A stretch of DNA of 64,000 bases from Agaribacillus aureus (GTDB lineage: Bacteria; Bacteroidota; Bacteroidia; Cytophagales; Cyclobacteriaceae), in assembly GCA_030442055.1 (NCBI GenBank), contig JAUJEB010000001.1, positions 124,001 to 188,000 on the forward strand, in the 5' to 3' direction. The notes beneath the pieces are model-generated. The model was given only the letters and a program-made list of their open reading frames with translations. It was not told the origin of the DNA and ran no database searches. The position numbers and the translations under genes were made by a program. Position 1 is the stretch's first letter; the number at the start of each line of letters is the position of its first letter. Positions 1 through 64,000 of the stretch are shown here, piece after piece.

Positions 1-2
1 AC

Positions 3-251
3 GGTTTCAAAAAGACCTGGGAGTGGTATCTCCGACAGGAAACGCTAAAGTTGGAAGTCCGCAACCAACTCGCTTTGCAACAAGCTAAACATGAACTTAG
101 TTTGCACAATAAAGGCAAAGGTCGCTTCAAAAATAAGTCACGTTTGCAGCTATTCAAGATCCACGAAAAAAGATTAAGACGATACAAAGACCAGGCCTTG
201 CTGGACGCTTACTATGTCTGTTTACAGAAAAGTGTCGATTTGTTTACCTGA
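3..251 (+). CDS. C-terminal part of an unknown protein (5' end outside window)
   Basis: An open frame runs in from the left edge and stops at 249-251, giving about 82 residues. The fragment is very basic (many Lys/Arg, with a KGKGRFKNKSR stretch) and has no signal peptide or membrane segment, so a nucleic-acid-binding or structural tail is possible but not shown. A TTG at 51 could act as a start, but the frame is open upstream of it and the sequence there (WEWYLRQE) reads like protein, so I treat it as truncated by the window. It ends in two of the GTTTAC hexamers that recur in this area. I do not recognise the family. Confidence 0.4.
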   Translation, partial: GFKKTWEWYLRQETLKLEVRNQLALQQAKHELSLHNKGKGRFKNKSRLQLFKIHEKRLRRYKDQALLDAYYVCLQKSVDLFT

Positions 252-601
252 GAGGCGGGGACTAGAAATGGGTCTAAATACGAAATTTTGGAATAAAAAT
301 ATGGGCTATGTGTCAGGTTTATTCCGGATTAGGCTCATTTTGGTGTAAGCTTATATCAGGACGTAAATATTTGCTCATTTTTCTAAACTTTAAAAAATAT
401 GTTTACTTATTGCAAATTTACATTTTCGTCAACCTGTCAGGTAAAATCAGGGACGATTCCCTACTATGGAATGTTTACACCATGTTTACAAACCGGTAAA
501 CAATCTAGGTAAACACGAAAATAGGCCTAAGAACGAAGCTTTTAGCATCTAAATGATCGTCAACAAAGCCCAAATAAAGGCAAACTAGCCATTTGGTAAA
601 C
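220..601. repeat. Array of GTTTAC hexamers with a nested palindrome
   Basis: The hexamer GTTTAC or its complement occurs eight times in 382 bp: forward at 220, 242, 401, 473 and 484, reverse at 496, 509 and 596. The four central copies form two almost concentric inverted repeats: TGTTTAC at 472 with GTAAACA ending at 515, and TGTTTAC at 483 with GTAAACA ending at 502. The core lies in the gap between the partial plus-strand gene and the convergent minus-strand gene ending at 585. Fewer than one copy is expected by chance. The layout suits a protein-binding array (iteron, partition or operator site). Apart from this array I see nothing in the 252-584 gap. Confidence 0.6.
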
Positions 602-932
602 ATTCTCGTTTCTTCACCAACAAATCCACATAAAAATTAAAAGCCTGCTCCAGCAACTCCTGATCATTCCGAACATCAATATTTTCTACCAGCTCTGTTT
701 GTCGTTCGAAATACCATTCGGTAAATTCATCTGATGGACTATTTTCAAAACCAATAATCGCTGAAATCAATGGACTAAAGTCAAGGAAACCAATACAGGT
801 ATCAACCCCTGCCCTGCTCAGATCATTGGTAAATTTTACATTTTTCAATTCTTCCTTAATCAGGAATACTATAAGCTCAACATTTGGTGGAAGGTTAACT
901 AACGATTGATTTTTAAGGAACTTGATTTTCAT
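585..932 (-). CDS. Hypothetical protein, 115 aa, second gene of a coupled pair
   Basis: Small acidic cytosolic protein with no signal peptide or membrane helix. Its ATG overlaps the stop of the upstream gene by four bases (ATGA, 929-932), the usual sign of translational coupling, so the two are one operon reading away from the XRE regulator at 1430. It has a central segment GVDTCIGFLDFSPLISAIIGF and an acidic Glu-rich C-terminal part that should be helical. I do not recognise a family. The coupling and the codon-like composition argue that it is a real gene. One GTTTAC-array copy (596-601) falls in its last codons. Confidence 0.6.
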   Translation of the reverse strand: MKIKFLKNQSLVNLPPNVELIVFLIKEELKNVKFTNDLSRAGVDTCIGFLDFSPLISAIIGFENSPSDEFTEWYFERQTELVENIDVRNDQELLEQAFNFYVDLLVKKRECLPNG

Positions 933-1207
933 GATTTTTTGGTTTTTCTTTTCAAATTTTCAACTCTCGATTTTTTTTGACCTGACTTTAACTTCTCTTT
1001 CTGTGCAAAGAATTCTTCTTCCAATGAGATATGCCCAAGCAATTTATAAACCGACATAACTTGGGCACTCAACTCTTTGCTGGCAGTATTGATATCAATT
1101 TGTCTGAGCACCCCTAAAATGCCACTTTGGTAATCACATAATTCCTCAATACCAGATAAGGGGATAATAATTTTTAACTGACCTTCTTTCTCATTATACA
1201 CAATCAT
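929..1207 (-). CDS. Hypothetical protein, 92 aa, first gene of a coupled pair
   Basis: Small protein starting at ATG 1207. It begins with a beta-rich half (MIVYNEKEGQLKIIIPLSG) followed by a helical, very Lys-rich tail (QKKSRVENLKRKTKKS) that could bind nucleic acid or a partner. The gene is divergent from the XRE regulator at 1430, and the operator-like palindrome at 1341-1359 lies between them, so both transcription units may be controlled from the same site. The 4-bp overlap with the downstream 115-aa gene suggests that the two products act together. No family recognised. Confidence 0.6.
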   Translation of the reverse strand: MIVYNEKEGQLKIIIPLSGIEELCDYQSGILGVLRQIDINTASKELSAQVMSVYKLLGHISLEEEFFAQKEKLKSGQKKSRVENLKRKTKKS

Positions 1208-1340
1208 AATTTTGATTTTAATTGGTTACAAATTATTTTTTTGTCAAAGACAAGTAGCTGCGGTGAAATACATTTTCATGTTGTGCAGCACAACCTGCCT
1301 TGTCTTTTATGTCTAAGGAGAGCAGAAAACCAGTTGTATC

Positions 1341-1368
1341 CTACCACTTAAAGTGGTAGATTACCACT
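1341..1368. promoter_or_regulatory. Operator-like perfect palindrome with a third half-site
   Basis: CTACCACTTAAAGTGGTAG at 1341-1359 is a perfect 9-1-9 inverted repeat. It is followed at 1362-1368 by a third TACCACT half-site in direct orientation. It sits in the divergent gap between the small-gene pair (start 1207) and the XRE regulator (start 1430), about 70 bp upstream of the regulator. XRE proteins often bind such palindromes at their own promoters, so autoregulation plus control of the divergent pair is the natural inference. Confidence 0.65.
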
Positions 1369-1429
1369 GCTTTTTGATGGCAGTACCGGTGGGTTTTGTG
1401 ACATTTTTAGAAATTAATATATTTGGCTT

Positions 1430-1846
1430 ATGGAACATAAAACCAGATCTCAAACTAAACACATGGGAAGAAAAATTGGCCGCATGAGAGAGATGTTAGG
1501 AATCAAACAAGACGTAGTGGCAGATAAGTTGGGTCTCAGCCAGCAAGCCATCTCAAAAATTGAGCAGAGTGAAAATGTAGATGATGCTGTATTGGAAAAG
1601 ATGGCGGATGCATTGGGTGTTAGCCCAGAGGCGGTGAAAAATTTTAGTGAGGAATCTATTTTTAATCAAATTAATAATACTCTGAATGATAGCAGCAGTT
1701 TAAATCAAAATTATCAGTGTACTATTAATCCAATTGAAAAGTTAGTCGAAGCAATGGAAGAGAATAAAAAATTGTATGAAGCTCTGCTTAAAAGTGAGCG
1801 GGAAAAAGTGGCAATGCTGCAAAAACTTTTGGAAGATAAGAAGTAA
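1430..1846 (+). CDS. XRE-family HTH transcriptional regulator
   Basis: 138-aa DNA-binding regulator. Residues about 14-70 form a lambda-repressor-like HTH (GRKIGRMREMLGIKQDVVADKLGLSQQAISKIE), followed by a Ser/Asn-rich linker and a C-terminal Glu/Lys coiled coil (about 95-138) likely used for dimerisation. This architecture is common in Bacteroidota accessory islands. A perfect palindrome about 70 bp upstream is its probable operator. It precedes the large primase-helicase gene by 138 bp on the same strand and is probably its regulator. No inducer-binding or peptidase domain is visible. Confidence 0.85.
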   Translation: MEHKTRSQTKHMGRKIGRMREMLGIKQDVVADKLGLSQQAISKIEQSENVDDAVLEKMADALGVSPEAVKNFSEESIFNQINNTLNDSSSLNQNYQCTINPIEKLVEAMEENKKLYEALLKSEREKVAMLQKLLEDKK

Positions 1847-1984
1847 CCAGACTACATTGAACTGGAAAGCTTGAATAACGGTCCCTAAAATAAAAAGAGC
1901 ATTTCCATAAATCAATCATCAAAAGTGTTTTAGCGGATGACAAAAATCTTTAACAGGGAATTATATTTCAATTGACTCTCTGGT

Positions 1985-4900
1985 GTGAAAAATGATTATG
2001 CACGTACACTAACTCTCCTTCATTCTCTTTTTAACTCCCGAAAAGATGTCTTTGCCATCCATTGGCAAAAGGAAAATAAAAGCGGGTATATGCCAGCTTA
2101 TCAATACGATCCTTACATGTTACGGCTTCACAAAATGAAGGGTGGCACTTTCAAAGATTATAAAGAAAAATCATATTTACCGCTTACAGATCAGCAAATA
2201 ATAAAGCATCTCAACGGCCAACAATTGATTGGCATTTATCCTTTACTTCAGGATAATACTTCCTGGTTCATTGCCGCGGACTTTGATAAACAAAACTGGA
2301 AAGTAGAATGCCTTAAATTTATTGAAGTTTGTAAAAGACAAGGTATCCCAGCTTTTCTCGAACGATCTCGTTCCGGCAAAGGCGGGCACGTATGGATATT
2401 TTTTAACCAACCTTATCCAGCCCTTAAAAGCCGCAAAATAATAACTACTTTACTGGAAAAGGCCGGTATCTTTTCAGTTTTTGATAAAAGTTCAAGTTTT
2501 GACCGACTGTTTCCCAATCAAGATTATCTCACCGGTAAAGGTTTGGGCAATCTAATCGCAATGCCTCTCTATAAACCGGCATTTGAACAAGGAAATAGTT
2601 GCTTCGTTGACCCGTCAACCGAGGATTTGTTACCATATTCAGATCAATGGGAATTTTTATCATTAATTCAAAAAGCATCCGTTGATCATCTGGATAGCTT
2701 ATATCATAATCTTATGCCCTGTGCAAAAGGCGATAAGCACTTGCAGAGTAATTCCGACAGGCTTCAAATCGTATTAAGCAATGATATTCGGCTAAACCGG
2801 CCAGGAATGAACGCAAACTTAATTAACTTCCTTAGAGAAGAACTTAATTTCGCCAATTCAGAATTCTTTATCAAAAGAAAAGCAGGGAAAAATACCTGGG
2901 ATACCCAGCGTTATTTTAAATGTATAGAAGAAACTGAATATGATGTCATTTTGCCAAGAGGGTTTATTGGTAAGTTGTTGCGACATTGTAGGAAGCATAA
3001 AATTAACTTTGATTTTCTGGACAAACGGCAAAAACAAGCCACTGCAAATTTTACAATCCATTTAAATTTACGGGCTCATCAAGATGTTGCCATCAAAGCA
3101 GCATTAAAAAAAGACTATGGGATCATTTCCGCACCTCCAGGTTCCGGTAAAACCTTGATGGGTTTAAAAATTATTGCAGACAAAAAGCAACCTGCTCTTA
3201 TCATTGTCCACAGAAAGCAACTACTGGAACAATGGGTGGAACGGGTACAAACGTTTCTTGGGATCCCCAAAAACGAAATTGGAAAAATCGGACAAGGAAA
3301 AGCTAAAAAGGGAAAAATAGTTACCATCGCCATGATTCAAAGCCTGGCTAAGTTTCTTGAAAAACAGGAAACCAAGGATTTTGCTCAGACATTCGGAACA
3401 ATCATTATTGATGAATGCCACCATATTCCGGCCAATACATTTAGAAACACGATTTCAAAATTATCACCGTATTACCAATATGGGCTAACAGCTACACCGT
3501 TTCGAAAAGGAAATGACGATAAACTCATCTCTATATACCTTGGGGATATTATTGCTGAAATAAAACCCGATGAAATTGAACAATACAAAAGGCCAAGAAT
3601 AGTCGTAAGGAATACTTCATTAAACGTACCCTATAATTCAAAAACAGATACTTTCGAGACCTTGTCAAAAATAATAGTACATGACTCTGCAAGAAACAAA
3701 CTTATTCTAAAAGATATAACATCAGAATTGAACAAGGGTAAAAAGGCAATCATTATCACAGAGCGTAAGGAGCATATAGATACCTTAAACCAATTCCTTA
3801 AACAATCCTTTGAAATTGTGACATTGAGCGGAGAAGACTCAGAAAGCAATCGAAAATCAAAATGGAAACTACTCAGCGATGGGAATTATCAGGCTCTAAT
3901 TACCACGGGACAATTTTTTGGAGAAGGTGCAGACCTTCAAAATGCTTCTTGCCTGTTTTTGGCTTATCCTTTTTCGTTTAAAGGGAAACTCATTCAATAT
4001 ATTGGTAGGGTACAGCGATCTAAAATTACTCCTGTCATTTACGATTATCGGGATCAGCAAATTGATTACCTAAATCGTCTTTTTTTGAAAAGAAATACCC
4101 ACTACAGGCACTTTGACAAACAGGCCTCACTATTTGATGAACAGGAAATTAATGAAGATTCGAAAAAAATACTCACTATTAACAAAACAGTCAAAGTAAG
4201 TATTGACCAATTGGATTTTAGATATGGAGCAGTCGCCTTTAAATATCAGATTCCGGAAAATGATACAAACCTTGAGTTTGAAATAGAGAATGATGAAATG
4301 AGACCTGAATTTGACGTATTGAAACCCTATTTCTCAAAGTTACTTAAATCAAAATTCATAGAAGTTGAGTTATTTGCCGAGTTCGAAAACAATGTATTGG
4401 TAGCGCAAACAGCCAATTCCTCCGACATAGAAAAAATCAACAGGGAAACCATTGAAGGTGTAAAATTTCGCTTTATTGAAAAAGGAATTCTTCAAAGACC
4501 CTACCAGCCCGATGCAGAGGGAAATTTACTTGATTTAAAGACATTACAGGAAAACCAAAATGATCTTTTAGTTTATAATTCTGAAGAAGCTTTGCTGAAA
4601 GACCTTTTGAAAAACCAAAGTATAAGACATTATCGACAATTAAGATACCTGGCCTCCAGACACGATAATACCACTATGAAACTTCGTTTTGTACTGAATC
4701 CCTTCTCATTTGTATTCCTTTTAACGGGTGAAGAACAGTATCATTTGGTTTTGGAAACATTGGACACGGAAGAAGCTACTTATATCTGGCACTTTGATAA
4801 AAAAATACCAGTTCTAAAACAAAAAATAAAAGCCATTGATCAGGATTTAGAGGTAATAAGGAATAAGGGCAGACAATTTTTTTTGGAAACCCAACCAGAA

Positions 4901-4987
4901 AGCTTTAGCCGAATTATCCATGATTATACTGATGAGCGAAAAGGGTTTGTTATTTGGAAGGGAAACTTGGAGGAGAGGTTAGTTTAG
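1985..4987 (+). CDS. TOTE-type archaeo-eukaryotic primase fused to a superfamily 2 helicase
   Basis: 1000-aa protein. Residues about 60-200 resemble the AEP primase domain of TOTE conflict systems: an acidic DxD pair in WFIAADFDK (about 97-101), a basic GKGGHVW motif carrying the AEP His (about 131-137), and the hallmark NLIAMPLY stretch. Residues about 370-700 are an SF2 DEAD-like helicase: Walker A PPGSGKT (about 384-390), Walker B IIDECHH (about 472-478), motif III LTATPF, and a C-terminal lobe ending in motif VI QYIGRVQR. The last 300 residues are not assigned. The chosen start is GTG 1985. Related proteins are thought to act in conflicts with invading DNA; function here is inferred from domains. 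No nuclease gene is adjacent, unlike many TOTE loci. The gene is AT-rich and follows an XRE regulator. Confidence 0.85.
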   Translation: MKNDYARTLTLLHSLFNSRKDVFAIHWQKENKSGYMPAYQYDPYMLRLHKMKGGTFKDYKEKSYLPLTDQQIIKHLNGQQLIGIYPLLQDNTSWFIAADFDKQNWKVECLKFIEVCKRQGIPAFLERSRSGKGGHVWIFFNQPYPALKSRKIITTLLEKAGIFSVFDKSSSFDRLFPNQDYLTGKGLGNLIAMPLYKPAFEQGNSCFVDPSTEDLLPYSDQWEFLSLIQKASVDHLDSLYHNLMPCAKGDKHLQSNSDRLQIVLSNDIRLNRPGMNANLINFLREELNFANSEFFIKRKAGKNTWDTQRYFKCIEETEYDVILPRGFIGKLLRHCRKHKINFDFLDKRQKQATANFTIHLNLRAHQDVAIKAALKKDYGIISAPPGSGKTLMGLKIIADKKQPALIIVHRKQLLEQWVERVQTFLGIPKNEIGKIGQGKAKKGKIVTIAMIQSLAKFLEKQETKDFAQTFGTIIIDECHHIPANTFRNTISKLSPYYQYGLTATPFRKGNDDKLISIYLGDIIAEIKPDEIEQYKRPRIVVRNTSLNVPYNSKTDTFETLSKIIVHDSARNKLILKDITSELNKGKKAIIITERKEHIDTLNQFLKQSFEIVTLSGEDSESNRKSKWKLLSDGNYQALITTGQFFGEGADLQNASCLFLAYPFSFKGKLIQYIGRVQRSKITPVIYDYRDQQIDYLNRLFLKRNTHYRHFDKQASLFDEQEINEDSKKILTINKTVKVSIDQLDFRYGAVAFKYQIPENDTNLEFEIENDEMRPEFDVLKPYFSKLLKSKFIEVELFAEFENNVLVAQTANSSDIEKINRETIEGVKFRFIEKGILQRPYQPDAEGNLLDLKTLQENQNDLLVYNSEEALLKDLLKNQSIRHYRQLRYLASRHDNTTMKLRFVLNPFSFVFLLTGEEQYHLVLETLDTEEATYIWHFDKKIPVLKQKIKAIDQDLEVIRNKGRQFFLETQPESFSRIIHDYTDERKGFVIWKGNLEERLV

Positions 4988-5105
4988 TAAGAATGTGTCC
5001 TCTCTACCTTTGCAAAACCCTCCGGAAAGCATCAAATGCTGACCACTAAATAATATGTAAATGTTAATAGCTTTAATACAAATACTATAACGAAATCAGA
5101 GTAAA

Positions 5106-5678
5106 ATGAATAAAATATCAATTATACTAACCTTAGTGATTATTGGATGTTCTAATCATGATATGGAGCTAGTGTCTAATAACCAGCTCCTTAATAGTCA
5201 AATTAAAAGTCAAACTTTGAGAATTGAAAAGACCGCGGCAAGTTTAGGCTACACCAAATTGGCACTCACCTATGTTGAAAAATCCAACTCAGTCAATAAA
5301 TACTTTGACTCCCTATATACAACAGAAGTAAGTGCAGTGAAAGAAAATAGGTTAAAGATTCAGCAACTTATTCAACAACATACAATTTACAAAGAACTGA
5401 TATCAGATTTGTATATTGTAGATCAAGTTGAACCTCATTTGATAAACCATAATGACTCTACCATTATTTTCATTAAATGTGGATTAAAAGGAATTCTTCC
5501 GCTGGTGCATGTAACTTCTGATGGTTTTGATGAAAGTATAAATTTCCAAAGTCCAATGGTTGGGAAAATACCTACAAAATATTTAACAGATGAAAACATG
5601 CAAGTACTACTCCACAGTCCTCATGCCTCAAAAAATATGAGCTGGAATTTAAAAAAATATATTCATTCGAATGAATAG
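5106..5678 (+). CDS. Putative lipoprotein, 190 aa, unknown function
   Basis: The N-terminus is a short basic-hydrophobic signal with a plausible lipobox (LTLVIIGC, Cys at about residue 15), so the product is probably exported and lipid-anchored. The mature part begins with a long helical, Gln/Lys-rich region (about 25-105) that could form a coiled coil, followed by a beta-rich C-terminal half (about 115-180). I do not recognise a family. It stands alone 118 bp after the primase-helicase and has the same AT-rich composition as the island. Nothing links it functionally to the helicase. Confidence 0.6.
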   Translation: MNKISIILTLVIIGCSNHDMELVSNNQLLNSQIKSQTLRIEKTAASLGYTKLALTYVEKSNSVNKYFDSLYTTEVSAVKENRLKIQQLIQQHTIYKELISDLYIVDQVEPHLINHNDSTIIFIKCGLKGILPLVHVTSDGFDESINFQSPMVGKIPTKYLTDENMQVLLHSPHASKNMSWNLKKYIHSNE

Positions 5679-5902
5679 TGGTATTTTCTTATTCTCCACT
5701 ATTTAAGATGGGTTTTATGTAGTATTTGTGATCCGATACTTTGGTTTTGTAGTGGAATCCTGGTTTTGCAAATTCACAATAAGAGAGAAAACAAAAAGGA
5801 TCGGGTCAAAGTGAAAGAAAAAAGACGATTGATAAAATTTAATCTAGTTAAAAAGTCTGTTCTGATTATATTTAGTTAACCAACAACTCAGCAATTGTCA
5901 CC

Positions 5903-6529
5903 ATGTCGAACAGATATATACGATTTAATTTTCAGGACGCGCGAGCAAATAAGATAGACTCGAAAAAATTTGGAGATCGTGCTTGGAATTTTGTTGGCAA
6001 ACTTCTGTCAAATTTCATTCCACATGCTAACCATGACTTTGATAAATACATCGACAATGTTGAGACATGGCTGATAGAATTAAATGATGAAGGCATCCCC
6101 GAGCGAGAAATTGGAATTAACGCCAACGGGGTTCCTGTAATGAAAATGCCATGGAATAAAAATTGTGGCTACTGGACAGATAATAACTTAGTAGCGAGTG
6201 ATTTCGAGAATCTATTCGATATAACCGAAACAGACAAAGGAAATTTTGAGAACTATTGGACCCAATTTGGAGGCCTGGGATTCAAGAGAATAATAATTGA
6301 TGATTATAAAATTCTAGAAACTGGTGCAGGTGGTGGACATAAGTACATTATTTCAACATTTGAACAAGCCCAAGAAAAACATAAAATAGTTATCTATTTT
6401 GATAAAAAGACTAGTGAGGACAACCTTAAACTTAACCGCAGACTAACTATTGAAGGTATTTTGTTTAATGATGGAAATGACTCTTTTTCCCTTCTTTCCA
6501 GTGTTTTGATTGAAGCAAACAAAAAATAA
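5903..6529 (+). CDS. Hypothetical cytosolic protein, 208 aa
   Basis: Soluble protein with no signal peptide or membrane segment, starting at ATG 5903. It has an aromatic-rich N-terminal half (about 1-110: RYIRFNFQDAR, GYWTDNNLVASDFENLF) and a compact C-terminal half with ILETGAGGGHKYIISTFEQA and KIVIYFDKKT, compatible with a small alpha/beta fold. No known motif identified. It is the last gene of the AT-rich island before tRNA-Thr, which fits recently acquired cargo. Confidence 0.55.
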   Translation: MSNRYIRFNFQDARANKIDSKKFGDRAWNFVGKLLSNFIPHANHDFDKYIDNVETWLIELNDEGIPEREIGINANGVPVMKMPWNKNCGYWTDNNLVASDFENLFDITETDKGNFENYWTQFGGLGFKRIIIDDYKILETGAGGGHKYIISTFEQAQEKHKIVIYFDKKTSEDNLKLNRRLTIEGILFNDGNDSFSLLSSVLIEANKK

Positions 6530-6907
6530 CTTCCAAAAGTAAATGGAAAACCGGCTCAATAGCGTTATTATTTTTTCAAAGCCCAACGAGCATTCCGTCA
6601 TCGGCAATCACAGCAGAAAGTCAATTTAAAAAATTCTGATCTTACAAATTGAAAACCGACACTTCCTACATCATTGCTTTCAAAAAATTGGGAAAACCTA
6701 AACTTACATTTATCAAGGTCATGGTACAATATGGACCTATACGGATCAAGTTGCAATTGATAATTATCTAAAATGTTTTGGCTAGTGAAACTAATTTCAA
6801 AAAAAGCGAGCAAAAAGCGAGCAAATTCAGTAAAATGACCACAAGTGAGGATCAGCCACAAAAAACAAAAACCTCATAAATCTCTGATTTACAAGGCTTT
6901 GTGGGTG
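6530..6907. other. Gene-free stretch next to tRNA-Thr
   Basis: 378 bp without a convincing gene. It contains a short tandem repeat (AAGCGAGCAAAAAGCGAGCAAA at about 6806-6827) and runs into the 3' end of the tRNA gene. Such a position is where attachment sites of tRNA-integrating elements lie, but I found no matching copy of the tRNA 3' end elsewhere in the window and no integrase. Confidence 0.4.
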
Positions 6908-6981
6908 AGCCCCCAGTCGGATTCGAACCAACGACCTACTGATTACAAGTCAGTTGCTCTGGCCAGCTGAGCTATGGAGGC
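6908..6981 (-). tRNA. tRNA-Thr (anticodon UGU)
   Basis: On the minus strand the 74-nt gene begins GCCTCCA and ends TGGGGGC plus discriminator U, giving a full 7-bp acceptor stem with one G-U pair. The anticodon arm is ACTGA-CTTGTAA-TCAGT, so the anticodon is TGT and the tRNA reads ACA. The T arm is the usual GTTCGAATC. The CCA end is not encoded. The 3' end faces the accessory island at 1-6.5 kb. Confidence 0.95.
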
Positions 6982-7063
6982 TTGTTTCTTAACAAGTGTG
7001 CAAATTTATACGGATTTTTTAATTTCTGAAAAACTTTAGCAAATAATTTCGGGAAATTTTCTT

Positions 7064-9787
7064 CTAGATGTTTTTGATGATTTTCAGCTGCGCCTTTAAT
7101 TCCATTAACTCTTTTTTGGCATTGTCAATCTTCAGGTCAAACTCTTCCCGTACCTGGTCCGCATTTTTCGAATTCGCGAAAAATTCAAGGTTATTTTTCC
7201 ACAGACTAATGTCATTTTCAAGGTTGGTTATCTGCCGTCGCAGGTTGAACTCCTTTTTATTCAGTTTTCGGTTTGCATTCGGTGTTCCTTTCAGGGAGGT
7301 CAGCTTGGTGGTTATTTTCAACTTGGTCTTTTCTTCCTCATCCAGGCTACTACTGGTAATAAACTTATCTACGGCCTTGGCAAACATTTCCTGACTGGAA
7401 CGTATAGCATTTTTGGGTACAAACCCTATATTATTCCATTCTTCCTGCAAGGCTTCCAATTGACCGATATCCCCTGCCCCTTCCTCGGCGAGCTCTATAA
7501 TCCGCTGGCAAACATCTTCTTTTAATTTTAAATTCTCTTCATACCCTTTCTCTACTTCCTTGAAGCTATTCCTGCGATTATCAAAGAATGTATCACATGC
7601 CTGCTTGAATCTTTGATATATCTCATTACGGTGTTTTTCCGGTACAGGCCCTATGTTGCGCCATTCTTGCTGCAGCTTCTTTAATTCATTGGCAGTTTGG
7701 TTCCAATCGGTGCTATCCTTTAATTCAACAGCTTTGGCTACCAAGGCTTCCTTAAGTTTCAGGTTCTCTCCACGTTCACCTTCCAGCTTTTTGAAGAAAG
7801 CATTTTTATTATTAAAAAACCGTTTGAAAGCAGACCAGAAGGGCTTATTTACTTCGTGAGCACGCTCCCGTGGTAAACCTCCAATGGCTTCCCATCGCTT
7901 TTGAATCTCCAGTATTTCCTGGGTTTTCTTGTTCCACTCCACGATCCTGTCGGAATCAAATTCCGCAAACGGCTGTACTTCATCCCTGAGTTTGGCCTTG
8001 GACTCCAGGTTAACCTCCAGGTCTTTTTTTAACTCATCGTAGTGGGTTTTACGACGTGCATAAACCTTGTCCGAAGCTGCCTTAAATCTTTGCCAAAGCG
8101 CCTCCTGCTGGGCTTTGGGAACAGGGCCAATATGTTTGTATTCATTGTGTAACTCATTCAGCTCCTTAATGGCATCCCTGAGGTTTTCCTCCTTTTCCAG
8201 ATTTTCAGCTCTTACGCACAGTTCTTCTTTGGCCACCAGGTTTTTCTTGCGATCCAGCTCTTTCAGTTCAAAATAGATGCTCCTGTTATCATAAAAGCGA
8301 TCCATTAAAGCGTTGTAGCTGGCCCAAAGATTGCGCACATGCTGCGGTGGTACCTGACCGGTAGCTTTCCATTCCTCCTGAATTTCCTTAATGGCATTGA
8401 TACTGGTAGTAGATTCCTCCCCGTCTACCAGGTGCCTTAATTTTTCAAGCAGTTCAGTGGCTTTTTGGTAGTTCTCCAGTTTTTGCCGCCCTAAATCGCC
8501 ATAGAATTTATGCTTACGCTCTTTAATTAATTTATAATAAGCATCATATTTTTGGTCAAGCTCATTTTTATAGGAAAAATCTTCTTCACTTCCCCCATCC
8601 TCGATATATCTTTCAAGCGCCTGTGCCCTGTCTCGCTCTTTCATTTCCTGGAAAAGCGGGGTAATAATGTTTAAGACGACATCCAACTTTTTAAAATCAT
8701 CCAGCTTTGTAAGCGTTTTGATGGTCCTGACCAGCTCTTCCTTGCTGTATTGGGTGTAATCTGCGTGTACCAGTTCATCGCCATCATCATGAATTTCCTC
8801 TTCATGGTCAGCGGTTCCTAAATCATCAAATCCCGCGGTCGCTCCTGCCTCTTCCTCACCTGCTTTCTCGGTTTTCGTTGCTTCCTCTTCGGTGGGTTCC
8901 TCAGCTGTTGGTGCTGCCGACTCTGAGGTGGCTGCGGCTGTTTCCTGCTTATCTTCTGTTTCCAATGCTTCATCAGCACCAGCTGTATCGGCTTCAGGAG
9001 CTGCCGTTATTTCCTGGCTCGTGGCAGGTTGTGTGGTACTGGTAGATGGGTCAACCTCAGCATCGACTATCTTCTCCCCTGAAATATCTTTATGATCTGG
9101 CTGTTCAGGATCAGCCGCCTGCTCCATGGTACCAGGCGTTTCCTCGGGTGTTTCATCGCCTGCCAGGTCCGGTTGAATCGATGTATCTTCTTTTGCTGTA
9201 TCCGGTTCGGAGATCTCCGACGCTTCTTTTTCACTGGTAGAGATGGATTCAGCCGGCTGCGCTGAGGCAACTATCTCATTAGCAGAATCCGGTGGTACTG
9301 TTTCCGTGGGTGTTGGAGTAACGGCAGCATCGGTTTCATCCGTACTTTCTTCCGTCGGCGTTTCAATCACTTCAGTCTCTTCTGTGGTCTCAGACACGGC
9401 TTCATCAACAGGTGCTTCTTGAGTAACAGGTTCAACGGTCGAATCAGAGGTTTCAACGTCAGATGCCTGAACAACCGGCTCTTCCTGTCCTTCCGAAGGG
9501 ATAGTTGCCTGAGGTTCAGTTGCCACTACTTCCTCTTCAATAGCTTCCTCTTTTGCCTCCGTGGTGTCTTCCGTTTTTTCCTGATCGTCATCGGCTTCCA
9601 CTGCTTCGTCATTGGTAGCCAAAGCTTCCGGGTCCTCGTTTAAAGCGGCTCCCTGAGCCTCTTCTTCGAGTGATTGATTTTCATCAGTCGAAACACTGTT
9701 TTGATCATTTACACTTTCCGCTCCCTCCTCACCTGCATTAAGCGCCTCTTTTTTGATTTCTTCTGATGGTTCAGTCTCTTTACTCAT
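7064..9787 (-). CDS. DUF349-repeat protein with a long acidic N-terminal region
   Basis: 907-aa cytosolic protein. Residues about 1-340 are low-complexity and very acidic (Glu, Asp, Thr, Ala, Pro) and probably disordered. Residues about 350-830 hold at least five DUF349 repeats, each marked by W..IG.VP followed by a helical segment (for example EEWKATGQVPP, QEWRNIGPVPE, EEWNNIGFVPK). The C-terminus is a predicted coiled coil. DUF349 proteins are widespread and poorly characterised. The gene is monocistronic in appearance, between tRNA-Thr and yqgE. The large disordered acidic extension is the unusual part. Confidence 0.85.
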   Translation of the reverse strand: MSKETEPSEEIKKEALNAGEEGAESVNDQNSVSTDENQSLEEEAQGAALNEDPEALATNDEAVEADDDQEKTEDTTEAKEEAIEEEVVATEPQATIPSEGQEEPVVQASDVETSDSTVEPVTQEAPVDEAVSETTEETEVIETPTEESTDETDAAVTPTPTETVPPDSANEIVASAQPAESISTSEKEASEISEPDTAKEDTSIQPDLAGDETPEETPGTMEQAADPEQPDHKDISGEKIVDAEVDPSTSTTQPATSQEITAAPEADTAGADEALETEDKQETAAATSESAAPTAEEPTEEEATKTEKAGEEEAGATAGFDDLGTADHEEEIHDDGDELVHADYTQYSKEELVRTIKTLTKLDDFKKLDVVLNIITPLFQEMKERDRAQALERYIEDGGSEEDFSYKNELDQKYDAYYKLIKERKHKFYGDLGRQKLENYQKATELLEKLRHLVDGEESTTSINAIKEIQEEWKATGQVPPQHVRNLWASYNALMDRFYDNRSIYFELKELDRKKNLVAKEELCVRAENLEKEENLRDAIKELNELHNEYKHIGPVPKAQQEALWQRFKAASDKVYARRKTHYDELKKDLEVNLESKAKLRDEVQPFAEFDSDRIVEWNKKTQEILEIQKRWEAIGGLPRERAHEVNKPFWSAFKRFFNNKNAFFKKLEGERGENLKLKEALVAKAVELKDSTDWNQTANELKKLQQEWRNIGPVPEKHRNEIYQRFKQACDTFFDNRRNSFKEVEKGYEENLKLKEDVCQRIIELAEEGAGDIGQLEALQEEWNNIGFVPKNAIRSSQEMFAKAVDKFITSSSLDEEEKTKLKITTKLTSLKGTPNANRKLNKKEFNLRRQITNLENDISLWKNNLEFFANSKNADQVREEFDLKIDNAKKELMELKAQLKIIKNI

Positions 9788-9854
9788 TTTCCTGTTATTT
9801 ACAGTACCAGTAATATCCTTTGCCCATCGGACAAAAGCAAATCAAGCGATCTAT

Positions 9855-10433
9855 CTAGTTTAACCGAGGATCGTCAGGATAGTTTGAAAACATCTTAAAT
9901 TGGCCTCCCATCCCTTTTAGCACTTCCCGCCATAACTTCTCAGGCTCACAGTCGAATATGTTTTCCGGTGTTGCCTGCGGCGAAATGATCCAGGAGTTCG
10001 CTTTAATTTCATCCGACAGTTGGCCACTGCCCCACCCAGAATATCCAAGGAAAAACTTAAAATCATTTGGATTTATTTGTTTATTTTCAATTAATATCTT
10101 TAACGTTTCAAAGTTGCCTCCCCAATACAGGTCTTTGCTGATTTCAACCCCTCCTTCTACCAGGTCACCAGCCCTGTGGATAAAGTGCAATGTATCTTGT
10201 TGTACGGGACCACCTATATAAAGGGTTTCCCCAAAGCCCACAATATCCTCCAAAACCTCGTCAAATTTCACTGTTGAAGGCTTATTCAGCACAAAACCAA
10301 ACGACCCCTCTTCCCCGTGCTGACACATGATGATAACAGTCCTTTCAAAATTCGGATCGGGCAAAAACGGCTCCGAGATCAGCAAGTCTCCTTTTTTCGG
10401 TTCTAAATTCTTGTTGTGTTTATAATCTATCAT
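9855..10433 (-). CDS. YqgE/AlgH family protein
   Basis: 192-aa protein matching the YqgE/AlgH (DUF179) family over its whole length: an N-terminal GDLLISEPFLPDPNFERTV, the FGFVLNKP motif at about 46-53, YIGGPVQ, and the conserved FFLGYSGWGSGQL at about 128-140. Members are small alpha/beta proteins of unclear biochemical role (AlgH was named for an effect on alginate regulation in Pseudomonas). It lies 9 bp downstream of miaE on the same strand, so the two are probably co-transcribed. Length is normal for the family. Confidence 0.9.
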   Translation of the reverse strand: MIDYKHNKNLEPKKGDLLISEPFLPDPNFERTVIIMCQHGEEGSFGFVLNKPSTVKFDEVLEDIVGFGETLYIGGPVQQDTLHFIHRAGDLVEGGVEISKDLYWGGNFETLKILIENKQINPNDFKFFLGYSGWGSGQLSDEIKANSWIISPQATPENIFDCEPEKLWREVLKGMGGQFKMFSNYPDDPRLN

Positions 10434-10442
10434 GCCCTTTCT

Positions 10443-11027
10443 CTAATGCAATGCAGCTTTCAACGGTAGTGATTTTAGTACTTGTCCCTCTATCTCATTT
10501 AAAGCATGCAAGCGATCGTATACTTCCTTTTCTTCAAAATAATTCAAGGCCATTTTTACAAATATATTGCCGTGTTTTGCCTCTGAGGTCCATAATGCTT
10601 TATAAAAACTCTTCAGCGATGGTTCATCAAGGTAGTCTGCGACCATCTTGAATCGCTCCGCTCCACGGCATTCAATAATGCTGGCAAATAACAACCGGTC
10701 CAGAAATCTATCTGTTTTTCCCGAGCGACAGTGATCTATGAGCTGCTTTACGTACATATCCTGCGTCATTTCTGCCGGCAATTTGATACCCCTCTGTTCC
10801 ATTAACTCATAAACCGACCTAAAATGTTCCAATTCCTCGACCGCTGTATCTATTAACTCCGGGATAATTTCCAGTCTGTCGGGGTATTTTGCTACAAAAC
10901 TCATGGCCATGGCAGAAGCTTTGCGCTCACAATTGGCATGATCTTGCAGAAAACTGTCAAAATCTTTCATTACTGTCTCTATCCATTCGGTGCTACTTTC
11001 ACAGGATAACTCAATACTAAATTTCAT
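10443..11027 (-). CDS. miaE: tRNA-(ms2io6A)-hydroxylase MiaE
   Basis: 194-aa non-haem diiron protein of the ferritin-like fold. MiaE hydroxylates the isopentenyl side chain of 2-methylthio-N6-isopentenyladenosine at position 37 of tRNAs reading U-starting codons. Metal-binding residues are visible in two E-x-x-H-type sites: DHANCERKAS (about 29-38) with VEELEHF (about 67-73), and IIECRGAERF with SEAKHGNIF (about 152-160). Length and order match the family. It is followed after 9 bp by yqgE. Confidence 0.92.
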   Translation of the reverse strand: MKFSIELSCESSTEWIETVMKDFDSFLQDHANCERKASAMAMSFVAKYPDRLEIIPELIDTAVEELEHFRSVYELMEQRGIKLPAEMTQDMYVKQLIDHCRSGKTDRFLDRLLFASIIECRGAERFKMVADYLDEPSLKSFYKALWTSEAKHGNIFVKMALNYFEEKEVYDRLHALNEIEGQVLKSLPLKAALH

Positions 11028-11490
11028 ATCAATCTTTAAATCGTATCTTCAGGGAATAAAAATGTCGGCTCGCAAACTCGTTATCATTAATGTTTTGTTT
11101 CCCCCATCCAATTTCCATAGCTACCGGAATTTGATTTGCTATAGCATCTCAGTTTGCGTTTCCCTGTATTTATTTAACGCCTGCAACCGGTGAAAATTGA
11201 GGAATGATTCAGGTGCTCACTCAAATTTCCAACTACTGTTTTCTGATCTGAACTTGGTAGCCAGCAAAACAAAAATAATACTGCCACCGCTACAGCTGTA
11301 ATTATAATGAAAATAATTAGCTATCAAATGATTTTTATAAGTCAGAATTTAAATAAATTTAATGACTTTTGTAAAGGTATTTTAAGAAAGAAGCCTAATA
11401 TTGCCGTGAAAGTTTACTTTTTTCGCTTATTCTGCGGCTGTTAGGCTAAAAACATTGTTTTTTGAAGAATGGACCTTAAACTAAAATGAC
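11028..11490. other. 463-bp divergent intergenic region between miaE and pdxH
   Basis: The region is AT-rich and should hold the promoters of both divergent genes. I could not pick a clear -33/-7 pair. A short open frame over 10990-11193 is Phe/Ser/Ile-rich with no family features and is not called. No RNA gene or repeat is seen. Confidence 0.4.
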
Positions 11491-12135
11491 ATGAAATCAG
11501 ATCTGGCCTCCATAAGAAATGATTACCAGCAAAAGTCTCTTAGCAGGCAAAACGTCTGCGGTAACCCGTTAGATCAATTCGAGCAGTGGTTTGAAGAAGC
11601 TACGGAGGCGGAGATTATTGAACCCACCGCCATGAATTTATCAACCGTCAGCAGCAATGGCCGTCCAAGCGCCCGTATTGTGCTGTTGAAAGGAATAAAT
11701 GACAATGCATTTCAATTTTACACTAATTACGACAGTCAAAAAGGAAACGATCTAGCTCAAAATCCATTTGCAGCGCTTACTTTTTTTTGGCCCGAATTGG
11801 AAAGACAAATACGGATCGAGGGAAAAGTTGAAAAGTTGGATGCAGCAACCTCGGAAGACTATTTTTCGACCCGCCCCAGGGATAGTAAAATAGGTGCCTG
11901 GGCTTCTCCTCAGAGCCAGGTAATCGAAAGTAGGGTATTTTTGGAAGAAAATGTCAAACATCTTACGGAAAAGTATTCGGGAATAGAGGTACCTAAACCC
12001 GCTCACTGGGGTGGGTATCAGCTATCCCCGGATAAGCTGGAGTTCTGGCAGGGTCGTTCAAGCCGTTTACATGACCGCATTGTATATCGACTGACCGCCC
12101 CGGGGCAGTGGCAAATAGAAAGACTGGCACCTTAG
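11491..12135 (+). CDS. pdxH: Pyridoxamine 5'-phosphate oxidase
   Basis: 214-aa FMN enzyme that oxidises pyridoxine 5'-phosphate or pyridoxamine 5'-phosphate to pyridoxal 5'-phosphate, the last step of vitamin B6 synthesis and the salvage route. Conserved blocks include PTAMNLSTVSSNGRPSARIVLLKG (FMN/substrate site), FQFYTNYDSQKG, LTFFWPELERQIRIEG, the SRPRDSKIGAWAS-type segment (here TRPRDSKIGAWAS) and the C-terminal EFWQGRSSRLHDRIVY with W-x-G-x3-R-x-H. Full length. The start is ATG 11491, and a glycosyltransferase follows 16 bp later. Confidence 0.95.
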   Translation: MKSDLASIRNDYQQKSLSRQNVCGNPLDQFEQWFEEATEAEIIEPTAMNLSTVSSNGRPSARIVLLKGINDNAFQFYTNYDSQKGNDLAQNPFAALTFFWPELERQIRIEGKVEKLDAATSEDYFSTRPRDSKIGAWASPQSQVIESRVFLEENVKHLTEKYSGIEVPKPAHWGGYQLSPDKLEFWQGRSSRLHDRIVYRLTAPGQWQIERLAP

Positions 12136-12151
12136 TCAATACCGGTGCTAT

Positions 12152-13417
12152 ATGGAAAAATCCAATTTTTATCTGCAGAGATACGGATTTCCAAAAAGTT
12201 TATTTTTTTCAGATCCCCACCCCGATCTTGGTATGATCGTGGTAATCCCGTGCTTTAATGAAAAAGATCTCATCAGGTCGCTGTCCTCTTTGATATCCTG
12301 CGCCGACACGCAATGTGCAGTAGAAATCCTGGTCATTGTCAATGACTCCGAACGCGCTTCCCCGGAAATGCTGGCACAAAACCAGGTCACCTATGAGCAG
12401 TCTGTATTGTGGGCAAAGAAAAATGACAGCCCGAAAAGAAGAATCCTCCTTCATTATGAGTCCCGATTGCCTCACAAGCAGTCTGGTGTTGGCATGGCCC
12501 GTAAAATCGGCATGGATGAGGCTGTCAGGAGGTTGGACAAGGCAAACAGGGATAAGGGTATCATCATATGTTTTGATGCAGATTCTCAATGTGACGGGAA
12601 TTATTTAAGCGCCATCGAGCAACACTTTTCACATCACCAAAAATGCAATGGCGCCTCCATTTATTTTGAGCATCCGCTTGAGGGTGATTTAAGCCCTGCC
12701 CACTATAAGGGCATCATTTTTTATGAGTTATTTCTTAGGTATTATGTCAATGCATTGCGTTATGCCGGATTTCCCTTCGCTTATCAAACGATTGGCTCCA
12801 GCATGGCCGTAAGATCGGATGTTTACCAAAAGCAGGGAGGAATGAACAAAAGAAAAGCCGGAGAAGATTTTTATTTTCTGCACAAGGTGATTCCTCTAGG
12901 AAATTTCCACGAGATCAATCATACGCGCGTAATTCCATCTGCCAGGTCTTCGGACCGGGTGCCATTTGGTACGGGGAAAGCTATTAGCGACTGGCTCAGC
13001 CGGAATGAGGATCATTATCTGACTTACGCACCCGAAACCTTCAGGGACTTAAAGGCATTTTTGGACCAGGCAAGCCATCTTTTCCGGATGAAGGAATCTG
13101 CTGCGACGCGTCATTTGGAAAAATTGCCGAAAAGTATCGCTACTTTTCTCGCGGAAAATAATTTCATCGAAAATTTAAATGAAATCAACCAATATTGCGG
13201 CCCTACTCCTGAGGCATTTTTAAAGCGATTCTATGCCTGGTTTAACGGTTTTAAAGTATTAAAATTTGTCCATTTTTCCAGAGACAATTTTCATGGAAAC
13301 GTAAACATTGAAAAGGCTACTCAATGGTTATTATCTACCCACCTGGAAGAGCAACATGTCCCTGTTTCAGCAAAAGCACAGCTCATTAAATTGAGGAAAA
13401 TCGATCGTGAGGCTTAA
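12152..13417 (+). CDS. Family 2 glycosyltransferase
   Basis: 421-aa protein with a GT-A fold N-terminal domain: MIVVIPCFNE at about 28-37 starts the nucleotide-sugar-binding fold, and CFDADSQCDGNYL (about 138-150) supplies the DxD-type metal site. A later GEDFYFLHK (about 237-245) matches the ED acidic motif of GT2 enzymes. The C-terminal 140 residues are not assigned. No membrane segments, so it is cytosolic or peripheral. The donor and acceptor cannot be inferred. It lies 16 bp after pdxH on the same strand, probably in the same transcript, with no obvious functional connection. Confidence 0.8.
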   Translation: MEKSNFYLQRYGFPKSLFFSDPHPDLGMIVVIPCFNEKDLIRSLSSLISCADTQCAVEILVIVNDSERASPEMLAQNQVTYEQSVLWAKKNDSPKRRILLHYESRLPHKQSGVGMARKIGMDEAVRRLDKANRDKGIIICFDADSQCDGNYLSAIEQHFSHHQKCNGASIYFEHPLEGDLSPAHYKGIIFYELFLRYYVNALRYAGFPFAYQTIGSSMAVRSDVYQKQGGMNKRKAGEDFYFLHKVIPLGNFHEINHTRVIPSARSSDRVPFGTGKAISDWLSRNEDHYLTYAPETFRDLKAFLDQASHLFRMKESAATRHLEKLPKSIATFLAENNFIENLNEINQYCGPTPEAFLKRFYAWFNGFKVLKFVHFSRDNFHGNVNIEKATQWLLSTHLEEQHVPVSAKAQLIKLRKIDREA

Positions 13418-13449
13418 GACATTTCCAACGCTGAAATATCTATAAAATA

Positions 13450-14166
13450 TTAAAGCAAATGGAAGAGGCTTTTTATGCCTATATTTTTATCGACTGTAAA
13501 ACCTTCACCATATTTTACGCCAATAGATTTACCAAAATCCGTGGCTCTCGCTTCCAACAGCTGCAAGAACTGAGCGCTGGAGATGTAGGTTTCAGACTCC
13601 TTACTATCGGGATCAAAAAATTGTGATTTAAAAGCTTTGACCGAGGCCATTCGCTGTTCCCAGTAATCAGAGACGTCAACGATGATATCTGGGCTGATGA
13701 AGTTGCTTTGAATGTAATGGTAAACAGATCCGGGTCGCCATGCTGATTGATCTTCACCGTCCAGCCTAGTCTCGATCTTTTTTAACCCTGCCATAAAACA
13801 GGCCTGTACGGTAAGTTGAGAAGCTTTTGGATGATCGGGATGCCGGTCTTCAACGGCATTGGCCAGTACCACGTCCGGTTGGAACTTTCGGATCATTTTG
13901 ACCACTTCCAACTGGTGTTCTTTATCATTTTTGAAATAGATATCTTCAAATCCCAGATTTATTCTCACCGACAACCCCAATATCTCAGCAGCTTTTTGAG
14001 CTTCCTGCATCCTTATCTTGGGGTTACCCCGCGTACCCAGCTCACCTCTTGTAAAGTCTACGATCCCAACCTTTTTGCCCTGATTTATATGTGAAATGAT
14101 GGTACCGGAACAAGCCAGCTCCGCATCATCGGGATGTGCGGCAAAAACAAGCATATCTAGTTTCAT
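13450..14166 (-). CDS. bshB1: Bacillithiol biosynthesis deacetylase BshB1
   Basis: 238-aa zinc deacetylase of the PIG-L/LmbE family. It removes the acetyl group from GlcNAc-malate to give GlcN-malate, the second step of bacillithiol synthesis. Zinc and catalytic motifs are clear: AHPDDAEL at about 9-16 and the distal EDRHPDHPKAS (about 110-120). The start MKLDMLVFAAHPDD and total length match BshB1 proteins annotated across Bacteroidota. The gene precedes the M23 peptidase and trxB in reverse order on the same strand; the nearby thioredoxin reductase fits a thiol-redox context. Confidence 0.92.
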   Translation of the reverse strand: MKLDMLVFAAHPDDAELACSGTIISHINQGKKVGIVDFTRGELGTRGNPKIRMQEAQKAAEILGLSVRINLGFEDIYFKNDKEHQLEVVKMIRKFQPDVVLANAVEDRHPDHPKASQLTVQACFMAGLKKIETRLDGEDQSAWRPGSVYHYIQSNFISPDIIVDVSDYWEQRMASVKAFKSQFFDPDSKESETYISSAQFLQLLEARATDFGKSIGVKYGEGFTVDKNIGIKSLFHLL

Positions 14167-14189
14167 GACTTAAGGCGTAAAATGGTAGG

Positions 14190-15236
14190 TTAGCGTACTC
14201 TCAGCATACGCCCTATCCTCAATATTTTATTTCGGGAAATGCCATTCAGGCGACATACGGCGTTGATGGTGGTATGGTATCTTCGACTTATCCTGCCCAA
14301 TGTATCTCCCGATCTGATCCGGTGGTACTTCTTTTTTCTCAGTTCCTTGACATAAGCAAAGGTTTCAGGAGTGATATCGAGGATCTCGCTTTTTAATTCA
14401 TTCTTTTCAAAATCGTATAGTTGCACCGGATTTACAGCAGCTCCTTTGTATCGAACTTCAAAATGCAGATGATAGCCTGTACTTCTTCCGGTACTTCCAC
14501 CGAATCCGATCAGGTCTCCCTTTTTCACCTCTTGTCCCACACGTACAATTCTCTTCAAAAAATGACCATAGAGGGTCTCTAAGCCATTCTTATGACGCAA
14601 GACCACGTAGTGACCATATCCATAACGATCATATTGTGCCACCCGAACAATGCCATCTGCCACGGCGGTTACCGTATCGCCGCGATTCAGGTCCAGGTCT
14701 ACCCCGTAATGCCACCGGTACCGTCTCATACCAAAGGAGGAGTTGACTTTGGTAGTGCCTTTGATCGGCGAAACCCACGACTCCATGCCTTCTTTCAAGG
14801 CGACGGATACATTTTCCTCATGTTTTGTCGGATCGAAATCATATGGGTTGACCTTTTTGGAATCCCACACGGCGAAATGATCGTGACTGTCTATCCAGTC
14901 TCCTTGGACGGTTAATTCCTGCGAAAGTTCATAAAAATGCATAACACCTCTTTCCTGCATCTGATGCTGTCCATAAGCCAGCAATAAGCTTTTCCTCACA
15001 TTTACTCTAAAGGTGTCGGCGGTTGGCCACTTGATTCTAAACGGGATCCTGGAAGACTTCCCCAGTGTGCCTAAATCTCCCGGCGACGATGGACCACGGA
15101 CCTGATTGGTGCCGGTCACCGTTACCTCCTCGAGATCATTAAATGAATAGATATCATGCCCCTGTCCCAGCAGTGGGGCAGACAGAAAAGGCAGGGTTAG
15201 CGCCAGGAGACCAATTAAAAAATGCTTTTGCCTCAT
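14190..15236 (-). CDS. Secreted M23 metallopeptidase with C-terminal LysM
   Basis: 348 aa with an N-terminal signal peptide (about 1-25). Residues about 175-285 are a LytM/M23 endopeptidase domain: HYGVDLD supplies His and Asp ligands and HLHFEVR the HxH ligand, so the site looks intact. Residues about 300-348 are a LysM motif (YHRIRSGDTLGRISRRY) for peptidoglycan binding. The likely role is cell-wall hydrolysis or remodelling in the periplasm. The ATG overlaps the stop of trxB by four bases (15233-15236), so the two are translated from one mRNA. Confidence 0.9.
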   Translation of the reverse strand: MRQKHFLIGLLALTLPFLSAPLLGQGHDIYSFNDLEEVTVTGTNQVRGPSSPGDLGTLGKSSRIPFRIKWPTADTFRVNVRKSLLLAYGQHQMQERGVMHFYELSQELTVQGDWIDSHDHFAVWDSKKVNPYDFDPTKHEENVSVALKEGMESWVSPIKGTTKVNSSFGMRRYRWHYGVDLDLNRGDTVTAVADGIVRVAQYDRYGYGHYVVLRHKNGLETLYGHFLKRIVRVGQEVKKGDLIGFGGSTGRSTGYHLHFEVRYKGAAVNPVQLYDFEKNELKSEILDITPETFAYVKELRKKKYHRIRSGDTLGRISRRYHTTINAVCRLNGISRNKILRIGRMLRVR

Positions 15237-16180
15237 GAAGAAACTGTAACTTCTTTAGCGGCTAAAAACCTTTCAGCATCCAGAGCGGCCATACAACCGG
15301 TACCGGCGGCTGTTACTGCCTGGCGATAAACCGGATCCTGCGCATCTCCCGATGCAAAGACTCCTTCAACATTAGTTTTGGTAGTTCCGGGAATCGTTTT
15401 GATGTATCCGCTATCATCCAGATCCAGAAAAGATTTGAATATATCAGTATTTGGTTTATGACCGATGGCAACAAAAAATCCTTGTACTTGCAACTCGCTT
15501 TTCTCTCCGGTTTTATTATTTAAAACCCGCACCGCATTTACCTCTTCTTCGCCAAGTACTTCATCCGTTTCGGTATTCCACAGCACTTCCAGATTAGGTG
15601 TATTTAATACCCTGTGTTGCATAATTTTGGAGGCTCTCATTTCGTCTCGTCGTACAAGCAGGTATACCTTGTTACATAATTTAGACAGGTAAGTAGCTTC
15701 TTCGGCAGCAGTATCCCCACCGCCTACAACCACAACATCTTTTCCTTTGAAGAAAAAGCCATCACAAACTGCACAGGCTGATACGCCTTTTCCGTTTAAT
15801 CTTTTTTCGGAGGGTAGTCCCAACCATTTAGCTGACGCCCCTGTTGAGATGATAACGGATTCGGCAGTAATTACATCTTTTTCATCGATCGTTACCTTGA
15901 AGGGATAGCTATTAAAATCCACAGCTGTAGCCAACCCAAATCTGACGTCGGTCCCAAACCTTTCCGCCTGTTTTTGAAAGTCAACCATCATTTCAGGGCC
16001 CATTACCCCGTCGGGGTAGCCCGGATAATTTTCAACATCGTTGGTTATCGTTAATTGCCCGCCAGGTTCTCCACCAGTATATAAAACCGGTTTCAAGCCT
16101 GCTCTTGAGGCATAAATGGCTGCTGTATATCCCGCGGGTCCCGAGCCAAGTATCAATACTTTAATTTGTTCTTCTGACAT
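15233..16180 (-). CDS. trxB: Thioredoxin-disulfide reductase
   Basis: FAD/NADPH flavoenzyme that reduces thioredoxin. FAD-binding GSGPAGYTAAIYASRAGL lies at the N-terminus, the NADPH-binding VVVGGGDTAAEEA in the middle, and the redox-active pair is CAVCDGFF (about 135-142; many family members have CATC). The C-terminal block has GVFASGDAQD. I start at ATG 16180 (MSEEQIKV, 315 aa), the usual family length; an in-frame TTG at 16204 would add eight residues. It overlaps the downstream M23 peptidase gene by 4 bp. Confidence 0.95.
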   Translation of the reverse strand: MSEEQIKVLILGSGPAGYTAAIYASRAGLKPVLYTGGEPGGQLTITNDVENYPGYPDGVMGPEMMVDFQKQAERFGTDVRFGLATAVDFNSYPFKVTIDEKDVITAESVIISTGASAKWLGLPSEKRLNGKGVSACAVCDGFFFKGKDVVVVGGGDTAAEEATYLSKLCNKVYLLVRRDEMRASKIMQHRVLNTPNLEVLWNTETDEVLGEEEVNAVRVLNNKTGEKSELQVQGFFVAIGHKPNTDIFKSFLDLDDSGYIKTIPGTTKTNVEGVFASGDAQDPVYRQAVTAAGTGCMAALDAERFLAAKEVTVSS

Positions 16181-16271
16181 GCTAAGTTCCTTAATATATT
16201 CCAAATCCTTTACGAAAGATATGTAATAATGTTGTATAATAACAAGAAAAATTACGTCAATTTTAATACAT

Positions 16272-16301
16272 AAAAAAAGGTCTCCTGAATAGCGAGAGAC
16301 C
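16272..16301 (-). terminator. Rho-independent terminator of the sigma factor gene
   Basis: On the minus strand GGTCTC (16301-16296) and GAGACC (16284-16279) form a six-base stem followed directly by a run of seven T. It begins 25 bp after the sigma factor stop codon. Confidence 0.75.
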
Positions 16302-16325
16302 CATGTAATAAATGTTAGTATTTTA

Positions 16326-17189
16326 TTACCCCAAGTACGGTTTTAAAGCCTTGCTTCTTGAAGTATGACGCAATCGTCTGATAGCCTTTTCCTTAATTTG
16401 TCTTACCCTTTCTCTGGTTAAGTTAAATTTTTCACCTATTTCTTCCAGGGTCATGGAGTGCTCACCATTTAAGCCAAAGTACAATGTAATGACATCAGCT
16501 TCCCTTTGTGTGAGTGTTGAAAGTGCCCGTTGCACCTCGCGGCGGAGCGAGTCATTCATTAGTTCGGAGTCGGGCTTTTCTTCACCATCATTTTCCAATA
16601 CGTCCAGTAAACTATTTTCCTCTCCCTGCACAAATGGTGCATCCATAGACACGTGGCGACCGGAAATTTTCATGGTGTCCACTACCTCATTGGTGGTAAC
16701 ATCCAGTACCTCTGCCAATTCGTCCGGTGAAGGTTCGCGTTCGTATTTTTGCTCCAGTTCTGAAAAAGTTTTGGAAATTTTATTCAGCGATCCAACCCTG
16801 TTTAAAGGAAGTCTAACGATACGTGATTGCTCTGCCAGCGCCTGTAGGATAGATTGTCTGATCCACCAAACCGCATAAGAAATGAATTTAAAACCTCTGG
16901 TTTCATCAAACCTTTGAGCGGCTTTAATGAGTCCGAGATTTCCTTCGTTGATAAGATCTCCGAGAGACAGTCCCTGATTTTGATATTGTTTAGCTACCGA
17001 GACCACAAATCTCAAATTTGCTTTGGTCAATTTTTCCAATGCCAGCTGGTCTCCGTCTCTGATCCTTTTGGCAAGATCTACTTCTTCGTCAGGGGTTAGC
17101 AAGTCAACTTTTCCAATTTCCTGCAAATACTTATCGAGAGATTGGCTCTCACGGTTAGTAATCTGCTTGCTAATCTTGAGTTGTCTCAT
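16326..17189 (-). CDS. rpoD: Primary RNA polymerase sigma factor (RpoD/SigA)
   Basis: 287-aa sigma-70 of the short Bacteroidota type, lacking the long N-terminal region 1.1. Region 1.2 ([26 protein letters not shown]) is followed by region 2 with [38 protein letters not shown] and the -10 recognition helix [13 protein letters not shown], then region 3 and region 4 with the [32 protein letters not shown]. It recognises the TTG / TAnnTTTG promoters of this phylum, several of which are visible in this window. It is followed by a good terminator and is probably a single-gene unit. Confidence 0.95.
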
Positions 17190-17299
17190 GCATTTTGGAT
17201 TTTATTAGCCATAACAAAACGGTGCCAAATAACAGCTATTTATTTTACATTAAATCGAATATAAAGAATATTGTTGTAAAATAAGTTAAATTAAAAAAA

Positions 17300-19444
17300 T
17301 TAATTTTTGTTTTCAGCATTTTTTTCTGGCCTAGGTAATAAAACCTTTCTAGACAACCTAAATTTGCCGGATTTCTTGTCAATATCCAACAATTTGACCT
17401 GAATTTCTTCCCCATTTTCCAACACTCCTTCCATGTTTTCGATGCGTTCCCACTTGATTTCGGAGATGTGTAATAATCCTTCTTTTCCAGGTAAAAATTC
17501 CACAAAAGCGCCGAAAGGCATAATAGATTTCACCTTGCCGTCATATACTTCACCAATTTCAGGTTCGGTAACGATAGCTTTAACTCTGGCAAACGCCTGG
17601 TCCATAGCTTCTTTATCAGTAGCAAAGATATTTACGATACCTTTATCATCTACTTCGTCAATAATAATCGTAGCGCCGGTTTCTTTTTGAATTTCCTGGA
17701 CTACTTTTCCACCCGGTCCGATCACCGCGCCAATATAATCCTTGTTGATCTTAATGGTGACTGATCTCGGTGCATGTGGTTTGTAATCGGGCCTCGGCTT
17801 ATCCAGGGTTTTATTCATTTCGCCCAGAATGTGCAATCGCCCTTCCCTGGCCTGCAACAAAGCCTTTTTCAATACATCATATGGCAACCCGTCGATTTTG
17901 ATATCCATCTGACAGGCTGTTATGCCCTTTTCTGTACCTGTTACCTTAAAATCCATGTCACCGAGGTGATCTTCGTCGCCCAGAATATCTGAAAGAATAG
18001 CAAACTTCCCTGTTTCCGTGTCGGAAATCATTCCCATGGCGATACCTGAAACAGCTGCTTTTACCGGGATGCCAGCATCCATCATCGCCAGTGATCCGGC
18101 GCAGACCGTAGCCATAGACGATGAACCGTTGGACTCTAAAATATCCGAAACTACCCTGATGGTGTAAGGGTTGTCGTCATCTGAAGGCAGCACTTTTTTC
18201 AAAGATCGCGCCGCCAGATTACCATGTCCAACTTCCCTCCGGCCAGGGCCTCGATTTGGCTTTACCTCGCCAGTGCTAAAGCCCGGGAAGTTATAATGCA
18301 GGATAAACTTATTGTAACCGGAATAGACGGCACCGTCAACCATTTGCTCGTCCAGCTTAGTTCCAAGTGTAACCGTTGTCAAGGATTGGGTTTCTCCCCT
18401 TGTAAAAACCGCAGAACCATGTGGCGACGGCAGGTAATCTGTTTCGCTCCAGATTGGTCTGATTTCTTCCGGTTTTCGGCCGTCAAGACGGATATCATTT
18501 TTTAGCACAAGATCTCTGGCCGCTTTTTTCTCTATCTCGTGGTAGTATTTATGGATCAACCACTCACTCAGCTCGTGTTCCTCGGGCAGGCTTTCGAGAT
18601 AGGCCTCTAAAGGCGCCTTAAATGCTTCTTTTCTTTCAGATTTGTTTGTAATGGTTTGTTTGGCCACTTCGTAAAGTTGGTCATAAAACATTTCAAACAG
18701 CTTTTCCCTTAGCTCGGGATCACTTTCTTCGTGGTCGTAAACTCTTTTTTCTTCCTTTCCGGTTTCTTTAGTAAGCTCCTTTTGCGCTTCGCATTGTATT
18801 TTGATGGCATCGTGAGCCACCTGCAAAGCTTCGAGCATTACTTCTTCCGCCACTTCATTCATTTCCCCCTCTACCATGGTGATATTCTCGTAGGAGGCCG
18901 CCACAATTAAATCCAGTTTTGCCTCCGGGATCTGATCCAGGGTAGGGTTAACGATATACTTTTCTCCATCCCAGATAACCCTTACTTCTGAGATCGGGCC
19001 GTTGAAGGGAATATCTGACACTGCCAGGGCAGATGAGGCAGCCAGGGCAGCCAGGGAATCCGGTACATTCTTTTCATCGTAAGAGATCAGGCTGATGTTT
19101 ACCTGTGTATCTGCATGATAATCTTCCGGGAACAGCGGACGGAGGGCTCTGTCCACCAATCTGCATATTAAAATTTCATGATCAGAAAGTCTTCCTTCCC
19201 GCTTGAGGAAGCCACCGGGTATTTTTCCTGAGGCGGCAAATTTTTCCTGATAATCAACGGATAAAGGTAAGAAATCAACTCCTTCCATAGCCTCGACTTT
19301 AGAAACTACAGTAGCCAATAGCATGGTATTTCCCATTCTCACTACTACAGAGCCATCGGCTTGCTTGGCAAGCTTACCGGTTTCTATAGTAATTTCCCTC
19401 CCATCACTTAATTTAATAGTTTTAGAAATAATATTATAAGACAT
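17300..19444 (-). CDS. pnp: Polyribonucleotide nucleotidyltransferase (PNPase)
   Basis: 714-aa phosphorolytic 3'-5' exoribonuclease of the degradosome. Two RNase PH domains (about 1-215 and 310-530) flank an alpha-helical domain. The second has [32 protein letters not shown] and the metal-binding [19 protein letters not shown] domain ([26 protein letters not shown], about 555-610) and an S1 domain ([33 protein letters not shown], about 625-690) follow. Full length. It lies downstream of rpsO on the same strand, the conserved rpsO-pnp order. Confidence 0.97.
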
Positions 19445-19517
19445 ATAGTATTGTTTAGTCGTAAAATTGGCAAGCCCAGATCAAATTGAAAAACAGGCCT
19501 TTGAGGTTGGAACGAAA

Positions 19518-19543
19518 GAGGGATTTCCACCGGAAATCCCCTC
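19518..19543 (-). terminator. Hairpin between rpsO and pnp
   Basis: GAGGGATTTCC (19518-19528) pairs with GGAAATCCCCTC (19532-19543) across a 3-nt loop with one bulged C. It starts 15 bp after rpsO and is not followed by a clear U-run on the minus strand, so it may be an attenuator or an RNase III-type processing hairpin, as between rpsO and pnp in E. coli, rather than a full terminator. Confidence 0.55.
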
Positions 19544-19558
19544 CTTAAATTCTTGATG

Positions 19559-19834
19559 TTATTTTCTTAGTTTTAATTCTGCTATAATGGATCTATATCT
19601 TTCTATATCTCTTTTATATAGATAATCCAACAACCTCCGTCGCTTTCCTACCAGCTTTAATAATCCCAAACGGCTGGAGTGATCTTTCTTATTTGTCTTT
19701 AGATGCTCGGTCAGGTGGTTAATCCTGAAGGTAAATAAAGCTATTTGCGATTCGGGTGATCCCGTATCCGAAGCTGATTTTAACCGACCATGATTCTTGA
19801 ATAAATCTTCTTTTTTTTCCTTACTTAAATACAT
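19559..19834 (-). CDS. rpsO: 30S ribosomal protein S15
   Basis: 91-aa ribosomal protein that binds the central domain of 16S rRNA. It shows the S15 signature [49 protein letters not shown]. Normal length and start (ATG 19834). It stands upstream of pnp with a hairpin between them and has a clear Bacteroidota-type promoter at 19874-19904. Confidence 0.97.
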
Positions 19835-19873
19835 GCTTAGTCAAAATAAATTAAATATTTTTTTATCGAGGCA

Positions 19874-19904
19874 CAAAGGTATAGATACGATTTTTCATAA
19901 CCAA
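19874..19904 (-). promoter_or_regulatory. Bacteroidota-type promoter of rpsO
   Basis: On the minus strand TTG (19904-19902) lies 20 bases before TACCTTTG (19881-19874), matching the -33 TTG and -7 TAnnTTTG elements recognised by the primary sigma of this phylum. It is about 40 bp upstream of the rpsO start. Confidence 0.6.
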
Positions 19905-19941
19905 ATCATTAAACATAAATATTTAAATACCAGCAGCTAAC

Positions 19942-19967
19942 AAAAAATGCCTTAAAGCCTGGCATTT
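19942..19967 (-). terminator. Rho-independent terminator of the LptF/G permease gene
   Basis: On the minus strand AAATGCC (19967-19961) and GGCATTT (19951-19945) form a stem ending in a T-run, 10 bp after the permease stop. Confidence 0.75.
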
Positions 19968-19976
19968 AGTGGCGTG

Positions 19977-21764
19977 TCAGGATTTGTTCTTTGAGAATTT
20001 CCTTCGGATGTTTCCCACAAAAACGTTGTAAAAATCCACATCAAAAACGCGGGCGTCAATTCTCGCCTGGCGCAGAAAAAATAATCCTATTGGAAACAAT
20101 ATAAAATTGGCAGCCCAGGCCCCTACCCATGGCTCAATGATGCCTTGCTTTGCCAGCTTTTCGCCCGTGATATTGATCACATAGAAAGTAATGAAGAAAA
20201 TAATGGATATAATTACCGGTACACCAAGCCCTCCTTTCTTAATAATAGCGCCTAAAGGTGCACCTATTAAAAACATAGACAAGCAAGCCAGTGCCAGCGC
20301 TATTTTTTTGTTTTTTTCTATTTTATATTTTCGTGCCTCATTCACTAAATTGGTGGTATTGGCATCCTGCGTAACCATCTGATTTTTCATTTGACGCGCC
20401 TTGGTTAGCGCACTGGCCATGACCTTTGTCTTATTTTTTTCAAGCGCCATGGTACTGTCGACTTTGCTCAGCGCTTCTTCCATGGTAAGGACGTGTACTT
20501 CCTTATCTTCTTCCTTGGGCTTGGACGTGTCAGCTTTTTTGTTTTTGCCAGCTACCGTCGTTGGCTTCTTTTTTTTCTGGTTTTCAGGTTTCTTGAAAAT
20601 TGGCGTAACCTTTTTATCCAGTTTTTTCACATGTTTGTTTGCCGGCACGCTTTTAACGGCGACGGTCTCTTTTGGCGGTGTTTTCTTTTTTTTCTTCTCA
20701 GCGGCCTTCCGGGACTTTTCCAGCTCTCTTTCTGCCGTGTAGCGCTCTTCGTACATTCCGTCTTTGACAGCCTGGATGCTGTCTCTTACCTTCCTGATTG
20801 AATCCAGCTTTATACCTACGATTTCATATTTTTCGGGAACAACGATTTTTTCATCCAAATGATAATTATAATAATTCTGGGCATTTTTGAAGAGCTTGTA
20901 CTTCACTTCCTCCACTTCAAAATCCATTGAATCAATATCCACATTTAACTGCCGGATGTTTTTCATGAGCCGGTTATTGGCAAACAGCTCTTTTTTGGTT
21001 TTTTTCAGGTCAAAGTCCTCCAGGCTAAATATCATTTTTGTCTGTGAAAATTTAGTCCTGATGTAGGGCTCAATATCTTTTTTACTATAGCTTTTTTGGG
21101 GTGTTTTATCAGATTGCTGATAGCGGTGCCCGTCATACAATTCCATTACGAGGTAGCGATCGTTCATAAAGGAATACATCCTGCCGGAGTCGGCCATAAT
21201 AATTTCCACATTACCTCTTCTCTTGGTGTGGTCGTAAATCATCAGATCCTTCATCGTATCCCCTTTGGGATCTTTTTCATTCACGCGGATCGTAAAATTT
21301 TGAATACCATTGTAAAAGGCCCCCTCCTTAATACTCAGAGAAGGTTTCTGCTGTCGCACATCATACATTAGACTGTAGGCATTCAAAGCTGCCTTGGGGA
21401 CAATGTTGTTATTTGAAAAAAATGCGAAAGCCGTAAGAAAGATAGTAAAGTAAAAAATCGGCGCCATGGTCCTTAACAGCGAAATGCCGGCGCTCTTGAT
21501 GGCTGTCAGCTCAAAATGCTCTCCCAGATTGCCAAAAGTCATCAGCGAGGACAATAGAATTGCCAGCGGCAAAGCATTGGGTGTCATCACAATACTAAAG
21601 GAAGTCATCAATTCGGCAAAGACCTCAAACCCCAGACCTTTCCCTACGAGATCATCAAAATACTTGAGCATATATTGCAGCAGGAGTATAAATACCACTA
21701 CAACAAAGGTCAGTATAAATGGCCCCAGAAAAGATTTAAGTACCAGCTTATCCAGCTTTTTCAT
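19977..21764 (-). CDS. LptF/LptG family permease with a charged insert
   Basis: 595-aa inner-membrane protein of the LPS export ABC transporter family (LptF/G, YjgP/YjgQ). It moves lipopolysaccharide from the inner membrane to the Lpt bridge together with LptB. Three helices lie in the first about 120 residues, then a periplasmic region, and three helices near the C-terminus (about 480-575, starting KIALALACLSMFLIGAPLGAIIKKGGLG). Between about 345 and 445 is a Lys-rich, low-complexity insert (KKKKTPPKE, QKKKKPTT) that makes the protein much longer than the usual 360 residues of Proteobacteria. A candidate -7 element (TACTTTTG) lies at 21801-21794. Confidence 0.88.
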   Translation of the reverse strand: MKKLDKLVLKSFLGPFILTFVVVVFILLLQYMLKYFDDLVGKGLGFEVFAELMTSFSIVMTPNALPLAILLSSLMTFGNLGEHFELTAIKSAGISLLRTMAPIFYFTIFLTAFAFFSNNNIVPKAALNAYSLMYDVRQQKPSLSIKEGAFYNGIQNFTIRVNEKDPKGDTMKDLMIYDHTKRRGNVEIIMADSGRMYSFMNDRYLVMELYDGHRYQQSDKTPQKSYSKKDIEPYIRTKFSQTKMIFSLEDFDLKKTKKELFANNRLMKNIRQLNVDIDSMDFEVEEVKYKLFKNAQNYYNYHLDEKIVVPEKYEIVGIKLDSIRKVRDSIQAVKDGMYEERYTAERELEKSRKAAEKKKKKTPPKETVAVKSVPANKHVKKLDKKVTPIFKKPENQKKKKPTTVAGKNKKADTSKPKEEDKEVHVLTMEEALSKVDSTMALEKNKTKVMASALTKARQMKNQMVTQDANTTNLVNEARKYKIEKNKKIALALACLSMFLIGAPLGAIIKKGGLGVPVIISIIFFITFYVINITGEKLAKQGIIEPWVGAWAANFILFPIGLFFLRQARIDARVFDVDFYNVFVGNIRRKFSKNKS

Positions 21765-21945
21765 ATGTCGCTGACGATTTTAATCCGCTTACACAAAAGT
21801 ATAGAATTGCTAGCAAAAATAGTGCAATTTTTTTATTTCGCGCGACAAGCGTTCCTTTCAGGGCCATATTCTGAGCCGACCCTTTGATTTTAATAAGGCC
21901 TTCAATTTGGGAGGTTTTCAGAAGTAAAAAGGTCTGAACGTTAAT

Positions 21946-22350
21946 TCAGCCGCCTACTGTCTCTTTAAGGGCGATAACCAGGTTTTCCCACATATCTTCC
22001 AGTTCTTCCGGATCACTATTTTCGGAATAGTCGGTAATGCGTAGAAATACAGATTGGGTTAATTCATTCTGATCCAGTTTAAATTCAAAGAATGCCCGAT
22101 CATGTTCATCATCGGTATTGTTGTCGTCCTTGTTAATAAACTCAAATTTTACATAGCTGTTCGATCGGTGGGCCACTAATTTGGCTTTATGGTCTTCGCC
22201 ATCCCAGATAAAGTTGTAAACCTTGTCTTCGTTTACGTTAACATCATCGGCAAACCATTGCGCCAGGCCACTAGCAGTATTCAAGTATGGGAAAAGCATT
22301 TTTTTGGATGCATTTATCTCAAACTCGGTGTTAAACTTATATTTACTCAT
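21946..22350 (-). CDS. START-like domain protein
   Basis: 134-aa soluble protein of the SRPBCC/START-like superfamily in a form typical of Bacteroidota: MSKYKFNTEFEINASKKMLFPYLNTASGLAQWFADDV begins a helix-grip fold with a hydrophobic ligand cavity. I start at ATG 22350; the frame is open up to 22503, but those 51 residues do not look like part of the domain. Very acidic overall. Ligand and role are unknown. It is divergent from tRNA-Met. Confidence 0.85.
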   Translation of the reverse strand: MSKYKFNTEFEINASKKMLFPYLNTASGLAQWFADDVNVNEDKVYNFIWDGEDHKAKLVAHRSNSYVKFEFINKDDNNTDDEHDRAFFEFKLDQNELTQSVFLRITDYSENSDPEELEDMWENLVIALKETVGG

Positions 22351-22524
22351 AACCTGATCGTTAGTAATTGTTTTTTTAAGATATATTTTTTTTACGAGAT
22401 GCCCAAAAATTACTCCGTAAATGTATTGCATTTTAAAAGACAATATTAGTAAGTTTGCACTCCGTTTCATAACGGGCGCTGAAAAGGCGCAGTATATGTT
22501 CATTTAAAGATTTTTAATATTTAT

Positions 22525-22598
22525 GGCGAGGTAGCTCAGTTGGTTAGAGCGCAGGATTCATAACCCTGAGGTCACGGGTTCAACTCCCGTCTTCGCTA
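22525..22598 (+). tRNA. tRNA-Met (anticodon CAU)
   Basis: 74-nt gene beginning GGCGAGG and ending CTTCGCT plus discriminator A (a G-U pair closes the acceptor). The anticodon loop TTCATAA gives anticodon CAT; the stem CAGGA/CCCTG has one A-C mismatch next to the loop. The first base pair is G-U, not the C-A mismatch of an initiator, so an elongator is more likely. CCA is not encoded. A good terminator follows. Confidence 0.93.
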
Positions 22599-22603
22599 CA
22601 CTT

Positions 22604-22633
22604 AGTCCGAAACGTTAAGTTTTGGACTTTTTT
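22604..22633 (+). terminator. Terminator of tRNA-Met
   Basis: AGTCCGAAAC (22604-22613) pairs with GTTTTGGACT (22619-22628; one G-U pair), followed by a run of Ts to 22633. It starts 6 bp after the tRNA. Confidence 0.8.
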
Positions 22634-23112
22634 GTTTGAAATTGTTAAAAATGTCCTGAAAACGCATCAAATGTTGCACCTACTATGGCATTTTATCAGG
22701 TCACTTTTGTATTTTATCGCTTTCAATTAAATTCTAACTTATTATTAAATGGGTCTGTTACTTCCAAACAGAGATCTGTCCAAAGAGCTTTTTCAATGCC
22801 AGGATTGTTGTACTGGTACCCCTTCCATTTCTGGTTTTTGTGAAACTATCTTAGACCCCTCCAATTGATAAATACCCTCGCTGCCGGTTAACAATCTACA
22901 TGATGTTCAATAAGGTGAAGTACTACTCCATCTTTTAAGGTCTTGATTTAGTAGAGAGCATTGTCATGATATTTTTGTTCCCAGTTTATATTGAAACATT
23001 CAGTAGTATTAGTTTTAATATGGGCGTTGGAAGCATAAAAATTCTCTTTACCTATGTATTTAAAAATATTAAATTTAGAAAATACATTTAATAAAACATT
23101 AATCCTTATAAA
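22634..23112. other. Gap with possible coding relic on the minus strand
   Basis: 479 bp between tRNA-Met and the permease. On the minus strand about 22775-22870, two overlapping frames read like protein (SEGIYQLEGSKIVSQKPEMEG, then after a frame change NPGIEKALWTDLCLEVTDP), which suggests a degraded gene remnant. No family can be named. The last 100 bp are extremely AT-rich and presumably hold the promoter of the permease gene. Confidence 0.3.
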
Positions 23113-25500
23113 ATGGATTTAAAAATACTGCTTCGTAGCATATTAAAAGAAAAGATAAAGAACCTGTTAATAGTCAGTGGGTTGGCAATAGGTTTTTCTG
23201 GTTTTATTATTCTTCAGATGTTGATCAACATAGAATTGAGCTATGATACATTTCACCATGATCATAGCAATATCTATCGTATTATTACGGTATTGAAAAG
23301 TGAGGAGGGTAATCAGAGTATAGCCCTCTCAGGTGGAGGTTTAAAAGACTATCTAAGTGAAAGTTTTCCATCAATTAAAAGTGTCACACATTTTATTCCG
23401 ATTTATTACGGAGTAAAAGTGGTTACCAACACCGAATCATTAGTGGAAGAAAAAGGGTTATATGTAGATGAAAACTTTAATGATGTATTTGATTTTTCAA
23501 TTATTTCAGGAGAATCAAAATCCATGTTCTCAAGTGTTAATGCCATTGCCTTAACCAGATCACTGGCCATTAAGTATTTTGGTAATGTTAACGTTATCGG
23601 AGAAGAGATGTCCGTAGATGATGGATTTGGGACAAGAACATTCAAGGTTACTGGCGTTTATGATGATGTCGTTGAAAATTCCAGTATACAATTTGATTTT
23701 CTAGTATCAAGAAAGAGTTATAAACATTGGGACAAACTCCTGAATAGGGCTAACAAAAATTACTTCTTTACTTACCTGAGATTTGAGAATGCTTTATCAA
23801 AGGAAGATAAAACCTACATTGAGTCAAATTTGGATGATAGGGGTGGTAGGCTTAATCATGATAGCCACCTTAAAAAAACGCATTTTCTTCAACAGATTCA
23901 AAAAACACATCTCGATACAGCGATTGAATATGATATATCAGACAAAACCGAGCCCAAACAAATTTATATTTTATGGTTTATCTCGTTATCAATCATCACT
24001 ATCACATCAATAAATTTCATTAACACCAACACCATTCAATCGGCGTCAAAAATCAAGATATTAGGCATGGCAAAAATCTTTGGGCATAAAAACCCGTTTG
24101 CCAAAATCCTTGTTCTCGACTCGTTACTTAAATCCCTGGTAGCGCTTTTTATAGCGGTGTTGTTAGTCGTTTTTTTTAACAGATCAGTTTTCGAACAGTT
24201 ATTTCATTTTAAATTATATTTACCTTCCAAATATCCCATATTTATATGGATGACGATTTGTATGGCTGTTGGAATAATAGGGGGTTTAATACCCGCATAT
24301 TATTTGAGAAAGAAAAAAACAGTTGACATCGTAAAAGGTAAAATCCTTATCACTGATGGTAAATACTCAAACCTCAAATTAACATCATTAATTATTCAAT
24401 TGTCCATAGTGATTGTATTAATGATCACCACAACCATTGTAATAAAGCAGTTAAACTATATCGATAACAAGGAAGTTGGATATGGTAAAACGGACAAAGT
24501 TCTTATTCCTGCACCTCAGGGAGTCGATAATTCTAGTTATTTGGAGTTTATTACGCGAGCGAAAAACTTTCATTACATAAAGCTGATTGGAATTTCCCTG
24601 GATCCGTTTTATGCGAAGTATAGGCCAACGAACATTAAGATAGGAGACAATAATGAAATAGAGGCTAAAGTATTGTACAATATGGTTAATAAAGAATTTA
24701 TACCGGCAATGGGTATTGCAATGAAAAAAGGTAAGAATTTTAGTGGAATTCATTCATCAGATACGGTAAGTGTAATCATTAATGAGTCTGCATCAAAACT
24801 ATTTATTGGCAAGGAAATACTCAATACAATTATTTCATCTGATATTCCCTGGTATAATAATAAAAAATTCAGAGTTATTGGTATCATGAAGGATTTTCAT
24901 TTCGAATCGTTTAGCAATAGTATCGAACCTCTATTATATTTTTGTATTCCGTTTGAAGATTTCGCCGGTGATATAACTATCAAGTATGAAAATGATGAAT
25001 TAAGCAAATTAAGAGATGATTTGTCTAAAGTATGGAAAAGTAGCGGTATTGAAACGCCATTGGAAATGGAGTCATTGGAAAATGCATATACAGCAACCTA
25101 CAGGCAGCAGGGCCTTTTGAGCAATGTGTCCGGAAGCTTCACTATTCTTACTTTGTTTTTGTCCTTATTTGGATTGTTTGCTTACTTGAAAAACAATATT
25201 GAGTTTAAAACAAAAGAATTAACCATTAGAAGGATTCTTGGAGCCACAACCCTTCATATTTACTATAACTTGAATAAAGAAATACTAATGCTTTTTTTTA
25301 TAAGTATCGTCATATCCATACCCGTCGGTTTTTATATATGTACAAAATGGTTAGAACAATTTGCTTATCATACGACTATTGATTTTGATAATTTTGTTGT
25401 TCCCGTTATCTGTACATTAATGATAATTATTCTTATCGGCTTATACGAGTTATATGCAATCCTATCTCAGAAGACAACTGATGTTTTAAATTACGAATAA
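23113..25500 (+). CDS. FtsX/MacB-like ABC transporter permease
   Basis: 795-aa membrane protein of the long two-module MacB_PCD/FtsX type common in Bacteroidota. An N-terminal helix (NLLIVSGLAIGFSGFIILQML) is followed by a periplasmic MacB-like domain, three helices around 285-395, a second N-terminal-type helix (about 420-445), a second periplasmic domain, and three closing helices (about 675-790) with the FtsX signature ELTIRRILGATTLHIYYNLNKEI. Such permeases work with a separate ATPase in export of peptides, lipids or antibiotics. No ATPase gene is adjacent, so the partner must be elsewhere. The gene is AT-rich compared with the core block and stands alone. Confidence 0.88.
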   Translation: MDLKILLRSILKEKIKNLLIVSGLAIGFSGFIILQMLINIELSYDTFHHDHSNIYRIITVLKSEEGNQSIALSGGGLKDYLSESFPSIKSVTHFIPIYYGVKVVTNTESLVEEKGLYVDENFNDVFDFSIISGESKSMFSSVNAIALTRSLAIKYFGNVNVIGEEMSVDDGFGTRTFKVTGVYDDVVENSSIQFDFLVSRKSYKHWDKLLNRANKNYFFTYLRFENALSKEDKTYIESNLDDRGGRLNHDSHLKKTHFLQQIQKTHLDTAIEYDISDKTEPKQIYILWFISLSIITITSINFINTNTIQSASKIKILGMAKIFGHKNPFAKILVLDSLLKSLVALFIAVLLVVFFNRSVFEQLFHFKLYLPSKYPIFIWMTICMAVGIIGGLIPAYYLRKKKTVDIVKGKILITDGKYSNLKLTSLIIQLSIVIVLMITTTIVIKQLNYIDNKEVGYGKTDKVLIPAPQGVDNSSYLEFITRAKNFHYIKLIGISLDPFYAKYRPTNIKIGDNNEIEAKVLYNMVNKEFIPAMGIAMKKGKNFSGIHSSDTVSVIINESASKLFIGKEILNTIISSDIPWYNNKKFRVIGIMKDFHFESFSNSIEPLLYFCIPFEDFAGDITIKYENDELSKLRDDLSKVWKSSGIETPLEMESLENAYTATYRQQGLLSNVSGSFTILTLFLSLFGLFAYLKNNIEFKTKELTIRRILGATTLHIYYNLNKEILMLFFISIVISIPVGFYICTKWLEQFAYHTTIDFDNFVVPVICTLMIIILIGLYELYAILSQKTTDVLNYE

Positions 25501-25894
25501 CCAGAAGTTGATAGAGGATCGTGTCCGCCCAGTAATCTACACTAATGTGTTGGTTTTTCTAAAGCTATATTTCAGGACAACAGGTAGCTGGCTTTATTGA
25601 CCGGATAATCAGAGAATGTATATTTTTGTAGTTTTTGGTAAAGCTACAAAAGAAGTAAGGCTACATCTTGACGAGGATTATTAGGCATCGTCAAAGCCAC
25701 TATTTCTTTTCTTAGTATTAGGGATATATAAACCCATTTTCTCCAAATATAATTGTCCGAGTTTAGGACGAGTTACAAGTTTTAAGAGATCAAATACCCC
25801 CCCAGTGACGTAATTGTCAAACACCATTTTTGATTACCAGGTCAAATGTTGTCAATTTCGAAATTTCCAAAAAATTCAGAGGAAAGCTATTAAG

Positions 25895-26060
25895 TTTTCA
25901 AACCAGACTCAAAAATGTTAAAACTTCCTGCAGATCTGGAATGATCAGGTTCGATATTGATCCCCTCGCCGCTACTACGAAGGTCAGCAACACAGCTGAC
26001 CTTTTTTATTTACTGAAAATAAAGAAGTTATAAATACATTTGAGGTTCGATAAATTCCGT
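25895..26060 (+). repeat. Copy A of a tRNA-3'-end-like repeat with hairpin
   Basis: Copy A contains GGTTCGAT at 25948, then CCCCTCGCCGCTAC (25962-25975), a perfect 9-bp hairpin AAGGTCAGC/GCTGACCTT (25980-26003) followed by Ts, then TTACTGAAAATAAAGAAGTTATA and another GGTTCGAT (26043). Copy B (30539-30700) aligns with it without gaps for 53 bases up to GGTTCGAT and keeps all the later blocks, although the hairpin stem sequence differs. The block resembles a tRNA T-arm plus acceptor strand plus terminator, but the T-arm is disrupted by extra bases and no 5' half is present. Confidence 0.6.
25980..26009 (+). terminator. Terminator-like hairpin of repeat copy A
   Basis: AAGGTCAGC (25980-25988) pairs perfectly with GCTGACCTT (25995-26003), 6-nt loop, followed by TTTT. 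A strong intrinsic terminator on the plus strand with no recognisable gene in front of it other than the repeat itself. Confidence 0.7.
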
Positions 26061-26160
26061 TTTTTAGGGTAAGAGGGTGTGATAGTTAAGTATGCTTTTA
26101 TTTGTAAATAACTGATCATCATTATTTTAAACATGTGATTTTGAGTTCGATAATGGTAAA

Positions 26161-26277
26161 GTATAAGCGTAATGTGAGATTAGAAGCAATTCGATTTCGG
26201 TTTATCGTTACGTTTGGGAATAATTAATCGTTTAATTCCGTCACTTTCGCCCGCATTACGCTTATACATTGTTAGCC
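26161..26277. repeat. attC-like palindrome 1
   Basis: GTATAAGCGTAATG (26161-26174) and CATTACGCTTATAC (26254-26267) form a perfect 14-bp inverted repeat around an 79-nt spacer. The right arm is followed by ATT and GTTAGCC, close to the integron core site GTTRRRY. It lies 12 bp beyond the stop of the minus-strand amidohydrolase gene. A long palindrome ending in GTTAG just after a gene is the form of an integron attC site, but the matching RYYYAAC at the outer left end is absent, so this is tentative. Confidence 0.4.
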
Positions 26278-26289
26278 CCAGTTTTCTAA

Positions 26290-28026
26290 TTATCCGTTTT
26301 CCTTAAACTTTCCTTTATAGACTATTCCTTTTACTTTAATGTCTTTAATTTCCATAGGTTCTATTTTAAAAGGGTTTTTATCAATAATCGTAAAGGTGGC
26401 GAACTTCGCTCGTTTTATACTACCTATCTCATCACCTTTAGAAAAAGTATGCGCTGCATCTATAGTAATGGCCTTCATGGCATCCCAAACCGTGATTTTC
26501 AAATCCGGCCGCAATACTTGCCCATTATCGGTCATTCTGGTAGCAGCTACCCATGCCAAGGTAAGAGGCTCTGCCGGAGCCATAGCAAAATCAGAATGTA
26601 AAGACATGGGAATACTTCTGTCTGTAAGCCATTTCATTCCGGCGATTCTGGCTGCTCTTTCTTTTCCAAACCCAATTTCACCATACTTGTTGCCTAGTGC
26701 CCATAGGTAATAGGAATTTACAGAGGCTTCTACACCTAGCTCTTTCATCTGCTGTGCCTGTGCTTCATCAAACAATCCCAAATGATGCATGGTGGTTTGG
26801 TGGTTTTCTCTTGGGGTGCGTTTCATGCTCTTATCCAATATGTCTAGCGCAGCCTGCAAACCTTTATCTCCGGTCACATGAATGTGAAGTTTATAGCCTT
26901 TGTCCCAAAAAAAGTCAAAAACTTCTTTATGCATGTCAGGAGGCATAATCCATTCTGCATGGCAATGAGGGCAATTGGCAAAGCCATCTTTTAGCTGCAA
27001 GGCTAATGAATAAATAGCTCCGTCAGAAAATGTCTTATACTGATTGGTCAAAAATTCAATATTATCAGTGTTGTATTCAGACATCTTCTGTACATAAGCA
27101 TGCATTTCTTCGTTATTTTTCTTAAGTGTGAATTGCTCAGGAAATCCGGGAACGAGATACATGGTATAATATGGAAATCGCTCGCATTCGGCTTTTAGCA
27201 AATTGTACTCTGAATGAAACTCTGTATTGGGAAAGGAAGGTTCCATCATAGCGGTTATTCCGTTCTGAAGCATCATTTCAGACATGCGTTCCATTCCGAG
27301 AGTAAGCCGCTCTTTGTCACCATATACCGCAGGAGTTAGGTAACCGGCTCGTAGTTCTTGGAATCCTCTTTCCCAAAAGTGATTGTTTTTAGCATCCATT
27401 TGGTCTTGGTTTTCAAATTTGGAAACATCCACATTGAATTTTCTCATAGCGGCATCGTTAAGGTAATACTCATGACCTGATCTATGAAATATCAAAATGG
27501 GGATGGTGCTTGAGACAGCATTGAGGTCTTCTTTGGTCAGTGGTCCATGCCAAGCTTGGTGGTAACCCCATGCCAATACATAATCCTTTTCTTTATTCTC
27601 TTCTACAATTTTTTTCAGGCCACTTATATATTCCTCGTGATTGGTAGCGGCTTGATAGGTTTTGTAAGGCATGCTCCATTCATGTGGTGCTACTATTTCA
27701 TTTCCTAAAATAAATGCTCCAATAGAAACAGGATGTGCATGAGGCTCTATAAAACCAGGCATCATGGTTGCTCCTTCCAAGTCAAATTCTTCAGCGCCTT
27801 TGTAGGATTTTTCAGCTTTGTCCTTACTACCCACAAAAACGATCTTGCCGTTTTGCTGCACTACAGCCTCCGCATACTCAGGGCTATCGCCTTCCATGGT
27901 AATGATGTCACCACTATGGTAAATTGTGGCTGATCCTTTATCAGAATCTGCATCCTTTTTTGTTCTGTTACAGGAAGTAAATAAAATTACACCCACGGTT
28001 AAAATTAGAAGTAATCTTGATTTCAT
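26290..28026 (-). CDS. Amidohydrolase (YtcJ-like) lipoprotein
   Basis: 578-aa metal-dependent hydrolase of the amidohydrolase_3 / YtcJ group. An N-terminal signal with a lipobox (LFTSC, Cys about 19) indicates a lipid-anchored, exported protein. The TIM-barrel metal site is visible: MPGFIEPHAHP (about 89-99, HxH), KLHIHVTGDKG (about 380-390), TTMHHLGLF and the C-terminal SLHSDFAMAP with its catalytic Asp. Substrates of this group are mostly unknown amides, ureas or formamides. It follows the beta-barrel gene by 50 bp on the same strand, so both form one transcript, possibly uptake plus hydrolysis. Confidence 0.88.
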   Translation of the reverse strand: MKSRLLLILTVGVILFTSCNRTKKDADSDKGSATIYHSGDIITMEGDSPEYAEAVVQQNGKIVFVGSKDKAEKSYKGAEEFDLEGATMMPGFIEPHAHPVSIGAFILGNEIVAPHEWSMPYKTYQAATNHEEYISGLKKIVEENKEKDYVLAWGYHQAWHGPLTKEDLNAVSSTIPILIFHRSGHEYYLNDAAMRKFNVDVSKFENQDQMDAKNNHFWERGFQELRAGYLTPAVYGDKERLTLGMERMSEMMLQNGITAMMEPSFPNTEFHSEYNLLKAECERFPYYTMYLVPGFPEQFTLKKNNEEMHAYVQKMSEYNTDNIEFLTNQYKTFSDGAIYSLALQLKDGFANCPHCHAEWIMPPDMHKEVFDFFWDKGYKLHIHVTGDKGLQAALDILDKSMKRTPRENHQTTMHHLGLFDEAQAQQMKELGVEASVNSYYLWALGNKYGEIGFGKERAARIAGMKWLTDRSIPMSLHSDFAMAPAEPLTLAWVAATRMTDNGQVLRPDLKITVWDAMKAITIDAAHTFSKGDEIGSIKRAKFATFTIIDKNPFKIEPMEIKDIKVKGIVYKGKFKENG

Positions 28027-28076
28027 AATTATGGTCTTTAGATTGTTTCCATCGATCCACTTGCTTTTTGTGAATT

Positions 28077-28799
28077 TTAAAAGTAGAAAGTTGCTCCTGA
28101 CCTTAAAGTGTGAACGTCTTGAGTAAAGAGTGGAAAATACCCGAGGTTAAGCTTTAGTTTGTTCGGTTTTGCCATGTAATTAAAATTAAATTCACCGGAC
28201 CAAAGCATTTCATCTAAAATATTTACTATAGGGTTGATAAATACAAATGCCCTTTGACTAAAACTGATGCTCATGTTAGTTTGTATGTTAATGCCGTTTT
28301 GTGCTTTCCCATCAAAATCTTCGGGTTCTGTAACATGCACATATCCAACCCCGGGAAACAAGGCAATTTTTTGTGTTAAGATTATTCCTATTACCGTACC
28401 TGCAGAAAGCGTCCACGAACTACTCCCCAACCCATCTTCAAATTTTCCTATTGGAAGTGTAACATCGACAAAAGGAGCTATGGCAATGATGGCTTTAGTT
28501 AGGTTTCGTCTAGCCGCATAAAAATATCTCATTCGCATATCTGACAGACCAAATTTTTCTGTCGCTGAGTTATATAAAATGGGAAGTTCTACCAATAACA
28601 GATTATCAGGATTAAAAGTATACTGGATATTTAGCCTTGTTCCATAAATGTTATCTCTTGATTCAGGGTTTTGGTGTTCTAAGAGTGTATTTATCTGAGT
28701 ATATAAGTTAGTCGGTTTTGAGGCGTCCACCTCTGTTTCCTGAGCTATTAAGGAATTAAAAGAAGCAAAGACTATTAACGTTAATATGGCTTTTTTCAT
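28077..28799 (-). CDS. Outer-membrane beta-barrel protein, transporter-like
   Basis: 240 aa with a signal peptide ending at IAQ (about 20). The mature part is made of alternating beta strands (RLNIQYTFNPDNLLLVELPILY, LKLNLGYFPLF) and ends in aromatic GATFYF, as barrels inserted by BamA do. It resembles the family of short putative transporters related to phenol-degradation MetA proteins, with a conserved-looking APFVDVTLPIGKFEDGLGSSSW core. It is 50 bp upstream of the amidohydrolase gene in the same direction and might deliver or release its substrate. Confidence 0.75.
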   Translation of the reverse strand: MKKAILTLIVFASFNSLIAQETEVDASKPTNLYTQINTLLEHQNPESRDNIYGTRLNIQYTFNPDNLLLVELPILYNSATEKFGLSDMRMRYFYAARRNLTKAIIAIAPFVDVTLPIGKFEDGLGSSSWTLSAGTVIGIILTQKIALFPGVGYVHVTEPEDFDGKAQNGINIQTNMSISFSQRAFVFINPIVNILDEMLWSGEFNFNYMAKPNKLKLNLGYFPLFTQDVHTLRSGATFYF

Positions 28800-28800
28800 T

Positions 28801-28870
28801 GTTTAACGCTTTTAAGTTGTTGCCAATGATTCTTAGCTGCTATATGCAACTGCACCACACAATGTTAGCA
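28801..28870. repeat. attC-like element 2
   Basis: 70 bp bounded by GTTTAAC (28801) and GTTAGCA (28864), with an internal inverted pair GTTGC/GCAAC. On the minus strand it reads GCTAACATTG ... AAGCGTTAAAC and fills the whole gap between the serine-hydrolase gene and the barrel gene. GTTAAAC fits the integron R' core GTTRRRY. Size, position and cores fit an attC site; folding is weak by eye. Confidence 0.35.
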
Positions 28871-28890
28871 AACGGTCGTTCTGAATTTCG

Positions 28891-30228
28891 CTATAATGTT
28901 TTAACAATGGTCCGACTAAAGGCTTCCATCGGAATTTCTGGAAATCCTGTCGCAAACCACACCACAACCGCATCCTTTGCAGGTGAAACGTAGATGCCTT
29001 GCCCATTCATACCACTTTTGTAAATATCACCATCTGCAAATACAGCATCCCATTGGTAGCTGTTAAACTCAGGTTGCTCTCTGAACTCTTCCGCCATTCG
29101 AGGGCCGAGCGTTCCCTTCATATAATTATTCTTAATCCCGGAGGCCTGTATCTTGTTCAGCACTTGTTCTGATACGACTTCTTTTGAAGAAATAAGCTGC
29201 CAGCTTGGGGTAAAGAGCATTCCTATTTTGGCCATGTCTTCCAACCTAGAACTTATCAACCCATGTATGACACCATTGCCTTGTGGACTTAACCCCAAAA
29301 GTGCATCACCAGTCATGCCTGCATGCATCCATATCCGCTCAGTAATCAATTCACTGATTCTCTTGTTGCCAACAGCTTCCACTATAAGGCACAACATCTG
29401 TGTATTAGCAGAGGAATATTCAAAGGCTTCCCCGGGTTCTCGTAATTTTGGAATCCGGAACAGCGCTTCGTTGTGTGTTAATGATTTTCCGTCAACAACG
29501 GCTTCACCCACCTCCGACGCAGCAAAAATGCCATAGGGAGTCGCCCCTTTTCGAGAGGCAGGATTTTCTTCAAGATCTAATCCTGACTGCATGTTCAGCA
29601 CATCCACCACTTTAATATTTTCCCATGCCGTGCCTTTGGTTTCGGGTACGTAATTTGATACGGTTTTTTGAATATCAACCAGTCCTTCTTCTTCCATTTG
29701 GGCAATTAACAAACCCGCTAATATCTTAGCATTAGACATCCATACATGGTTGTCGGTTTTTCTCATTCCAGGGTATTTTTCATATATTATTTTACCGTTT
29801 TGCACCACAAGTATACCTTGCACAGGAGATTCGTCTGCCGTTATCATCTGTTCAAAGGTTATCTTTTCTTTTTGCTCATTTTCTAAAACCAGTTGGCCAA
29901 TAGCAGGGTTGATATCCACTTCCAATTCCTTTACCGGTCCATCTCTACGAATAATTGCATGTGGCATGAATTCTGCAAGGTTTATGTAGGAGTAGGCTCC
30001 CGCTTCGGTTATATCTAAAAATTTTTGCAGGCTCCAGGCCTCATGAAGCTCATTGGCCTTAGTCAAGGAATAACCTTTCTTTAGATCTGGCACAGAGAAA
30101 TCTTCCTCTAGAGTAGCGTATGCATCGGCGCCGGCATCGGGCGTTTTTTGGGCTTCATTTTGAGTATTATTTTGACAACAAACAAAATAGGCACCCATTA
30201 ACATCAAAATATAAATTGTGTTTTTCAT
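28891..30228 (-). CDS. Serine hydrolase (beta-lactamase/class C family) lipoprotein
   Basis: 445 aa with a short signal and a lipobox ending in CC (about 17-18). Catalytic motifs of the beta-lactamase-related (PF00144) family are present: SNAK (SxxK, in VWMSNAKILAGLL, about 171-174) and YSSANTQ (about 278, YxN-like position YSS/SAN). Members act as D,D-peptidases, esterases or lactonases; the substrate here is unknown. The gene is on the same strand as the barrel and amidohydrolase genes and separated from them by an attC-like element. Confidence 0.85.
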   Translation of the reverse strand: MKNTIYILMLMGAYFVCCQNNTQNEAQKTPDAGADAYATLEEDFSVPDLKKGYSLTKANELHEAWSLQKFLDITEAGAYSYINLAEFMPHAIIRRDGPVKELEVDINPAIGQLVLENEQKEKITFEQMITADESPVQGILVVQNGKIIYEKYPGMRKTDNHVWMSNAKILAGLLIAQMEEEGLVDIQKTVSNYVPETKGTAWENIKVVDVLNMQSGLDLEENPASRKGATPYGIFAASEVGEAVVDGKSLTHNEALFRIPKLREPGEAFEYSSANTQMLCLIVEAVGNKRISELITERIWMHAGMTGDALLGLSPQGNGVIHGLISSRLEDMAKIGMLFTPSWQLISSKEVVSEQVLNKIQASGIKNNYMKGTLGPRMAEEFREQPEFNSYQWDAVFADGDIYKSGMNGQGIYVSPAKDAVVVWFATGFPEIPMEAFSRTIVKTL

Positions 30229-30538
30229 GTTTATAAGTTTTGGATGAGTTAAATGCTAGCTGATTTTTGAATATACCCTGGGGGTAATTCCATATACATG
30301 TAAATTACTTATAACATTTACGAACGGCACACACATGGTCGTCTATATTCGTAAACAACTTGCTAATGAATATGGTTTGGTTAGAAAACAAAATTAGTTA
30401 GGTGATGAGACTATTTGAAGTCTTAAGCTGGGCATAGTGTACAGATTAAGGATGCCCCTATCTGGGCCCAATCATGGTCCAATAGCCTAAAACCGTGGGT
30501 TATCAACTTGATAAGAATTCTGTCGTTTTGTTGTAAAT
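30229..30538. other. Gap upstream of the serine hydrolase
   Basis: 310 bp with no gene. It contains an inverted repeat TTTACGAA/TTCGTAAA around a 24-nt spacer (about 30318-30357) and presumably the promoter of the minus-strand gene starting at 30228. Nothing else recognised. Confidence 0.35.
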
Positions 30539-30700
30539 TTTTCAGGACAAAAGACCAAACACCAGTATACTTTTTAAATCTGGGAAGAAAAGGTTCGATG
30601 TTTGTCCCCTCGGCGCTACTGACAGGGATTGCAAGGTGCAATCCCTTTTCTATTACTGATAATCAGGAAGTTATAGTGATACCACTGGTTCGATAATTCT
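30539..30700 (+). repeat. Copy B of the tRNA-3'-end-like repeat with hairpin
   Basis: Copy B has GGTTCGAT at 30592, CCCCTCGGCGCTAC (30606-30619), a 9-bp hairpin AGGGATTGC/GCAATCCCT (30624-30646), TTACTGATAATCAGGAAGTTATAG, and GGTTCGATAATTC near its end (30687). It aligns gaplessly with copy A over the 53 bases before GGTTCGAT. The hairpin stem is a different sequence from copy A but keeps its place and length, which implies selection on structure. Confidence 0.6.
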
Positions 30701-30855
30701 AGATTTTTTATTTCCAAATTCAATGACCAGCAAGACCTGTTGATAAAATTTGATTAGTCGATATTGATGTTAGCATGGACGTGTGTCTGAGTATCTTATA
30801 AGTGTGATTCTAAAATGCGTTTGGCTGAAATTAGGTTGTTATTATTGTTTCCTAC

Positions 30856-31446
30856 CTAGCCTCCCTCAGAATTCCACCTCTTGATAGCATCCTTTAGCCA
30901 TTGTGGTTTGGTTTCCATAGATATCTGTGACATATCATAATTTTTAGTTGCCTGCTCCGCAATCCTATATAATTCTTGTAGTGTGGGAACATCCCATTCG
31001 GCCCTTTCTTCATCAGTCGTTTCCGGAGCAACATCCCACAATCTGAATCTTACACCATCCGGAACATACTGTAGTCCAAATTTTTGAGGTTTGCCCCGGT
31101 ACATCAACCATCGGTCATATGCAGCCGCAGCAAATCGCTTAGCTCCTTCGTAATTTAGGTCGACACTTTTTAGCGCCAAATGATAGGCTTGTCTAAAGTC
31201 GTCAGGGCAATCACCATGCATAAATATTATACATGCATTAAAATAATCCTCACCAGAAAAATTCGAACTTGACTTGATTATTTCTTTAACTTGAGATATC
31301 CGATGTTTACAGCGCGCTCTCAAGGCTTTATATTCTGGTGTACCATCAAGTGGTTGATTCATACATTCATACTGGTCTTCATCAAATAATATTTTTAATT
31401 TTTTATGCATGTCTTTTGCTTGATGATCTGCAACGGTACTCACCAC
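30856..31446 (-). CDS. DUF6624-like protein
   Basis: 196-aa soluble protein. The first half is helical and charged, followed by a segment DYFNACIIFMHGDCPDDFRQAYHLALKSVDLNYEGAKRFAAAAYDRWLMYRGKPQKFGLQY that resembles the conserved core of DUF6624 proteins (D-R-x-L-x-x-x-G-x-P-Q-x-[FY]-G-T/L-Q). The start is uncertain: GTG 31446 or the ATG encoding MHKKLKIL at 31410. Function unknown. It stands alone between repeat copy B and the Crp-like gene. Confidence 0.6.
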   Translation of the reverse strand: MVSTVADHQAKDMHKKLKILFDEDQYECMNQPLDGTPEYKALRARCKHRISQVKEIIKSSSNFSGEDYFNACIIFMHGDCPDDFRQAYHLALKSVDLNYEGAKRFAAAAYDRWLMYRGKPQKFGLQYVPDGVRFRLWDVAPETTDEERAEWDVPTLQELYRIAEQATKNYDMSQISMETKPQWLKDAIKRWNSEGG

Positions 31447-31919
31447 TACGAGTGATAATCACACCTTATCTTTTAAATCTAAAGTTTTTTGGTTTTTCTG
31501 ACAAAGTTTACTTTGTAAAAGTGCTTTAGGAGGGTATTATATACGCTGAAAAGAATTACCTGAAATCCGCATGGAACCTCTTTCCTTTCTTTTAGATTTT
31601 AAAAGCAGCAATTGTTGAGAATCTAAGTTGCTGGAAATGCTTTTTACACAGTAAAAAGCCAATTATTAGATGAAGTGTTACAGTGTAGCGTATCATAACA
31701 AATACCAAGCGTTATTGGCTAACAGAGCTCATTGCAAAAGTCTGTACGATAAGCTACTTTTGATAGTATTTGAAAGGCTAAGCCTGCTGACCGTTGTGTG
31801 GTATTAACCCAAATGAAAGGGCTTATTGTGTGCTGAAGGTAAAGACAGCGCGAACATAAGAAAGGATTGCTGGCGGTGATTGTCTGATGAAATCCCACAA
31901 ATGCTTTAATCGATTATAA
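31447..31919. other. 473-bp gene-free stretch before the Crp-like regulator
   Basis: No complete gene. A short plus-strand frame at about 31679-31805 (YSVAYHNKYQALLANRAHC) might be a coding relic, and GGCTAAC at about 31718 resembles an integron core site, but neither is convincing. The region should include the promoter of the gene at 31920. Confidence 0.3.
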
Positions 31920-32513
31920 ATGAGTTTATATCGAGCTTTTAGAAAAGCCCTTGAAGAAGGAGCTCCAATACAAGATGAAAATTGGTCTCACATAAGACCT
32001 TTGTTGAAACTCCGCCACTTTAAAAAAGGTGAATATATTATCAGAGAAGGCCAGGTTGAAGACTATCTTTCTGCTGTAGCCTCAGGTTGCGTCAGGCACT
32101 TCATCGTGAAAGGAGACCATCAGGTCAGTTTCGAGTTTGCATTTGAAAACGAATTAAGCAATTCTTATGCTTCTTTTCTTTCCAGGCAACCATCCCGTAT
32201 TTTTATAGAAGCGATGGAAGACGTTTGTTTGGTTAGTCTTCACCACAACAGTTTACAAGAACTATACAAGGACTCGGCTGTCGGAGAACGCATTGGAAGG
32301 CTGACAACTGAAAACTACTACATCTGGAGGGAACAGCGTGAACTCATGCTGTTAACGCTCTCCCCGGAAGAGCTCTATCTTGACTTACTCTCTAATTATC
32401 CTGTATATATCAATCGTATCCCCCAAAAGTATCTCGCTTCCTACCTACAGGTAAAGCCTGAATCTCTGAGCAGAATAAAAAGAAGAATTTATACAAACCG
32501 GAATCGAACTTAA
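31920..32513 (+). CDS. Crp/Fnr-family transcriptional regulator
   Basis: 197 aa. Residues about 25-120 form a cyclic-nucleotide-binding-like beta roll (FKKGEYIIREGQVEDYLSAVASGCVRHF), and residues about 145-190 a degenerate winged helix (NRIPQKYLASYLQVKPESLSRIKRR) of the type seen in many Bacteroidota Crp-like proteins. The residues that bind cAMP in E. coli Crp are not conserved, so the ligand is unknown. It precedes an outer-membrane barrel gene by about 60 bp on the same strand and may regulate it. Confidence 0.85.
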   Translation: MSLYRAFRKALEEGAPIQDENWSHIRPLLKLRHFKKGEYIIREGQVEDYLSAVASGCVRHFIVKGDHQVSFEFAFENELSNSYASFLSRQPSRIFIEAMEDVCLVSLHHNSLQELYKDSAVGERIGRLTTENYYIWREQRELMLLTLSPEELYLDLLSNYPVYINRIPQKYLASYLQVKPESLSRIKRRIYTNRNRT

Positions 32514-32571
32514 CCAAGGTTATTTTTTCTGAATCAGCTCTCAAATACCTTTGCATCGTATTAAAAAAACG

Positions 32572-33309
32572 ATGAAAGTTATGAGACCATATTTTAAAAT
32601 CATTGTGGCTTTGGTTGGTGTGTTTACAGCCGTAGAAGCTGATTTATTTGCCCAGGAGCCCCCCCATGACTTCCAAAGACATAGCAATATATACATTAGC
32701 TTTGGGGCTGGTTCTTCTATGCTCAATCAATTTCCATCCGATATTTATTTTGCCGGAAGTACAAATTTACAGTTAGGTGCCATGTATGAAAGCGCTTTCC
32801 ATAAGCGGTTCTCTTTAATAGCCGGTGTAGAGTTCGAGCAGGTATCGTATAATTTTGATGGCGACATTGATTTCACATCTGGTTCTACCCTGAATATCGT
32901 GCGGGCAGGATCCGATAAGAAATATACGAGGATCAGACAACGCAATGTAGCGATCCCATTGCAGGGCAGATTCTATTTTTCAAGCAATAACACAGCCGAT
33001 ACAAAAAATATGTTTGTCCAAAGTGGGATTCGCCTGGTTCAAACTTTAGACTTTATAAATTCTGACAGTTTTGGAACCACCTATTACTATCGCAGTAATG
33101 GTGAGGAAAATCAAATTTCACTAGATGATTTTGCAAACCAAACCGTTATACAGGCAGAACTAATGATCGGATTTAAGGGTCAATTTTTCAAGAATTTTGA
33201 TATACTTAATGCCTCCACCCTTGGTTTTATGTATCAGTTTACCCCATTGCTAAAAGATGGATCAACAGAAATATATCCCATCCATTTTACATGGCGGTTT
33301 TTATTCTAA
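32572..33309 (+). CDS. Outer-membrane beta-barrel protein
   Basis: About 245 aa. I start at ATG 32572 (MKVMRPYFKIIVALVGVF); an in-frame TTG at 32551 would add seven residues not typical of a signal peptide. A signal peptide runs to about DLFAQ. The mature protein consists of alternating beta strands (ISFGAGSSMLNQF, FSLIAGVEFEQVSYNF, STLGFMYQFTPLL) and ends IHFTWRFLF with a terminal Phe, as in OmpA-like or PorT-like barrels. Role unknown. It lies downstream of the Crp-like gene and ends at an attC-like element. Confidence 0.75.
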   Translation: MKVMRPYFKIIVALVGVFTAVEADLFAQEPPHDFQRHSNIYISFGAGSSMLNQFPSDIYFAGSTNLQLGAMYESAFHKRFSLIAGVEFEQVSYNFDGDIDFTSGSTLNIVRAGSDKKYTRIRQRNVAIPLQGRFYFSSNNTADTKNMFVQSGIRLVQTLDFINSDSFGTTYYYRSNGEENQISLDDFANQTVIQAELMIGFKGQFFKNFDILNASTLGFMYQFTPLLKDGSTEIYPIHFTWRFLF

Positions 33310-33363
33310 ACTTTACGAATTACACGCTACAGTAATTTTGCTGATTTGGGCTGATCGTTAGAC
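33305..33363. repeat. attC-like element 3
   Basis: 59 bp starting in the stop region of the beta-barrel gene (TCTAAAC, 33305) and ending GTTAGAC (33357-33363), which fits the integron core GTTRRRY. It contains the partial inverted repeat GAATTAC/GTAATTT. Position right after a gene and length are those of short attC sites; base pairing is limited. Confidence 0.3.
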
Positions 33364-33439
33364 AAACAAACTAATGAGAAAGCATGTGTTAAAAATATAT
33401 AGCAGATAGAGGTTTGATAAAAATCAAACAAAATGTTGC

Positions 33440-33580
33440 TATTCTCTTTATTAAATGCCTGGAAAACCAATACTATTCATAAGCCCGGGGTGATCTGGCT
33501 CGATATTGGTCCCCTTGTCGCTGCTTTTAGCGCGAATCTTAGTGATTATAAGCAACTGAAAATAAAGCTATTACAAGTTA
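33440..33580 (+). repeat. Copy C (degenerate) of the tRNA-3'-end-like repeat
   Basis: Copy C has GATCTGGCTCGATATTGG at 33493, followed by CCCCTTGTCGCTGC and later CAACTGAAAATAAAGCTATTACA (33554), in the same order and spacing as copies A and B. The hairpin is not well preserved. An 84-codon open frame that spans this copy is not considered a gene. Confidence 0.5.
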
Positions 33581-33726
33581 AAAACTTGCTAATATTTGAA
33601 GGTTTAAGTTACGCTTCGCTAAACTTAAACCAGTTAAGAAGGGTTTTACATCTTCATAGCATTTGCTTTAGGCTTATAGCCAATTGAAGCGATCAGTCCG
33701 ATGCACAAATCTCAAGACGATACCCA

Positions 33727-34638
33727 TCAGTTTCCGGAGAAAGTGGAGATGAATTTTGTCGGGCTTAGTCCCGTTTTCTTTTTAAATAATCTTGAAAAGT
33801 ATTCAGGGTATTCAAAACCCAACTTATAGGCCGTTTCGCTTATCGTTATGTTAGGTTGAAGCAACAGGTTTTTCGCTTCTTCAACTAAGAAAAGATTCAG
33901 CTGGTCCTTGGCTGTTTTGCCCGATTCCGCTTTGATGCTATCACTCAGGTATCTCTTGCTTACGCCAAGCTCGCTGGCAAACCACTCCAGTTTTGGAACT
34001 CCTTTCTTCGCCAAATTATCACTGGCAAAGTATTCGGTAACCAGGTCAAGAAATTTCGACAGCAATGTTGAATTCAGTTGTTCCCGATAAAGGAATTGTC
34101 TTTTGTAATACCTGTCGGCGTATCTCAGCAGGGTCTCTAAATGCGAAAGGATGATTTCTTTACTAAATTCGTCCTGATTGTTGAAATATTCAGTTTCCAT
34201 ATTGTCATAGATACCCTGTAAAGTCTTTTCTTCCGTGGAGGCCAGGTGTAAAGCTTCGTTTATGGTGTATTCAAAGAAATGATACTTGTTAATTCTATTG
34301 GCTAAATCATGTCCCATCAGAAAATCTTTATGGAACAGAATACTGAATCCTCCATGTTCAAATTCTGCATCTTCAGCCATGGTTACTTGCCCGGGCGATA
34401 CAAACAAAAGCACTCCTTTCTCACAATCATACTTCGTTCTGCCATAAGCAATACTCCCTTTAATAATCCTCTTTAGCGCAACAATGTAGTAGTCGGACCT
34501 GATCGGTTCAGCGTTGACAAATTTGTGGGCCGTTGCTAGTACTTCCTTTGACGGGCGATTAGGAAAGAACAAGGGATGCTCAGGAGGCTCCAGGCCAAAA
34601 TGGTTGGTCATCTCCGTGATGGTCTTAAAATGAAGCAT
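33727..34638 (-). CDS. AraC-family transcriptional regulator
   Basis: 303 aa. The N-terminal 190 residues are a cupin-like sensor region (FVSPGQVTMAEDAEFEHGGFSILFH), and the C-terminal 100 residues hold two HTH motifs of the AraC/XylS type, ending with KLGFEYPEYFSRLFKKKTGLSPTKF. It is 19 bp downstream of the alpha/beta hydrolase gene on the same strand, at the end of a run of three hydrolase genes, so it is probably co-transcribed with and regulates them. Confidence 0.9.
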   Translation of the reverse strand: MLHFKTITEMTNHFGLEPPEHPLFFPNRPSKEVLATAHKFVNAEPIRSDYYIVALKRIIKGSIAYGRTKYDCEKGVLLFVSPGQVTMAEDAEFEHGGFSILFHKDFLMGHDLANRINKYHFFEYTINEALHLASTEEKTLQGIYDNMETEYFNNQDEFSKEIILSHLETLLRYADRYYKRQFLYREQLNSTLLSKFLDLVTEYFASDNLAKKGVPKLEWFASELGVSKRYLSDSIKAESGKTAKDQLNLFLVEEAKNLLLQPNITISETAYKLGFEYPEYFSRLFKKKTGLSPTKFISTFSGN

Positions 34639-34657
34639 AATGCTCTAAGTTACCTTT

Positions 34658-35635
34658 TTATTTTTTAAGGGCATTTTTCAGGCCACTGTAAAGTGCCGCT
34701 GTAAATCCCTGGCTTATTCTGATATCAGGAGCTAAAGTCTCATAACCATGGATTCCACCTGGATAGACATGAAGTTCCGTGGGCACTCCTGCATCGTTTA
34801 ACCTCCTGGCATAGGTTATGCTTTCTGATACAAACAGATCAATACCGCCTACCAATATCATTGCCGGTGGCAATTTTTCCAGATTACCCATTCTGGAGGC
34901 GGAGGCATAAACCGGCGTATTTTCGGTTCCGGGTTGTTGACCTAAATAAGCACTCCAGCCAAACAGATTATTGGCCCTGGTCCAGATGAAAGTATCTTCA
35001 GCATCATCACTTGCCGGGTGGATGTTTCTATCATCCAACATTGGGTACATTAAGAGTTGATAAATTAAGGGATACTCAAATTCATTGCGATCTCTCACCA
35101 ACTGAGCCAAAGCAGCCGTTAAACCACCTCCGGCACTTGCGCCCGCAATAGCAATACGTTTTTGGTCTATGTTAAGTTCGGTGGCGGAATCAAAAACCCA
35201 TTGTAACCCAAGATAACAATCTTCAAGCGCGGTTGGGAATCGATGTTCAGGAGCAAGGCGGTATGCTACTGCGACAACGACACAATTGAAGCTTTTTGAG
35301 AAGCTCTTCAACAGGTATTCATCCTGTTTGACTTCACCGGTAATCAGTCCTCCACCATGCGTCCAGTAGATCACTGGTAGCATTTTTGTATCACCTACCG
35401 GCCTGTATAAGTATAACGGGATTTTATAATCCTCATTCTTGCAAGATATCTGATATTCCTTCCTTTCTATTTCTTTGATCGAAGCCGCCGTCTCCACGGC
35501 GGAAATCGCCACCTGATGCATTATTTGCCGTCCTCCGTGTAAATCATTATCCAGATCAAGGGGCAAGCCACTTTCTTTTGTTGCTTCAAGAGCTTCCACT
35601 AAACCTGGATCAAGCCTTTCTTTGATATTCTTCAT
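34658..35635 (-). CDS. Alpha/beta hydrolase of the HSL (GDXG lipase/esterase) family
   Basis: 325 aa starting at ATG 35635 (a GTG two codons upstream is less likely). It shows the oxyanion-hole motif YWTHGGGLITG (HGGG, about 108-111), the nucleophile elbow GASAGGG (about 164-170), a catalytic Asp region VGGIDLF and the catalytic His in PGGIHGYE (about 295). Members hydrolyse short-chain esters; the substrate is not inferable. It sits between two other hydrolase genes and the AraC gene on the same strand. Confidence 0.9.
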   Translation of the reverse strand: MKNIKERLDPGLVEALEATKESGLPLDLDNDLHGGRQIMHQVAISAVETAASIKEIERKEYQISCKNEDYKIPLYLYRPVGDTKMLPVIYWTHGGGLITGEVKQDEYLLKSFSKSFNCVVVAVAYRLAPEHRFPTALEDCYLGLQWVFDSATELNIDQKRIAIAGASAGGGLTAALAQLVRDRNEFEYPLIYQLLMYPMLDDRNIHPASDDAEDTFIWTRANNLFGWSAYLGQQPGTENTPVYASASRMGNLEKLPPAMILVGGIDLFVSESITYARRLNDAGVPTELHVYPGGIHGYETLAPDIRISQGFTAALYSGLKNALKK

Positions 35636-35701
35636 GGTCACTTATTCAAATAAACCCCTGAAAGGAAAACCAATCAGGGATCTATTTCCAAATACAATTA
35701 T

Positions 35702-36622
35702 CTAATATTTCTTAAAAAAAACATCCATCTTATCAGCCGCCTGCGTGATAAATTCTTCTTTATCATACAAATCAACATGTCCGGCACCTTCAACCACAAA
35801 CAGCTCTTTTGGTTCACTGCAATTCTGATAGAAATCATCGGTATTGGCGTAGTAAGCTGAATTTTTCCCAACAATTCCCAGATAAGGAGTATAGAAGATA
35901 TCTGCATATCTCACAAAGCCACCAAGAAAAACATCTTCATTGTTACTAAGGTTTAATAAAGAACTATAGTTGGTTCCTAAACCACAACGATTTGTTTTAT
36001 AATATTCATAACCATCACTCACTTCAACTGGCGTCCCATCCGGAAACGGCTCGTCTCTTTCGGGCATGTTGTCATATAGAACTACCTCACCGGTTTCGTA
36101 TTCTTTCTGACGGGCTTCATTAGCACTTTTATATAATTCAATCACTGCTTCTCTGTCCATTCCACCATAAACCCAGCCTTCAGCACCAAGCACAGCGCTG
36201 ATCGTAGCTACAGCCTTTATACGCTTATCCGTAAAAGCCGTAGTAACCATGGAAATACTACCACCACAAGTACCTGCTCCATAGAGTCTGTCCCTGTCCA
36301 CAAAGGGTAACGTCCGTAAATAACTGATGGCATCACGTGTCTGTTCGATGGCCTGGTCCACTTTCAATTTGTGCTTTGGCCCTTCGCTGTCTCCAAATCC
36401 CATTCTGTCCCAGCACAAATAGACGTATCCGCGCCTGGCCATTTGTTTCCCATAAGCGCTACCCATCATTTCTTTTACTGCCAGACCCGGCTCATTAAAT
36501 AAAATTGTTGGATATTTTTGGGATGAATCAAAACCTTCCGGCGTGAATAACAACCCTGATATGTTTACATTAAAAGCCTGAGCTTTGAATGTGACTTTAT
36601 TGACTCCTGATTTTATTTCCAT
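35702..36622 (-). CDS. Alpha/beta hydrolase with Cys nucleophile, paralogue 1
   Basis: 306 aa of the dienelactone-hydrolase-like alpha/beta hydrolase group. The nucleophile elbow reads GAGTCGGS (about 116-123), with Cys where serine hydrolases have Ser, as in dienelactone hydrolase. The catalytic His is in VEGAGHVDLYD near the C-terminus. It has no signal peptide. It is a clear tandem paralogue of the next gene upstream (same start motif M-E-[IL]-K-x-G, same GYV-[YF]-L and RTLPF[VI]DR[DE][KR]LYG blocks), 32 bp apart. Substrate unknown. Confidence 0.85.
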   Translation of the reverse strand: MEIKSGVNKVTFKAQAFNVNISGLLFTPEGFDSSQKYPTILFNEPGLAVKEMMGSAYGKQMARRGYVYLCWDRMGFGDSEGPKHKLKVDQAIEQTRDAISYLRTLPFVDRDRLYGAGTCGGSISMVTTAFTDKRIKAVATISAVLGAEGWVYGGMDREAVIELYKSANEARQKEYETGEVVLYDNMPERDEPFPDGTPVEVSDGYEYYKTNRCGLGTNYSSLLNLSNNEDVFLGGFVRYADIFYTPYLGIVGKNSAYYANTDDFYQNCSEPKELFVVEGAGHVDLYDKEEFITQAADKMDVFFKKY

Positions 36623-36654
36623 TTCAATCTATTTTAAAGTTTTGATTGTTGGGG

Positions 36655-37584
36655 TTAGTATTTTCTAAAAAACTTATCGATGCGATCCACCGCGCGATCT
36701 ACGTCCTGATCAATATCATAAAGGCTGACGTGGGAAGCTCCAGGAACCTCGAAGAGTTCTTTAGGTTCACTACACACTGCATGGTAGGCAACCGTCAATG
36801 GTCCGGTGTCACCCATTGCTTTTTCACCGTATATTCCCAGGTACGGCGTATAAAGGTATGGCGCCCATGCGGTTGGATTGGTCATAGGCTGATCTTCCAG
36901 TAAATTGGCAACGGTGTGAATTGAGAAATGAGGATACCTTGAAGTCCCGGCACGATCGGTCATATAGTACTCATAACCCTCCCGTCTGGCCCCATCTGCT
37001 AATGTATTGGGATCAATACCCTCGTAGCCATAACCATCGGCATATTCAACTTCCCCAGATTCGTATTGACGCTGACGAGATTCATTGGCAGCCTGGAACA
37101 TAGGTATTAACTGTTCCCTCGTCATCGCTTCAAAAAACATAGCTTGTGGGTTCATTACACCACTCACGCTGGCTATGGCTTTTAAACGTTTATCAGTTAC
37201 AGCGACCAGTGCCACGTAACCACCGCCGGCGCAGCCGCCAAGACCATACAGTTTTTCCCTGTCAATAAAGGGAAGAGTACGAACGTAACTAATGGCATCC
37301 CTGATACCCTCCTGCTTCCAATCAAATTTTTCATTGTTTCGAACATCACCTTCGCTATCGCCATAACCCCTGTGATCAAAGGTTAAAAAAACATATCCTT
37401 TCGAGGACAGTTTTTTACCATAAACCGCACCCATTTGCTCCTTAACCTGATTAAACGGCCCCGCAAATACAATCGCAGGATAACTTGCGGATGGATCAAA
37501 ATTATCAGGAGTATAAAGGTCTCCAGCAAGTTGAAGTCCCTGACTTTTAAAATGTACGCTGTTTGCGCCTGGTTTCAATTCCAT
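36655..37584 (-). CDS. Alpha/beta hydrolase with Cys nucleophile, paralogue 2
   Basis: 309 aa when started at ATG 37584 (MELKPGANSVHFKSQ), which aligns exactly with the start of its neighbour; the frame is open to 37701 but the extra 39 residues do not match. The nucleophile elbow is GLGGCAGGGYV, again with Cys, and the His lies in VPGASHVSLYD. First gene of the run hydrolase-hydrolase-esterase-AraC. Related proteins are annotated as alpha/beta hydrolases of unknown substrate. Confidence 0.85.
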   Translation of the reverse strand: MELKPGANSVHFKSQGLQLAGDLYTPDNFDPSASYPAIVFAGPFNQVKEQMGAVYGKKLSSKGYVFLTFDHRGYGDSEGDVRNNEKFDWKQEGIRDAISYVRTLPFIDREKLYGLGGCAGGGYVALVAVTDKRLKAIASVSGVMNPQAMFFEAMTREQLIPMFQAANESRQRQYESGEVEYADGYGYEGIDPNTLADGARREGYEYYMTDRAGTSRYPHFSIHTVANLLEDQPMTNPTAWAPYLYTPYLGIYGEKAMGDTGPLTVAYHAVCSEPKELFEVPGASHVSLYDIDQDVDRAVDRIDKFFRKY

Positions 37585-37927
37585 TTTAAAGATTTTTGAA
37601 TTGTTATTAATATTTGAATATGACCTATCTTCGACTGACCTTAGATCAGCCGTTGTATCTGTCCAAATATCACCAGATCCCCTAAGAAAGTGTCTGAACA
37701 AAAGTGCTTAATCCCTGAACAAAATTCCCAAAATTGGTTTTTGGGCCAAACTGAACCTAGTGTAGATTGAACATAGCACTTTGCAGATTAGGAATTGATT
37801 TTGGCGCATTTCGATTAGACCGGATTAAAAGCTTGTCGGTCAAACCAAAAATTTGAACCGCGCAAAATCACCTTTGAGGCGTATTTTGATATTTGATGAA
37901 AAAATATTCACCACTCTTGCCATAGGG

Positions 37928-37952
37928 TTGTCACAAACACATTCTAAGTTTG
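37928..37952 (+). promoter_or_regulatory. Bacteroidota-type promoter of the GyrI-like gene
   Basis: TTG at 37928-37930 and TAAGTTTG at 37945-37952 match the -33 TTG and -7 TAnnTTTG elements with a 14-base gap, slightly short. They precede a 27-codon leader frame and the GyrI-like gene. Confidence 0.5.
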
Positions 37953-37979
37953 TAGCATAACAAACAATAATGATCAACA

Positions 37980-38063
37980 ATGAAAACTTTTCACGTTTTA
38001 ATGCTTTTTTCATTTATGCCATTCTCAATCGTAACCCAATCACCAATACAAACAAAAAATTAA
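37980..38063 (+). CDS. 27-codon leader frame resembling a signal peptide
   Basis: ATG 37980 to TAA 38063 encodes a short basic-hydrophobic sequence (MKTFHVLMLFSFMPFSIVTQ...) that looks exactly like a Sec signal peptide followed by a stop. It ends 4 bp before the ATG of the GyrI-like gene. It may be a relic of an exported form of the downstream protein or a small membrane peptide. Too short for a firm call. Confidence 0.3.
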   Translation: MKTFHVLMLFSFMPFSIVTQSPIQTKN

Positions 38064-38067
38064 AACT

Positions 38068-38529
38068 ATGAACCATCAAACCATTCAAAAATTTCACGTA
38101 ATTGGCATTTCCATAAGAACGACCAATGAAAATGGGCAATCGGTCAATGACCTTGAAACACTATGGGGTAAATTTTGGGGCGAGGAGATCCAAAAACAAA
38201 TTCCGAACAAGGTCAATGATAATATTTACGCAGTTTATACCGACTATGAAACCGACGTCACCGGGCCATATACAGCAATTATTGGATTACCTGTAAGTTC
38301 GTTAGAAAATATTCCCAAAGATTTTGTAGGAATAACCATTGAAACTGCGGTGTACCAAAAATTTGTTTCAAAAGGCAAAATGCCGGAAGCCGTAGTGGCT
38401 ACCTGGATGGAAATATGGCAAAATAAAAACCTGAACCGGGCTTATAAAGCGGATTTTACTGTTCACGGAAAAAAGTACTACGATGGAGACAATGCCGAGG
38501 TAGAAACTTTTATTTCGGTAAAAAAATAA
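38068..38529 (+). CDS. GyrI-like small-molecule-binding (AraC effector-binding) protein
   Basis: 153-aa stand-alone effector-binding domain of the GyrI-like/Rob C-terminal family. Features are the IGISIRTTNENG start strand, the YAVYTDYETDVTGPYTAIIGLPV core, the conserved TWMEIW segment and a C-terminal YDGDNAEVETFISVKK strand. Such proteins bind hydrophobic or cationic small molecules and often protect against toxins or act with regulators. It is divergent from the hydrolase run, so a link to the same compound class is conceivable. Confidence 0.85.
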   Translation: MNHQTIQKFHVIGISIRTTNENGQSVNDLETLWGKFWGEEIQKQIPNKVNDNIYAVYTDYETDVTGPYTAIIGLPVSSLENIPKDFVGITIETAVYQKFVSKGKMPEAVVATWMEIWQNKNLNRAYKADFTVHGKKYYDGDNAEVETFISVKK

Positions 38530-38795
38530 AAAGATAGTAAACCAACAGGCATCTAACACCTACACCTGATCGCGTAGATGACTATAACCAATGAGTAGGT
38601 AGTCAGTCTGAAGTTATTCTTGTGATCTTTCTGTTTGTATAACTGGTATCTGTGCTTTTTGCCTGCAAATATTTAGACATAGCGCTATCAAAAGTCAAAA
38701 ACTTATCACATTTTGAGCATTCGGTTGGAAACTGAAGCCAGGGTAGGATTGGTGGCTTGGGCTGGTCAAATAATAGATTTTTAACAAAATATTTG

Positions 38796-38839
38796 TGCAG
38801 CTAAATAACTGCACGTATATTTGCAGCTAAATGACTGCA
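38796..38839. promoter_or_regulatory. Duplicated ArsR-type operator overlapping the promoter
   Basis: TGCAGCTAAATAACTGCA (38796-38813) and TGCAGCTAAATGACTGCA (38822-38839) are 18-bp direct repeats, each an inverted repeat TGCAG-N8-CTGCA. The -7 element TATATTTG (38816-38823) lies between and overlaps the second copy, which ends two bases before the ArsR start codon. Binding would block the promoter and the start, so autorepression of the operon is the straightforward reading. Confidence 0.75.
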
Positions 38840-38841
38840 TT

Positions 38842-39165
38842 ATGAAATCGAGAAGAGATGTATTCCAGGCTATTGCCGATCCGACAAGAAGGATTATTCT
38901 TACCATGCTGGCGGTTAATGCCATGACACCGGGTGCCATTGCAGACAATTTTGACTCGGCCAGGCAAACTATCTCAAGGCACATCCAAATTCTTACCGAG
39001 TGCCAGTTGCTGGAGCAGGAACAAACGGGGCGAGAGATTTACTATCGCGTCAATGCCAACAAGCTTACCGAGGTAGCCGAATGGCTTCAACCTTTTACAA
39101 AAATGTGGGATGACAGGTTTAATAAGCTGGAGGCCATTATGAAAAATTACAAATCAAATAAATAG
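38842..39165 (+). CDS. ArsR-family transcriptional regulator
   Basis: 107 aa starting at ATG 38842 (MKSRRDVFQAIADPTRRIILTML); an upstream TTG lies inside the operator. It is a winged HTH with MTPGAIADNFDSARQTISRHIQIL as the recognition region. The metal-binding Cys motifs of true ArsR are absent; this is the type paired with SRPBCC/AHSA1 proteins. First gene of a four-gene operon with SRPBCC, DoxX-like and YdeI-like genes. Confidence 0.9.
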   Translation: MKSRRDVFQAIADPTRRIILTMLAVNAMTPGAIADNFDSARQTISRHIQILTECQLLEQEQTGREIYYRVNANKLTEVAEWLQPFTKMWDDRFNKLEAIMKNYKSNK

Positions 39166-39171
39166 GCATTT

Positions 39172-39636
39172 ATGGAGTTGAAAACAAAAATCCAAGCCGA
39201 GGACAACCAACAGGATTTACTCGTAACAAGGGAGTTTGGTTTGCCCCTGGAATTGCTCTTTAAAGCGTATGTAGAACCCGACATTGTAGCGCAATGGATG
39301 GGAACGAAAGTGCTCAAGCTGGAAAATAAACGGCATGGCAGCTGGCAATTTGAAACCACTGACCCCAATGGGAATAAACATGGATTCAATGGAACAATCC
39401 ACGAGTTTATTCCAAACCGGAAAATCACCAGAACATTTGAAATGGAGCAAACGGCCTTTCCCGTTCAGTTGGAGTTCCTCGAATTTGAAAAACTCACGGA
39501 CGATACCAGCAGACTCACGATGCATATTGTTTATAAATCAGTTGCCGTCCGGGACCAAATGCTTCAGTTACCATTTGCAATGGGTATCAGCATGGCCCAT
39601 GACCGATTGCAGGAATTAGTAGAAAAGCTTAAATAA
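39172..39636 (+). CDS. SRPBCC domain protein (AHSA1 family)
   Basis: 154 aa of the AHSA1/START-like helix-grip fold: LLVTREFGLPLELLFKAYVEPDIVAQWMG starts the domain and the C-terminal long helix is MAHDRLQELVEKLK. It binds an unknown hydrophobic ligand. It starts 6 bp after the ArsR gene, a very common pairing in which the regulator controls the SRPBCC protein. Confidence 0.9.
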   Translation: MELKTKIQAEDNQQDLLVTREFGLPLELLFKAYVEPDIVAQWMGTKVLKLENKRHGSWQFETTDPNGNKHGFNGTIHEFIPNRKITRTFEMEQTAFPVQLEFLEFEKLTDDTSRLTMHIVYKSVAVRDQMLQLPFAMGISMAHDRLQELVEKLK

Positions 39637-39642
39637 AAGGCT

Positions 39643-40026
39643 GTGAAAAAGAGAAACAAGATAATCTATTGGATAGCCACTATCTGGCTTTCACTAGGTA
39701 TGGTATCAACAGGGATAGTGCAATTAATCAAAATGGAGGAAGAGGTAGCTAAAATAACACAATTGGGTTATCCCATCTACTTCCTCACCATTATCGGTGT
39801 TTGGAAAATGTTTGGCGTAGTGGCAGTACTCATTCCTAAATTTCCTTTGCTCAAGGAATGGGCTTATGCTGGCTTTTTCTTTGTTATGTCAGGTGCTGTC
39901 TTTTCTCATGTAGCCGTTAAAGATGAAATTGCCACTTTTTTTGGGCCAGTATTATTAATAGTCCTGACTTTGGTATCGTGGTATTTCAGACCTGCTCACC
40001 GAAAACTCATTTCAATCAACAAATAA
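39643..40026 (+). CDS. DoxX-like membrane protein
   Basis: 127 aa with four predicted membrane helices (about 8-28, 45-65, 72-92, 98-118) and the KITQLGYPIYFLTIIGVWKMFGVVAVLIP core typical of DoxX-like proteins. The start is GTG 39643, 6 bp after the SRPBCC stop. Such proteins often follow ArsR-SRPBCC pairs in Bacteroidota; their biochemical role is unclear. Confidence 0.85.
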   Translation: MKKRNKIIYWIATIWLSLGMVSTGIVQLIKMEEEVAKITQLGYPIYFLTIIGVWKMFGVVAVLIPKFPLLKEWAYAGFFFVMSGAVFSHVAVKDEIATFFGPVLLIVLTLVSWYFRPAHRKLISINK

Positions 40027-40034
40027 AATAAGGC

Positions 40035-40655
40035 ATGGATCCCGAAGTAGATAAATATCTTGTTGACGGTTGCATGCGTTGCAAACTGGGAGCAACTCCC
40101 GAGTGTAAAGTCAATAATTGGCGGGACGAATTAAAAACTTTGAGAACGATTGCCCTTCAATGTGGGCTGACCGAAGAATTGAAATGGGGCGTTCCATGTT
40201 ACACATTTCAACAAAACAACGTAGCAATAATTAGTGCCTTTAAAGAATATGCGGCACTTAGTTTTTTCAAAGGTTCTTTGTTAAATGATACCCATAAACT
40301 TCTGGACAAACCAGGGGAGAGTTCCCAGGCGGCACGGCTGATCAGGTTCACCAACGTCCGGGAAATAATAAAGAAAGAGGCCATTCTTAAAGCCTATATC
40401 TTTGAAGCCATGGAAGTGGAAAAAGCAGGTTTGAAAGTGGCCTTTAAAAAGAATCCGGAACCCATTCCCGAAGAATTTCAAAAGACAATGACGGAAAATC
40501 CCGAGGTGAAGGCCGCTTTTGAGACGCTGACACCCGGACGGCAAAGAGGATATATTATCTACTTTTCCCAGCCCAAACAATCCAAAACACGGGTGTCGAG
40601 AATTGAAAAATGCATACCGCGAATGCTGGATGGCAAAGGGCTACATGACCGGTAA
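40035..40655 (+). CDS. YdeI-like protein (DUF1801 plus YdeI C-terminal region)
   Basis: 206 aa. Residues about 20-120 resemble DUF1801 (LKWGVPCYTFQQNNVAIISAFKEYAALSFFKG) and the C-terminal part the YdeI/OmpD-associated family (FETLTPGRQRGYIIYFSQPKQSKTRVSRIEKCIPRML). It starts 8 bp after the DoxX-like gene and ends the operon. A divergent copy of its last 50 bases is found at 45484-45535, so a second YdeI-like gene once stood there. Confidence 0.85.
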   Translation: MDPEVDKYLVDGCMRCKLGATPECKVNNWRDELKTLRTIALQCGLTEELKWGVPCYTFQQNNVAIISAFKEYAALSFFKGSLLNDTHKLLDKPGESSQAARLIRFTNVREIIKKEAILKAYIFEAMEVEKAGLKVAFKKNPEPIPEEFQKTMTENPEVKAAFETLTPGRQRGYIIYFSQPKQSKTRVSRIEKCIPRMLDGKGLHDR

Positions 40656-40711
40656 ATGCGACTAAAAAAATACCTATTGGGACTTGCCAGGAGCTCGAAC
40701 ACCTTCGGAAT

Positions 40712-40888
40712 CTACCCACTTGCACCCCTGCCAGCAAATCCAAAGGTATCAGCCTGGATACCTTCTTCTGTCTTTAGCGAAATAACAAGAAACTCAAGAT
40801 CAGACCGAATGCCGTCCCTCATCTCGCTATGCTCCATGGCTGGTGTTGCATACCTGCATAAACGTATTTCAATATCTGAAATATTCAT
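40712..40888 (-). pseudogene. N-terminal fragment of an enolase-superfamily (mandelate racemase/MLE-like) gene
   Basis: About 58 codons from ATG 40888 (MNISDIEIRLCRYATPAMEH) to a stop at 40712. The segment RSDLEFLVISLKTEEG followed by FGFAGRG resembles the N-terminal capping domain of mandelate racemase/muconate-lactonising enzymes, which are normally 350-400 aa with a TIM barrel. The barrel is absent: the sequence beyond 40712 is the 3' part of the YdeI-like gene. It is a truncated remnant. The family assignment rests on the capping-domain resemblance only. Confidence 0.5.
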
Positions 40889-40987
40889 TTGAGCAGACAC
40901 ACTTCCTTTGGCAAATTCACGTGGCGTATTTCATTTTTGTTAACGGCTTAATTCCTTGGATTATGGTTCCAAACAGCCCTATTGAAA

Positions 40988-41983
40988 TCAAGCTTTATAA
41001 AACTCCACCTTGGCTCCGTCTAAATTCGCATTACCAACCCTTTCTACTAATTCCATACGAGCGTTGTCATTCATCTTTTTGAAAGATTTAGCCAAGTCTA
41101 TTTTTTCCTGTAACATAGGTACATCATTGGCACCTGTAATCAAGGTGCTAACAGGAAGTGACCAAACGAAATGAATGGCCTCCTTAACACTTACCACATT
41201 CGGAACAATTTTGGGGTTTTTACCACCTTCAAAGTGGGAAGTACCACCAAAGAAACCACCATTTGAAAGGGTTTTCATAGCCAAAACACCTACTTCTTTT
41301 TCTACCAGGGTTGGCAATACATTATTAATAAAACTCTTATAATTCGGATCGAAACAGTTGATCGGCATCTGACAGGTTTCCAAGATATTGGTGCGTTTTA
41401 GCATCTGCTTATGGGCATTGAAATCACGATGACCAGTAAACCCAATATATCTGGCTTTTCCTGACTCTTTGGCTTTCCTAAATACTTCCAACACCTCTTC
41501 TTCGATTCTGGAATCCACGTCTTCGGGGCTTCCTATGCTGTGTATTTGCCATAAATCAACATAATCGAGTTTCATCCTGCTTAGGGATTGCTCAAATTCT
41601 GTTAAGGCATCCTTTCCAGTTTTAGCAGTTGTCTTAGTCATGATAAAAGAAACGTCACGATATTTAGGTACCAGGAATTTGCCATATCTTTCTTCTGCTA
41701 AACCATTTCCGTACATGTGAGCGTTATCAAAAAATCTGATACCCCCTTCAATGGCGCATTCTATTTGTGCCTCTGCAGTTTTTTCATCACATCGTGCAAT
41801 ATGAGCACCTCCAAGACCAAGCATGGTTACTTTTTCCCCGGTCTTTCCGAGTAATCTCAAAGGCAACAATTCACCAAATTTGTCCCTTGGTGTAAATAAA
41901 TTACCTCCTAGTCCCTTAGCAGGGACCAACAACCCGGCAGTTAATACTGCCAGGGATTTTAGGGTAGATCGTCTGGTTTTCAT
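40988..41983 (-). CDS. Aldo/keto reductase with Tat-like signal
   Basis: 331 aa. The N-terminus MKTRRSTLKSLAVLTAGLL has an RR and hydrophobic stretch, so export by Tat is likely. The barrel carries the AKR tetrad regions: GIRFFDNAHMYGNG (Asp, Tyr), FIMTKTTAKTGKD (Lys), YVDLWQIHSIG (His). The NADP-binding C-terminus is present. Substrate unknown. Its ATG overlaps the stop of the 76-aa gene by four bases (41980-41983), so it is cotranscribed with larC. Confidence 0.88.
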   Translation of the reverse strand: MKTRRSTLKSLAVLTAGLLVPAKGLGGNLFTPRDKFGELLPLRLLGKTGEKVTMLGLGGAHIARCDEKTAEAQIECAIEGGIRFFDNAHMYGNGLAEERYGKFLVPKYRDVSFIMTKTTAKTGKDALTEFEQSLSRMKLDYVDLWQIHSIGSPEDVDSRIEEEVLEVFRKAKESGKARYIGFTGHRDFNAHKQMLKRTNILETCQMPINCFDPNYKSFINNVLPTLVEKEVGVLAMKTLSNGGFFGGTSHFEGGKNPKIVPNVVSVKEAIHFVWSLPVSTLITGANDVPMLQEKIDLAKSFKKMNDNARMELVERVGNANLDGAKVEFYKA

Positions 41984-42210
41984 GGTAATCTGGTTTGGCT
42001 GTTAATTCGATTTTTTTTGCGGTGGTAATACTTTACCAAATAGAACATTCCTGCTGCTATCCCCAAGGCCAAAAAGGAAGTGACCAGAAAGTGAAAAATT
42101 AATTCCACACCGGTTCCCTGATGCTCATGCCCTGGATGTGCCAAAAGCAAAGCAGGCGTCAAAACCATGATTGACGATAATACGTAATTTTTAATCTTTT
42201 TCATTTTCAA
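41980..42210 (-). CDS. Small His-rich membrane protein
   Basis: 76 aa. A signal-like first helix (YVLSSIMVLTPALLLA) is followed by a periplasmic HPGHEHQGTG loop with three His and a second helix (FHLVTSFLALGIAAGMFYLVKYY-like, about 38-62), then a basic cytoplasmic tail. It overlaps larC by 20 bp at its start and the aldo/keto reductase gene by 4 bp at its end, so it belongs to the operon. The His cluster could bind a transition metal, which would suit a nickel-cofactor locus, but this is inference. Confidence 0.6.
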   Translation of the reverse strand: MKMKKIKNYVLSSIMVLTPALLLAHPGHEHQGTGVELIFHFLVTSFLALGIAAGMFYLVKYYHRKKNRINSQTRLP

Positions 42211-43363
42211 TAATTATTTTTGATTTTAACTCTATATCCAAAGGTCTTTCCCCTGTTTTATTAGCTACTTTAAAAACATCACTACTTTCTGGTTTGTATT
42301 TGCTTTTCCCAGATGGTGTCGTTGATCTTTTAACCTGCATCAGACCATCCTTCAGACTTACCTTGCTAAAAGTCCTTTCCAGTTTCTTCTTATTAACAGA
42401 ATAGTACCTTAAACCTATGGTAGTGGTATTTTCCAAAACAAAGTTGGAAACATTTTCAAATGCTTTTTCCGGGCAAAAAACATTCAACACAATTCCTGGC
42501 CGGCCTTTTTTCATTACTACTTGCTCATAATAAAAATCAGATGCCCCCTTCTCCATTAGGGAAGTCTGAAACTCCTGTCCCAGGTACTCTCCGGTCATGT
42601 CATCGGTACTAGTCTGTATGACTACCATCTGGTTTTCATTAGTTGTCTCCTGACATAATGAGGCCCTCAATGTATTGGGAATCTCAAAATCTTTTTCTCC
42701 CGGACCATATCCTATTTTTAATTCGGTTAATGTGGGCATATTAAAAGAAGGCTGTAAGAAGCTGAGAATAGCGGCTCCCGTAGGAGTAGTCATTTCAGAT
42801 TCAACATCCCCTTGATAAGTGGGTAATCCTAATAGTAATTCTTGAGTAGCCGGGCATGGCACAGGTAACTTGCCATGGGCAGTATTGGCAAAACCATAAT
42901 CGGTGTTAACAGGAGTGCAGTAGGTTTTATCTACCTGCAATCGATCGATTAAATAGGCTGCTCCCACAATATCCATTATGGAATCCAGGGGCCCAACTTT
43001 ATGAAAATGTACTTTTTCAATATCAACCCCATGTACCTGGGCCTCCGCTTTTCCTAAGGTCATGAAAACAGATTTTGCGATAGACTTGACACTATCGGAC
43101 AGCGAAGATTCATCGATAATTTTGTTGATGGTTGAAAGGTGCCGGTGTGCATGCCCCGCTTTTTCCGTTTCAACAATATTTACATGTTTACAGGCTATAC
43201 CCTTTTTGTTGACAGGCTGAATTTGAACAGCCACCTCAGCTCCCAAACCCAACTTTTTTGGTAAATCAATGATATCCTCATAGGCTTCTGCCAATGCGGT
43301 CAATGCCCCTAAAAACATGTCCCCACTAATTCCAGCAAAAGTTTCCAATTTAAGGATGGCCAT
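42191..43363 (-). CDS. larC: Nickel pincer cofactor biosynthesis protein LarC
   Basis: 390-aa DUF111/LarC protein that inserts nickel into the pyridinium-dithiocarboxylate mononucleotide, the last step of the lactate racemase (LarA) cofactor. Typical features are the start AILKLETFAGISGDMFLGAL, a VETEKAGHAHRHL His-rich region (about 65-75), FHKVGPLDSIMDIVGAAY, DYGFANTAHGKLPVPCPAT and TPTGAAIL. Full length. It directly follows the tail of larB, whose stop codon abuts this ATG. Because larE and larB upstream are deleted in part, LarC may have lost its pathway. Confidence 0.93.
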   Translation of the reverse strand: MAILKLETFAGISGDMFLGALTALAEAYEDIIDLPKKLGLGAEVAVQIQPVNKKGIACKHVNIVETEKAGHAHRHLSTINKIIDESSLSDSVKSIAKSVFMTLGKAEAQVHGVDIEKVHFHKVGPLDSIMDIVGAAYLIDRLQVDKTYCTPVNTDYGFANTAHGKLPVPCPATQELLLGLPTYQGDVESEMTTPTGAAILSFLQPSFNMPTLTELKIGYGPGEKDFEIPNTLRASLCQETTNENQMVVIQTSTDDMTGEYLGQEFQTSLMEKGASDFYYEQVVMKKGRPGIVLNVFCPEKAFENVSNFVLENTTTIGLRYYSVNKKKLERTFSKVSLKDGLMQVKRSTTPSGKSKYKPESSDVFKVANKTGERPLDIELKSKIIIENEKD

Positions 43364-43432
43364 CTATTTGTTATTTACAGCTTTCAAAATTCTAAAGGCA
43401 GCCATGGCTGCACCGTAACCATTATCAAGCCC
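43364..43432 (-). pseudogene. larB: 3' tail of a deleted larB
   Basis: In the frame that ends at the stop codon 43366-43364, immediately before larC, the sequence reads GLDNGYGAAMAAFRILKAV near its end. This matches the C-terminal (I/L)DNG(F/Y)GA..AA motif of LarB, the carboxylase-hydrolase that acts on NaAD at the start of nickel-pincer synthesis. Everything upstream is replaced by larE sequence in another frame. The left limit (junction) lies at about 43425-43445. Confidence 0.55.
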
Positions 43433-43746
43433 CTTAGCGAAGTGTAAAGGGACGACTTGCAATAAAAGCAACGATTTGCCGGGTTGCTCAAGTATTTTTC
43501 ATCATTGATTTCCTGCCCTGAAATTTCTTCCAAATGGATATCATATCCATTACAGAATTTGCGAGCTATTAATAAGTCCCTGGTTTTTAAACTAGGAGAA
43601 ACCGAGATCACCGCCGGCGTACACAATTTTCTAAGAAATTTACGTGAGAGAAAGGCTACCAGGTAGGAGTCTACACCACCCGATAGGGCTATCAATACCT
43701 TAGGGGTTTGTTGGAACCAGGATTCAAGGTTTGCAATTGAGGACAT
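43384..43746 (-). pseudogene. larE: Truncated larE (sulfur transferase), fused out of frame to larB
   Basis: LarE is an ATP-pyrophosphatase-like protein of about 270 aa that donates sulfur to the cofactor. Here the P-loop LIALSGGVDSYLVAFLS (about 18-34) and the NRCFYCKSSLYTSL motif with the conserved Cys pair (about 89-102) are present, but the frame leaves the family at about residue 103 and ends at 120. The remaining 15-20 residues are larB tail read in another frame. About 60 percent of larE is missing, including the sulfur-donor Cys region. Confidence 0.75.
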
Positions 43747-43808
43747 ACTTACAATTTAATCATTCTTACTAGATATACCTCATTATCCTGGGTAGGAATG
43801 CTTCATGA

Positions 43809-44048
43809 CTATGGAAGGTTCACACCCTTAAAACCTTTTTCCATTTCAAAAGGAAAATCAAATAAGATGGTTGGATTAAACATTTTCGCATGAGGTATCG
43901 ACATGATATCTGGTATCATCAAATATATTATTTTCTTTTTTAGGGAACCACCAAATTGTTTACCAGCGTCGATACTTTTTTTGCCCTTACTTGTAGTGTA
44001 TTTCGGCGTAATCAATAATTCTACAGACAAGAAGAAGGGACTTATCAT
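43809..44048 (-). CDS. Short open frame upstream of larE, possibly a gene remnant
   Basis: 79 codons with a protein-like composition (PKYTTSKGKKSIDAGKQFGG ... PHAKMFNPTILFDFPFE) on the same strand as the lar genes and 62 bp upstream of larE. It matches nothing I recognise and has no signal or membrane segment. It could be a remnant of another gene of the locus or a chance frame. Confidence 0.25.
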   Translation of the reverse strand: MISPFFLSVELLITPKYTTSKGKKSIDAGKQFGGSLKKKIIYLMIPDIMSIPHAKMFNPTILFDFPFEMEKGFKGVNLP

Positions 44049-44164
44049 GAAAAATTGATGAATTCGATACTTTTGAATGCAATTAAAAATGCGGTAGATT
44101 AGGGCATCCTAATTCAAAAATATCCGGAGCTGTAATTTCGAAAATACCGCTGTACTCAATTAGA

Positions 44165-44851
44165 ATGGAGAAAATTAAAAATATACTTTTTGATCTGGAC
44201 GGGACCATCATAGAGCCACAAGAAGGAATAATAAACTCCATACTTTTTGCATTAAACAAAATGGATATTCGAGAGGAGAATCACCAGGAATTAAAAAGCT
44301 TCATCGGACCCCCATTAATCGATTCTTTTGCAACCCGATACCATCTGAATACAGAAAAAGCTAAAAAGGCGGTTAACTATTATCGGCAATACTTTTCCAA
44401 AAGAGGAATGTATCAAACCACCTTATACCCGGATATAACAAAGGTTCTTGGCCGACTGAAAGATGAAAATTATAATTTATTCATAGCTACCTCCAAACCT
44501 ACTATCTATGCTAAAAAGATACTCATCAACTTTAAGATATTTGATCTTTTTAAAGAAGTGACAGGAAGCAATCTGGACAATACCAGAAGGGACAAAACAG
44601 AAATAATTGGCTTCATATTGAAAACATATGGTCTTGACCCCAACGGGACATTGATGATTGGCGATAGAAAATTTGATATAATTGGTGCAAAAAACAATGC
44701 TCTTATGTCTATCGGTGCGGTTTATGGACATGGTAGTTTAGAGGAACTTCAAGCGGAAAAGGTTGACTTTTTAGCCAATAATTGCGAGGAGCTGTATACT
44801 ATAATTAGTAACAAAAAAGAGCAGAATCCGGTAGATGGTTGTGAGTCATAG
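44165..44851 (+). CDS. HAD-family hydrolase (phosphoglycolate phosphatase-like)
   Basis: 228-aa haloacid-dehalogenase-type phosphatase. Motif I is FDLDGT (about 9-14), motif II is FIATSKP (about 105), motif III lies in the Lys-rich TRRDKTEII and motif IV is GDRKFDIIGA (about 162-171). The cap is the alpha-helical type of PGP/GPH phosphatases. Likely cytosolic; substrate unknown. It is divergent from the lar locus and followed by an intrinsic hairpin. Confidence 0.88.
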   Translation: MEKIKNILFDLDGTIIEPQEGIINSILFALNKMDIREENHQELKSFIGPPLIDSFATRYHLNTEKAKKAVNYYRQYFSKRGMYQTTLYPDITKVLGRLKDENYNLFIATSKPTIYAKKILINFKIFDLFKEVTGSNLDNTRRDKTEIIGFILKTYGLDPNGTLMIGDRKFDIIGAKNNALMSIGAVYGHGSLEELQAEKVDFLANNCEELYTIISNKKEQNPVDGCES

Positions 44852-44978
44852 GTCCATTGTGCACCGCTTATGCGATCAGGTGCAAGGGGGCTCTAACCTC
44901 CCGGTTCATCAAATCTTAGGTATGTTTATTACCTCGGTAGCCATAAACACCTTTTTTCTTTTACTATATCATCCAAAT

Positions 44979-45010
44979 ATTGGCTCTCATTACCCAATTT
45001 GAGAGCCAAT
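44979..45010 (+). terminator. Hairpin downstream of the HAD gene
   Basis: ATTGGCTCTC (44979-44988) and GAGAGCCAAT (45001-45010) form a perfect 10-bp stem with a 12-nt loop, 128 bp after the HAD stop. No long T-run follows. The stretch 44852-45137 holds no gene. Confidence 0.55.
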
Positions 45011-45137
45011 AATTATGTTAATTACCGGTTAACAACCTGAAATATTATTTCAACTGGCCGGCCAATTTAATTGGATTATATTTTACCAAATTACCAGCGC
45101 CATGCATATTAATGGTTATTAAATTAAAAATATATCT

Positions 45138-45437
45138 ATGCATACGATAAAAAGACAAAAAGATCCGTATAAGCCTAAATTAATAACTAACAAACAAGAA
45201 TTCTATAGTCGCATTCGCAATTACCTGGATGAACTTGATAATAAAATTTTAGTGCTTAAGCGTATAGTAACAAATGTTTCTGAACAAGAAAAATGGGATA
45301 TTTGGCAACAAATTGAGAACATAAAAAAGAAAAGAGTTGGCCTGTCATTGATGTTTGACAAAATCACTACAGCTAAGGACCATAAATGGACCACCCTGAA
45401 GTATGATCTCATTCAAAAATACCCGGAGCTGAAATAA
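45138..45437 (+). CDS. Hypothetical protein, 99 aa, helical
   Basis: Basic, soluble 99-aa protein, mostly helical (EFYSRIRNYLDELDNKILVLKRIV, EKWDIWQQIENIKKKRV) and probably a coiled coil. No family recognised. The start ATG 45138 is preceded by an AT-rich region, and a strong hairpin follows 12 bp after the stop, which supports a genuine gene. Confidence 0.6.
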   Translation: MHTIKRQKDPYKPKLITNKQEFYSRIRNYLDELDNKILVLKRIVTNVSEQEKWDIWQQIENIKKKRVGLSLMFDKITTAKDHKWTTLKYDLIQKYPELK

Positions 45438-45448
45438 ATAGATCAACT

Positions 45449-45478
45449 AAGGACCGGGGTTGACAAAACCCGGTCCTT
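45449..45478 (+). terminator. Strong GC-rich hairpin after the 99-aa gene
   Basis: AAGGACCGGG (45449-45458) pairs perfectly with CCCGGTCCTT (45469-45478). The bases that follow (GAGAG) are not a T-run. It ends 6 bp before the ydeI-like relic. Confidence 0.65.
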
Positions 45479-45483
45479 GAGAG

Positions 45484-45535
45484 TTGAAAAAGCATACCGC
45501 GAATTTTGGATAGAAAAGGGCTGCATGACCGATAA
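45484..45535 (+). pseudogene. Relic of the 3' end of a YdeI-like gene
   Basis: The 52 bases closely match the last 50 or so bases of the YdeI-like gene (40602-40655), about 85 percent identical by eye with one base deleted. In frame it encodes KSIPRILDRKGLHDR and a stop; the intact gene ends KCIPRMLDGKGLHDR. Upstream of it is a hairpin, so the rest of that gene is gone. Confidence 0.7.
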
Positions 45536-45626
45536 ATTCCTCCGGGGGATCTATGCCATTACCAACCTGGTATAATTAATTTTTCATTTATTAAACAATA
45601 TTGAAATTGAGGTGTTTTTTTATCAT

Positions 45627-46283
45627 ATGGCAAAAATGAAAGAAGAAACACCAGTTGACATAGAGGGCGCATATATGAAATATGTGCTGGAACGCGGCGA
45701 TCGGCCTAAAAGTATTTATTCATTCGCACAGGATTTAGGCATAAAGGAATCTGAGTTTTACGACCAATTTGGTTCGTTCGAAGCAGTTGAAAAAGCTATT
45801 TTTAAAGCTTTTTTTGATCATACCAAAGCACTTTTAGACAAGAACAAGGAATTTCAAACCTTCGACGCCCGAAACAAATTGATCAGTTTTTATTATACCT
45901 TTTTTGAGGTGCTGAAAGCAAATCGCAGTTACGTGGTTTTTTCATTTGAAGCGGAGAAGAATAAATTGAAGTTACTTTCCACACTTTCGGAGCTAAAAAA
46001 GGCCTTTGGCAAGTTCATCCGGGAAATCGGGATTGAAACTATAGATTTTAAGGAGGAGAAAATGGAGAAGTTCAAAAACCAAGGTCTCCACGAAGGAGCA
46101 TGGGCCCAACTGCTTTTCACCATTAAATTTTGGTTGGAAGACAGTTCTAAAGGATTTGAGAAGACAGATATTTTCATAGAAAAATCAATTACCACCAGCT
46201 TTGCGGTGTTGGATAATTCTGCTATCAAAAGTGTGTTGGATCTGGGTAAATTTCTCTTCAAGGAAAAGGTAATGAAAAATTAA
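45627..46283 (+). CDS. TetR-family transcriptional regulator
   Basis: 218 aa when started at ATG 45627 (MAKMKEETPVD); a GTG five codons upstream is possible. The N-terminal HTH (about 25-60, RPKSIYSFAQDLGIKESEFYDQFGSFEAVEKAIF) is followed by a helical ligand-binding domain. This type is regularly paired with an AarF-like gene in Bacteroidota. Its stop overlaps the ATG of that gene by one base (TAATG), so they are translationally coupled. Confidence 0.88.
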   Translation: MAKMKEETPVDIEGAYMKYVLERGDRPKSIYSFAQDLGIKESEFYDQFGSFEAVEKAIFKAFFDHTKALLDKNKEFQTFDARNKLISFYYTFFEVLKANRSYVVFSFEAEKNKLKLLSTLSELKKAFGKFIREIGIETIDFKEEKMEKFKNQGLHEGAWAQLLFTIKFWLEDSSKGFEKTDIFIEKSITTSFAVLDNSAIKSVLDLGKFLFKEKVMKN

Positions 46284-47596
46284 TGGAAACCATAGATCGA
46301 ATTCCAACATCCAAGATACAGCGCGTTTCCAAAATTCTTCAAACCGGGGCGAAAGTAGGCGTCAATTATCTCAAGTACTACGGCGATAAACTGTCGACCA
46401 CGGAAGATGATGCCAGGGAAAAATTAGATAATTCCAACGCTAATGATATCTACAATGGGCTAAAAAGCCTCAAGGGGAGCGCACTTAAAGTAGCCCAAAT
46501 GTTAAGCATGGAGAAAAATATATTGCCAAAAGCGTATGTCGATAAATTTTCCCTGTCCCAGTTTTCAGTTCCTCCCCTATCAGCAGCACTGGTGTTAAAG
46601 ACCTTTAAAACCTATTTTGGAAAGGCGCCGAGTGAGATGTTTGACACATTTAACGCCACCTCGATTAATGCGGCAAGTATTGGACAGGTACATCAGGCAG
46701 AAAAGAATGGCAAAAAACTGGCCGTTAAAATACAATATCCAGGAGTTTCTGAAAGCATTAGCAGCGACCTGGCATTGATCAAACCATTAGCCATGAAGAT
46801 GTTCAATATCCAGGGTAAAGGTTCGGATGTTTACTTCAAAGAGGTTGAAGAGAAGCTGCTCGACGAAACCAACTACGTCATGGAGCTTCGTGAAAGTATT
46901 GAACTCGCCAGGGCTTGTAGCGACATCAAAAATCTTAGTTTCCCGAATTATTACGAGGAACTTTCCTCCGAACGCATCATTACGATGGATTGGATGGAAG
47001 GCCAGCATTTGTCTGAGTTCGCTAAAAGCAATGAGAATAAGGATCTGGCCAATAAGTTGGGACAAGCACTCTGGGATTTTTACATGTACCAGATTCATCA
47101 TCTGAAGAAATTCCACGCCGACCCTCATCCGGGTAATTTCCTGGTCTCGGAAGGCCAGTGCTTAACCGTGTTAGATTTTGGTTGTATTAAAGATATCCCC
47201 GATGAATTTTATCTGCCTTATTTTGAATTAGCGCAACGGAAGAACTTAGAAAATCCTGCTTACTTTAAGGCTAAACTTTATGAATTAGAGATTCTTAGAC
47301 CGGAAGACAGTCCTGAGGAAATCAATTTTCTCATGAGCATGTTTCGCGAATTGCTGATCCTTTTCACGGAGCCATTTCAAAACGATACTTTCGACTTTTC
47401 CAATGCTTCTTTTTTCAATAAACTTAGTGATCTGGGGGCGCAATACTCTCAAAATAGCGAACTCCGAAATATGAACGGTAACCGGGGTTCAAGACACTTC
47501 ATTTATGTTAATCGAACATTTTTTGGTCTCTATAATTTATTGCATGACTTGAAAGCGGATAACATTCTGATCAAAACCTATCTTCCTCAACAATAA
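46283..47596 (+). CDS. AarF/ABC1/UbiB-family kinase-like protein
   Basis: 437-aa atypical kinase. The N-terminal LKGSALKVAQMLSME (about 68-82) corresponds to the KxGQ region, INAASIGQVHQAEKNGKKLAVKIQYPG (about 129-155) to the A-rich loop and catalytic Lys, FHADPHPGNFLV (about 273-284) to the catalytic loop and VLDFGCIKDIP to the DFG metal site. Family members act in quinone synthesis or lipid homeostasis. It is coupled to the TetR gene upstream and followed by a strong hairpin. Confidence 0.88.
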   Translation: METIDRIPTSKIQRVSKILQTGAKVGVNYLKYYGDKLSTTEDDAREKLDNSNANDIYNGLKSLKGSALKVAQMLSMEKNILPKAYVDKFSLSQFSVPPLSAALVLKTFKTYFGKAPSEMFDTFNATSINAASIGQVHQAEKNGKKLAVKIQYPGVSESISSDLALIKPLAMKMFNIQGKGSDVYFKEVEEKLLDETNYVMELRESIELARACSDIKNLSFPNYYEELSSERIITMDWMEGQHLSEFAKSNENKDLANKLGQALWDFYMYQIHHLKKFHADPHPGNFLVSEGQCLTVLDFGCIKDIPDEFYLPYFELAQRKNLENPAYFKAKLYELEILRPEDSPEEINFLMSMFRELLILFTEPFQNDTFDFSNASFFNKLSDLGAQYSQNSELRNMNGNRGSRHFIYVNRTFFGLYNLLHDLKADNILIKTYLPQQ

Positions 47597-47666
47597 TAAT
47601 GTTTAAATTTTTTGACTAGTTATGCATTACCTGTTGACTATCAAAAAATTAAGAGCTTATACAAAA

Positions 47667-47694
47667 AAAGGTGGCCTCTTACAAGGCCACCTTT
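47667..47694. terminator. Bidirectional terminator between aarF-like gene and katG
   Basis: AAAGGTGGCCT (47667-47677) and AGGCCACCTTT (47684-47694) form a perfect 11-bp stem with a 6-nt loop. It lies between two converging genes, with A/T tracts on both sides, and can terminate both. Confidence 0.85.
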
Positions 47695-47749
47695 AAATCC
47701 AAATTTATGCATTCATAGTTTGGCTTGACACCAGCCAAAGGGTGCCGGA

Positions 47750-50002
<2,253 letters not shown>

Positions 50003-50247
50003 TTAAAGAAATTTTTAACCTTAATATAAGCCTATTTTTGCGAAGATTTTTATTGAATTAATTGATGGGAATATTGAAAATATCTATAACGCTGGTTTAA
50101 CTTCGCTATGCAGTCAAATTGCAGAAATACAGTGCATTAAAAAAATCGAGGCCACTTTTTTTAATAATGTACCGTCATCTTTTAAGATGACCCTATCAAC
50201 CTATAAAGTACCCTCCTTCCAGATTTTCAAAGAAACCCTGAGGACAC

Positions 50248-50640
50248 CTATTCACCTGACCGCAAGCTGGCGCAATCCGAACAAATCCCCGAGACTATGC
50301 CATTAAAATTGTGCATTTCGTAGCCATCCGGCAAGGCCACTTTGACCTCCTCATTTAAACACTCTACCTTACCACATTGGGTGCATCTGAAGTGAAAATG
50401 ATTGTTTTTTTGCTTCTTTTCAACACAGTTAATGCAATAGGCAAAGTATTGCTTGCCATCATCTCCCACGATCCTTCGAACAATTTTGTCTTCACAGAAA
50501 CGATTAAGCACTCTGTAAATCGTGGCCCTATCAATATTTCGGGATATTATACCCTGGATCATGTCATGACTTAAGGCTGATTTTGAGCTTTCCAACAGTT
50601 CGAGGATCGCTTTTTTTGAATCTGTGTTTCTTCGTTTCAT
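50248..50640 (-). CDS. Fur-family transcriptional repressor (Zur/PerR-like)
   Basis: 130 aa. An N-terminal winged helix (LSHDMIQGIISRNIDRATIYRVLNRFCEDKIV) is followed by the dimerisation domain with NHFHFRCTQCGKVECL and ICSDC, giving two CxxC pairs (C86/C89 and C120/C123) for structural zinc. Sensor-site His residues are in HFHF. Sequence alone does not settle Zur, PerR or Fur. A perfect 7-5-7 palindrome lies 9 bp upstream of its start, and katG lies downstream on the same strand, which fits peroxide or metal stress. Confidence 0.88.
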   Translation of the reverse strand: MKRRNTDSKKAILELLESSKSALSHDMIQGIISRNIDRATIYRVLNRFCEDKIVRRIVGDDGKQYFAYCINCVEKKQKNNHFHFRCTQCGKVECLNEEVKVALPDGYEMHNFNGIVSGICSDCASLRSGE

Positions 50641-50648
50641 AGTATTTT

Positions 50649-50667
50649 ATTGCGACATTATCGCAAT
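50649..50667. promoter_or_regulatory. Fur/Zur-type operator in a divergent promoter region
   Basis: ATTGCGACATTATCGCAAT is a perfect inverted repeat with 7-bp arms and 5-bp centre. It lies in the 71-bp gap between the Fur-family gene and the divergent DUF2938 gene. A -7 element TATCTTTG (50682-50689) for the plus-strand gene is 15 bp to its right. It should control both genes. Confidence 0.75.
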
Positions 50668-50711
50668 TAAGGAAATATTTCTATCTTTGCCAAAAAAATT
50701 ACAAGCACACG

Positions 50712-51209
50712 ATGAATATTATAGTTAAAACAATCCTTATCGGCATAGGAGCTACTTTTACCATGGATATATGGGCGTATCTGTTGCGTTTTTTCAATAT
50801 TAAATCTCTTGATTATCGTTTTTTAGGGCGATGGATAGGGAATATTCCCAAGGGTAAATTTTTTCACAACAAAATCTTTAATACCCCTCCCGTACGAAAT
50901 GAATTAATAACAGGCTGGATAGCCCATTACCTCATTGGCATTTCCTTTGCCGTTTTACTGGTTTTAGTTTATGGAAAGGAATGGTTAGATGAACCTACTT
51001 TTTATCCGGCCCTCATCATTGGTGTCACCACCATCGTTGCTCCTTTATTTATCATGCAACCTGCCTTTGGAATTGGGATCGCATCTTCCAAACTGCCTGC
51101 TCCAAACACTGCCCGGTTCAAAAGCCTGTGCACTCATACCATTTATGGGGTCGGATTGTATGCCACCGCCCTTCTCGTGAAATATGTATCAACGTTATTA
51201 ATAAGCTGA
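50712..51209 (+). CDS. DUF2938 membrane protein
   Basis: 165 aa with four predicted membrane helices (about 5-25, 72-95, 103-125, 140-162). IKSLDYRFLGRWIGNIPKGKFFHNKI and ELITGWIAHYLIGISFAVLLV are characteristic of the DUF2938 family. Role unknown. It shares a divergent promoter region and a Fur/Zur-type operator with the neighbouring repressor gene, so expression probably depends on metal or peroxide. Confidence 0.88.
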   Translation: MNIIVKTILIGIGATFTMDIWAYLLRFFNIKSLDYRFLGRWIGNIPKGKFFHNKIFNTPPVRNELITGWIAHYLIGISFAVLLVLVYGKEWLDEPTFYPALIIGVTTIVAPLFIMQPAFGIGIASSKLPAPNTARFKSLCTHTIYGVGLYATALLVKYVSTLLIS

Positions 51210-51348
51210 AGCAAGGCAATTGCCGGAAAGCAAAATGAGTGCAACAAGTGGTGTACATTCGCTAAACTTTGCGTCATGCTTTCTACAGTTCAAGAAATAT
51301 ATTCAAACACAAGGTGTCACCCATTGAATAAGAAGGGGATCAACAGTG

Positions 51349-51684
51349 TTATATTTCTTCAATGATGGAGTTTCCTTTTGATTTATCCCCGGAGGTCCAT
51401 TGCCAGTCTTCCCTTAATCTGATCTTTCCGCTGGGTAATAGCTCAGGCCTCGACTTACAAATACCTGTCATCAATTGACCTTTATCATTAATTTGATGAT
51501 ATCTCATATCAATGTTACCGTCTGGGTCAACCAAGCCGATCAGATGCCCCTTAACGATGTTGCCACCTTGATAGTCACAGGTTAAAATATTCCGGGATTG
51601 TTTGTAATGAAAAATAGTCTGTTCAGAGATTTCCCCGTTTGCCGTGTTGCTTACCGGTTTGAATTTTTTGTTGTTGTAATTCAT
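51349..51684 (-). CDS. Conserved Bacteroidota protein often labelled n-acetylglutamate synthase
   Basis: 111-aa soluble protein of small antiparallel strands: KKFKPVSNTANGEISEQTIFHYKQ, GGNIVKGHLIGLVDPDGNIDMRYHQIN and LPSGKIRLREDWQWTSGDKSKGNSIIEEI. This is a recognisable family in Bacteroidota and Firmicutes; database labels as N-acetylglutamate synthase are not supported by the size or fold (no GNAT or kinase domain). Function unknown. Confidence 0.75.
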   Translation of the reverse strand: MNYNNKKFKPVSNTANGEISEQTIFHYKQSRNILTCDYQGGNIVKGHLIGLVDPDGNIDMRYHQINDKGQLMTGICKSRPELLPSGKIRLREDWQWTSGDKSKGNSIIEEI

Positions 51685-51770
51685 TCTTTGATGTATTGGT
51701 TGTAACTATTCAAAAATCATCAAAATAAAGTTTACACTGGAAATGCCTGGCTTTGACAAGAAACTTAACT

Positions 51771-53171
51771 TTACTCTTCCTGATTCTTTTGAACAAGGTC
51801 AAATCGTTTAATATAATTCCAACCGGTTCTCCAATTATCACCTCCGTAGACATGGCACAGCCCCCACCGGATACCTTCCAGCGGCTCCTTATTCGCCGAG
51901 GGGGACCGGTAATTTCCAGGGGCTTCCGGTGGATTAGCCACCGTGGACATAATCTCGAAATTTATGCCATCGGGCGCCCATTGAATGGTATTGGCTTCCG
52001 GGCCGTCAAGCGTATGGAGCAGGGCAATACCTCCCTCAAAAGGCCATACGCACACCTCATGACCGGTATTGGTAATGGGATTAAATGCCGATTTTACATA
52101 CGGCCCCTCGGGGCGATCTGCTATGGCCACACCCCATTTGATTTCCCGCTCGCCGTAAAACCTGTGTTCACCAATCCGCTGGCCTTTATAGTACAAATAA
52201 AACTTATCCCGGTAATAGACCAGGCAGGGATCATGTACTTTGTGGCTGTCAAAATCTCCCTTCTTTAAAGCCATGCGATTATCCTCCTCCCCCAGCCACT
52301 CGCCGTTGCCGGTAGTTCGTAGTATAGGTTCCGCCAGTTTAATCCATGGGCCGCTTGGTGAGTCTGCAATCGCCATACCGATAGTATTGCGTACCCGGTC
52401 TACATATGGGGATTTTACCGCCTGATAAACCAAATAGTATTTCCCCTGATGAGCCAGAATTTCGGGTGTAAAAACAGATCTGTCATCGTAGGAGCCGGCA
52501 GTGCCCCGTTTGACCGCCAAACCTCTTTCCTCCCACTTCCAGCCATCTTTTGACGTCGCATACCAGATATCACATTGATCCCAAGGAAAGACTTTCGGAT
52601 CTGAACCAGCCGCGTACCTGACACCCCTTGTATAATAAAAATAATAAAGATCGCCCACTTTGATGATCGCGCTCGGATCGCGGCGAACCATGTTGGAATC
52701 CGAGGCAAAATCTCCCTCAAGACTGGTTTGATTAAAATCGGCCTGCCAGGCGGGATCTTCCTTGTACGTCAACTGACCATATGCCGATTTGCTCTCAATA
52801 TGTTTTACCCACCTGAAAGAGGCTGCACTAATTTTTCTTGGTCTTAATTTAACATCCATAGACCTGGTCCCACTCGTGATCCTTTTTTCCAGCACCATAA
52901 ACCCCGGCTTATCGAATATGATAGTTTTTGTGCCTGAATTGCCCAAAAACAATTCAAATGCCCCATTGGCATCCGTTAGGGCAGTAACCTCCTTCCCAAT
53001 AACCCGTACATAGACATCCTTCAGCAATCTGCCTGTTTCACCACATGTAACGGTACCTTTATGGCTGGCAGATTGGGCACATAACAAAGGTGGAAGCATT
53101 AGGGACAAACATAGGACAATACTTAATCCTGCGTGCTTGCTTCGCCATATGTTCATCGCCATACTATTCAT
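51771..53171 (-). CDS. GH117/GH43-like glycosidase with N-terminal CarboxypepD_reg domain
   Basis: 466 aa. A signal peptide (about 1-33) is followed by a small beta-sandwich of the carboxypeptidase-regulatory type ([37 protein letters not shown], about 38-105) and a five-bladed beta-propeller: [81 protein letters not shown]. These blocks resemble GH117 enzymes, which release 3,6-anhydro-L-galactose from agar oligosaccharides. The activity is inferred. No SusCD pair or sulfatase is adjacent, so it is outside a typical polysaccharide locus. Confidence 0.75.
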
Positions 53172-53395
53172 TTCTTATTGAGATTTTCAAATAGCATTTG
53201 ATTCTAATAATAGCTGATAAATCGCTTACATCACAGAAAAGTCAGATAAATTACGATGCTAAAGCTATTAATGACAGGTAATGAAACGTGTTGTTACAAT
53301 TCTTAAGTGGCGGAATTCCCGGCAGAAGGGTCGTTAATCAAAGACTTTTATGTATTTCAGCCAGTAATATTTAGGAATCTAAGATCTGCGATCAA

Positions 53396-53956
53396 TCACT
53401 TTTCGTTGCATGGTTTTACCAGTAAATACATCAGAGATTCTACATTCCATATATGGACATTAACCGTATCCACCAAAGTGGTGCGTTGGATATTTTGATC
53501 GATCTGTTTTTTTGTTATATACAACGTAGTAGTTTTGCCAGCGCTGTTTTTCAGTTTTAGCTGCGCTGCTATTTTTTGATTGACAGAGCAATATCTCCCG
53601 CCAAGGAGTTCGTAATCCTGGTAGAGATCCGCCGGCATTTTAATGGGGAAGTCAAGCTGATTCATTTTTTCATTAAGTTCATCCACACTATTTGTAACAA
53701 AATCTGATTTCAACGCTTTTTGATGATTCATAGCTACTTCCTGGGCAAAACTATCCAGCATGGCATTTTTCTGGTAGATGCCATAGAATTGGTAGGCTCC
53801 AACGGCCACTAATAAAAAAGCTAACACCGCTGCGTACCTCAGGTATGACTTTGACGCCCAATGCTTTTTTTTACCATTGACAACCTTATCAATCTGATCA
53901 TCGGTCAAAGACTTTTTTAAATAGTATGCTTTTATGCGGTCTTCAATGTCTTTCAT
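53396..53956 (-). CDS. Single-pass membrane protein, putative anti-sigma factor
   Basis: 186 aa. The N-terminal 40 residues are cytoplasmic and helical (DIEDRIKAYYLKKSLTDDQIDKVVNG), then one membrane helix (YLRYAAVLAFLLVAVGAYQFYG, about 41-62) and a periplasmic domain of 120 residues. This layout, directly 6 bp downstream of an ECF sigma gene, is that of an anti-sigma factor, but the N-terminal part lacks a recognisable zinc-finger motif. Confidence 0.6.
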   Translation of the reverse strand: MKDIEDRIKAYYLKKSLTDDQIDKVVNGKKKHWASKSYLRYAAVLAFLLVAVGAYQFYGIYQKNAMLDSFAQEVAMNHQKALKSDFVTNSVDELNEKMNQLDFPIKMPADLYQDYELLGGRYCSVNQKIAAQLKLKNSAGKTTTLYITKKQIDQNIQRTTLVDTVNVHIWNVESLMYLLVKPCNEK

Positions 53957-53962
53957 GGTGTT

Positions 53963-54457
53963 TTACTTAACATAGTTTTCATTGAGTGCAAGTTTTAATT
54001 TTTTCTTGGTTCTGCTTAAAATGCTCAACACGGTATTTCTAGGCATCCCCAATAATTCTCCAATCTCCTTTGCAGTATACTCCTCTACTACAGAAAGCAA
54101 TAGTATTTCCCGCTCTCTGTCCTTAAGCTCCGTCAACAATCTATCTAAAACAGGTTCCACACCATTTGCCGGGATATATGCTCCGGATGTGGAACGATTA
54201 TTTTTGAACCATTTGAATTTTGTTTTTTCCTTTCTTTTAGCGTCGATGTAATCGTTTCGAATGGTTCTTATTAAATAAGGTACGATCAACGGCTTATTGT
54301 TTTCACGAATTTTTAAATAGGCATTTTGCAACAATTCAAATGCTTGATCTTCGTCATTTGTCAGAGAAAAACCATATCTGTAGCCACGGTTAAGCAAGTC
54401 TTCTAAGTCCTCCATATAAGCCATCGATCTTTCAGGTGTTTCACAATAAGTCCGCAA
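53963..54457 (-). CDS. ECF-type RNA polymerase sigma factor
   Basis: 164 aa. Region 2 is LLNRGYRYGFSLTNDEDQAFELLQNAYLKIREN...YLIRTIRNDYIDAKRK and region 4 is LTELKDREREILLLSVVEEYTAKEIGELLGMPRNTVLSILSRTKKKLKLAL. The first ATG (54457) overlaps the end of the thioredoxin gene by 17 bp; MAYMEDLED at 54424 is an equally good start. It forms an operon with the thioredoxin gene upstream and the membrane protein gene downstream, and probably responds to an envelope or redox signal. Confidence 0.85.
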   Translation of the reverse strand: MRTYCETPERSMAYMEDLEDLLNRGYRYGFSLTNDEDQAFELLQNAYLKIRENNKPLIVPYLIRTIRNDYIDAKRKEKTKFKWFKNNRSTSGAYIPANGVEPVLDRLLTELKDREREILLLSVVEEYTAKEIGELLGMPRNTVLSILSRTKKKLKLALNENYVK

Positions 54458-54878
54458 TCACTTTGGTCATTTCCTTTACGGTCTGGTGCCTGGTAGGGGT
54501 AGCTTTTACTTGCTTGGTTTTGCCATCGATTACCAATAGAAATCCTGTTCCTTCGTTATTCACGACTACATCATCTATTCCAAGTACAGAGGCCAGGAGA
54601 AAGGATTGATGTTTGGTGGAATTGTTTGTAAAATCCAATTGTGTAAAAAGAACGGATTGGCCGTCTAGTTTGTTCGTCAAATCTGTTACTACCGGCCCCA
54701 TGGCTTTACACGAACCGCACCAATCTGCGTGGAACTTTACTACCACCAGCTTAGGCACCTCACTGTGCTCCAGCGCATGGACTTCCAGGTCAATGACCGG
54801 ATTTATAGCTGTATGGCCGACGCCATTAACAGATACCATAAAAAGGAATAGAAGTCCAATTATTCTTAAAATCTTCAT
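54441..54878 (-). CDS. Exported thioredoxin-like protein
   Basis: 145 aa with a signal peptide (about 1-22). The thioredoxin fold follows, with the active site FHADWCGSCKAMGPV (Cys54, Cys57), so it should act on disulfides in the periplasm. LFTQLDFTNNSTKHQ and a C-terminal helix complete the domain. It overlaps the ECF sigma gene by 17 bp and is the first gene of the operon. Confidence 0.85.
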   Translation of the reverse strand: MKILRIIGLLFLFMVSVNGVGHTAINPVIDLEVHALEHSEVPKLVVVKFHADWCGSCKAMGPVVTDLTNKLDGQSVLFTQLDFTNNSTKHQSFLLASVLGIDDVVVNNEGTGFLLVIDGKTKQVKATPTRHQTVKEMTKVIADLL

Positions 54879-54978
54879 GTTAATCTAATTTAAATTATTA
54901 AACATACTGTAGACGTTTGAACGCCCCTCCGAATTGCACCACAACAAAATAAGTTGTCATCTAAGTGGCCAACAATCC

Positions 54979-55404
54979 CTAAACCTGCTGCTCAGGTGGT
55001 CCAACAGGCAAGGTATTGGGCGCCAGATAGTTGTCCAGGGAAAGCAAACCCGGCCCGAAAAATGCCGAAATCAGGTTGGCAGCCAGTAATAATATATCTC
55101 GTTCCAATCCGGCTGTTACACCCTTGGGAAGCTGAACGCCTGCAATAGCCACTATAATAACGGCAGCCAATAAGAGGTTGGCCCATTTGTTCTGGAAACC
55201 TATCAGGATTAAGCTACCGGCAATGACTTCCACCCAACCAATCACGGGACCAAGAAAACCTGGAAATCCCATACCTGTAAACTTTTGTACAGCAGCACCT
55301 ATAAAAATAGCTTTGGGAATACCATGCCACAAAAACACAAAAACTACTGTAAGGCGAAGAAAAAGCAGCATGGCTTCCCGACTTTTTTTTGATGATGTAA
55401 GCAT
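54979..55404 (-). CDS. DoxX-family membrane protein
   Basis: 141 aa from ATG 55404 (MLTSSKKSREAML); an upstream start at 55428 would add eight residues. Four membrane helices, with the DoxX signature RLTVVFVFLWHGIPKAIF, GFPGFLGPVIGWVEVIAGSLILIGF and LLAAVIIVAIAGVQLP. DoxX proteins are linked to redox and thiol homeostasis in some bacteria. It stands 100 bp upstream of the thioredoxin-sigma operon on the same strand. Confidence 0.88.
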   Translation of the reverse strand: MLTSSKKSREAMLLFLRLTVVFVFLWHGIPKAIFIGAAVQKFTGMGFPGFLGPVIGWVEVIAGSLILIGFQNKWANLLLAAVIIVAIAGVQLPKGVTAGLERDILLLAANLISAFFGPGLLSLDNYLAPNTLPVGPPEQQV

Positions 55405-55633
55405 AAATAAAATTTTAAGTGTTATCAATTTTTAGAGAACACGTGTGAGATCGCTTTTTGATTGCAAGGTGCCAATAAAGGTCTGGGATTAACACACCAT
55501 GGAACTGTCGTAACTCAAACAATATCTTGTCACAACCATACCACCGGCCGCATAATACCGCGTTTGAATTATTTTTCTTTAAAAGACAACGATTTCTGAT
55601 AAAGCCGCATTCTTAGCATAATCTATATGATGC

Positions 55634-58306
55634 ATGAAAGCACTAACTACTGCGATATTCTTTTTGATTTTTAACGTAACCATTGCGCAAGACGCCATCA
55701 CCATTTCAGGGAGGATAACAGATAAGTTGACTGCTGAAGGTCTGGCATATGTTCATATCTATCTGGAAGGAACAAGCTTTGGTATCAGCACCAACCGGAT
55801 GGGAGAGTTTACTTTTAAAGGACCTGCAAATGCGGTCAACAAAACATTGATAATATCCCATTTAGGTTATAAAACAGAAGAGATCAAACTGGAAGCAACA
55901 ACCGGTGATTATTTAAACATCCAGTTGGCCCCGCAGGTTTTTGAATTGCAGGAGGTAGTGGTGGAACCCATAAATCCATTGGAGATCATTTATGCAGCTA
56001 TTGACAAAATTCCGGAAAACTATTACACGTCTTCCTACACTGTTCAAGGTTTCCAAAGGGAGTACGTGACTTCCGGTAAGCAATTCATTCAATTAATGGA
56101 GGTAGCATTCCAGTCCCAGGGTACCTTCTGTAAACAATCTTCCCGGGTGCTCGACGCCAGGTATATAGAAGACAAAAAAGAGAAAGCGCCACTTTGGGAC
56201 GCTTCAAGGGGAGGGTTTTACACGCTGGGCTGGACGAAAGTTTCAGGTATCAAGGCTCCTTCCGGGGATACATTTTTAGGCGTTAACCTAAAAAATAAGA
56301 CCGACGTGGCCAGGTATTATAAGTTTGAAATGAAGGAATCTATCAGCCTGGATAACCGGGAAGTTTATGTGATTGCATTTGACCAAAAGAAAAAAGTCAA
56401 AAGGCCGCTATTAAAAGGCACCCTTTATATCGATGGTACCTCCTATGCGATCATTAAGCTGACCTACGAGCTAAGCCCGAAAGGCGCGAAATTTCTAAAA
56501 CCCCACCGGACATGGGGAGGTGTAAGACTCAGCGCCTCGCCAAAGAAGATAGAAGTTAAGCAGGACAAAGGAGAAATTTCTTATAAAAAGATCGGTAGAA
56601 AGTGGTTTATGAGTAGTTGGGTGACCGATGCCCGGTTTGATGCATCACTGACTTTTCTGGGAGCAGTCCTCGCTAAAAAAAATGATTTGGAATTTCATTC
56701 CGAGCGCATTGTTACGGCTGTAGATACGATCGGCGCCATCGATCCTGGCCAGCTTACAAACATAGGTGCCGTGGGAAGTATGCCAACACTTCAGAATTTC
56801 ATCAAAAAAAACTTCGAAGGCTACCACGAGACTGCAGAAGAAAAATGGACAGATTTTAACTTTATAAAATCGGACACAGCAGTTGCTCAAATTGCTGCCA
56901 GGCTTCGGCTAAACAACGAACAATGGAAGCTTGAGACCCAAAAGTCAATCAGCGAAAAAGCATTATCGACGCGCTACACGTCCAGCCAGCTGAGACAGGA
57001 TTTGAGATACCTGAAAGCGTCACTGGAAAAGATACACCCTGGTCTTTACTGGTATACGGACAAAACGGATTTTGACAAGGCTTTTGAAGTCGCGCAAAAT
57101 GACCTGAAGAAAAAAACCACTGAAGCTGCTTTTTTTCAAATGCTCAGTCCGATCATTGAAATGATCAACTGTGGACATACCGCCATCTATCCCTCCACCG
57201 GCACTTCCAGGTATATGGCACTCCATCAAAAGCGCTTTCCACTGGATTTGTGGATAAGTGGTGATCGGGCAGTTGTCACAAAGGATCATACGGGTATAGC
57301 AGCAGGATCAGAGGTGGTGGCTATCAATGGCAAAAAAATACCGGCCATAATTCACCGCATCAAATCAAACGTCCCGACCGACGGTTATAATACTACCTAT
57401 AAGGATTTTCGGCTACAGCAGGATTTCGCAGATTTGTATGCCAGGTATTTTGAAACGCCGGATGAGTTTGAAGTGATTATTCAAACCCAAAAAGGAGAAA
57501 GTAAAACCTTAACGATAGCTGGAAAAAAGAAAAATGCCACAGTAAAAAATAACGGATTTGCCACATCTTCCTTTTACGAAGCAATAAACGCTGCCGTGTT
57601 AACCATTCCTTCCTTTGCTTCCAATCAGGATTTTCTATCCTTTCTGGAAAAGACATTTCAGAAAATTGAGGACAGAGGTATCAGGCACCTGGCCATTGAC
57701 CTTAGAAATAACCAGGGAGGACGAGACCATTATGGGGCCATGCTGTTTTCTTACTTAACCCGTGATGATTTTGATTATTACGATAAGATCGAGGTTAACC
57801 CGCCAGATACTTCAATTCTAAACAGATTGACTTTTGATGACATCCCATTTAACAAAGTATTGCCTGGTTATCCTTCCCAGATTGAAAAGCGGGATGGGCA
57901 ATTTCTTTTTGCACAACATCAAAACCTGGGTGTTCAGCGTGCCAGGCCTGATGCTTATCAGGGTCAGGTTTATATTCTGATCAATGGAGGTACTTTTTCA
58001 GCGGCGGCAGAATTTGCGGCCATTGCCTACTCAAAAAACCGGGCTGTTTTTATCGGTCAGGAAACCGGTGGTGGCTATTATGGCAATTGTAGCTTTGGGA
58101 CGCCGTTTCTTACGCTGCCAAATTCCGGAATCAAAATCGCTATTCCACTTTCAAAATACAAACTGGCAGTATCTCAGGGTGAACCCAAAGGACACGGGGT
58201 AATCCCACATTACCAGACGAAATATAGTTTAGAAGACATTATGGAAAACCAGGACAAGGAACTGGCCATGTTTTTTGAGCTGGTACAGAAAGGTGGGGTT
58301 GATTAA
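55634..58306 (+). CDS. Secreted S41-family peptidase with CarboxypepD_reg domain
   Basis: 890 aa. A signal peptide (about 1-18) is followed by a CarboxypepD_reg-like domain (ITISGRITDKLTAEGLAYVHIYLEGTSFGISTNRMGEFTF, about 22-105), a beta-rich middle (about 115-420) and a C-terminal S41 (C-terminal processing/tail-specific) peptidase region (about 450-885). The latter has AIDLRNNQGGRDHYGAM and the nucleophile loop NGGTFSAAAEFAAIA with the catalytic Ser, then GQETGGGYYGNC. The catalytic Lys is not obvious, as in tricorn-like members. Exported protein turnover is the probable role. The gene stands alone. Confidence 0.82.
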   Translation: MKALTTAIFFLIFNVTIAQDAITISGRITDKLTAEGLAYVHIYLEGTSFGISTNRMGEFTFKGPANAVNKTLIISHLGYKTEEIKLEATTGDYLNIQLAPQVFELQEVVVEPINPLEIIYAAIDKIPENYYTSSYTVQGFQREYVTSGKQFIQLMEVAFQSQGTFCKQSSRVLDARYIEDKKEKAPLWDASRGGFYTLGWTKVSGIKAPSGDTFLGVNLKNKTDVARYYKFEMKESISLDNREVYVIAFDQKKKVKRPLLKGTLYIDGTSYAIIKLTYELSPKGAKFLKPHRTWGGVRLSASPKKIEVKQDKGEISYKKIGRKWFMSSWVTDARFDASLTFLGAVLAKKNDLEFHSERIVTAVDTIGAIDPGQLTNIGAVGSMPTLQNFIKKNFEGYHETAEEKWTDFNFIKSDTAVAQIAARLRLNNEQWKLETQKSISEKALSTRYTSSQLRQDLRYLKASLEKIHPGLYWYTDKTDFDKAFEVAQNDLKKKTTEAAFFQMLSPIIEMINCGHTAIYPSTGTSRYMALHQKRFPLDLWISGDRAVVTKDHTGIAAGSEVVAINGKKIPAIIHRIKSNVPTDGYNTTYKDFRLQQDFADLYARYFETPDEFEVIIQTQKGESKTLTIAGKKKNATVKNNGFATSSFYEAINAAVLTIPSFASNQDFLSFLEKTFQKIEDRGIRHLAIDLRNNQGGRDHYGAMLFSYLTRDDFDYYDKIEVNPPDTSILNRLTFDDIPFNKVLPGYPSQIEKRDGQFLFAQHQNLGVQRARPDAYQGQVYILINGGTFSAAAEFAAIAYSKNRAVFIGQETGGGYYGNCSFGTPFLTLPNSGIKIAIPLSKYKLAVSQGEPKGHGVIPHYQTKYSLEDIMENQDKELAMFFELVQKGGVD

Positions 58307-58486
58307 TTTGAGAATCTGCTTATAATAATGCACCATCATCAGATTCAGCATCTTATCTTGTCAAAGCTTTAAGCCTTTTTATGTTATTTTGCCCAATAAA
58401 TGTTTAGAAGAGAATATTTAATATTTCTCCTCAATAACCTAAACAGCTGCCTTCGCTCGCAGAACTCTCCCGGGGAATTGTAAGTG

Positions 58487-60319
58487 TTATGTCTCCATGG
58501 TATTATCCAATCGTATGCCCATGACGAGGATGTCGTCTGTTTGTTTGGTTTGGCCTTTCCAGGCTTCAAGTGTTTCCTCCAGGATCCTTTTTTGGTCCGA
58601 CACCGGCTTTTGATGGATTTCCAGTAGCAACTTCTTAAAGCGTTTTGACATAAATTTGGCACCTTCCTCACCACCAAACTGATCCTGGTATCCGTCGGAA
58701 AATAAATAGATCATCGTAGGTTGATCAATCTGTACGATATGCTTTTTAAAGGTCTTTTTCAAATCGCCCTTTTTCTTACTTTTTCTTAACCCTCCTATCG
58801 GGTGCACATCCCCTTTAATTTGGAATAGCTCATTATTCTGGACATAAACCAGGGGGTTTTTGGCACCCGAGAACTCGATGATACCTTTTTCTTTTCTGTA
58901 AATACACAACGCCACGTCCATTCCATCTTTATTGCCGGTTGCTTCCTGCTGCAAAGCGGCGTTAACGGTCTTATTTAGTGTTGTCAGTATCTGATCTGAG
59001 TGCGCTTCTCCCTGACTGATAATCTGATTCAGAGAATTCATGCCGATCATTGACATGAAAGCGCCGGGGATTCCATGACCGGTGCAGTCCACCGCAGCGA
59101 TTACCACATCGGGATCATACCAGCTTTTTATTTCGGAGATAAAATAAAAATCACCACTAACCGTATCTCTGGGGCGGAACAAAATAAATGAATCAGGAAT
59201 TAAATCATCGCGCAGGTCACTGGTGTGCAACATAGCCTCCTGTATCCGTTTTGCATAATTGATGCTGCTATTGATCTTTTGGTTTTTCCGGTCGATCTCC
59301 TTATTCGCTTCGATTTTTTTCCGGTAACTAGCGATTAATACAAAAACCAGCGAACCGGCCAGCAAAACCGCCAATATGATAAAATTCCTTACCATGGCAG
59401 CATGTTCCAGGCGTGCCTCCTGCTCTTTGATCTGCATCTCCGAGATGGCTTTGTCTTTGTTGAGAAGATCTATCTGCAACCGTTGATTTTTACTTATCTC
59501 CCGCGCTGTGCTCAGAGAATCTTCCTTGCTTTTTAAAAGCCCCTCTGTGGCCTCTAAAGAATATTTTACCGCCAGTAAATTGTCCTCCGCCCTTCGCAGT
59601 TCCTGAGATTGCCGGTTTAGCAGGGAGTTTGTTTTATCGATCTCGGCATCTGCTTCTTCTACCTTTTCAGCCAATTCTTTTAATTGCTCACCACTTTTCT
59701 GCTCGCTTATTTTTTGATCATTGATCTTGTCGATCATGGCTGTATACTCTACTGCCTTGTGGTCATTTCCCAATAATTGGTGGTATTCTGCCAATAATTC
59801 GCAGCAGGTCCGTTCCATGGGCTCGTTTTCAATCTGGATAGCCAGAGCCAATGCCTCCTCCAGGTGTCCTATAGATCGCTTGTGACGATTTAGCAGCGCG
59901 TAGTTAACAGCAACGTCAATTAGCCCGTCGCTTATAAATTCCTTCTTCCCCATCTCCCTCGCCACCTTCAAAGCCTTTTGAAAGCTATGAAGCGCCTTGG
60001 AGTTATTTTTCCGGTCCATGTAAGTCACGCCTAGACGCTGATAGGCCAGGTAAACGAGCATAGGCTCCTCTCCCTTGTTACCGTAACTGGCAGATTGAGA
60101 AAAATACTTAATGGCATTGCTCACATCATTCCGGCTGACAAAAATCTTGGCGATCTCATAGCTCAAAAATGAGGCTTTTCCATAATTGTGATTCTCCAGG
60201 GCTGTCTCGAGTTGTTTTTGAAATTCCTGCACCTTTGCGTCCTGTCCCTGCGATGGAATCCCGGTAATCAACATGAAACAGATCAAAAACAGATTTGGGG
60301 CATTAAAAAAGTTTCTCAT
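58487..60319 (-). CDS. TPR-containing PP2C-type (SpoIIE) serine phosphatase
   Basis: 610 aa. A signal peptide (about 1-25), TPR repeats (about 30-200), a coiled coil (about 210-310), one membrane helix (NFIILAVLLAGSLVFVLIA, about 311-329), a second short coiled coil, and a cytoplasmic SpoIIE domain (about 370-605): FRPRDTVSGDFYF, AAVDCTGHGIPGAFMSMIG, SDGYQDQFGG, TDDILVMGIRL supply the metal-binding Asp residues. The periplasmic TPR sensor with a cytoplasmic phosphatase is a frequent Bacteroidota signalling design, acting on an anti-sigma antagonist or similar partner. No partner is adjacent. Confidence 0.9.
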   Translation of the reverse strand: MRNFFNAPNLFLICFMLITGIPSQGQDAKVQEFQKQLETALENHNYGKASFLSYEIAKIFVSRNDVSNAIKYFSQSASYGNKGEEPMLVYLAYQRLGVTYMDRKNNSKALHSFQKALKVAREMGKKEFISDGLIDVAVNYALLNRHKRSIGHLEEALALAIQIENEPMERTCCELLAEYHQLLGNDHKAVEYTAMIDKINDQKISEQKSGEQLKELAEKVEEADAEIDKTNSLLNRQSQELRRAEDNLLAVKYSLEATEGLLKSKEDSLSTAREISKNQRLQIDLLNKDKAISEMQIKEQEARLEHAAMVRNFIILAVLLAGSLVFVLIASYRKKIEANKEIDRKNQKINSSINYAKRIQEAMLHTSDLRDDLIPDSFILFRPRDTVSGDFYFISEIKSWYDPDVVIAAVDCTGHGIPGAFMSMIGMNSLNQIISQGEAHSDQILTTLNKTVNAALQQEATGNKDGMDVALCIYRKEKGIIEFSGAKNPLVYVQNNELFQIKGDVHPIGGLRKSKKKGDLKKTFKKHIVQIDQPTMIYLFSDGYQDQFGGEEGAKFMSKRFKKLLLEIHQKPVSDQKRILEETLEAWKGQTKQTDDILVMGIRLDNTMET

Positions 60320-60543
60320 ATAGACAAAAACCCGGCAAACAAAATGATTTAGGCAAAGGACTAAATTTATAAAAGTTAAGGAAGCAGGTAGTTCTTATTA
60401 TAATTGAAACATTTCACATGTGAGGTCTGTATGATTTCTCATGATAAAAAGGATATTGATAATCCGGGCCTTCAAGACAAAAGTGAAGTGAATTTTAACG
60501 TCGAAATAAGGACACCCAGCTCTAGGAGACAGCAATCACCATA

Positions 60544-61791
60544 TCAATTAAACTGACGCCTTATGATAGCATGATCTGTCCTGGCAATAAGCACATTACC
60601 GGGGCTAATAAGATCAGCTTTTATAAACCCTGCTTCTATATATAGCAAATCCCAGTTCACACCGCCGTCTTCTGTTATTACAATAGCTCCTTTGCTCCCC
60701 AGCAATACACCTTTTTTATCATTAAAGAAATGAATACCTACAATCTCTTCCCCCACATCCGCCAGGTCAACAATGACCTCAGTCCAGTTTTCGCCACCAT
60801 CCTCACTTTTAAACACGCCTTTATTGCTGGATAACCAGGCGATGTTTTCATTGACAAAATGGATTATATCGTCGGAAAATACAGGATGATTAAAATGCAT
60901 AATGATCTCCTCCCAATTTTCTCCGCTGTCAGATGTTTTTAATAAAATCTTATTTTCCAGATCAGGTATAAAAACAAGGTTTTGAGAAGGCTGAAAAATT
61001 TTAGTGTAGGTGTAATGGAATAGTTTTTTTTCGACTTTGAGTGCCTCTGTCCAGGTCATACCACCATCATCGGTTGCTAATATACCGGATGATTCAAGGC
61101 TGGCGTAGCGGCCGATCGCCCATCCTGCCATGGCGCTGGTAAAGTATATTTCATCGACTAAAAAGTCATCTCTAAACTTAATATCTGTCCATGAAACACC
61201 GCCATCAATTGATCTCTTTGCATTCCAGGAATCGCCATGTACCCAAACTGTATGCTCATCCACCGCCTGAAAGGAGGATAAATTGTTGCCTGTTAATACT
61301 GCCTCCCAATTGTTGCCCCCGTCAATGGTTTTATTCAGTGAGGCACCATCTGAGACAAAGCCCTTTTCGGCAGTTACAAAATCATGAGACCAGGGAGCGA
61401 CAGGTGCTGTGTTTGGAATGGTTAACAGGTTTTCCCAGGCCGGGTCATATATTTTAAAAAACTTTTCATATGATGTAGCTATCCCTCCGAAATCCAATAT
61501 CAAATTACCACTGGTGGTATGATCTTCTATGATAAATACTATTTCATTTTCGGATGATCTAACCACTTTTACCGCTTCTCCGTCTATGGTAATGGATTGC
61601 ATCTTATCCAGGCTCGTTCCCTGAATAAATACAGAATCTCCTGGATACCCCGCATCCTCAGAAATAGAAATTACCGAGATTTTTTCTGGGGTAGTAAGCT
61701 CATCATCGTCGTTGCAAGCTGACAATACCACAATAATGCTAAGTATAATAGTAATGGTCACTAACAGGCTGGTTGAATTTTTCATAGACAT
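60544..61791 (-). CDS. Lipoprotein with IPT/TIG domain and YCF48-like propeller
   Basis: 415 aa. A signal with lipobox (VLSAC, Cys about 26) and a DDDE-rich stretch marks a surface lipoprotein. An IPT/TIG Ig-like fold (about 35-110, ISISEDAGYPGDSVFIQGTSL) is followed by repeated YCF48/sialidase-like blades, each with the pattern ...TxDGGxxW (TIDGGNNWEAV, SIDGGVSWTDI, ATDDGGMTWTEAL, SEDGGENWTEV, TEDGGVNWDLL). Function unknown, with surface binding likely. The first ATG is 61791; a second at 61785 is equally possible. Confidence 0.8.
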   Translation of the reverse strand: MSMKNSTSLLVTITIILSIIVVLSACNDDDELTTPEKISVISISEDAGYPGDSVFIQGTSLDKMQSITIDGEAVKVVRSSENEIVFIIEDHTTSGNLILDFGGIATSYEKFFKIYDPAWENLLTIPNTAPVAPWSHDFVTAEKGFVSDGASLNKTIDGGNNWEAVLTGNNLSSFQAVDEHTVWVHGDSWNAKRSIDGGVSWTDIKFRDDFLVDEIYFTSAMAGWAIGRYASLESSGILATDDGGMTWTEALKVEKKLFHYTYTKIFQPSQNLVFIPDLENKILLKTSDSGENWEEIIMHFNHPVFSDDIIHFVNENIAWLSSNKGVFKSEDGGENWTEVIVDLADVGEEIVGIHFFNDKKGVLLGSKGAIVITEDGGVNWDLLYIEAGFIKADLISPGNVLIARTDHAIIRRQFN

Positions 61792-62062
61792 TTTTAACTA
61801 TAGTGAAAACTAAAAGCTATGATTGCATTTATCGTGCCACGTTGAAAACATGTAAAAATAACCACGGAAGAAATTTCCCTTTTAAATCTTCACGTTTTAA
61901 TTCTTCAATTAAAAGTATCAGCCCCACCTCAATCCCACCGGCAAATTCCGGCTACTGACCAAATGCATTCATCTACCGGGCAATGCTGTAATCCTATCTA
62001 GTTTTTAGGACCATGCGCTTAAAAACAACTTAACTTTCATGTGATTTTTAAAAATAACTACA

Positions 62063-62881
62063 ATGGAAAAGCTACAACCCTATATAACAAACATCTGGAA
62101 TAACGTCATCGATTATGCGCCAAAAATACTTTTAGCCCTTATTACTTTATGGATCGGATTAAAAATTGTTGGCTGGATTGCCCGGATCCTTGAAAAGCAA
62201 TTCAAATCGAGTGGCGTTGATGAATCGTTGAGACCATTTCTGGTTAACCTCATATCATGGATCCTAAAGGTGATGATTTTCATCAGTGTAGCTTCCATCA
62301 TAGGCATACAAACCACCTCTTTTGTAGCAATACTTGGAGCCGCGGGTCTGGCAGTAGGGTTGGCATTACAAGGCACCCTGGCAAATTTCGCCGGGGGTGT
62401 GCTGATTATGATTTTCAAACCTTTTAAAGTAGGTGATTTGATAGAGGCTCAGGGACAGCTGGGCGAGGTCAGGGAAATCCAAATTTTCACCACTATCCTG
62501 GCCTCTCTCGAAAACAAGAAGGTCATTATCCCAAACGGCGTCTTATCAAACGACAATATTGTCAATTATACGGAGCTTGGTAAGATCCGTGTTGATCTGA
62601 GTGTTGGGATCGCTTATAGTGAAGATATAGATAAGGCAAAAAAACTATTGGTCGACGTCATGCAACAACATGATAAGGTGCTTGATTCACCGGCTCCGTT
62701 TGTGGGTGTAGAAGCTTTGGCGGATAGCTCTGTTAATCTGGCGGTAAGACCTTATTGCCTGCCAAAAGATTATTGGGATGTTTATTTCTCGGTATTGGAA
62801 GCCTGTAAGAAGACATTGGATGAACATCAGGTAAACATCCCTTTCCCGCAACTCGATGTACATATGAAGCCTAATGACTAG
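62063..62881 (+). CDS. mscS: Small-conductance mechanosensitive channel MscS
   Basis: 272 aa with three transmembrane helices (about 17-40, 65-88, 92-115). The third contains the pore helix GAAGLAVGLALQGTLANFAGGVLIMIFKPFKVGD, the MscS signature. The cytoplasmic beta domain and vestibule follow (VREIQIFTTILASLENKKVIIPNGVLSNDNIVNYT). It releases solutes on hypo-osmotic shock. Single gene of normal length. Confidence 0.93.
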   Translation: MEKLQPYITNIWNNVIDYAPKILLALITLWIGLKIVGWIARILEKQFKSSGVDESLRPFLVNLISWILKVMIFISVASIIGIQTTSFVAILGAAGLAVGLALQGTLANFAGGVLIMIFKPFKVGDLIEAQGQLGEVREIQIFTTILASLENKKVIIPNGVLSNDNIVNYTELGKIRVDLSVGIAYSEDIDKAKKLLVDVMQQHDKVLDSPAPFVGVEALADSSVNLAVRPYCLPKDYWDVYFSVLEACKKTLDEHQVNIPFPQLDVHMKPND

Positions 62882-63075
62882 CGGATGTTTAACCCTCTTT
62901 TATCTGGTTTAGATATGTGGGTGGCGAACAGATAAATCCTGATGTGAAAGATGCCTGTAAATGAATATTATGTCTTTTTAAGACATAGTTCGGGCACTAC
63001 CATCAAGACCGGGTGGATTTGTGGAAATGATAAAAGGTTAAGAAAAGGTTGATAATGGTAGTATGGTTTAATTTG

Positions 63076-63102
63076 AAGCACGCTTTAGGGCGTGCTTTTT
63101 TT
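63076..63102 (+). terminator. Intrinsic terminator downstream of mscS
   Basis: AAGCACGC (63076-63083) pairs perfectly with GCGTGCTT (63090-63097), followed by TTTTT. It lies 195 bp after mscS. Confidence 0.75.
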
Positions 63103-63386
63103 ATGCCTTTGCTTCCAAACCACCCGCTTACTTAATTCAAAGGGGGATTTTAATGTAAAAAACAATTCAGTATATTTGAATAGCATCAAATACAATGATG
63201 CAGCAGACAGGCAGTAAAGCAAAAGCAAATTTTTATCGTCGGCGCCGGATTGACCGGATCGGAAAGTTTTTTGCAATCATCAATACTTATTTTCGTCGGA
63301 TCGGCAAGCTCGCAGGCTTATTATCTTCAGGTTATACATATTCTATTTTCAGTCTAAACATCGTTCAACGAACTAAACCAAGCACC

Positions 63387-64000
63387 ATGAAACCTACAAC
63401 CCTTGTTTTATCTATACTTTTTATGGGACTTACCTTTACGGATTGTTTGCGGGCCCAGTCTTTAAAAAAGGAGGGCACAAAAAATGCGACATTCCAATCA
63501 AAACAAATCGACAGCCTTTTGGCAGAATGGGATAGTCAGGAAAAACCTGGCGCTTCGGTTGCTGTGGTCCATAAAGGCGAGATTGTTTACAAAAAGGGCT
63601 ACGGAAGTGCCAACCTGGAATATGGAATTCCAAATACCCCTGCTACCATATTTCACATCGCCTCAGTATCAAAACAGTTTACGGCTTTCTCCATATTATT
63701 GCTGCAAGAAGCAGGTAAGTTATCCCTTGACGACGATATAAGGAAATACATTCCGGAGGTGCCTGATTTTGGAAAAACCATCACATTGCGACATCTGGCC
63801 AACCACACCAGCGGTTTGAGAGATCAATGGAACCTACTGGCTATGGCGGGATGGCGCCTCGATGACGTCATTACAAAAGAGCATGTACTCCAGGTCGTCA
63901 GCAAACAGCGGGAGCTCAATTTCGATCCGGGTGAGGAGTTTGTGTATTGCAACACGGGGTTTACACTCCTGGCAGAAGTTGTTTCCCGGGTTTCCGGAAA
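63387..64000 (+). CDS. Secreted serine hydrolase (beta-lactamase family), 3' end outside window
   Basis: 204 codons visible before the window ends. ATG 63387 gives a signal peptide (MKPTTLVLSILFMGLTF ... ); the frame is open back to ATG 63195, but the extra residues are not signal-like. The PF00144 motifs are SVSKQFT (SxxK, about 97-100) and YCNTGF (about 187-189, the YxN motif). Preceding blocks GASVAVVHKGEIVYKKGYGSAN and LRHLANHTSGLRD are typical. Substrate unknown. A -7-like TATATTTG lies at 63171-63178. Confidence 0.85.
   Translation, partial: MKPTTLVLSILFMGLTFTDCLRAQSLKKEGTKNATFQSKQIDSLLAEWDSQEKPGASVAVVHKGEIVYKKGYGSANLEYGIPNTPATIFHIASVSKQFTAFSILLLQEAGKLSLDDDIRKYIPEVPDFGKTITLRHLANHTSGLRDQWNLLAMAGWRLDDVITKEHVLQVVSKQRELNFDPGEEFVYCNTGFTLLAEVVSRVSG

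Follow-up and report, generated by a model that had tools for sequence, protein, structure and literature searches.

Blocks with tRNA-like ends behind tRNA genes of Agaribacillus aureus as probable traces of serial integration

We found a family of short repeats in the genome of Agaribacillus aureus that lie behind tRNA genes and end like them, and we consider it very likely that these blocks are the attachment-site ends of small elements that a tyrosine recombinase inserted in tandem at the 3' ends of tRNAs. The observations behind this are the position and strand of the blocks, the matching of blocks to tRNAs, flanking sequences common to about half of the blocks, and variable cargo at a conserved site. 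From these we infer that a crossover took place, in which direction the arrays grew, and which kind of enzyme acted. Coordinates are positions in the window, the 64,000-nt stretch of contig JAUJEB010000001.1 that was analyzed. We refer to this genome as G000 and to its sister genome, from the same genus, as G001.

The block family is real and not a product of chance. The blocks are approximately 110-150 nt long, and their last conserved stretch is ...CCCCTCGCCGCTAC, beyond which there is no similarity. A sequence-only reading of the window had described three related copies (blocks A, B, and C) and a gapless alignment of A with B. The relationship was confirmed, and the gapless alignment extends across the whole block. 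In a search of a 164-kb database, A matched B with 71% identity in 103 alignment columns (E 2.7e-7). The number three was too low, as this genome has nine copies in all. Using a 96-nt block model (the block minus its last 16 nt) at E <= 1e-6, we detected nine copies in G000 and 22 in the one genome of the same genus, with 8 of the 31 matches outside the training set; there were no matches in the other 57 relatives at this threshold. Further copies in a relative, whose absence would have counted against the reading, are thus present. One weak match to the model (G000:C1:3206342, E 1.7e-4) was rejected as a block after its sequence was read. The exact core had no match in viral contigs and was found in eight stretches of genome contigs, seven in JAKSDQ01 and one in a Flammeovirgaceae bin, a search from which records of the genome itself were possibly left out. 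A generic pattern for the arm matched six of 291 genomes of the order, 18 times in this genome and once in each of five others. Because a control pattern also gave five single matches, we regard the matches in the five other genomes as background.

All nine copies of the class found in the window are 3' of a tRNA ending in GCTAC and have the same strand as that tRNA. Blocks A to C follow tRNA-Met(CAT) (Table 1), and the other six follow tRNA-Arg(CCT). The 3' end of tRNA-Met(CAT), ...CGTCTTCGCTAC, is the source of the presumed attachment core (CGCTAC). Among the possibilities raised from the sequence, that of "integration scars at a tRNA" is supported by the position of the nine copies and by the last bases that they share with these tRNAs. 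It is also supported by a copy in the sister genome (S2) in which the final 24 nt are identical to nt 51-74 of tRNA-Met. The description of the repeat as a T-arm/acceptor strand with a terminator was likewise a good one, corresponding to the attachment core and the terminator that follows it.

Table 1. Features of the array behind tRNA-Met(CAT) in the window.
Feature	Position	Strand	Evidence
tRNA-Met(CAT), array anchor	22525..22599	+	ARAGORN; Rfam RF00005; 3' flank
Alpha-type terminator behind tRNA-Met	22600..22640	+	flank alignment; pairing/covariation; fold z -4.3
Unit 1 cargo: MacB/FtsX-type permease, 795 aa	23113..25500	+	Pfam
Block A, unit 1 end: presumed attachment arm and tRNA-3'-end-like core	25826..25975	+	block HMM 97.2 bits (in training set)
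Beta-type flank of A: hairpin terminator, then TTACTGAAAATAAAG...GGTTCGATAAA	25976..26060	+	flank alignment; fold
Unit 2 cargo: amidohydrolase family protein, 578 aa	26290..28026	-	Pfam
Unit 2 cargo: 240-aa protein, no Pfam match	28077..28799	-	Pfam
Unit 2 cargo: serine hydrolase, Beta-lactamase Pfam family PF00144, 445 aa	28891..30228	-	Pfam
Block B, unit 2 end	30470..30619	+	block HMM 75.5 bits (in training set)
Beta-type flank of B with hairpin terminator	30620..30715	+	flank alignment; fold; blastn
Unit 3 cargo: 196-aa protein, weak DUF6624 match below curated cut-off	30856..31446	-	Pfam
Unit 3 cargo: Crp/Fnr-like protein, cyclic-nucleotide-binding domain, 197 aa	31920..32513	+	Pfam
Unit 3 cargo: 252-aa protein, no Pfam match	32551..33309	+	Pfam
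Block C, unit 3 end; degenerate (ends GCTGC)	33375..33524	+	57.4 bits (in training set); E 2.6e-10

There is a second class of blocks, with a tRNA-Pro-like end, located behind tRNA-Pro genes, and there is one Ser-like and one Phe-like copy in this genome. As a rule, blocks of the Pro and Met classes alike end 27 nt from the G of GTTCGAT. Pro-class blocks share 14-16 nt with the tRNA-Pro end in 11 of 18 copies read and 4-12 nt in the other seven. Met-class blocks have only about 5-7 terminal nt in common with their tRNA, which is short for a typical tRNA attachment site. To relate classes to tRNAs, we assigned block classes by hand from the results of searching and reading; 18 of 22 blocks in G000 were testable, and they lie 1.7 to 65 kb from their tRNA. 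The class was that of the nearest upstream same-strand tRNA for 17 of these 18 blocks, and that of the nearest downstream tRNA, used as a control, for none of the 18. In this test, degenerate copies (C, F, S1, S17, and C33:97290) were classified by homology. Shuffling tRNA identities gave a mean of 1.43 matches, and none of 20000 shuffles reached 17. With unclear copies removed and only clearly readable ends kept, 13 of 14 matched, compared to 0 of 12 in the downstream control (1 of 20000 shuffles). In the sister genome, the match was seen for seven of the eight blocks that were testable among 42 known copies (18 of 20000 shuffles); a first test covered 30 of the 42 copies and a later one all 42, eight of them with class unread, and the 12 added copies all lie on contigs that have no listed tRNA. 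The tRNAs treated as unclassified numbered four in G000 and eight in G001. The exceptions were a Phe-like block inside a tRNA-Arg array and a Met-class block on contig C81 of G001 that has an unclassified tRNA upstream. For one of the three GCTAC tRNAs in G000, almost 12 kb of following sequence was free of blocks. We had also entertained the idea that two clusters, on opposite strands and towards the two ends of the contig, mirrored a replication landmark; this was dropped because both clusters proved to be behind tRNAs.

The sequences directly behind the blocks resemble those directly behind tRNAs. There is a terminator-like hairpin immediately 3' of A (-16.0 kcal/mol, z -7.3) and of B (-14.9 kcal/mol, z -4.2), and none behind C (z 0.11; 97 of 200 shuffled sequences folded equally well). 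The observation that the hairpins of A and B occupy one place and have different stems is confirmed, and the hairpin described for all three copies is missing in C. The number of terminator-like sites between 25700 and 33800 was at background (7, compared to a shuffle mean of 6.7), and the two best, with 10 pairs each, are those after A and B. The same types of hairpin were found behind tRNAs and behind blocks. An alpha-type terminator behind tRNA-Met is common to the flank of tRNA-Arg(CCT) and to flanks of blocks in the sister genome. In the alignment of this type, 96% of the cells are paired and 16 cells are double changes, and none of 500 shuffles reached either value; two other measures of covariation were unremarkable (184 of 500 for the number of double-change pairs and 46 of 500 for further pair types). 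The covariation anticipated for the hairpins is thus seen, as compensatory changes, in the alpha type. The alpha hairpin keeps its structure in this way.

The beta-type flank of A aligns with the flanks of B, S5, and S7 and with that of the sister genome's tRNA-Met, and the TTACTGAAAATAAAG...GTTATA tail described as common to the copies is borne out. By blastn, the flank of A had no match to any tRNA flank at E 1e-4; the flank of B matched the sister tRNA-Met flank over 42 nt (86%). We compared the flanks of 30 Met-class blocks to 59 tRNA flanks, five of which belong to GCTAC-ending tRNAs. Sixteen matched one of the five, four matched one of the other 54 (S2 matched both kinds), and 11 had no match to any tRNA flank. 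For the Pro class, six of seven flanks matched a tRNA-Pro flank, and a few additionally matched flanks of tRNA-Val or tRNA-Arg.

Serial integration could produce this arrangement as follows. An element circle would carry an arm of about 100-145 nt, a copy of a tRNA 3' end, and a terminator with the left end of the element. The crossover, made by a tyrosine recombinase, would fall among the final bases of the tRNA gene, so that the tRNA would retain an intact 3' end and gain the terminator of the element. The old terminator would be displaced beyond the element and would come to follow the block. Repeated rounds would give the order tRNA - terminator - cargo - block - terminator - cargo - block. 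If the blocks are attR, they therefore contain one arm of attP. Truncated 3' ends of integrase genes are frequent among the matches listed for both genomes, and such ends stand behind several of these tRNAs and blocks. The enzyme is probably an integrase of the XerC/D-like group to which they belong. There was no intact integrase of the matching group among the matches listed (17 of 30 in G000 and 16 of 30 in the sister genome), and the arrays may therefore be dead. At locus L196, a long but interrupted integrase lies behind a block.

Three other explanations were considered. The blocks could be a family of small-RNA genes, each with its own terminator, scattered between genes. Their intergenic location, the strong hairpins behind A and B, and the covariation of the alpha type would suit such genes, but the block has no conserved structure (no pairs predicted by RNAalifold from 24 copies), Rfam matched nothing in the window at gathering score apart from two tRNAs, and promoter-like sites do not exceed background (23, compared to a shuffle mean of 22.5, for a sigma-70 consensus that may be unsuited to this phylum). 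In addition, the same terminator types occur directly behind tRNAs, and small RNAs would leave the matching of 17 of 18 blocks to their tRNA unexplained. The suggestion of small RNAs made from the sequence is therefore not supported, and we consider it very unlikely. It is also hardly probable that the blocks are partial duplications of tRNAs, or a non-coding repeat of the dispersed MITE/REP-like kind, and that their link to tRNAs is a by-product. Degenerate copies such as C and F exist, and the tRNA match of Met-class blocks is limited to the last few bases, as might be seen with such a repeat. A repeat that moves freely, however, would not be expected to keep its place and strand with respect to the matching tRNA, to form a distinct Pro class that has a tRNA end of its own, or to share terminators with tRNAs.

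An integron is a tempting reading because there are tandem units and integrase fragments. According to this reading, the blocks are attC sites of a chromosomal integron whose cassettes were moved by IntI. The units are about 1-5 kb long and on the same strand, with a repeat at each end, the sister genome has toxin-antitoxin and defence-like cargo, and the integrase fragments resemble the XerA/XerD/integron group. We set this reading aside on the fold and integrase tests and regard it as very unlikely: the block does not fold in the alignment described above, and four related integrases from other genera, which match TIGR02249 in two stretches, all score below its cut-off (best score 230.8; cut-off 265). 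No intact integrase was among the matches listed for this genome. Furthermore, the anchors are several tRNAs and not a single intI/attI.

Systems that resemble these arrays are known. Integration of ICEs and IMEs can be repeated at one site, giving tandem accretion. The arrays here would be similar in this respect; they differ in that no relaxase or conjugation family was among 39 Pfam-scanned proteins, which cover part of the array ORFs. Like integron arrays, they consist of tandem same-strand units that end in a site-like repeat and carry accessory cargo; they differ in having no attC-like fold and no related integrase that passes the IntI cut-off, and in being anchored at several tRNAs and not at an attI. 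Alteromonas, Ca. Actinomarinales, and Ca. Methylopumilus are described as having additive flexible genomic islands that lie at tRNA genes (PMC7771536, PMC5217437, PMC10872708). In the parts of these reports considered here, several tRNAs are used and close relatives differ in content (PMC7771536, PMC5217437), and the repeats are the last 20 nt of tRNA-Lys, with islands of 330 bp-42 kb (PMC10872708). Our arrays likewise use several tRNAs, with a tRNA anchor on the same strand, a tRNA-3'-end repeat at the far end, and content behind the same tRNA that differs between close relatives. Compared to the islands as presented in those parts, a constant arm, about 100 nt long or longer, precedes the tRNA sequence here and is common to classes with different tRNA ends, and in the Met class the sequence in common with the tRNA is limited to about 5-7 nt. 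Tycheposons of Prochlorococcus and Methylophilaceae, as far as the same source describes them, are anchored at tRNAs and have a tyrosine recombinase and varied cargo (PMC10872708). Anchoring and varied cargo are shared with our arrays; relative to that description, blocks here are mostly spaced 1-8 kb apart (one about 24 kb), and there are mainly truncated integrase 3' ends, with no intact one among the matches listed.

Tandem additions at tRNA ends are thus already known, and a constant arm with exchangeable tRNA-like tips is a new form of them. What was an unexplained repeat can now be read as a record of how genes were captured serially at the tRNA genes of a Bacteroidota genus, and the arm with its tRNA tip is a short, searchable signature for such units. 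We tentatively raise a further possibility, which we think is less likely than not to be correct, that this is a multi-address cassette system in which one recombinase reads the constant arm and the tRNA-3'-end tip chooses the target tRNA gene. If tips set the address, then the enzyme-binding part of the attachment site would be separate from the targeting part. Swapping a short DNA tip, and not the enzyme, would re-address a cassette to another tRNA, and the result would be an integron-like platform across several tRNA loci, possibly served in trans. Units in the sister genome match toxin-antitoxin, methyltransferase, and candidate defence models, and the arrays may therefore harbour new defence genes.

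Comparison to relatives indicated that the site is conserved and its content is not. Genes for LptF/G and START_2 precede tRNA-Met in both genomes of the genus, and the genes behind it differ. None of the ORFs of at least 120 aa downstream of the tRNA, in the window and the next 40 kb, matched the sister locus L054 at E 1e-8. Of 30 loci examined in this genome and its relatives, 22 have a tRNA-Met <1.5 kb from the LptF/G gene; in one of the 22 (L230) the orientation is different. An empty-site comparison using the flanks of 11 relatives was only partly informative. Behind tRNA-Arg(CCT) of the sister genome, a block missed by earlier searches was found at 1.1-1.2 kb, where the serial-integration model predicts one. 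In a comparison that spans genera, G016 has a site resembling a block at 3.5 kb from tRNA-Met, followed by a GIY-YIG gene; the site scores weakly in the block model (E 0.18), and its terminator is nearly that behind the tRNA. A GIY-YIG gene is <50 nt behind tRNA-Met in G021 and G002. The gene for a 406-aa protein follows tRNA-Met at a distance of 4-5 kb in these two genomes, compared to about 74 kb in G000.

The three copies of the block in the Agaribacillus aureus window (A, B and C) proved to be real and related. The sequence-only reading had recognized sequence common to all three and had underestimated its extent, which is about 110-150 nt and nearly gap-free. Conservation is strongest towards the 3' end, where the consensus is close to AAATCTGGGATGATAAGGTTCGATATTGATCCCCTCGCCGCTAC, and similarity stops abruptly after GCTAC; the sequence 3' of GCTAC varies among copies, yet sorts into types. 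The claim that each copy has a hairpin in which structure and not sequence is kept holds in part: A and B have terminator-like hairpins with different stems, and C has none. The window spans C1:124001-188000 of this 9.39-Mb, 36-contig genome. Six additional copies (D-I) are present elsewhere in it, and a same-genus (sister) genome has further copies, some spaced only about 1-1.4 kb apart. We searched 59 genomes with a sequence-only model of the block, built without its last 16 nt from 25 training sequences, two of them from record LYSV01. At E ≤ 1e-6 it identified 9 copies in A. aureus and 22 in the sister genome, 8 of these 31 being absent from the training set, and had no match in the other 57 genomes (best E-value there, 0.0013). 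The exact core is also present in record LYSV01 (L196).

At tRNA-Pro genes, a second class of block was found close to fragments of truncated integrases (example end, ...CTCTTCAAATCCTCCATCAAAAAGTTCGATTTGGAGCCAGTCATCCCGAC). Eleven of the 18 copies read end in 14-16 nt identical to the 3' end of tRNA-Pro, and the remaining seven in 4-12 nt. A pattern spanning the Met and Pro classes had 18 matches in A. aureus and 32 in the sister genome, with 0 control matches in both. Clear block ends usually fall 27 nt past the G of GTTCGAT, and the tips are GCTAC (Met/Arg), CCCGAC (Pro), CCCTGC (Ser-like; one copy in each of the two genomes) and CACCACC (Phe-like; one copy).

The class of each block was compared with the nearest upstream tRNA on the same strand of its contig. 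All 22 known A. aureus copies were considered; such a tRNA was lacking for 4, and the class agreed for 17 of the other 18, the sole disagreement being the Phe-like block within the tRNA-Arg array. The nearest downstream tRNA, used as a control, agreed in 0/18. Copies behind the same tRNA cannot count as independent observations; the shuffle permutes tRNA labels and therefore treats each array as one, and in 20000 shuffles the mean was 1.43 agreements and 17 was never reached. With clearly readable ends only, 13/14 agreed (downstream, 0/12; shuffles, 1/20000). In the sister genome, where 34 of 42 known copies had no such tRNA because contigs are short, agreement was 7/8 (shuffles, 18/20000). 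Distances from block to tRNA ranged from 1.2 to 65 kb.

The tRNAs and blocks also have terminators in common. The window tRNA-Met(CAT) ends in ...TTCGCTAC and is followed by the kind of terminator (alpha type) found behind many sister-genome blocks; the sister tRNA-Met has the flank type found behind A and B. The tRNA-Arg(CCT) upstream of D-I on the same strand (3' end ...GGGGCTAC) has a terminator of the same kind as the window tRNA-Met. Thirty Met-class flanks were compared with tRNA flanks, two of them from L196 and the other 28 from the two genomes: 16 match one of 5 flanks of GCTAC-ending tRNAs, 4 match one of 54 other tRNA flanks, and 11 match none of these; S2, a sister-genome copy, matches both groups. 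The terminal 24 nt of S2 match nt 51-74 of a tRNA-Met exactly. The alpha terminators covary: 96% of cells are paired and 16 are double-change cells (0/500 shuffles in both cases). Two other counts were not unusual, those of pairs showing a double change (184/500 shuffles) and of additional pair types (46/500). The terminators 3' of tRNA-Thr(TGT) and tRNA-Asn are of one kind in both genomes (L146, L147, L171, L175), hinting at further element classes. Outside any tRNA gene, 26 nt in L057 are identical to the middle of tRNA-Met (nt 30-55).

The site is conserved and its cargo is variable. An LptF/G protein and a START_2 protein are encoded upstream of tRNA-Met in both genomes (78% and 74% identical), and at 22 of the 30 loci examined, considering LptF/G and the tRNA only, a tRNA-Met is within 1.5 kb of the LptF/G gene. 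None of the ORFs of at least 120 aa behind the A. aureus tRNA-Met matches the sister stretch. In the window, the cargo is a MacB/FtsX permease in the first unit, an amidohydrolase, a 240-aa protein and a PF00144 hydrolase in the second, and a DUF6624-like protein, a Crp-like regulator and a 252-aa protein in the third. Sister units encode HsdR_N, HigB with an HTH partner, SWIM, methyltransferase, Fic, AAA/GmrSD and N6_N4_Mtase proteins; several of these match PADLOC models (NsnA-C, PD-Lambda-2, MTase_II). An inverted repeat (17-nt arms, 94% complementary, 79 nt apart) followed by GTTAG separates block A from the amidohydrolase gene. About 4.5 kb past block C is a Cass2-family gene (Pfam 'Integron-associated effector binding protein'), and an Rfam DUF805b RNA (RF02914, 46.6 bits) precedes the sister array.

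Serial integration of elements at tRNA 3' ends would account for where the blocks lie and on which strand, for the match between block class and tRNA, for the terminators in common and for the variable cargo. We infer the crossover, array growth on the tRNA side and the identity of the enzyme. Met-class blocks have only a short stretch, about 5-7 nt, in common with the tRNA, and the arrays may have become inactive. It is already known that cassettes accumulate at tRNAs and are marked by repeats of the tRNA 3' end (PMC7771536, PMC5217437, PMC10872708). Among the titles and opening abstract lines listed by open-access searches aimed at Bacteroidetes/Cytophagales, none describes such arrays, and these searches likewise yielded no description of a long constant arm common to classes with differing tRNA tips.

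A search with the C-terminal end of an integrase gave at least 30 matches in each genome. The matches listed (17 for A. aureus, 16 for the sister genome) include a single XerC/D-like protein of about 310 aa per genome, and the frames of the others are 29-127 aa. Loci with such matches include L127, L128 and L132-L134, and some matches are just behind tRNAs. An interrupted relative is behind a block in L196. Of four intact relatives from other genera, two exceed the NF040815 cut-off (224.7 and 221.3 vs 220 bits) and none passes that of TIGR02249. Two sets of three adjacent tyrosine recombinase genes in the sister genome are recombinase-trio-like. In the relative G010 (C1), L121 and L123 contain arrays of truncated integrase 3' ends, attC-like in layout; the conserved sequence behind each end has, by eye, a long imperfect inverted repeat (CCAATAAATGAGTTCCG...CGGAATTCGTGTTATTGG) and one fixed endpoint, followed by variable sequence.

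In G016, which belongs to another genus, a partial tRNA-Met copy is about 50 nt behind tRNA-Met, and 3.5 kb behind the tRNA is a block-like site ending GTGCTAC, with a terminator nearly the same as that of the tRNA, then a GIY-YIG gene. Because the block HMM scores this site weakly (E 0.18), we consider it an analogue by layout. Partial tRNA-Met copies behind tRNA-Met in L234 of this genome are what earlier integrations by other elements would be expected to leave. The tRNA-Met of G021 and that of G002 are each followed within 50 nt by a GIY-YIG gene (identities of 44% and 47% over 75 aa). In G010, a tandem run of five tRNA-Met(CAT) genes that share their 3' ends is beside the LptF/G gene.

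Coordinates of the blocks, tRNA genes and neighboring features
Feature	Location	Strand
tRNA-Met(CAT)	window 22525-22599	
Block A	window 25826-25975	+
Inverted repeat	window 26158-26270	
Block B	window 30470-30619	+
Block C	window 33375-33524	+
Cass2-family gene	window 38068-38526	
Blocks D-I	A. aureus C1:3272-3312 kb	-
DUF805b RNA	L053:3428-3462	
tRNA-Met middle	L057:9033-9058	-
Recombinase triplet	sister genome C323:168049-170540	
Recombinase triplet	sister genome C91:1731-4208	
Partial tRNA-Met copy	L234:16077-16012	
Partial tRNA-Met copy	L234:12277-12220	
Tandem tRNA-Met(CAT) genes	L224:710-1256
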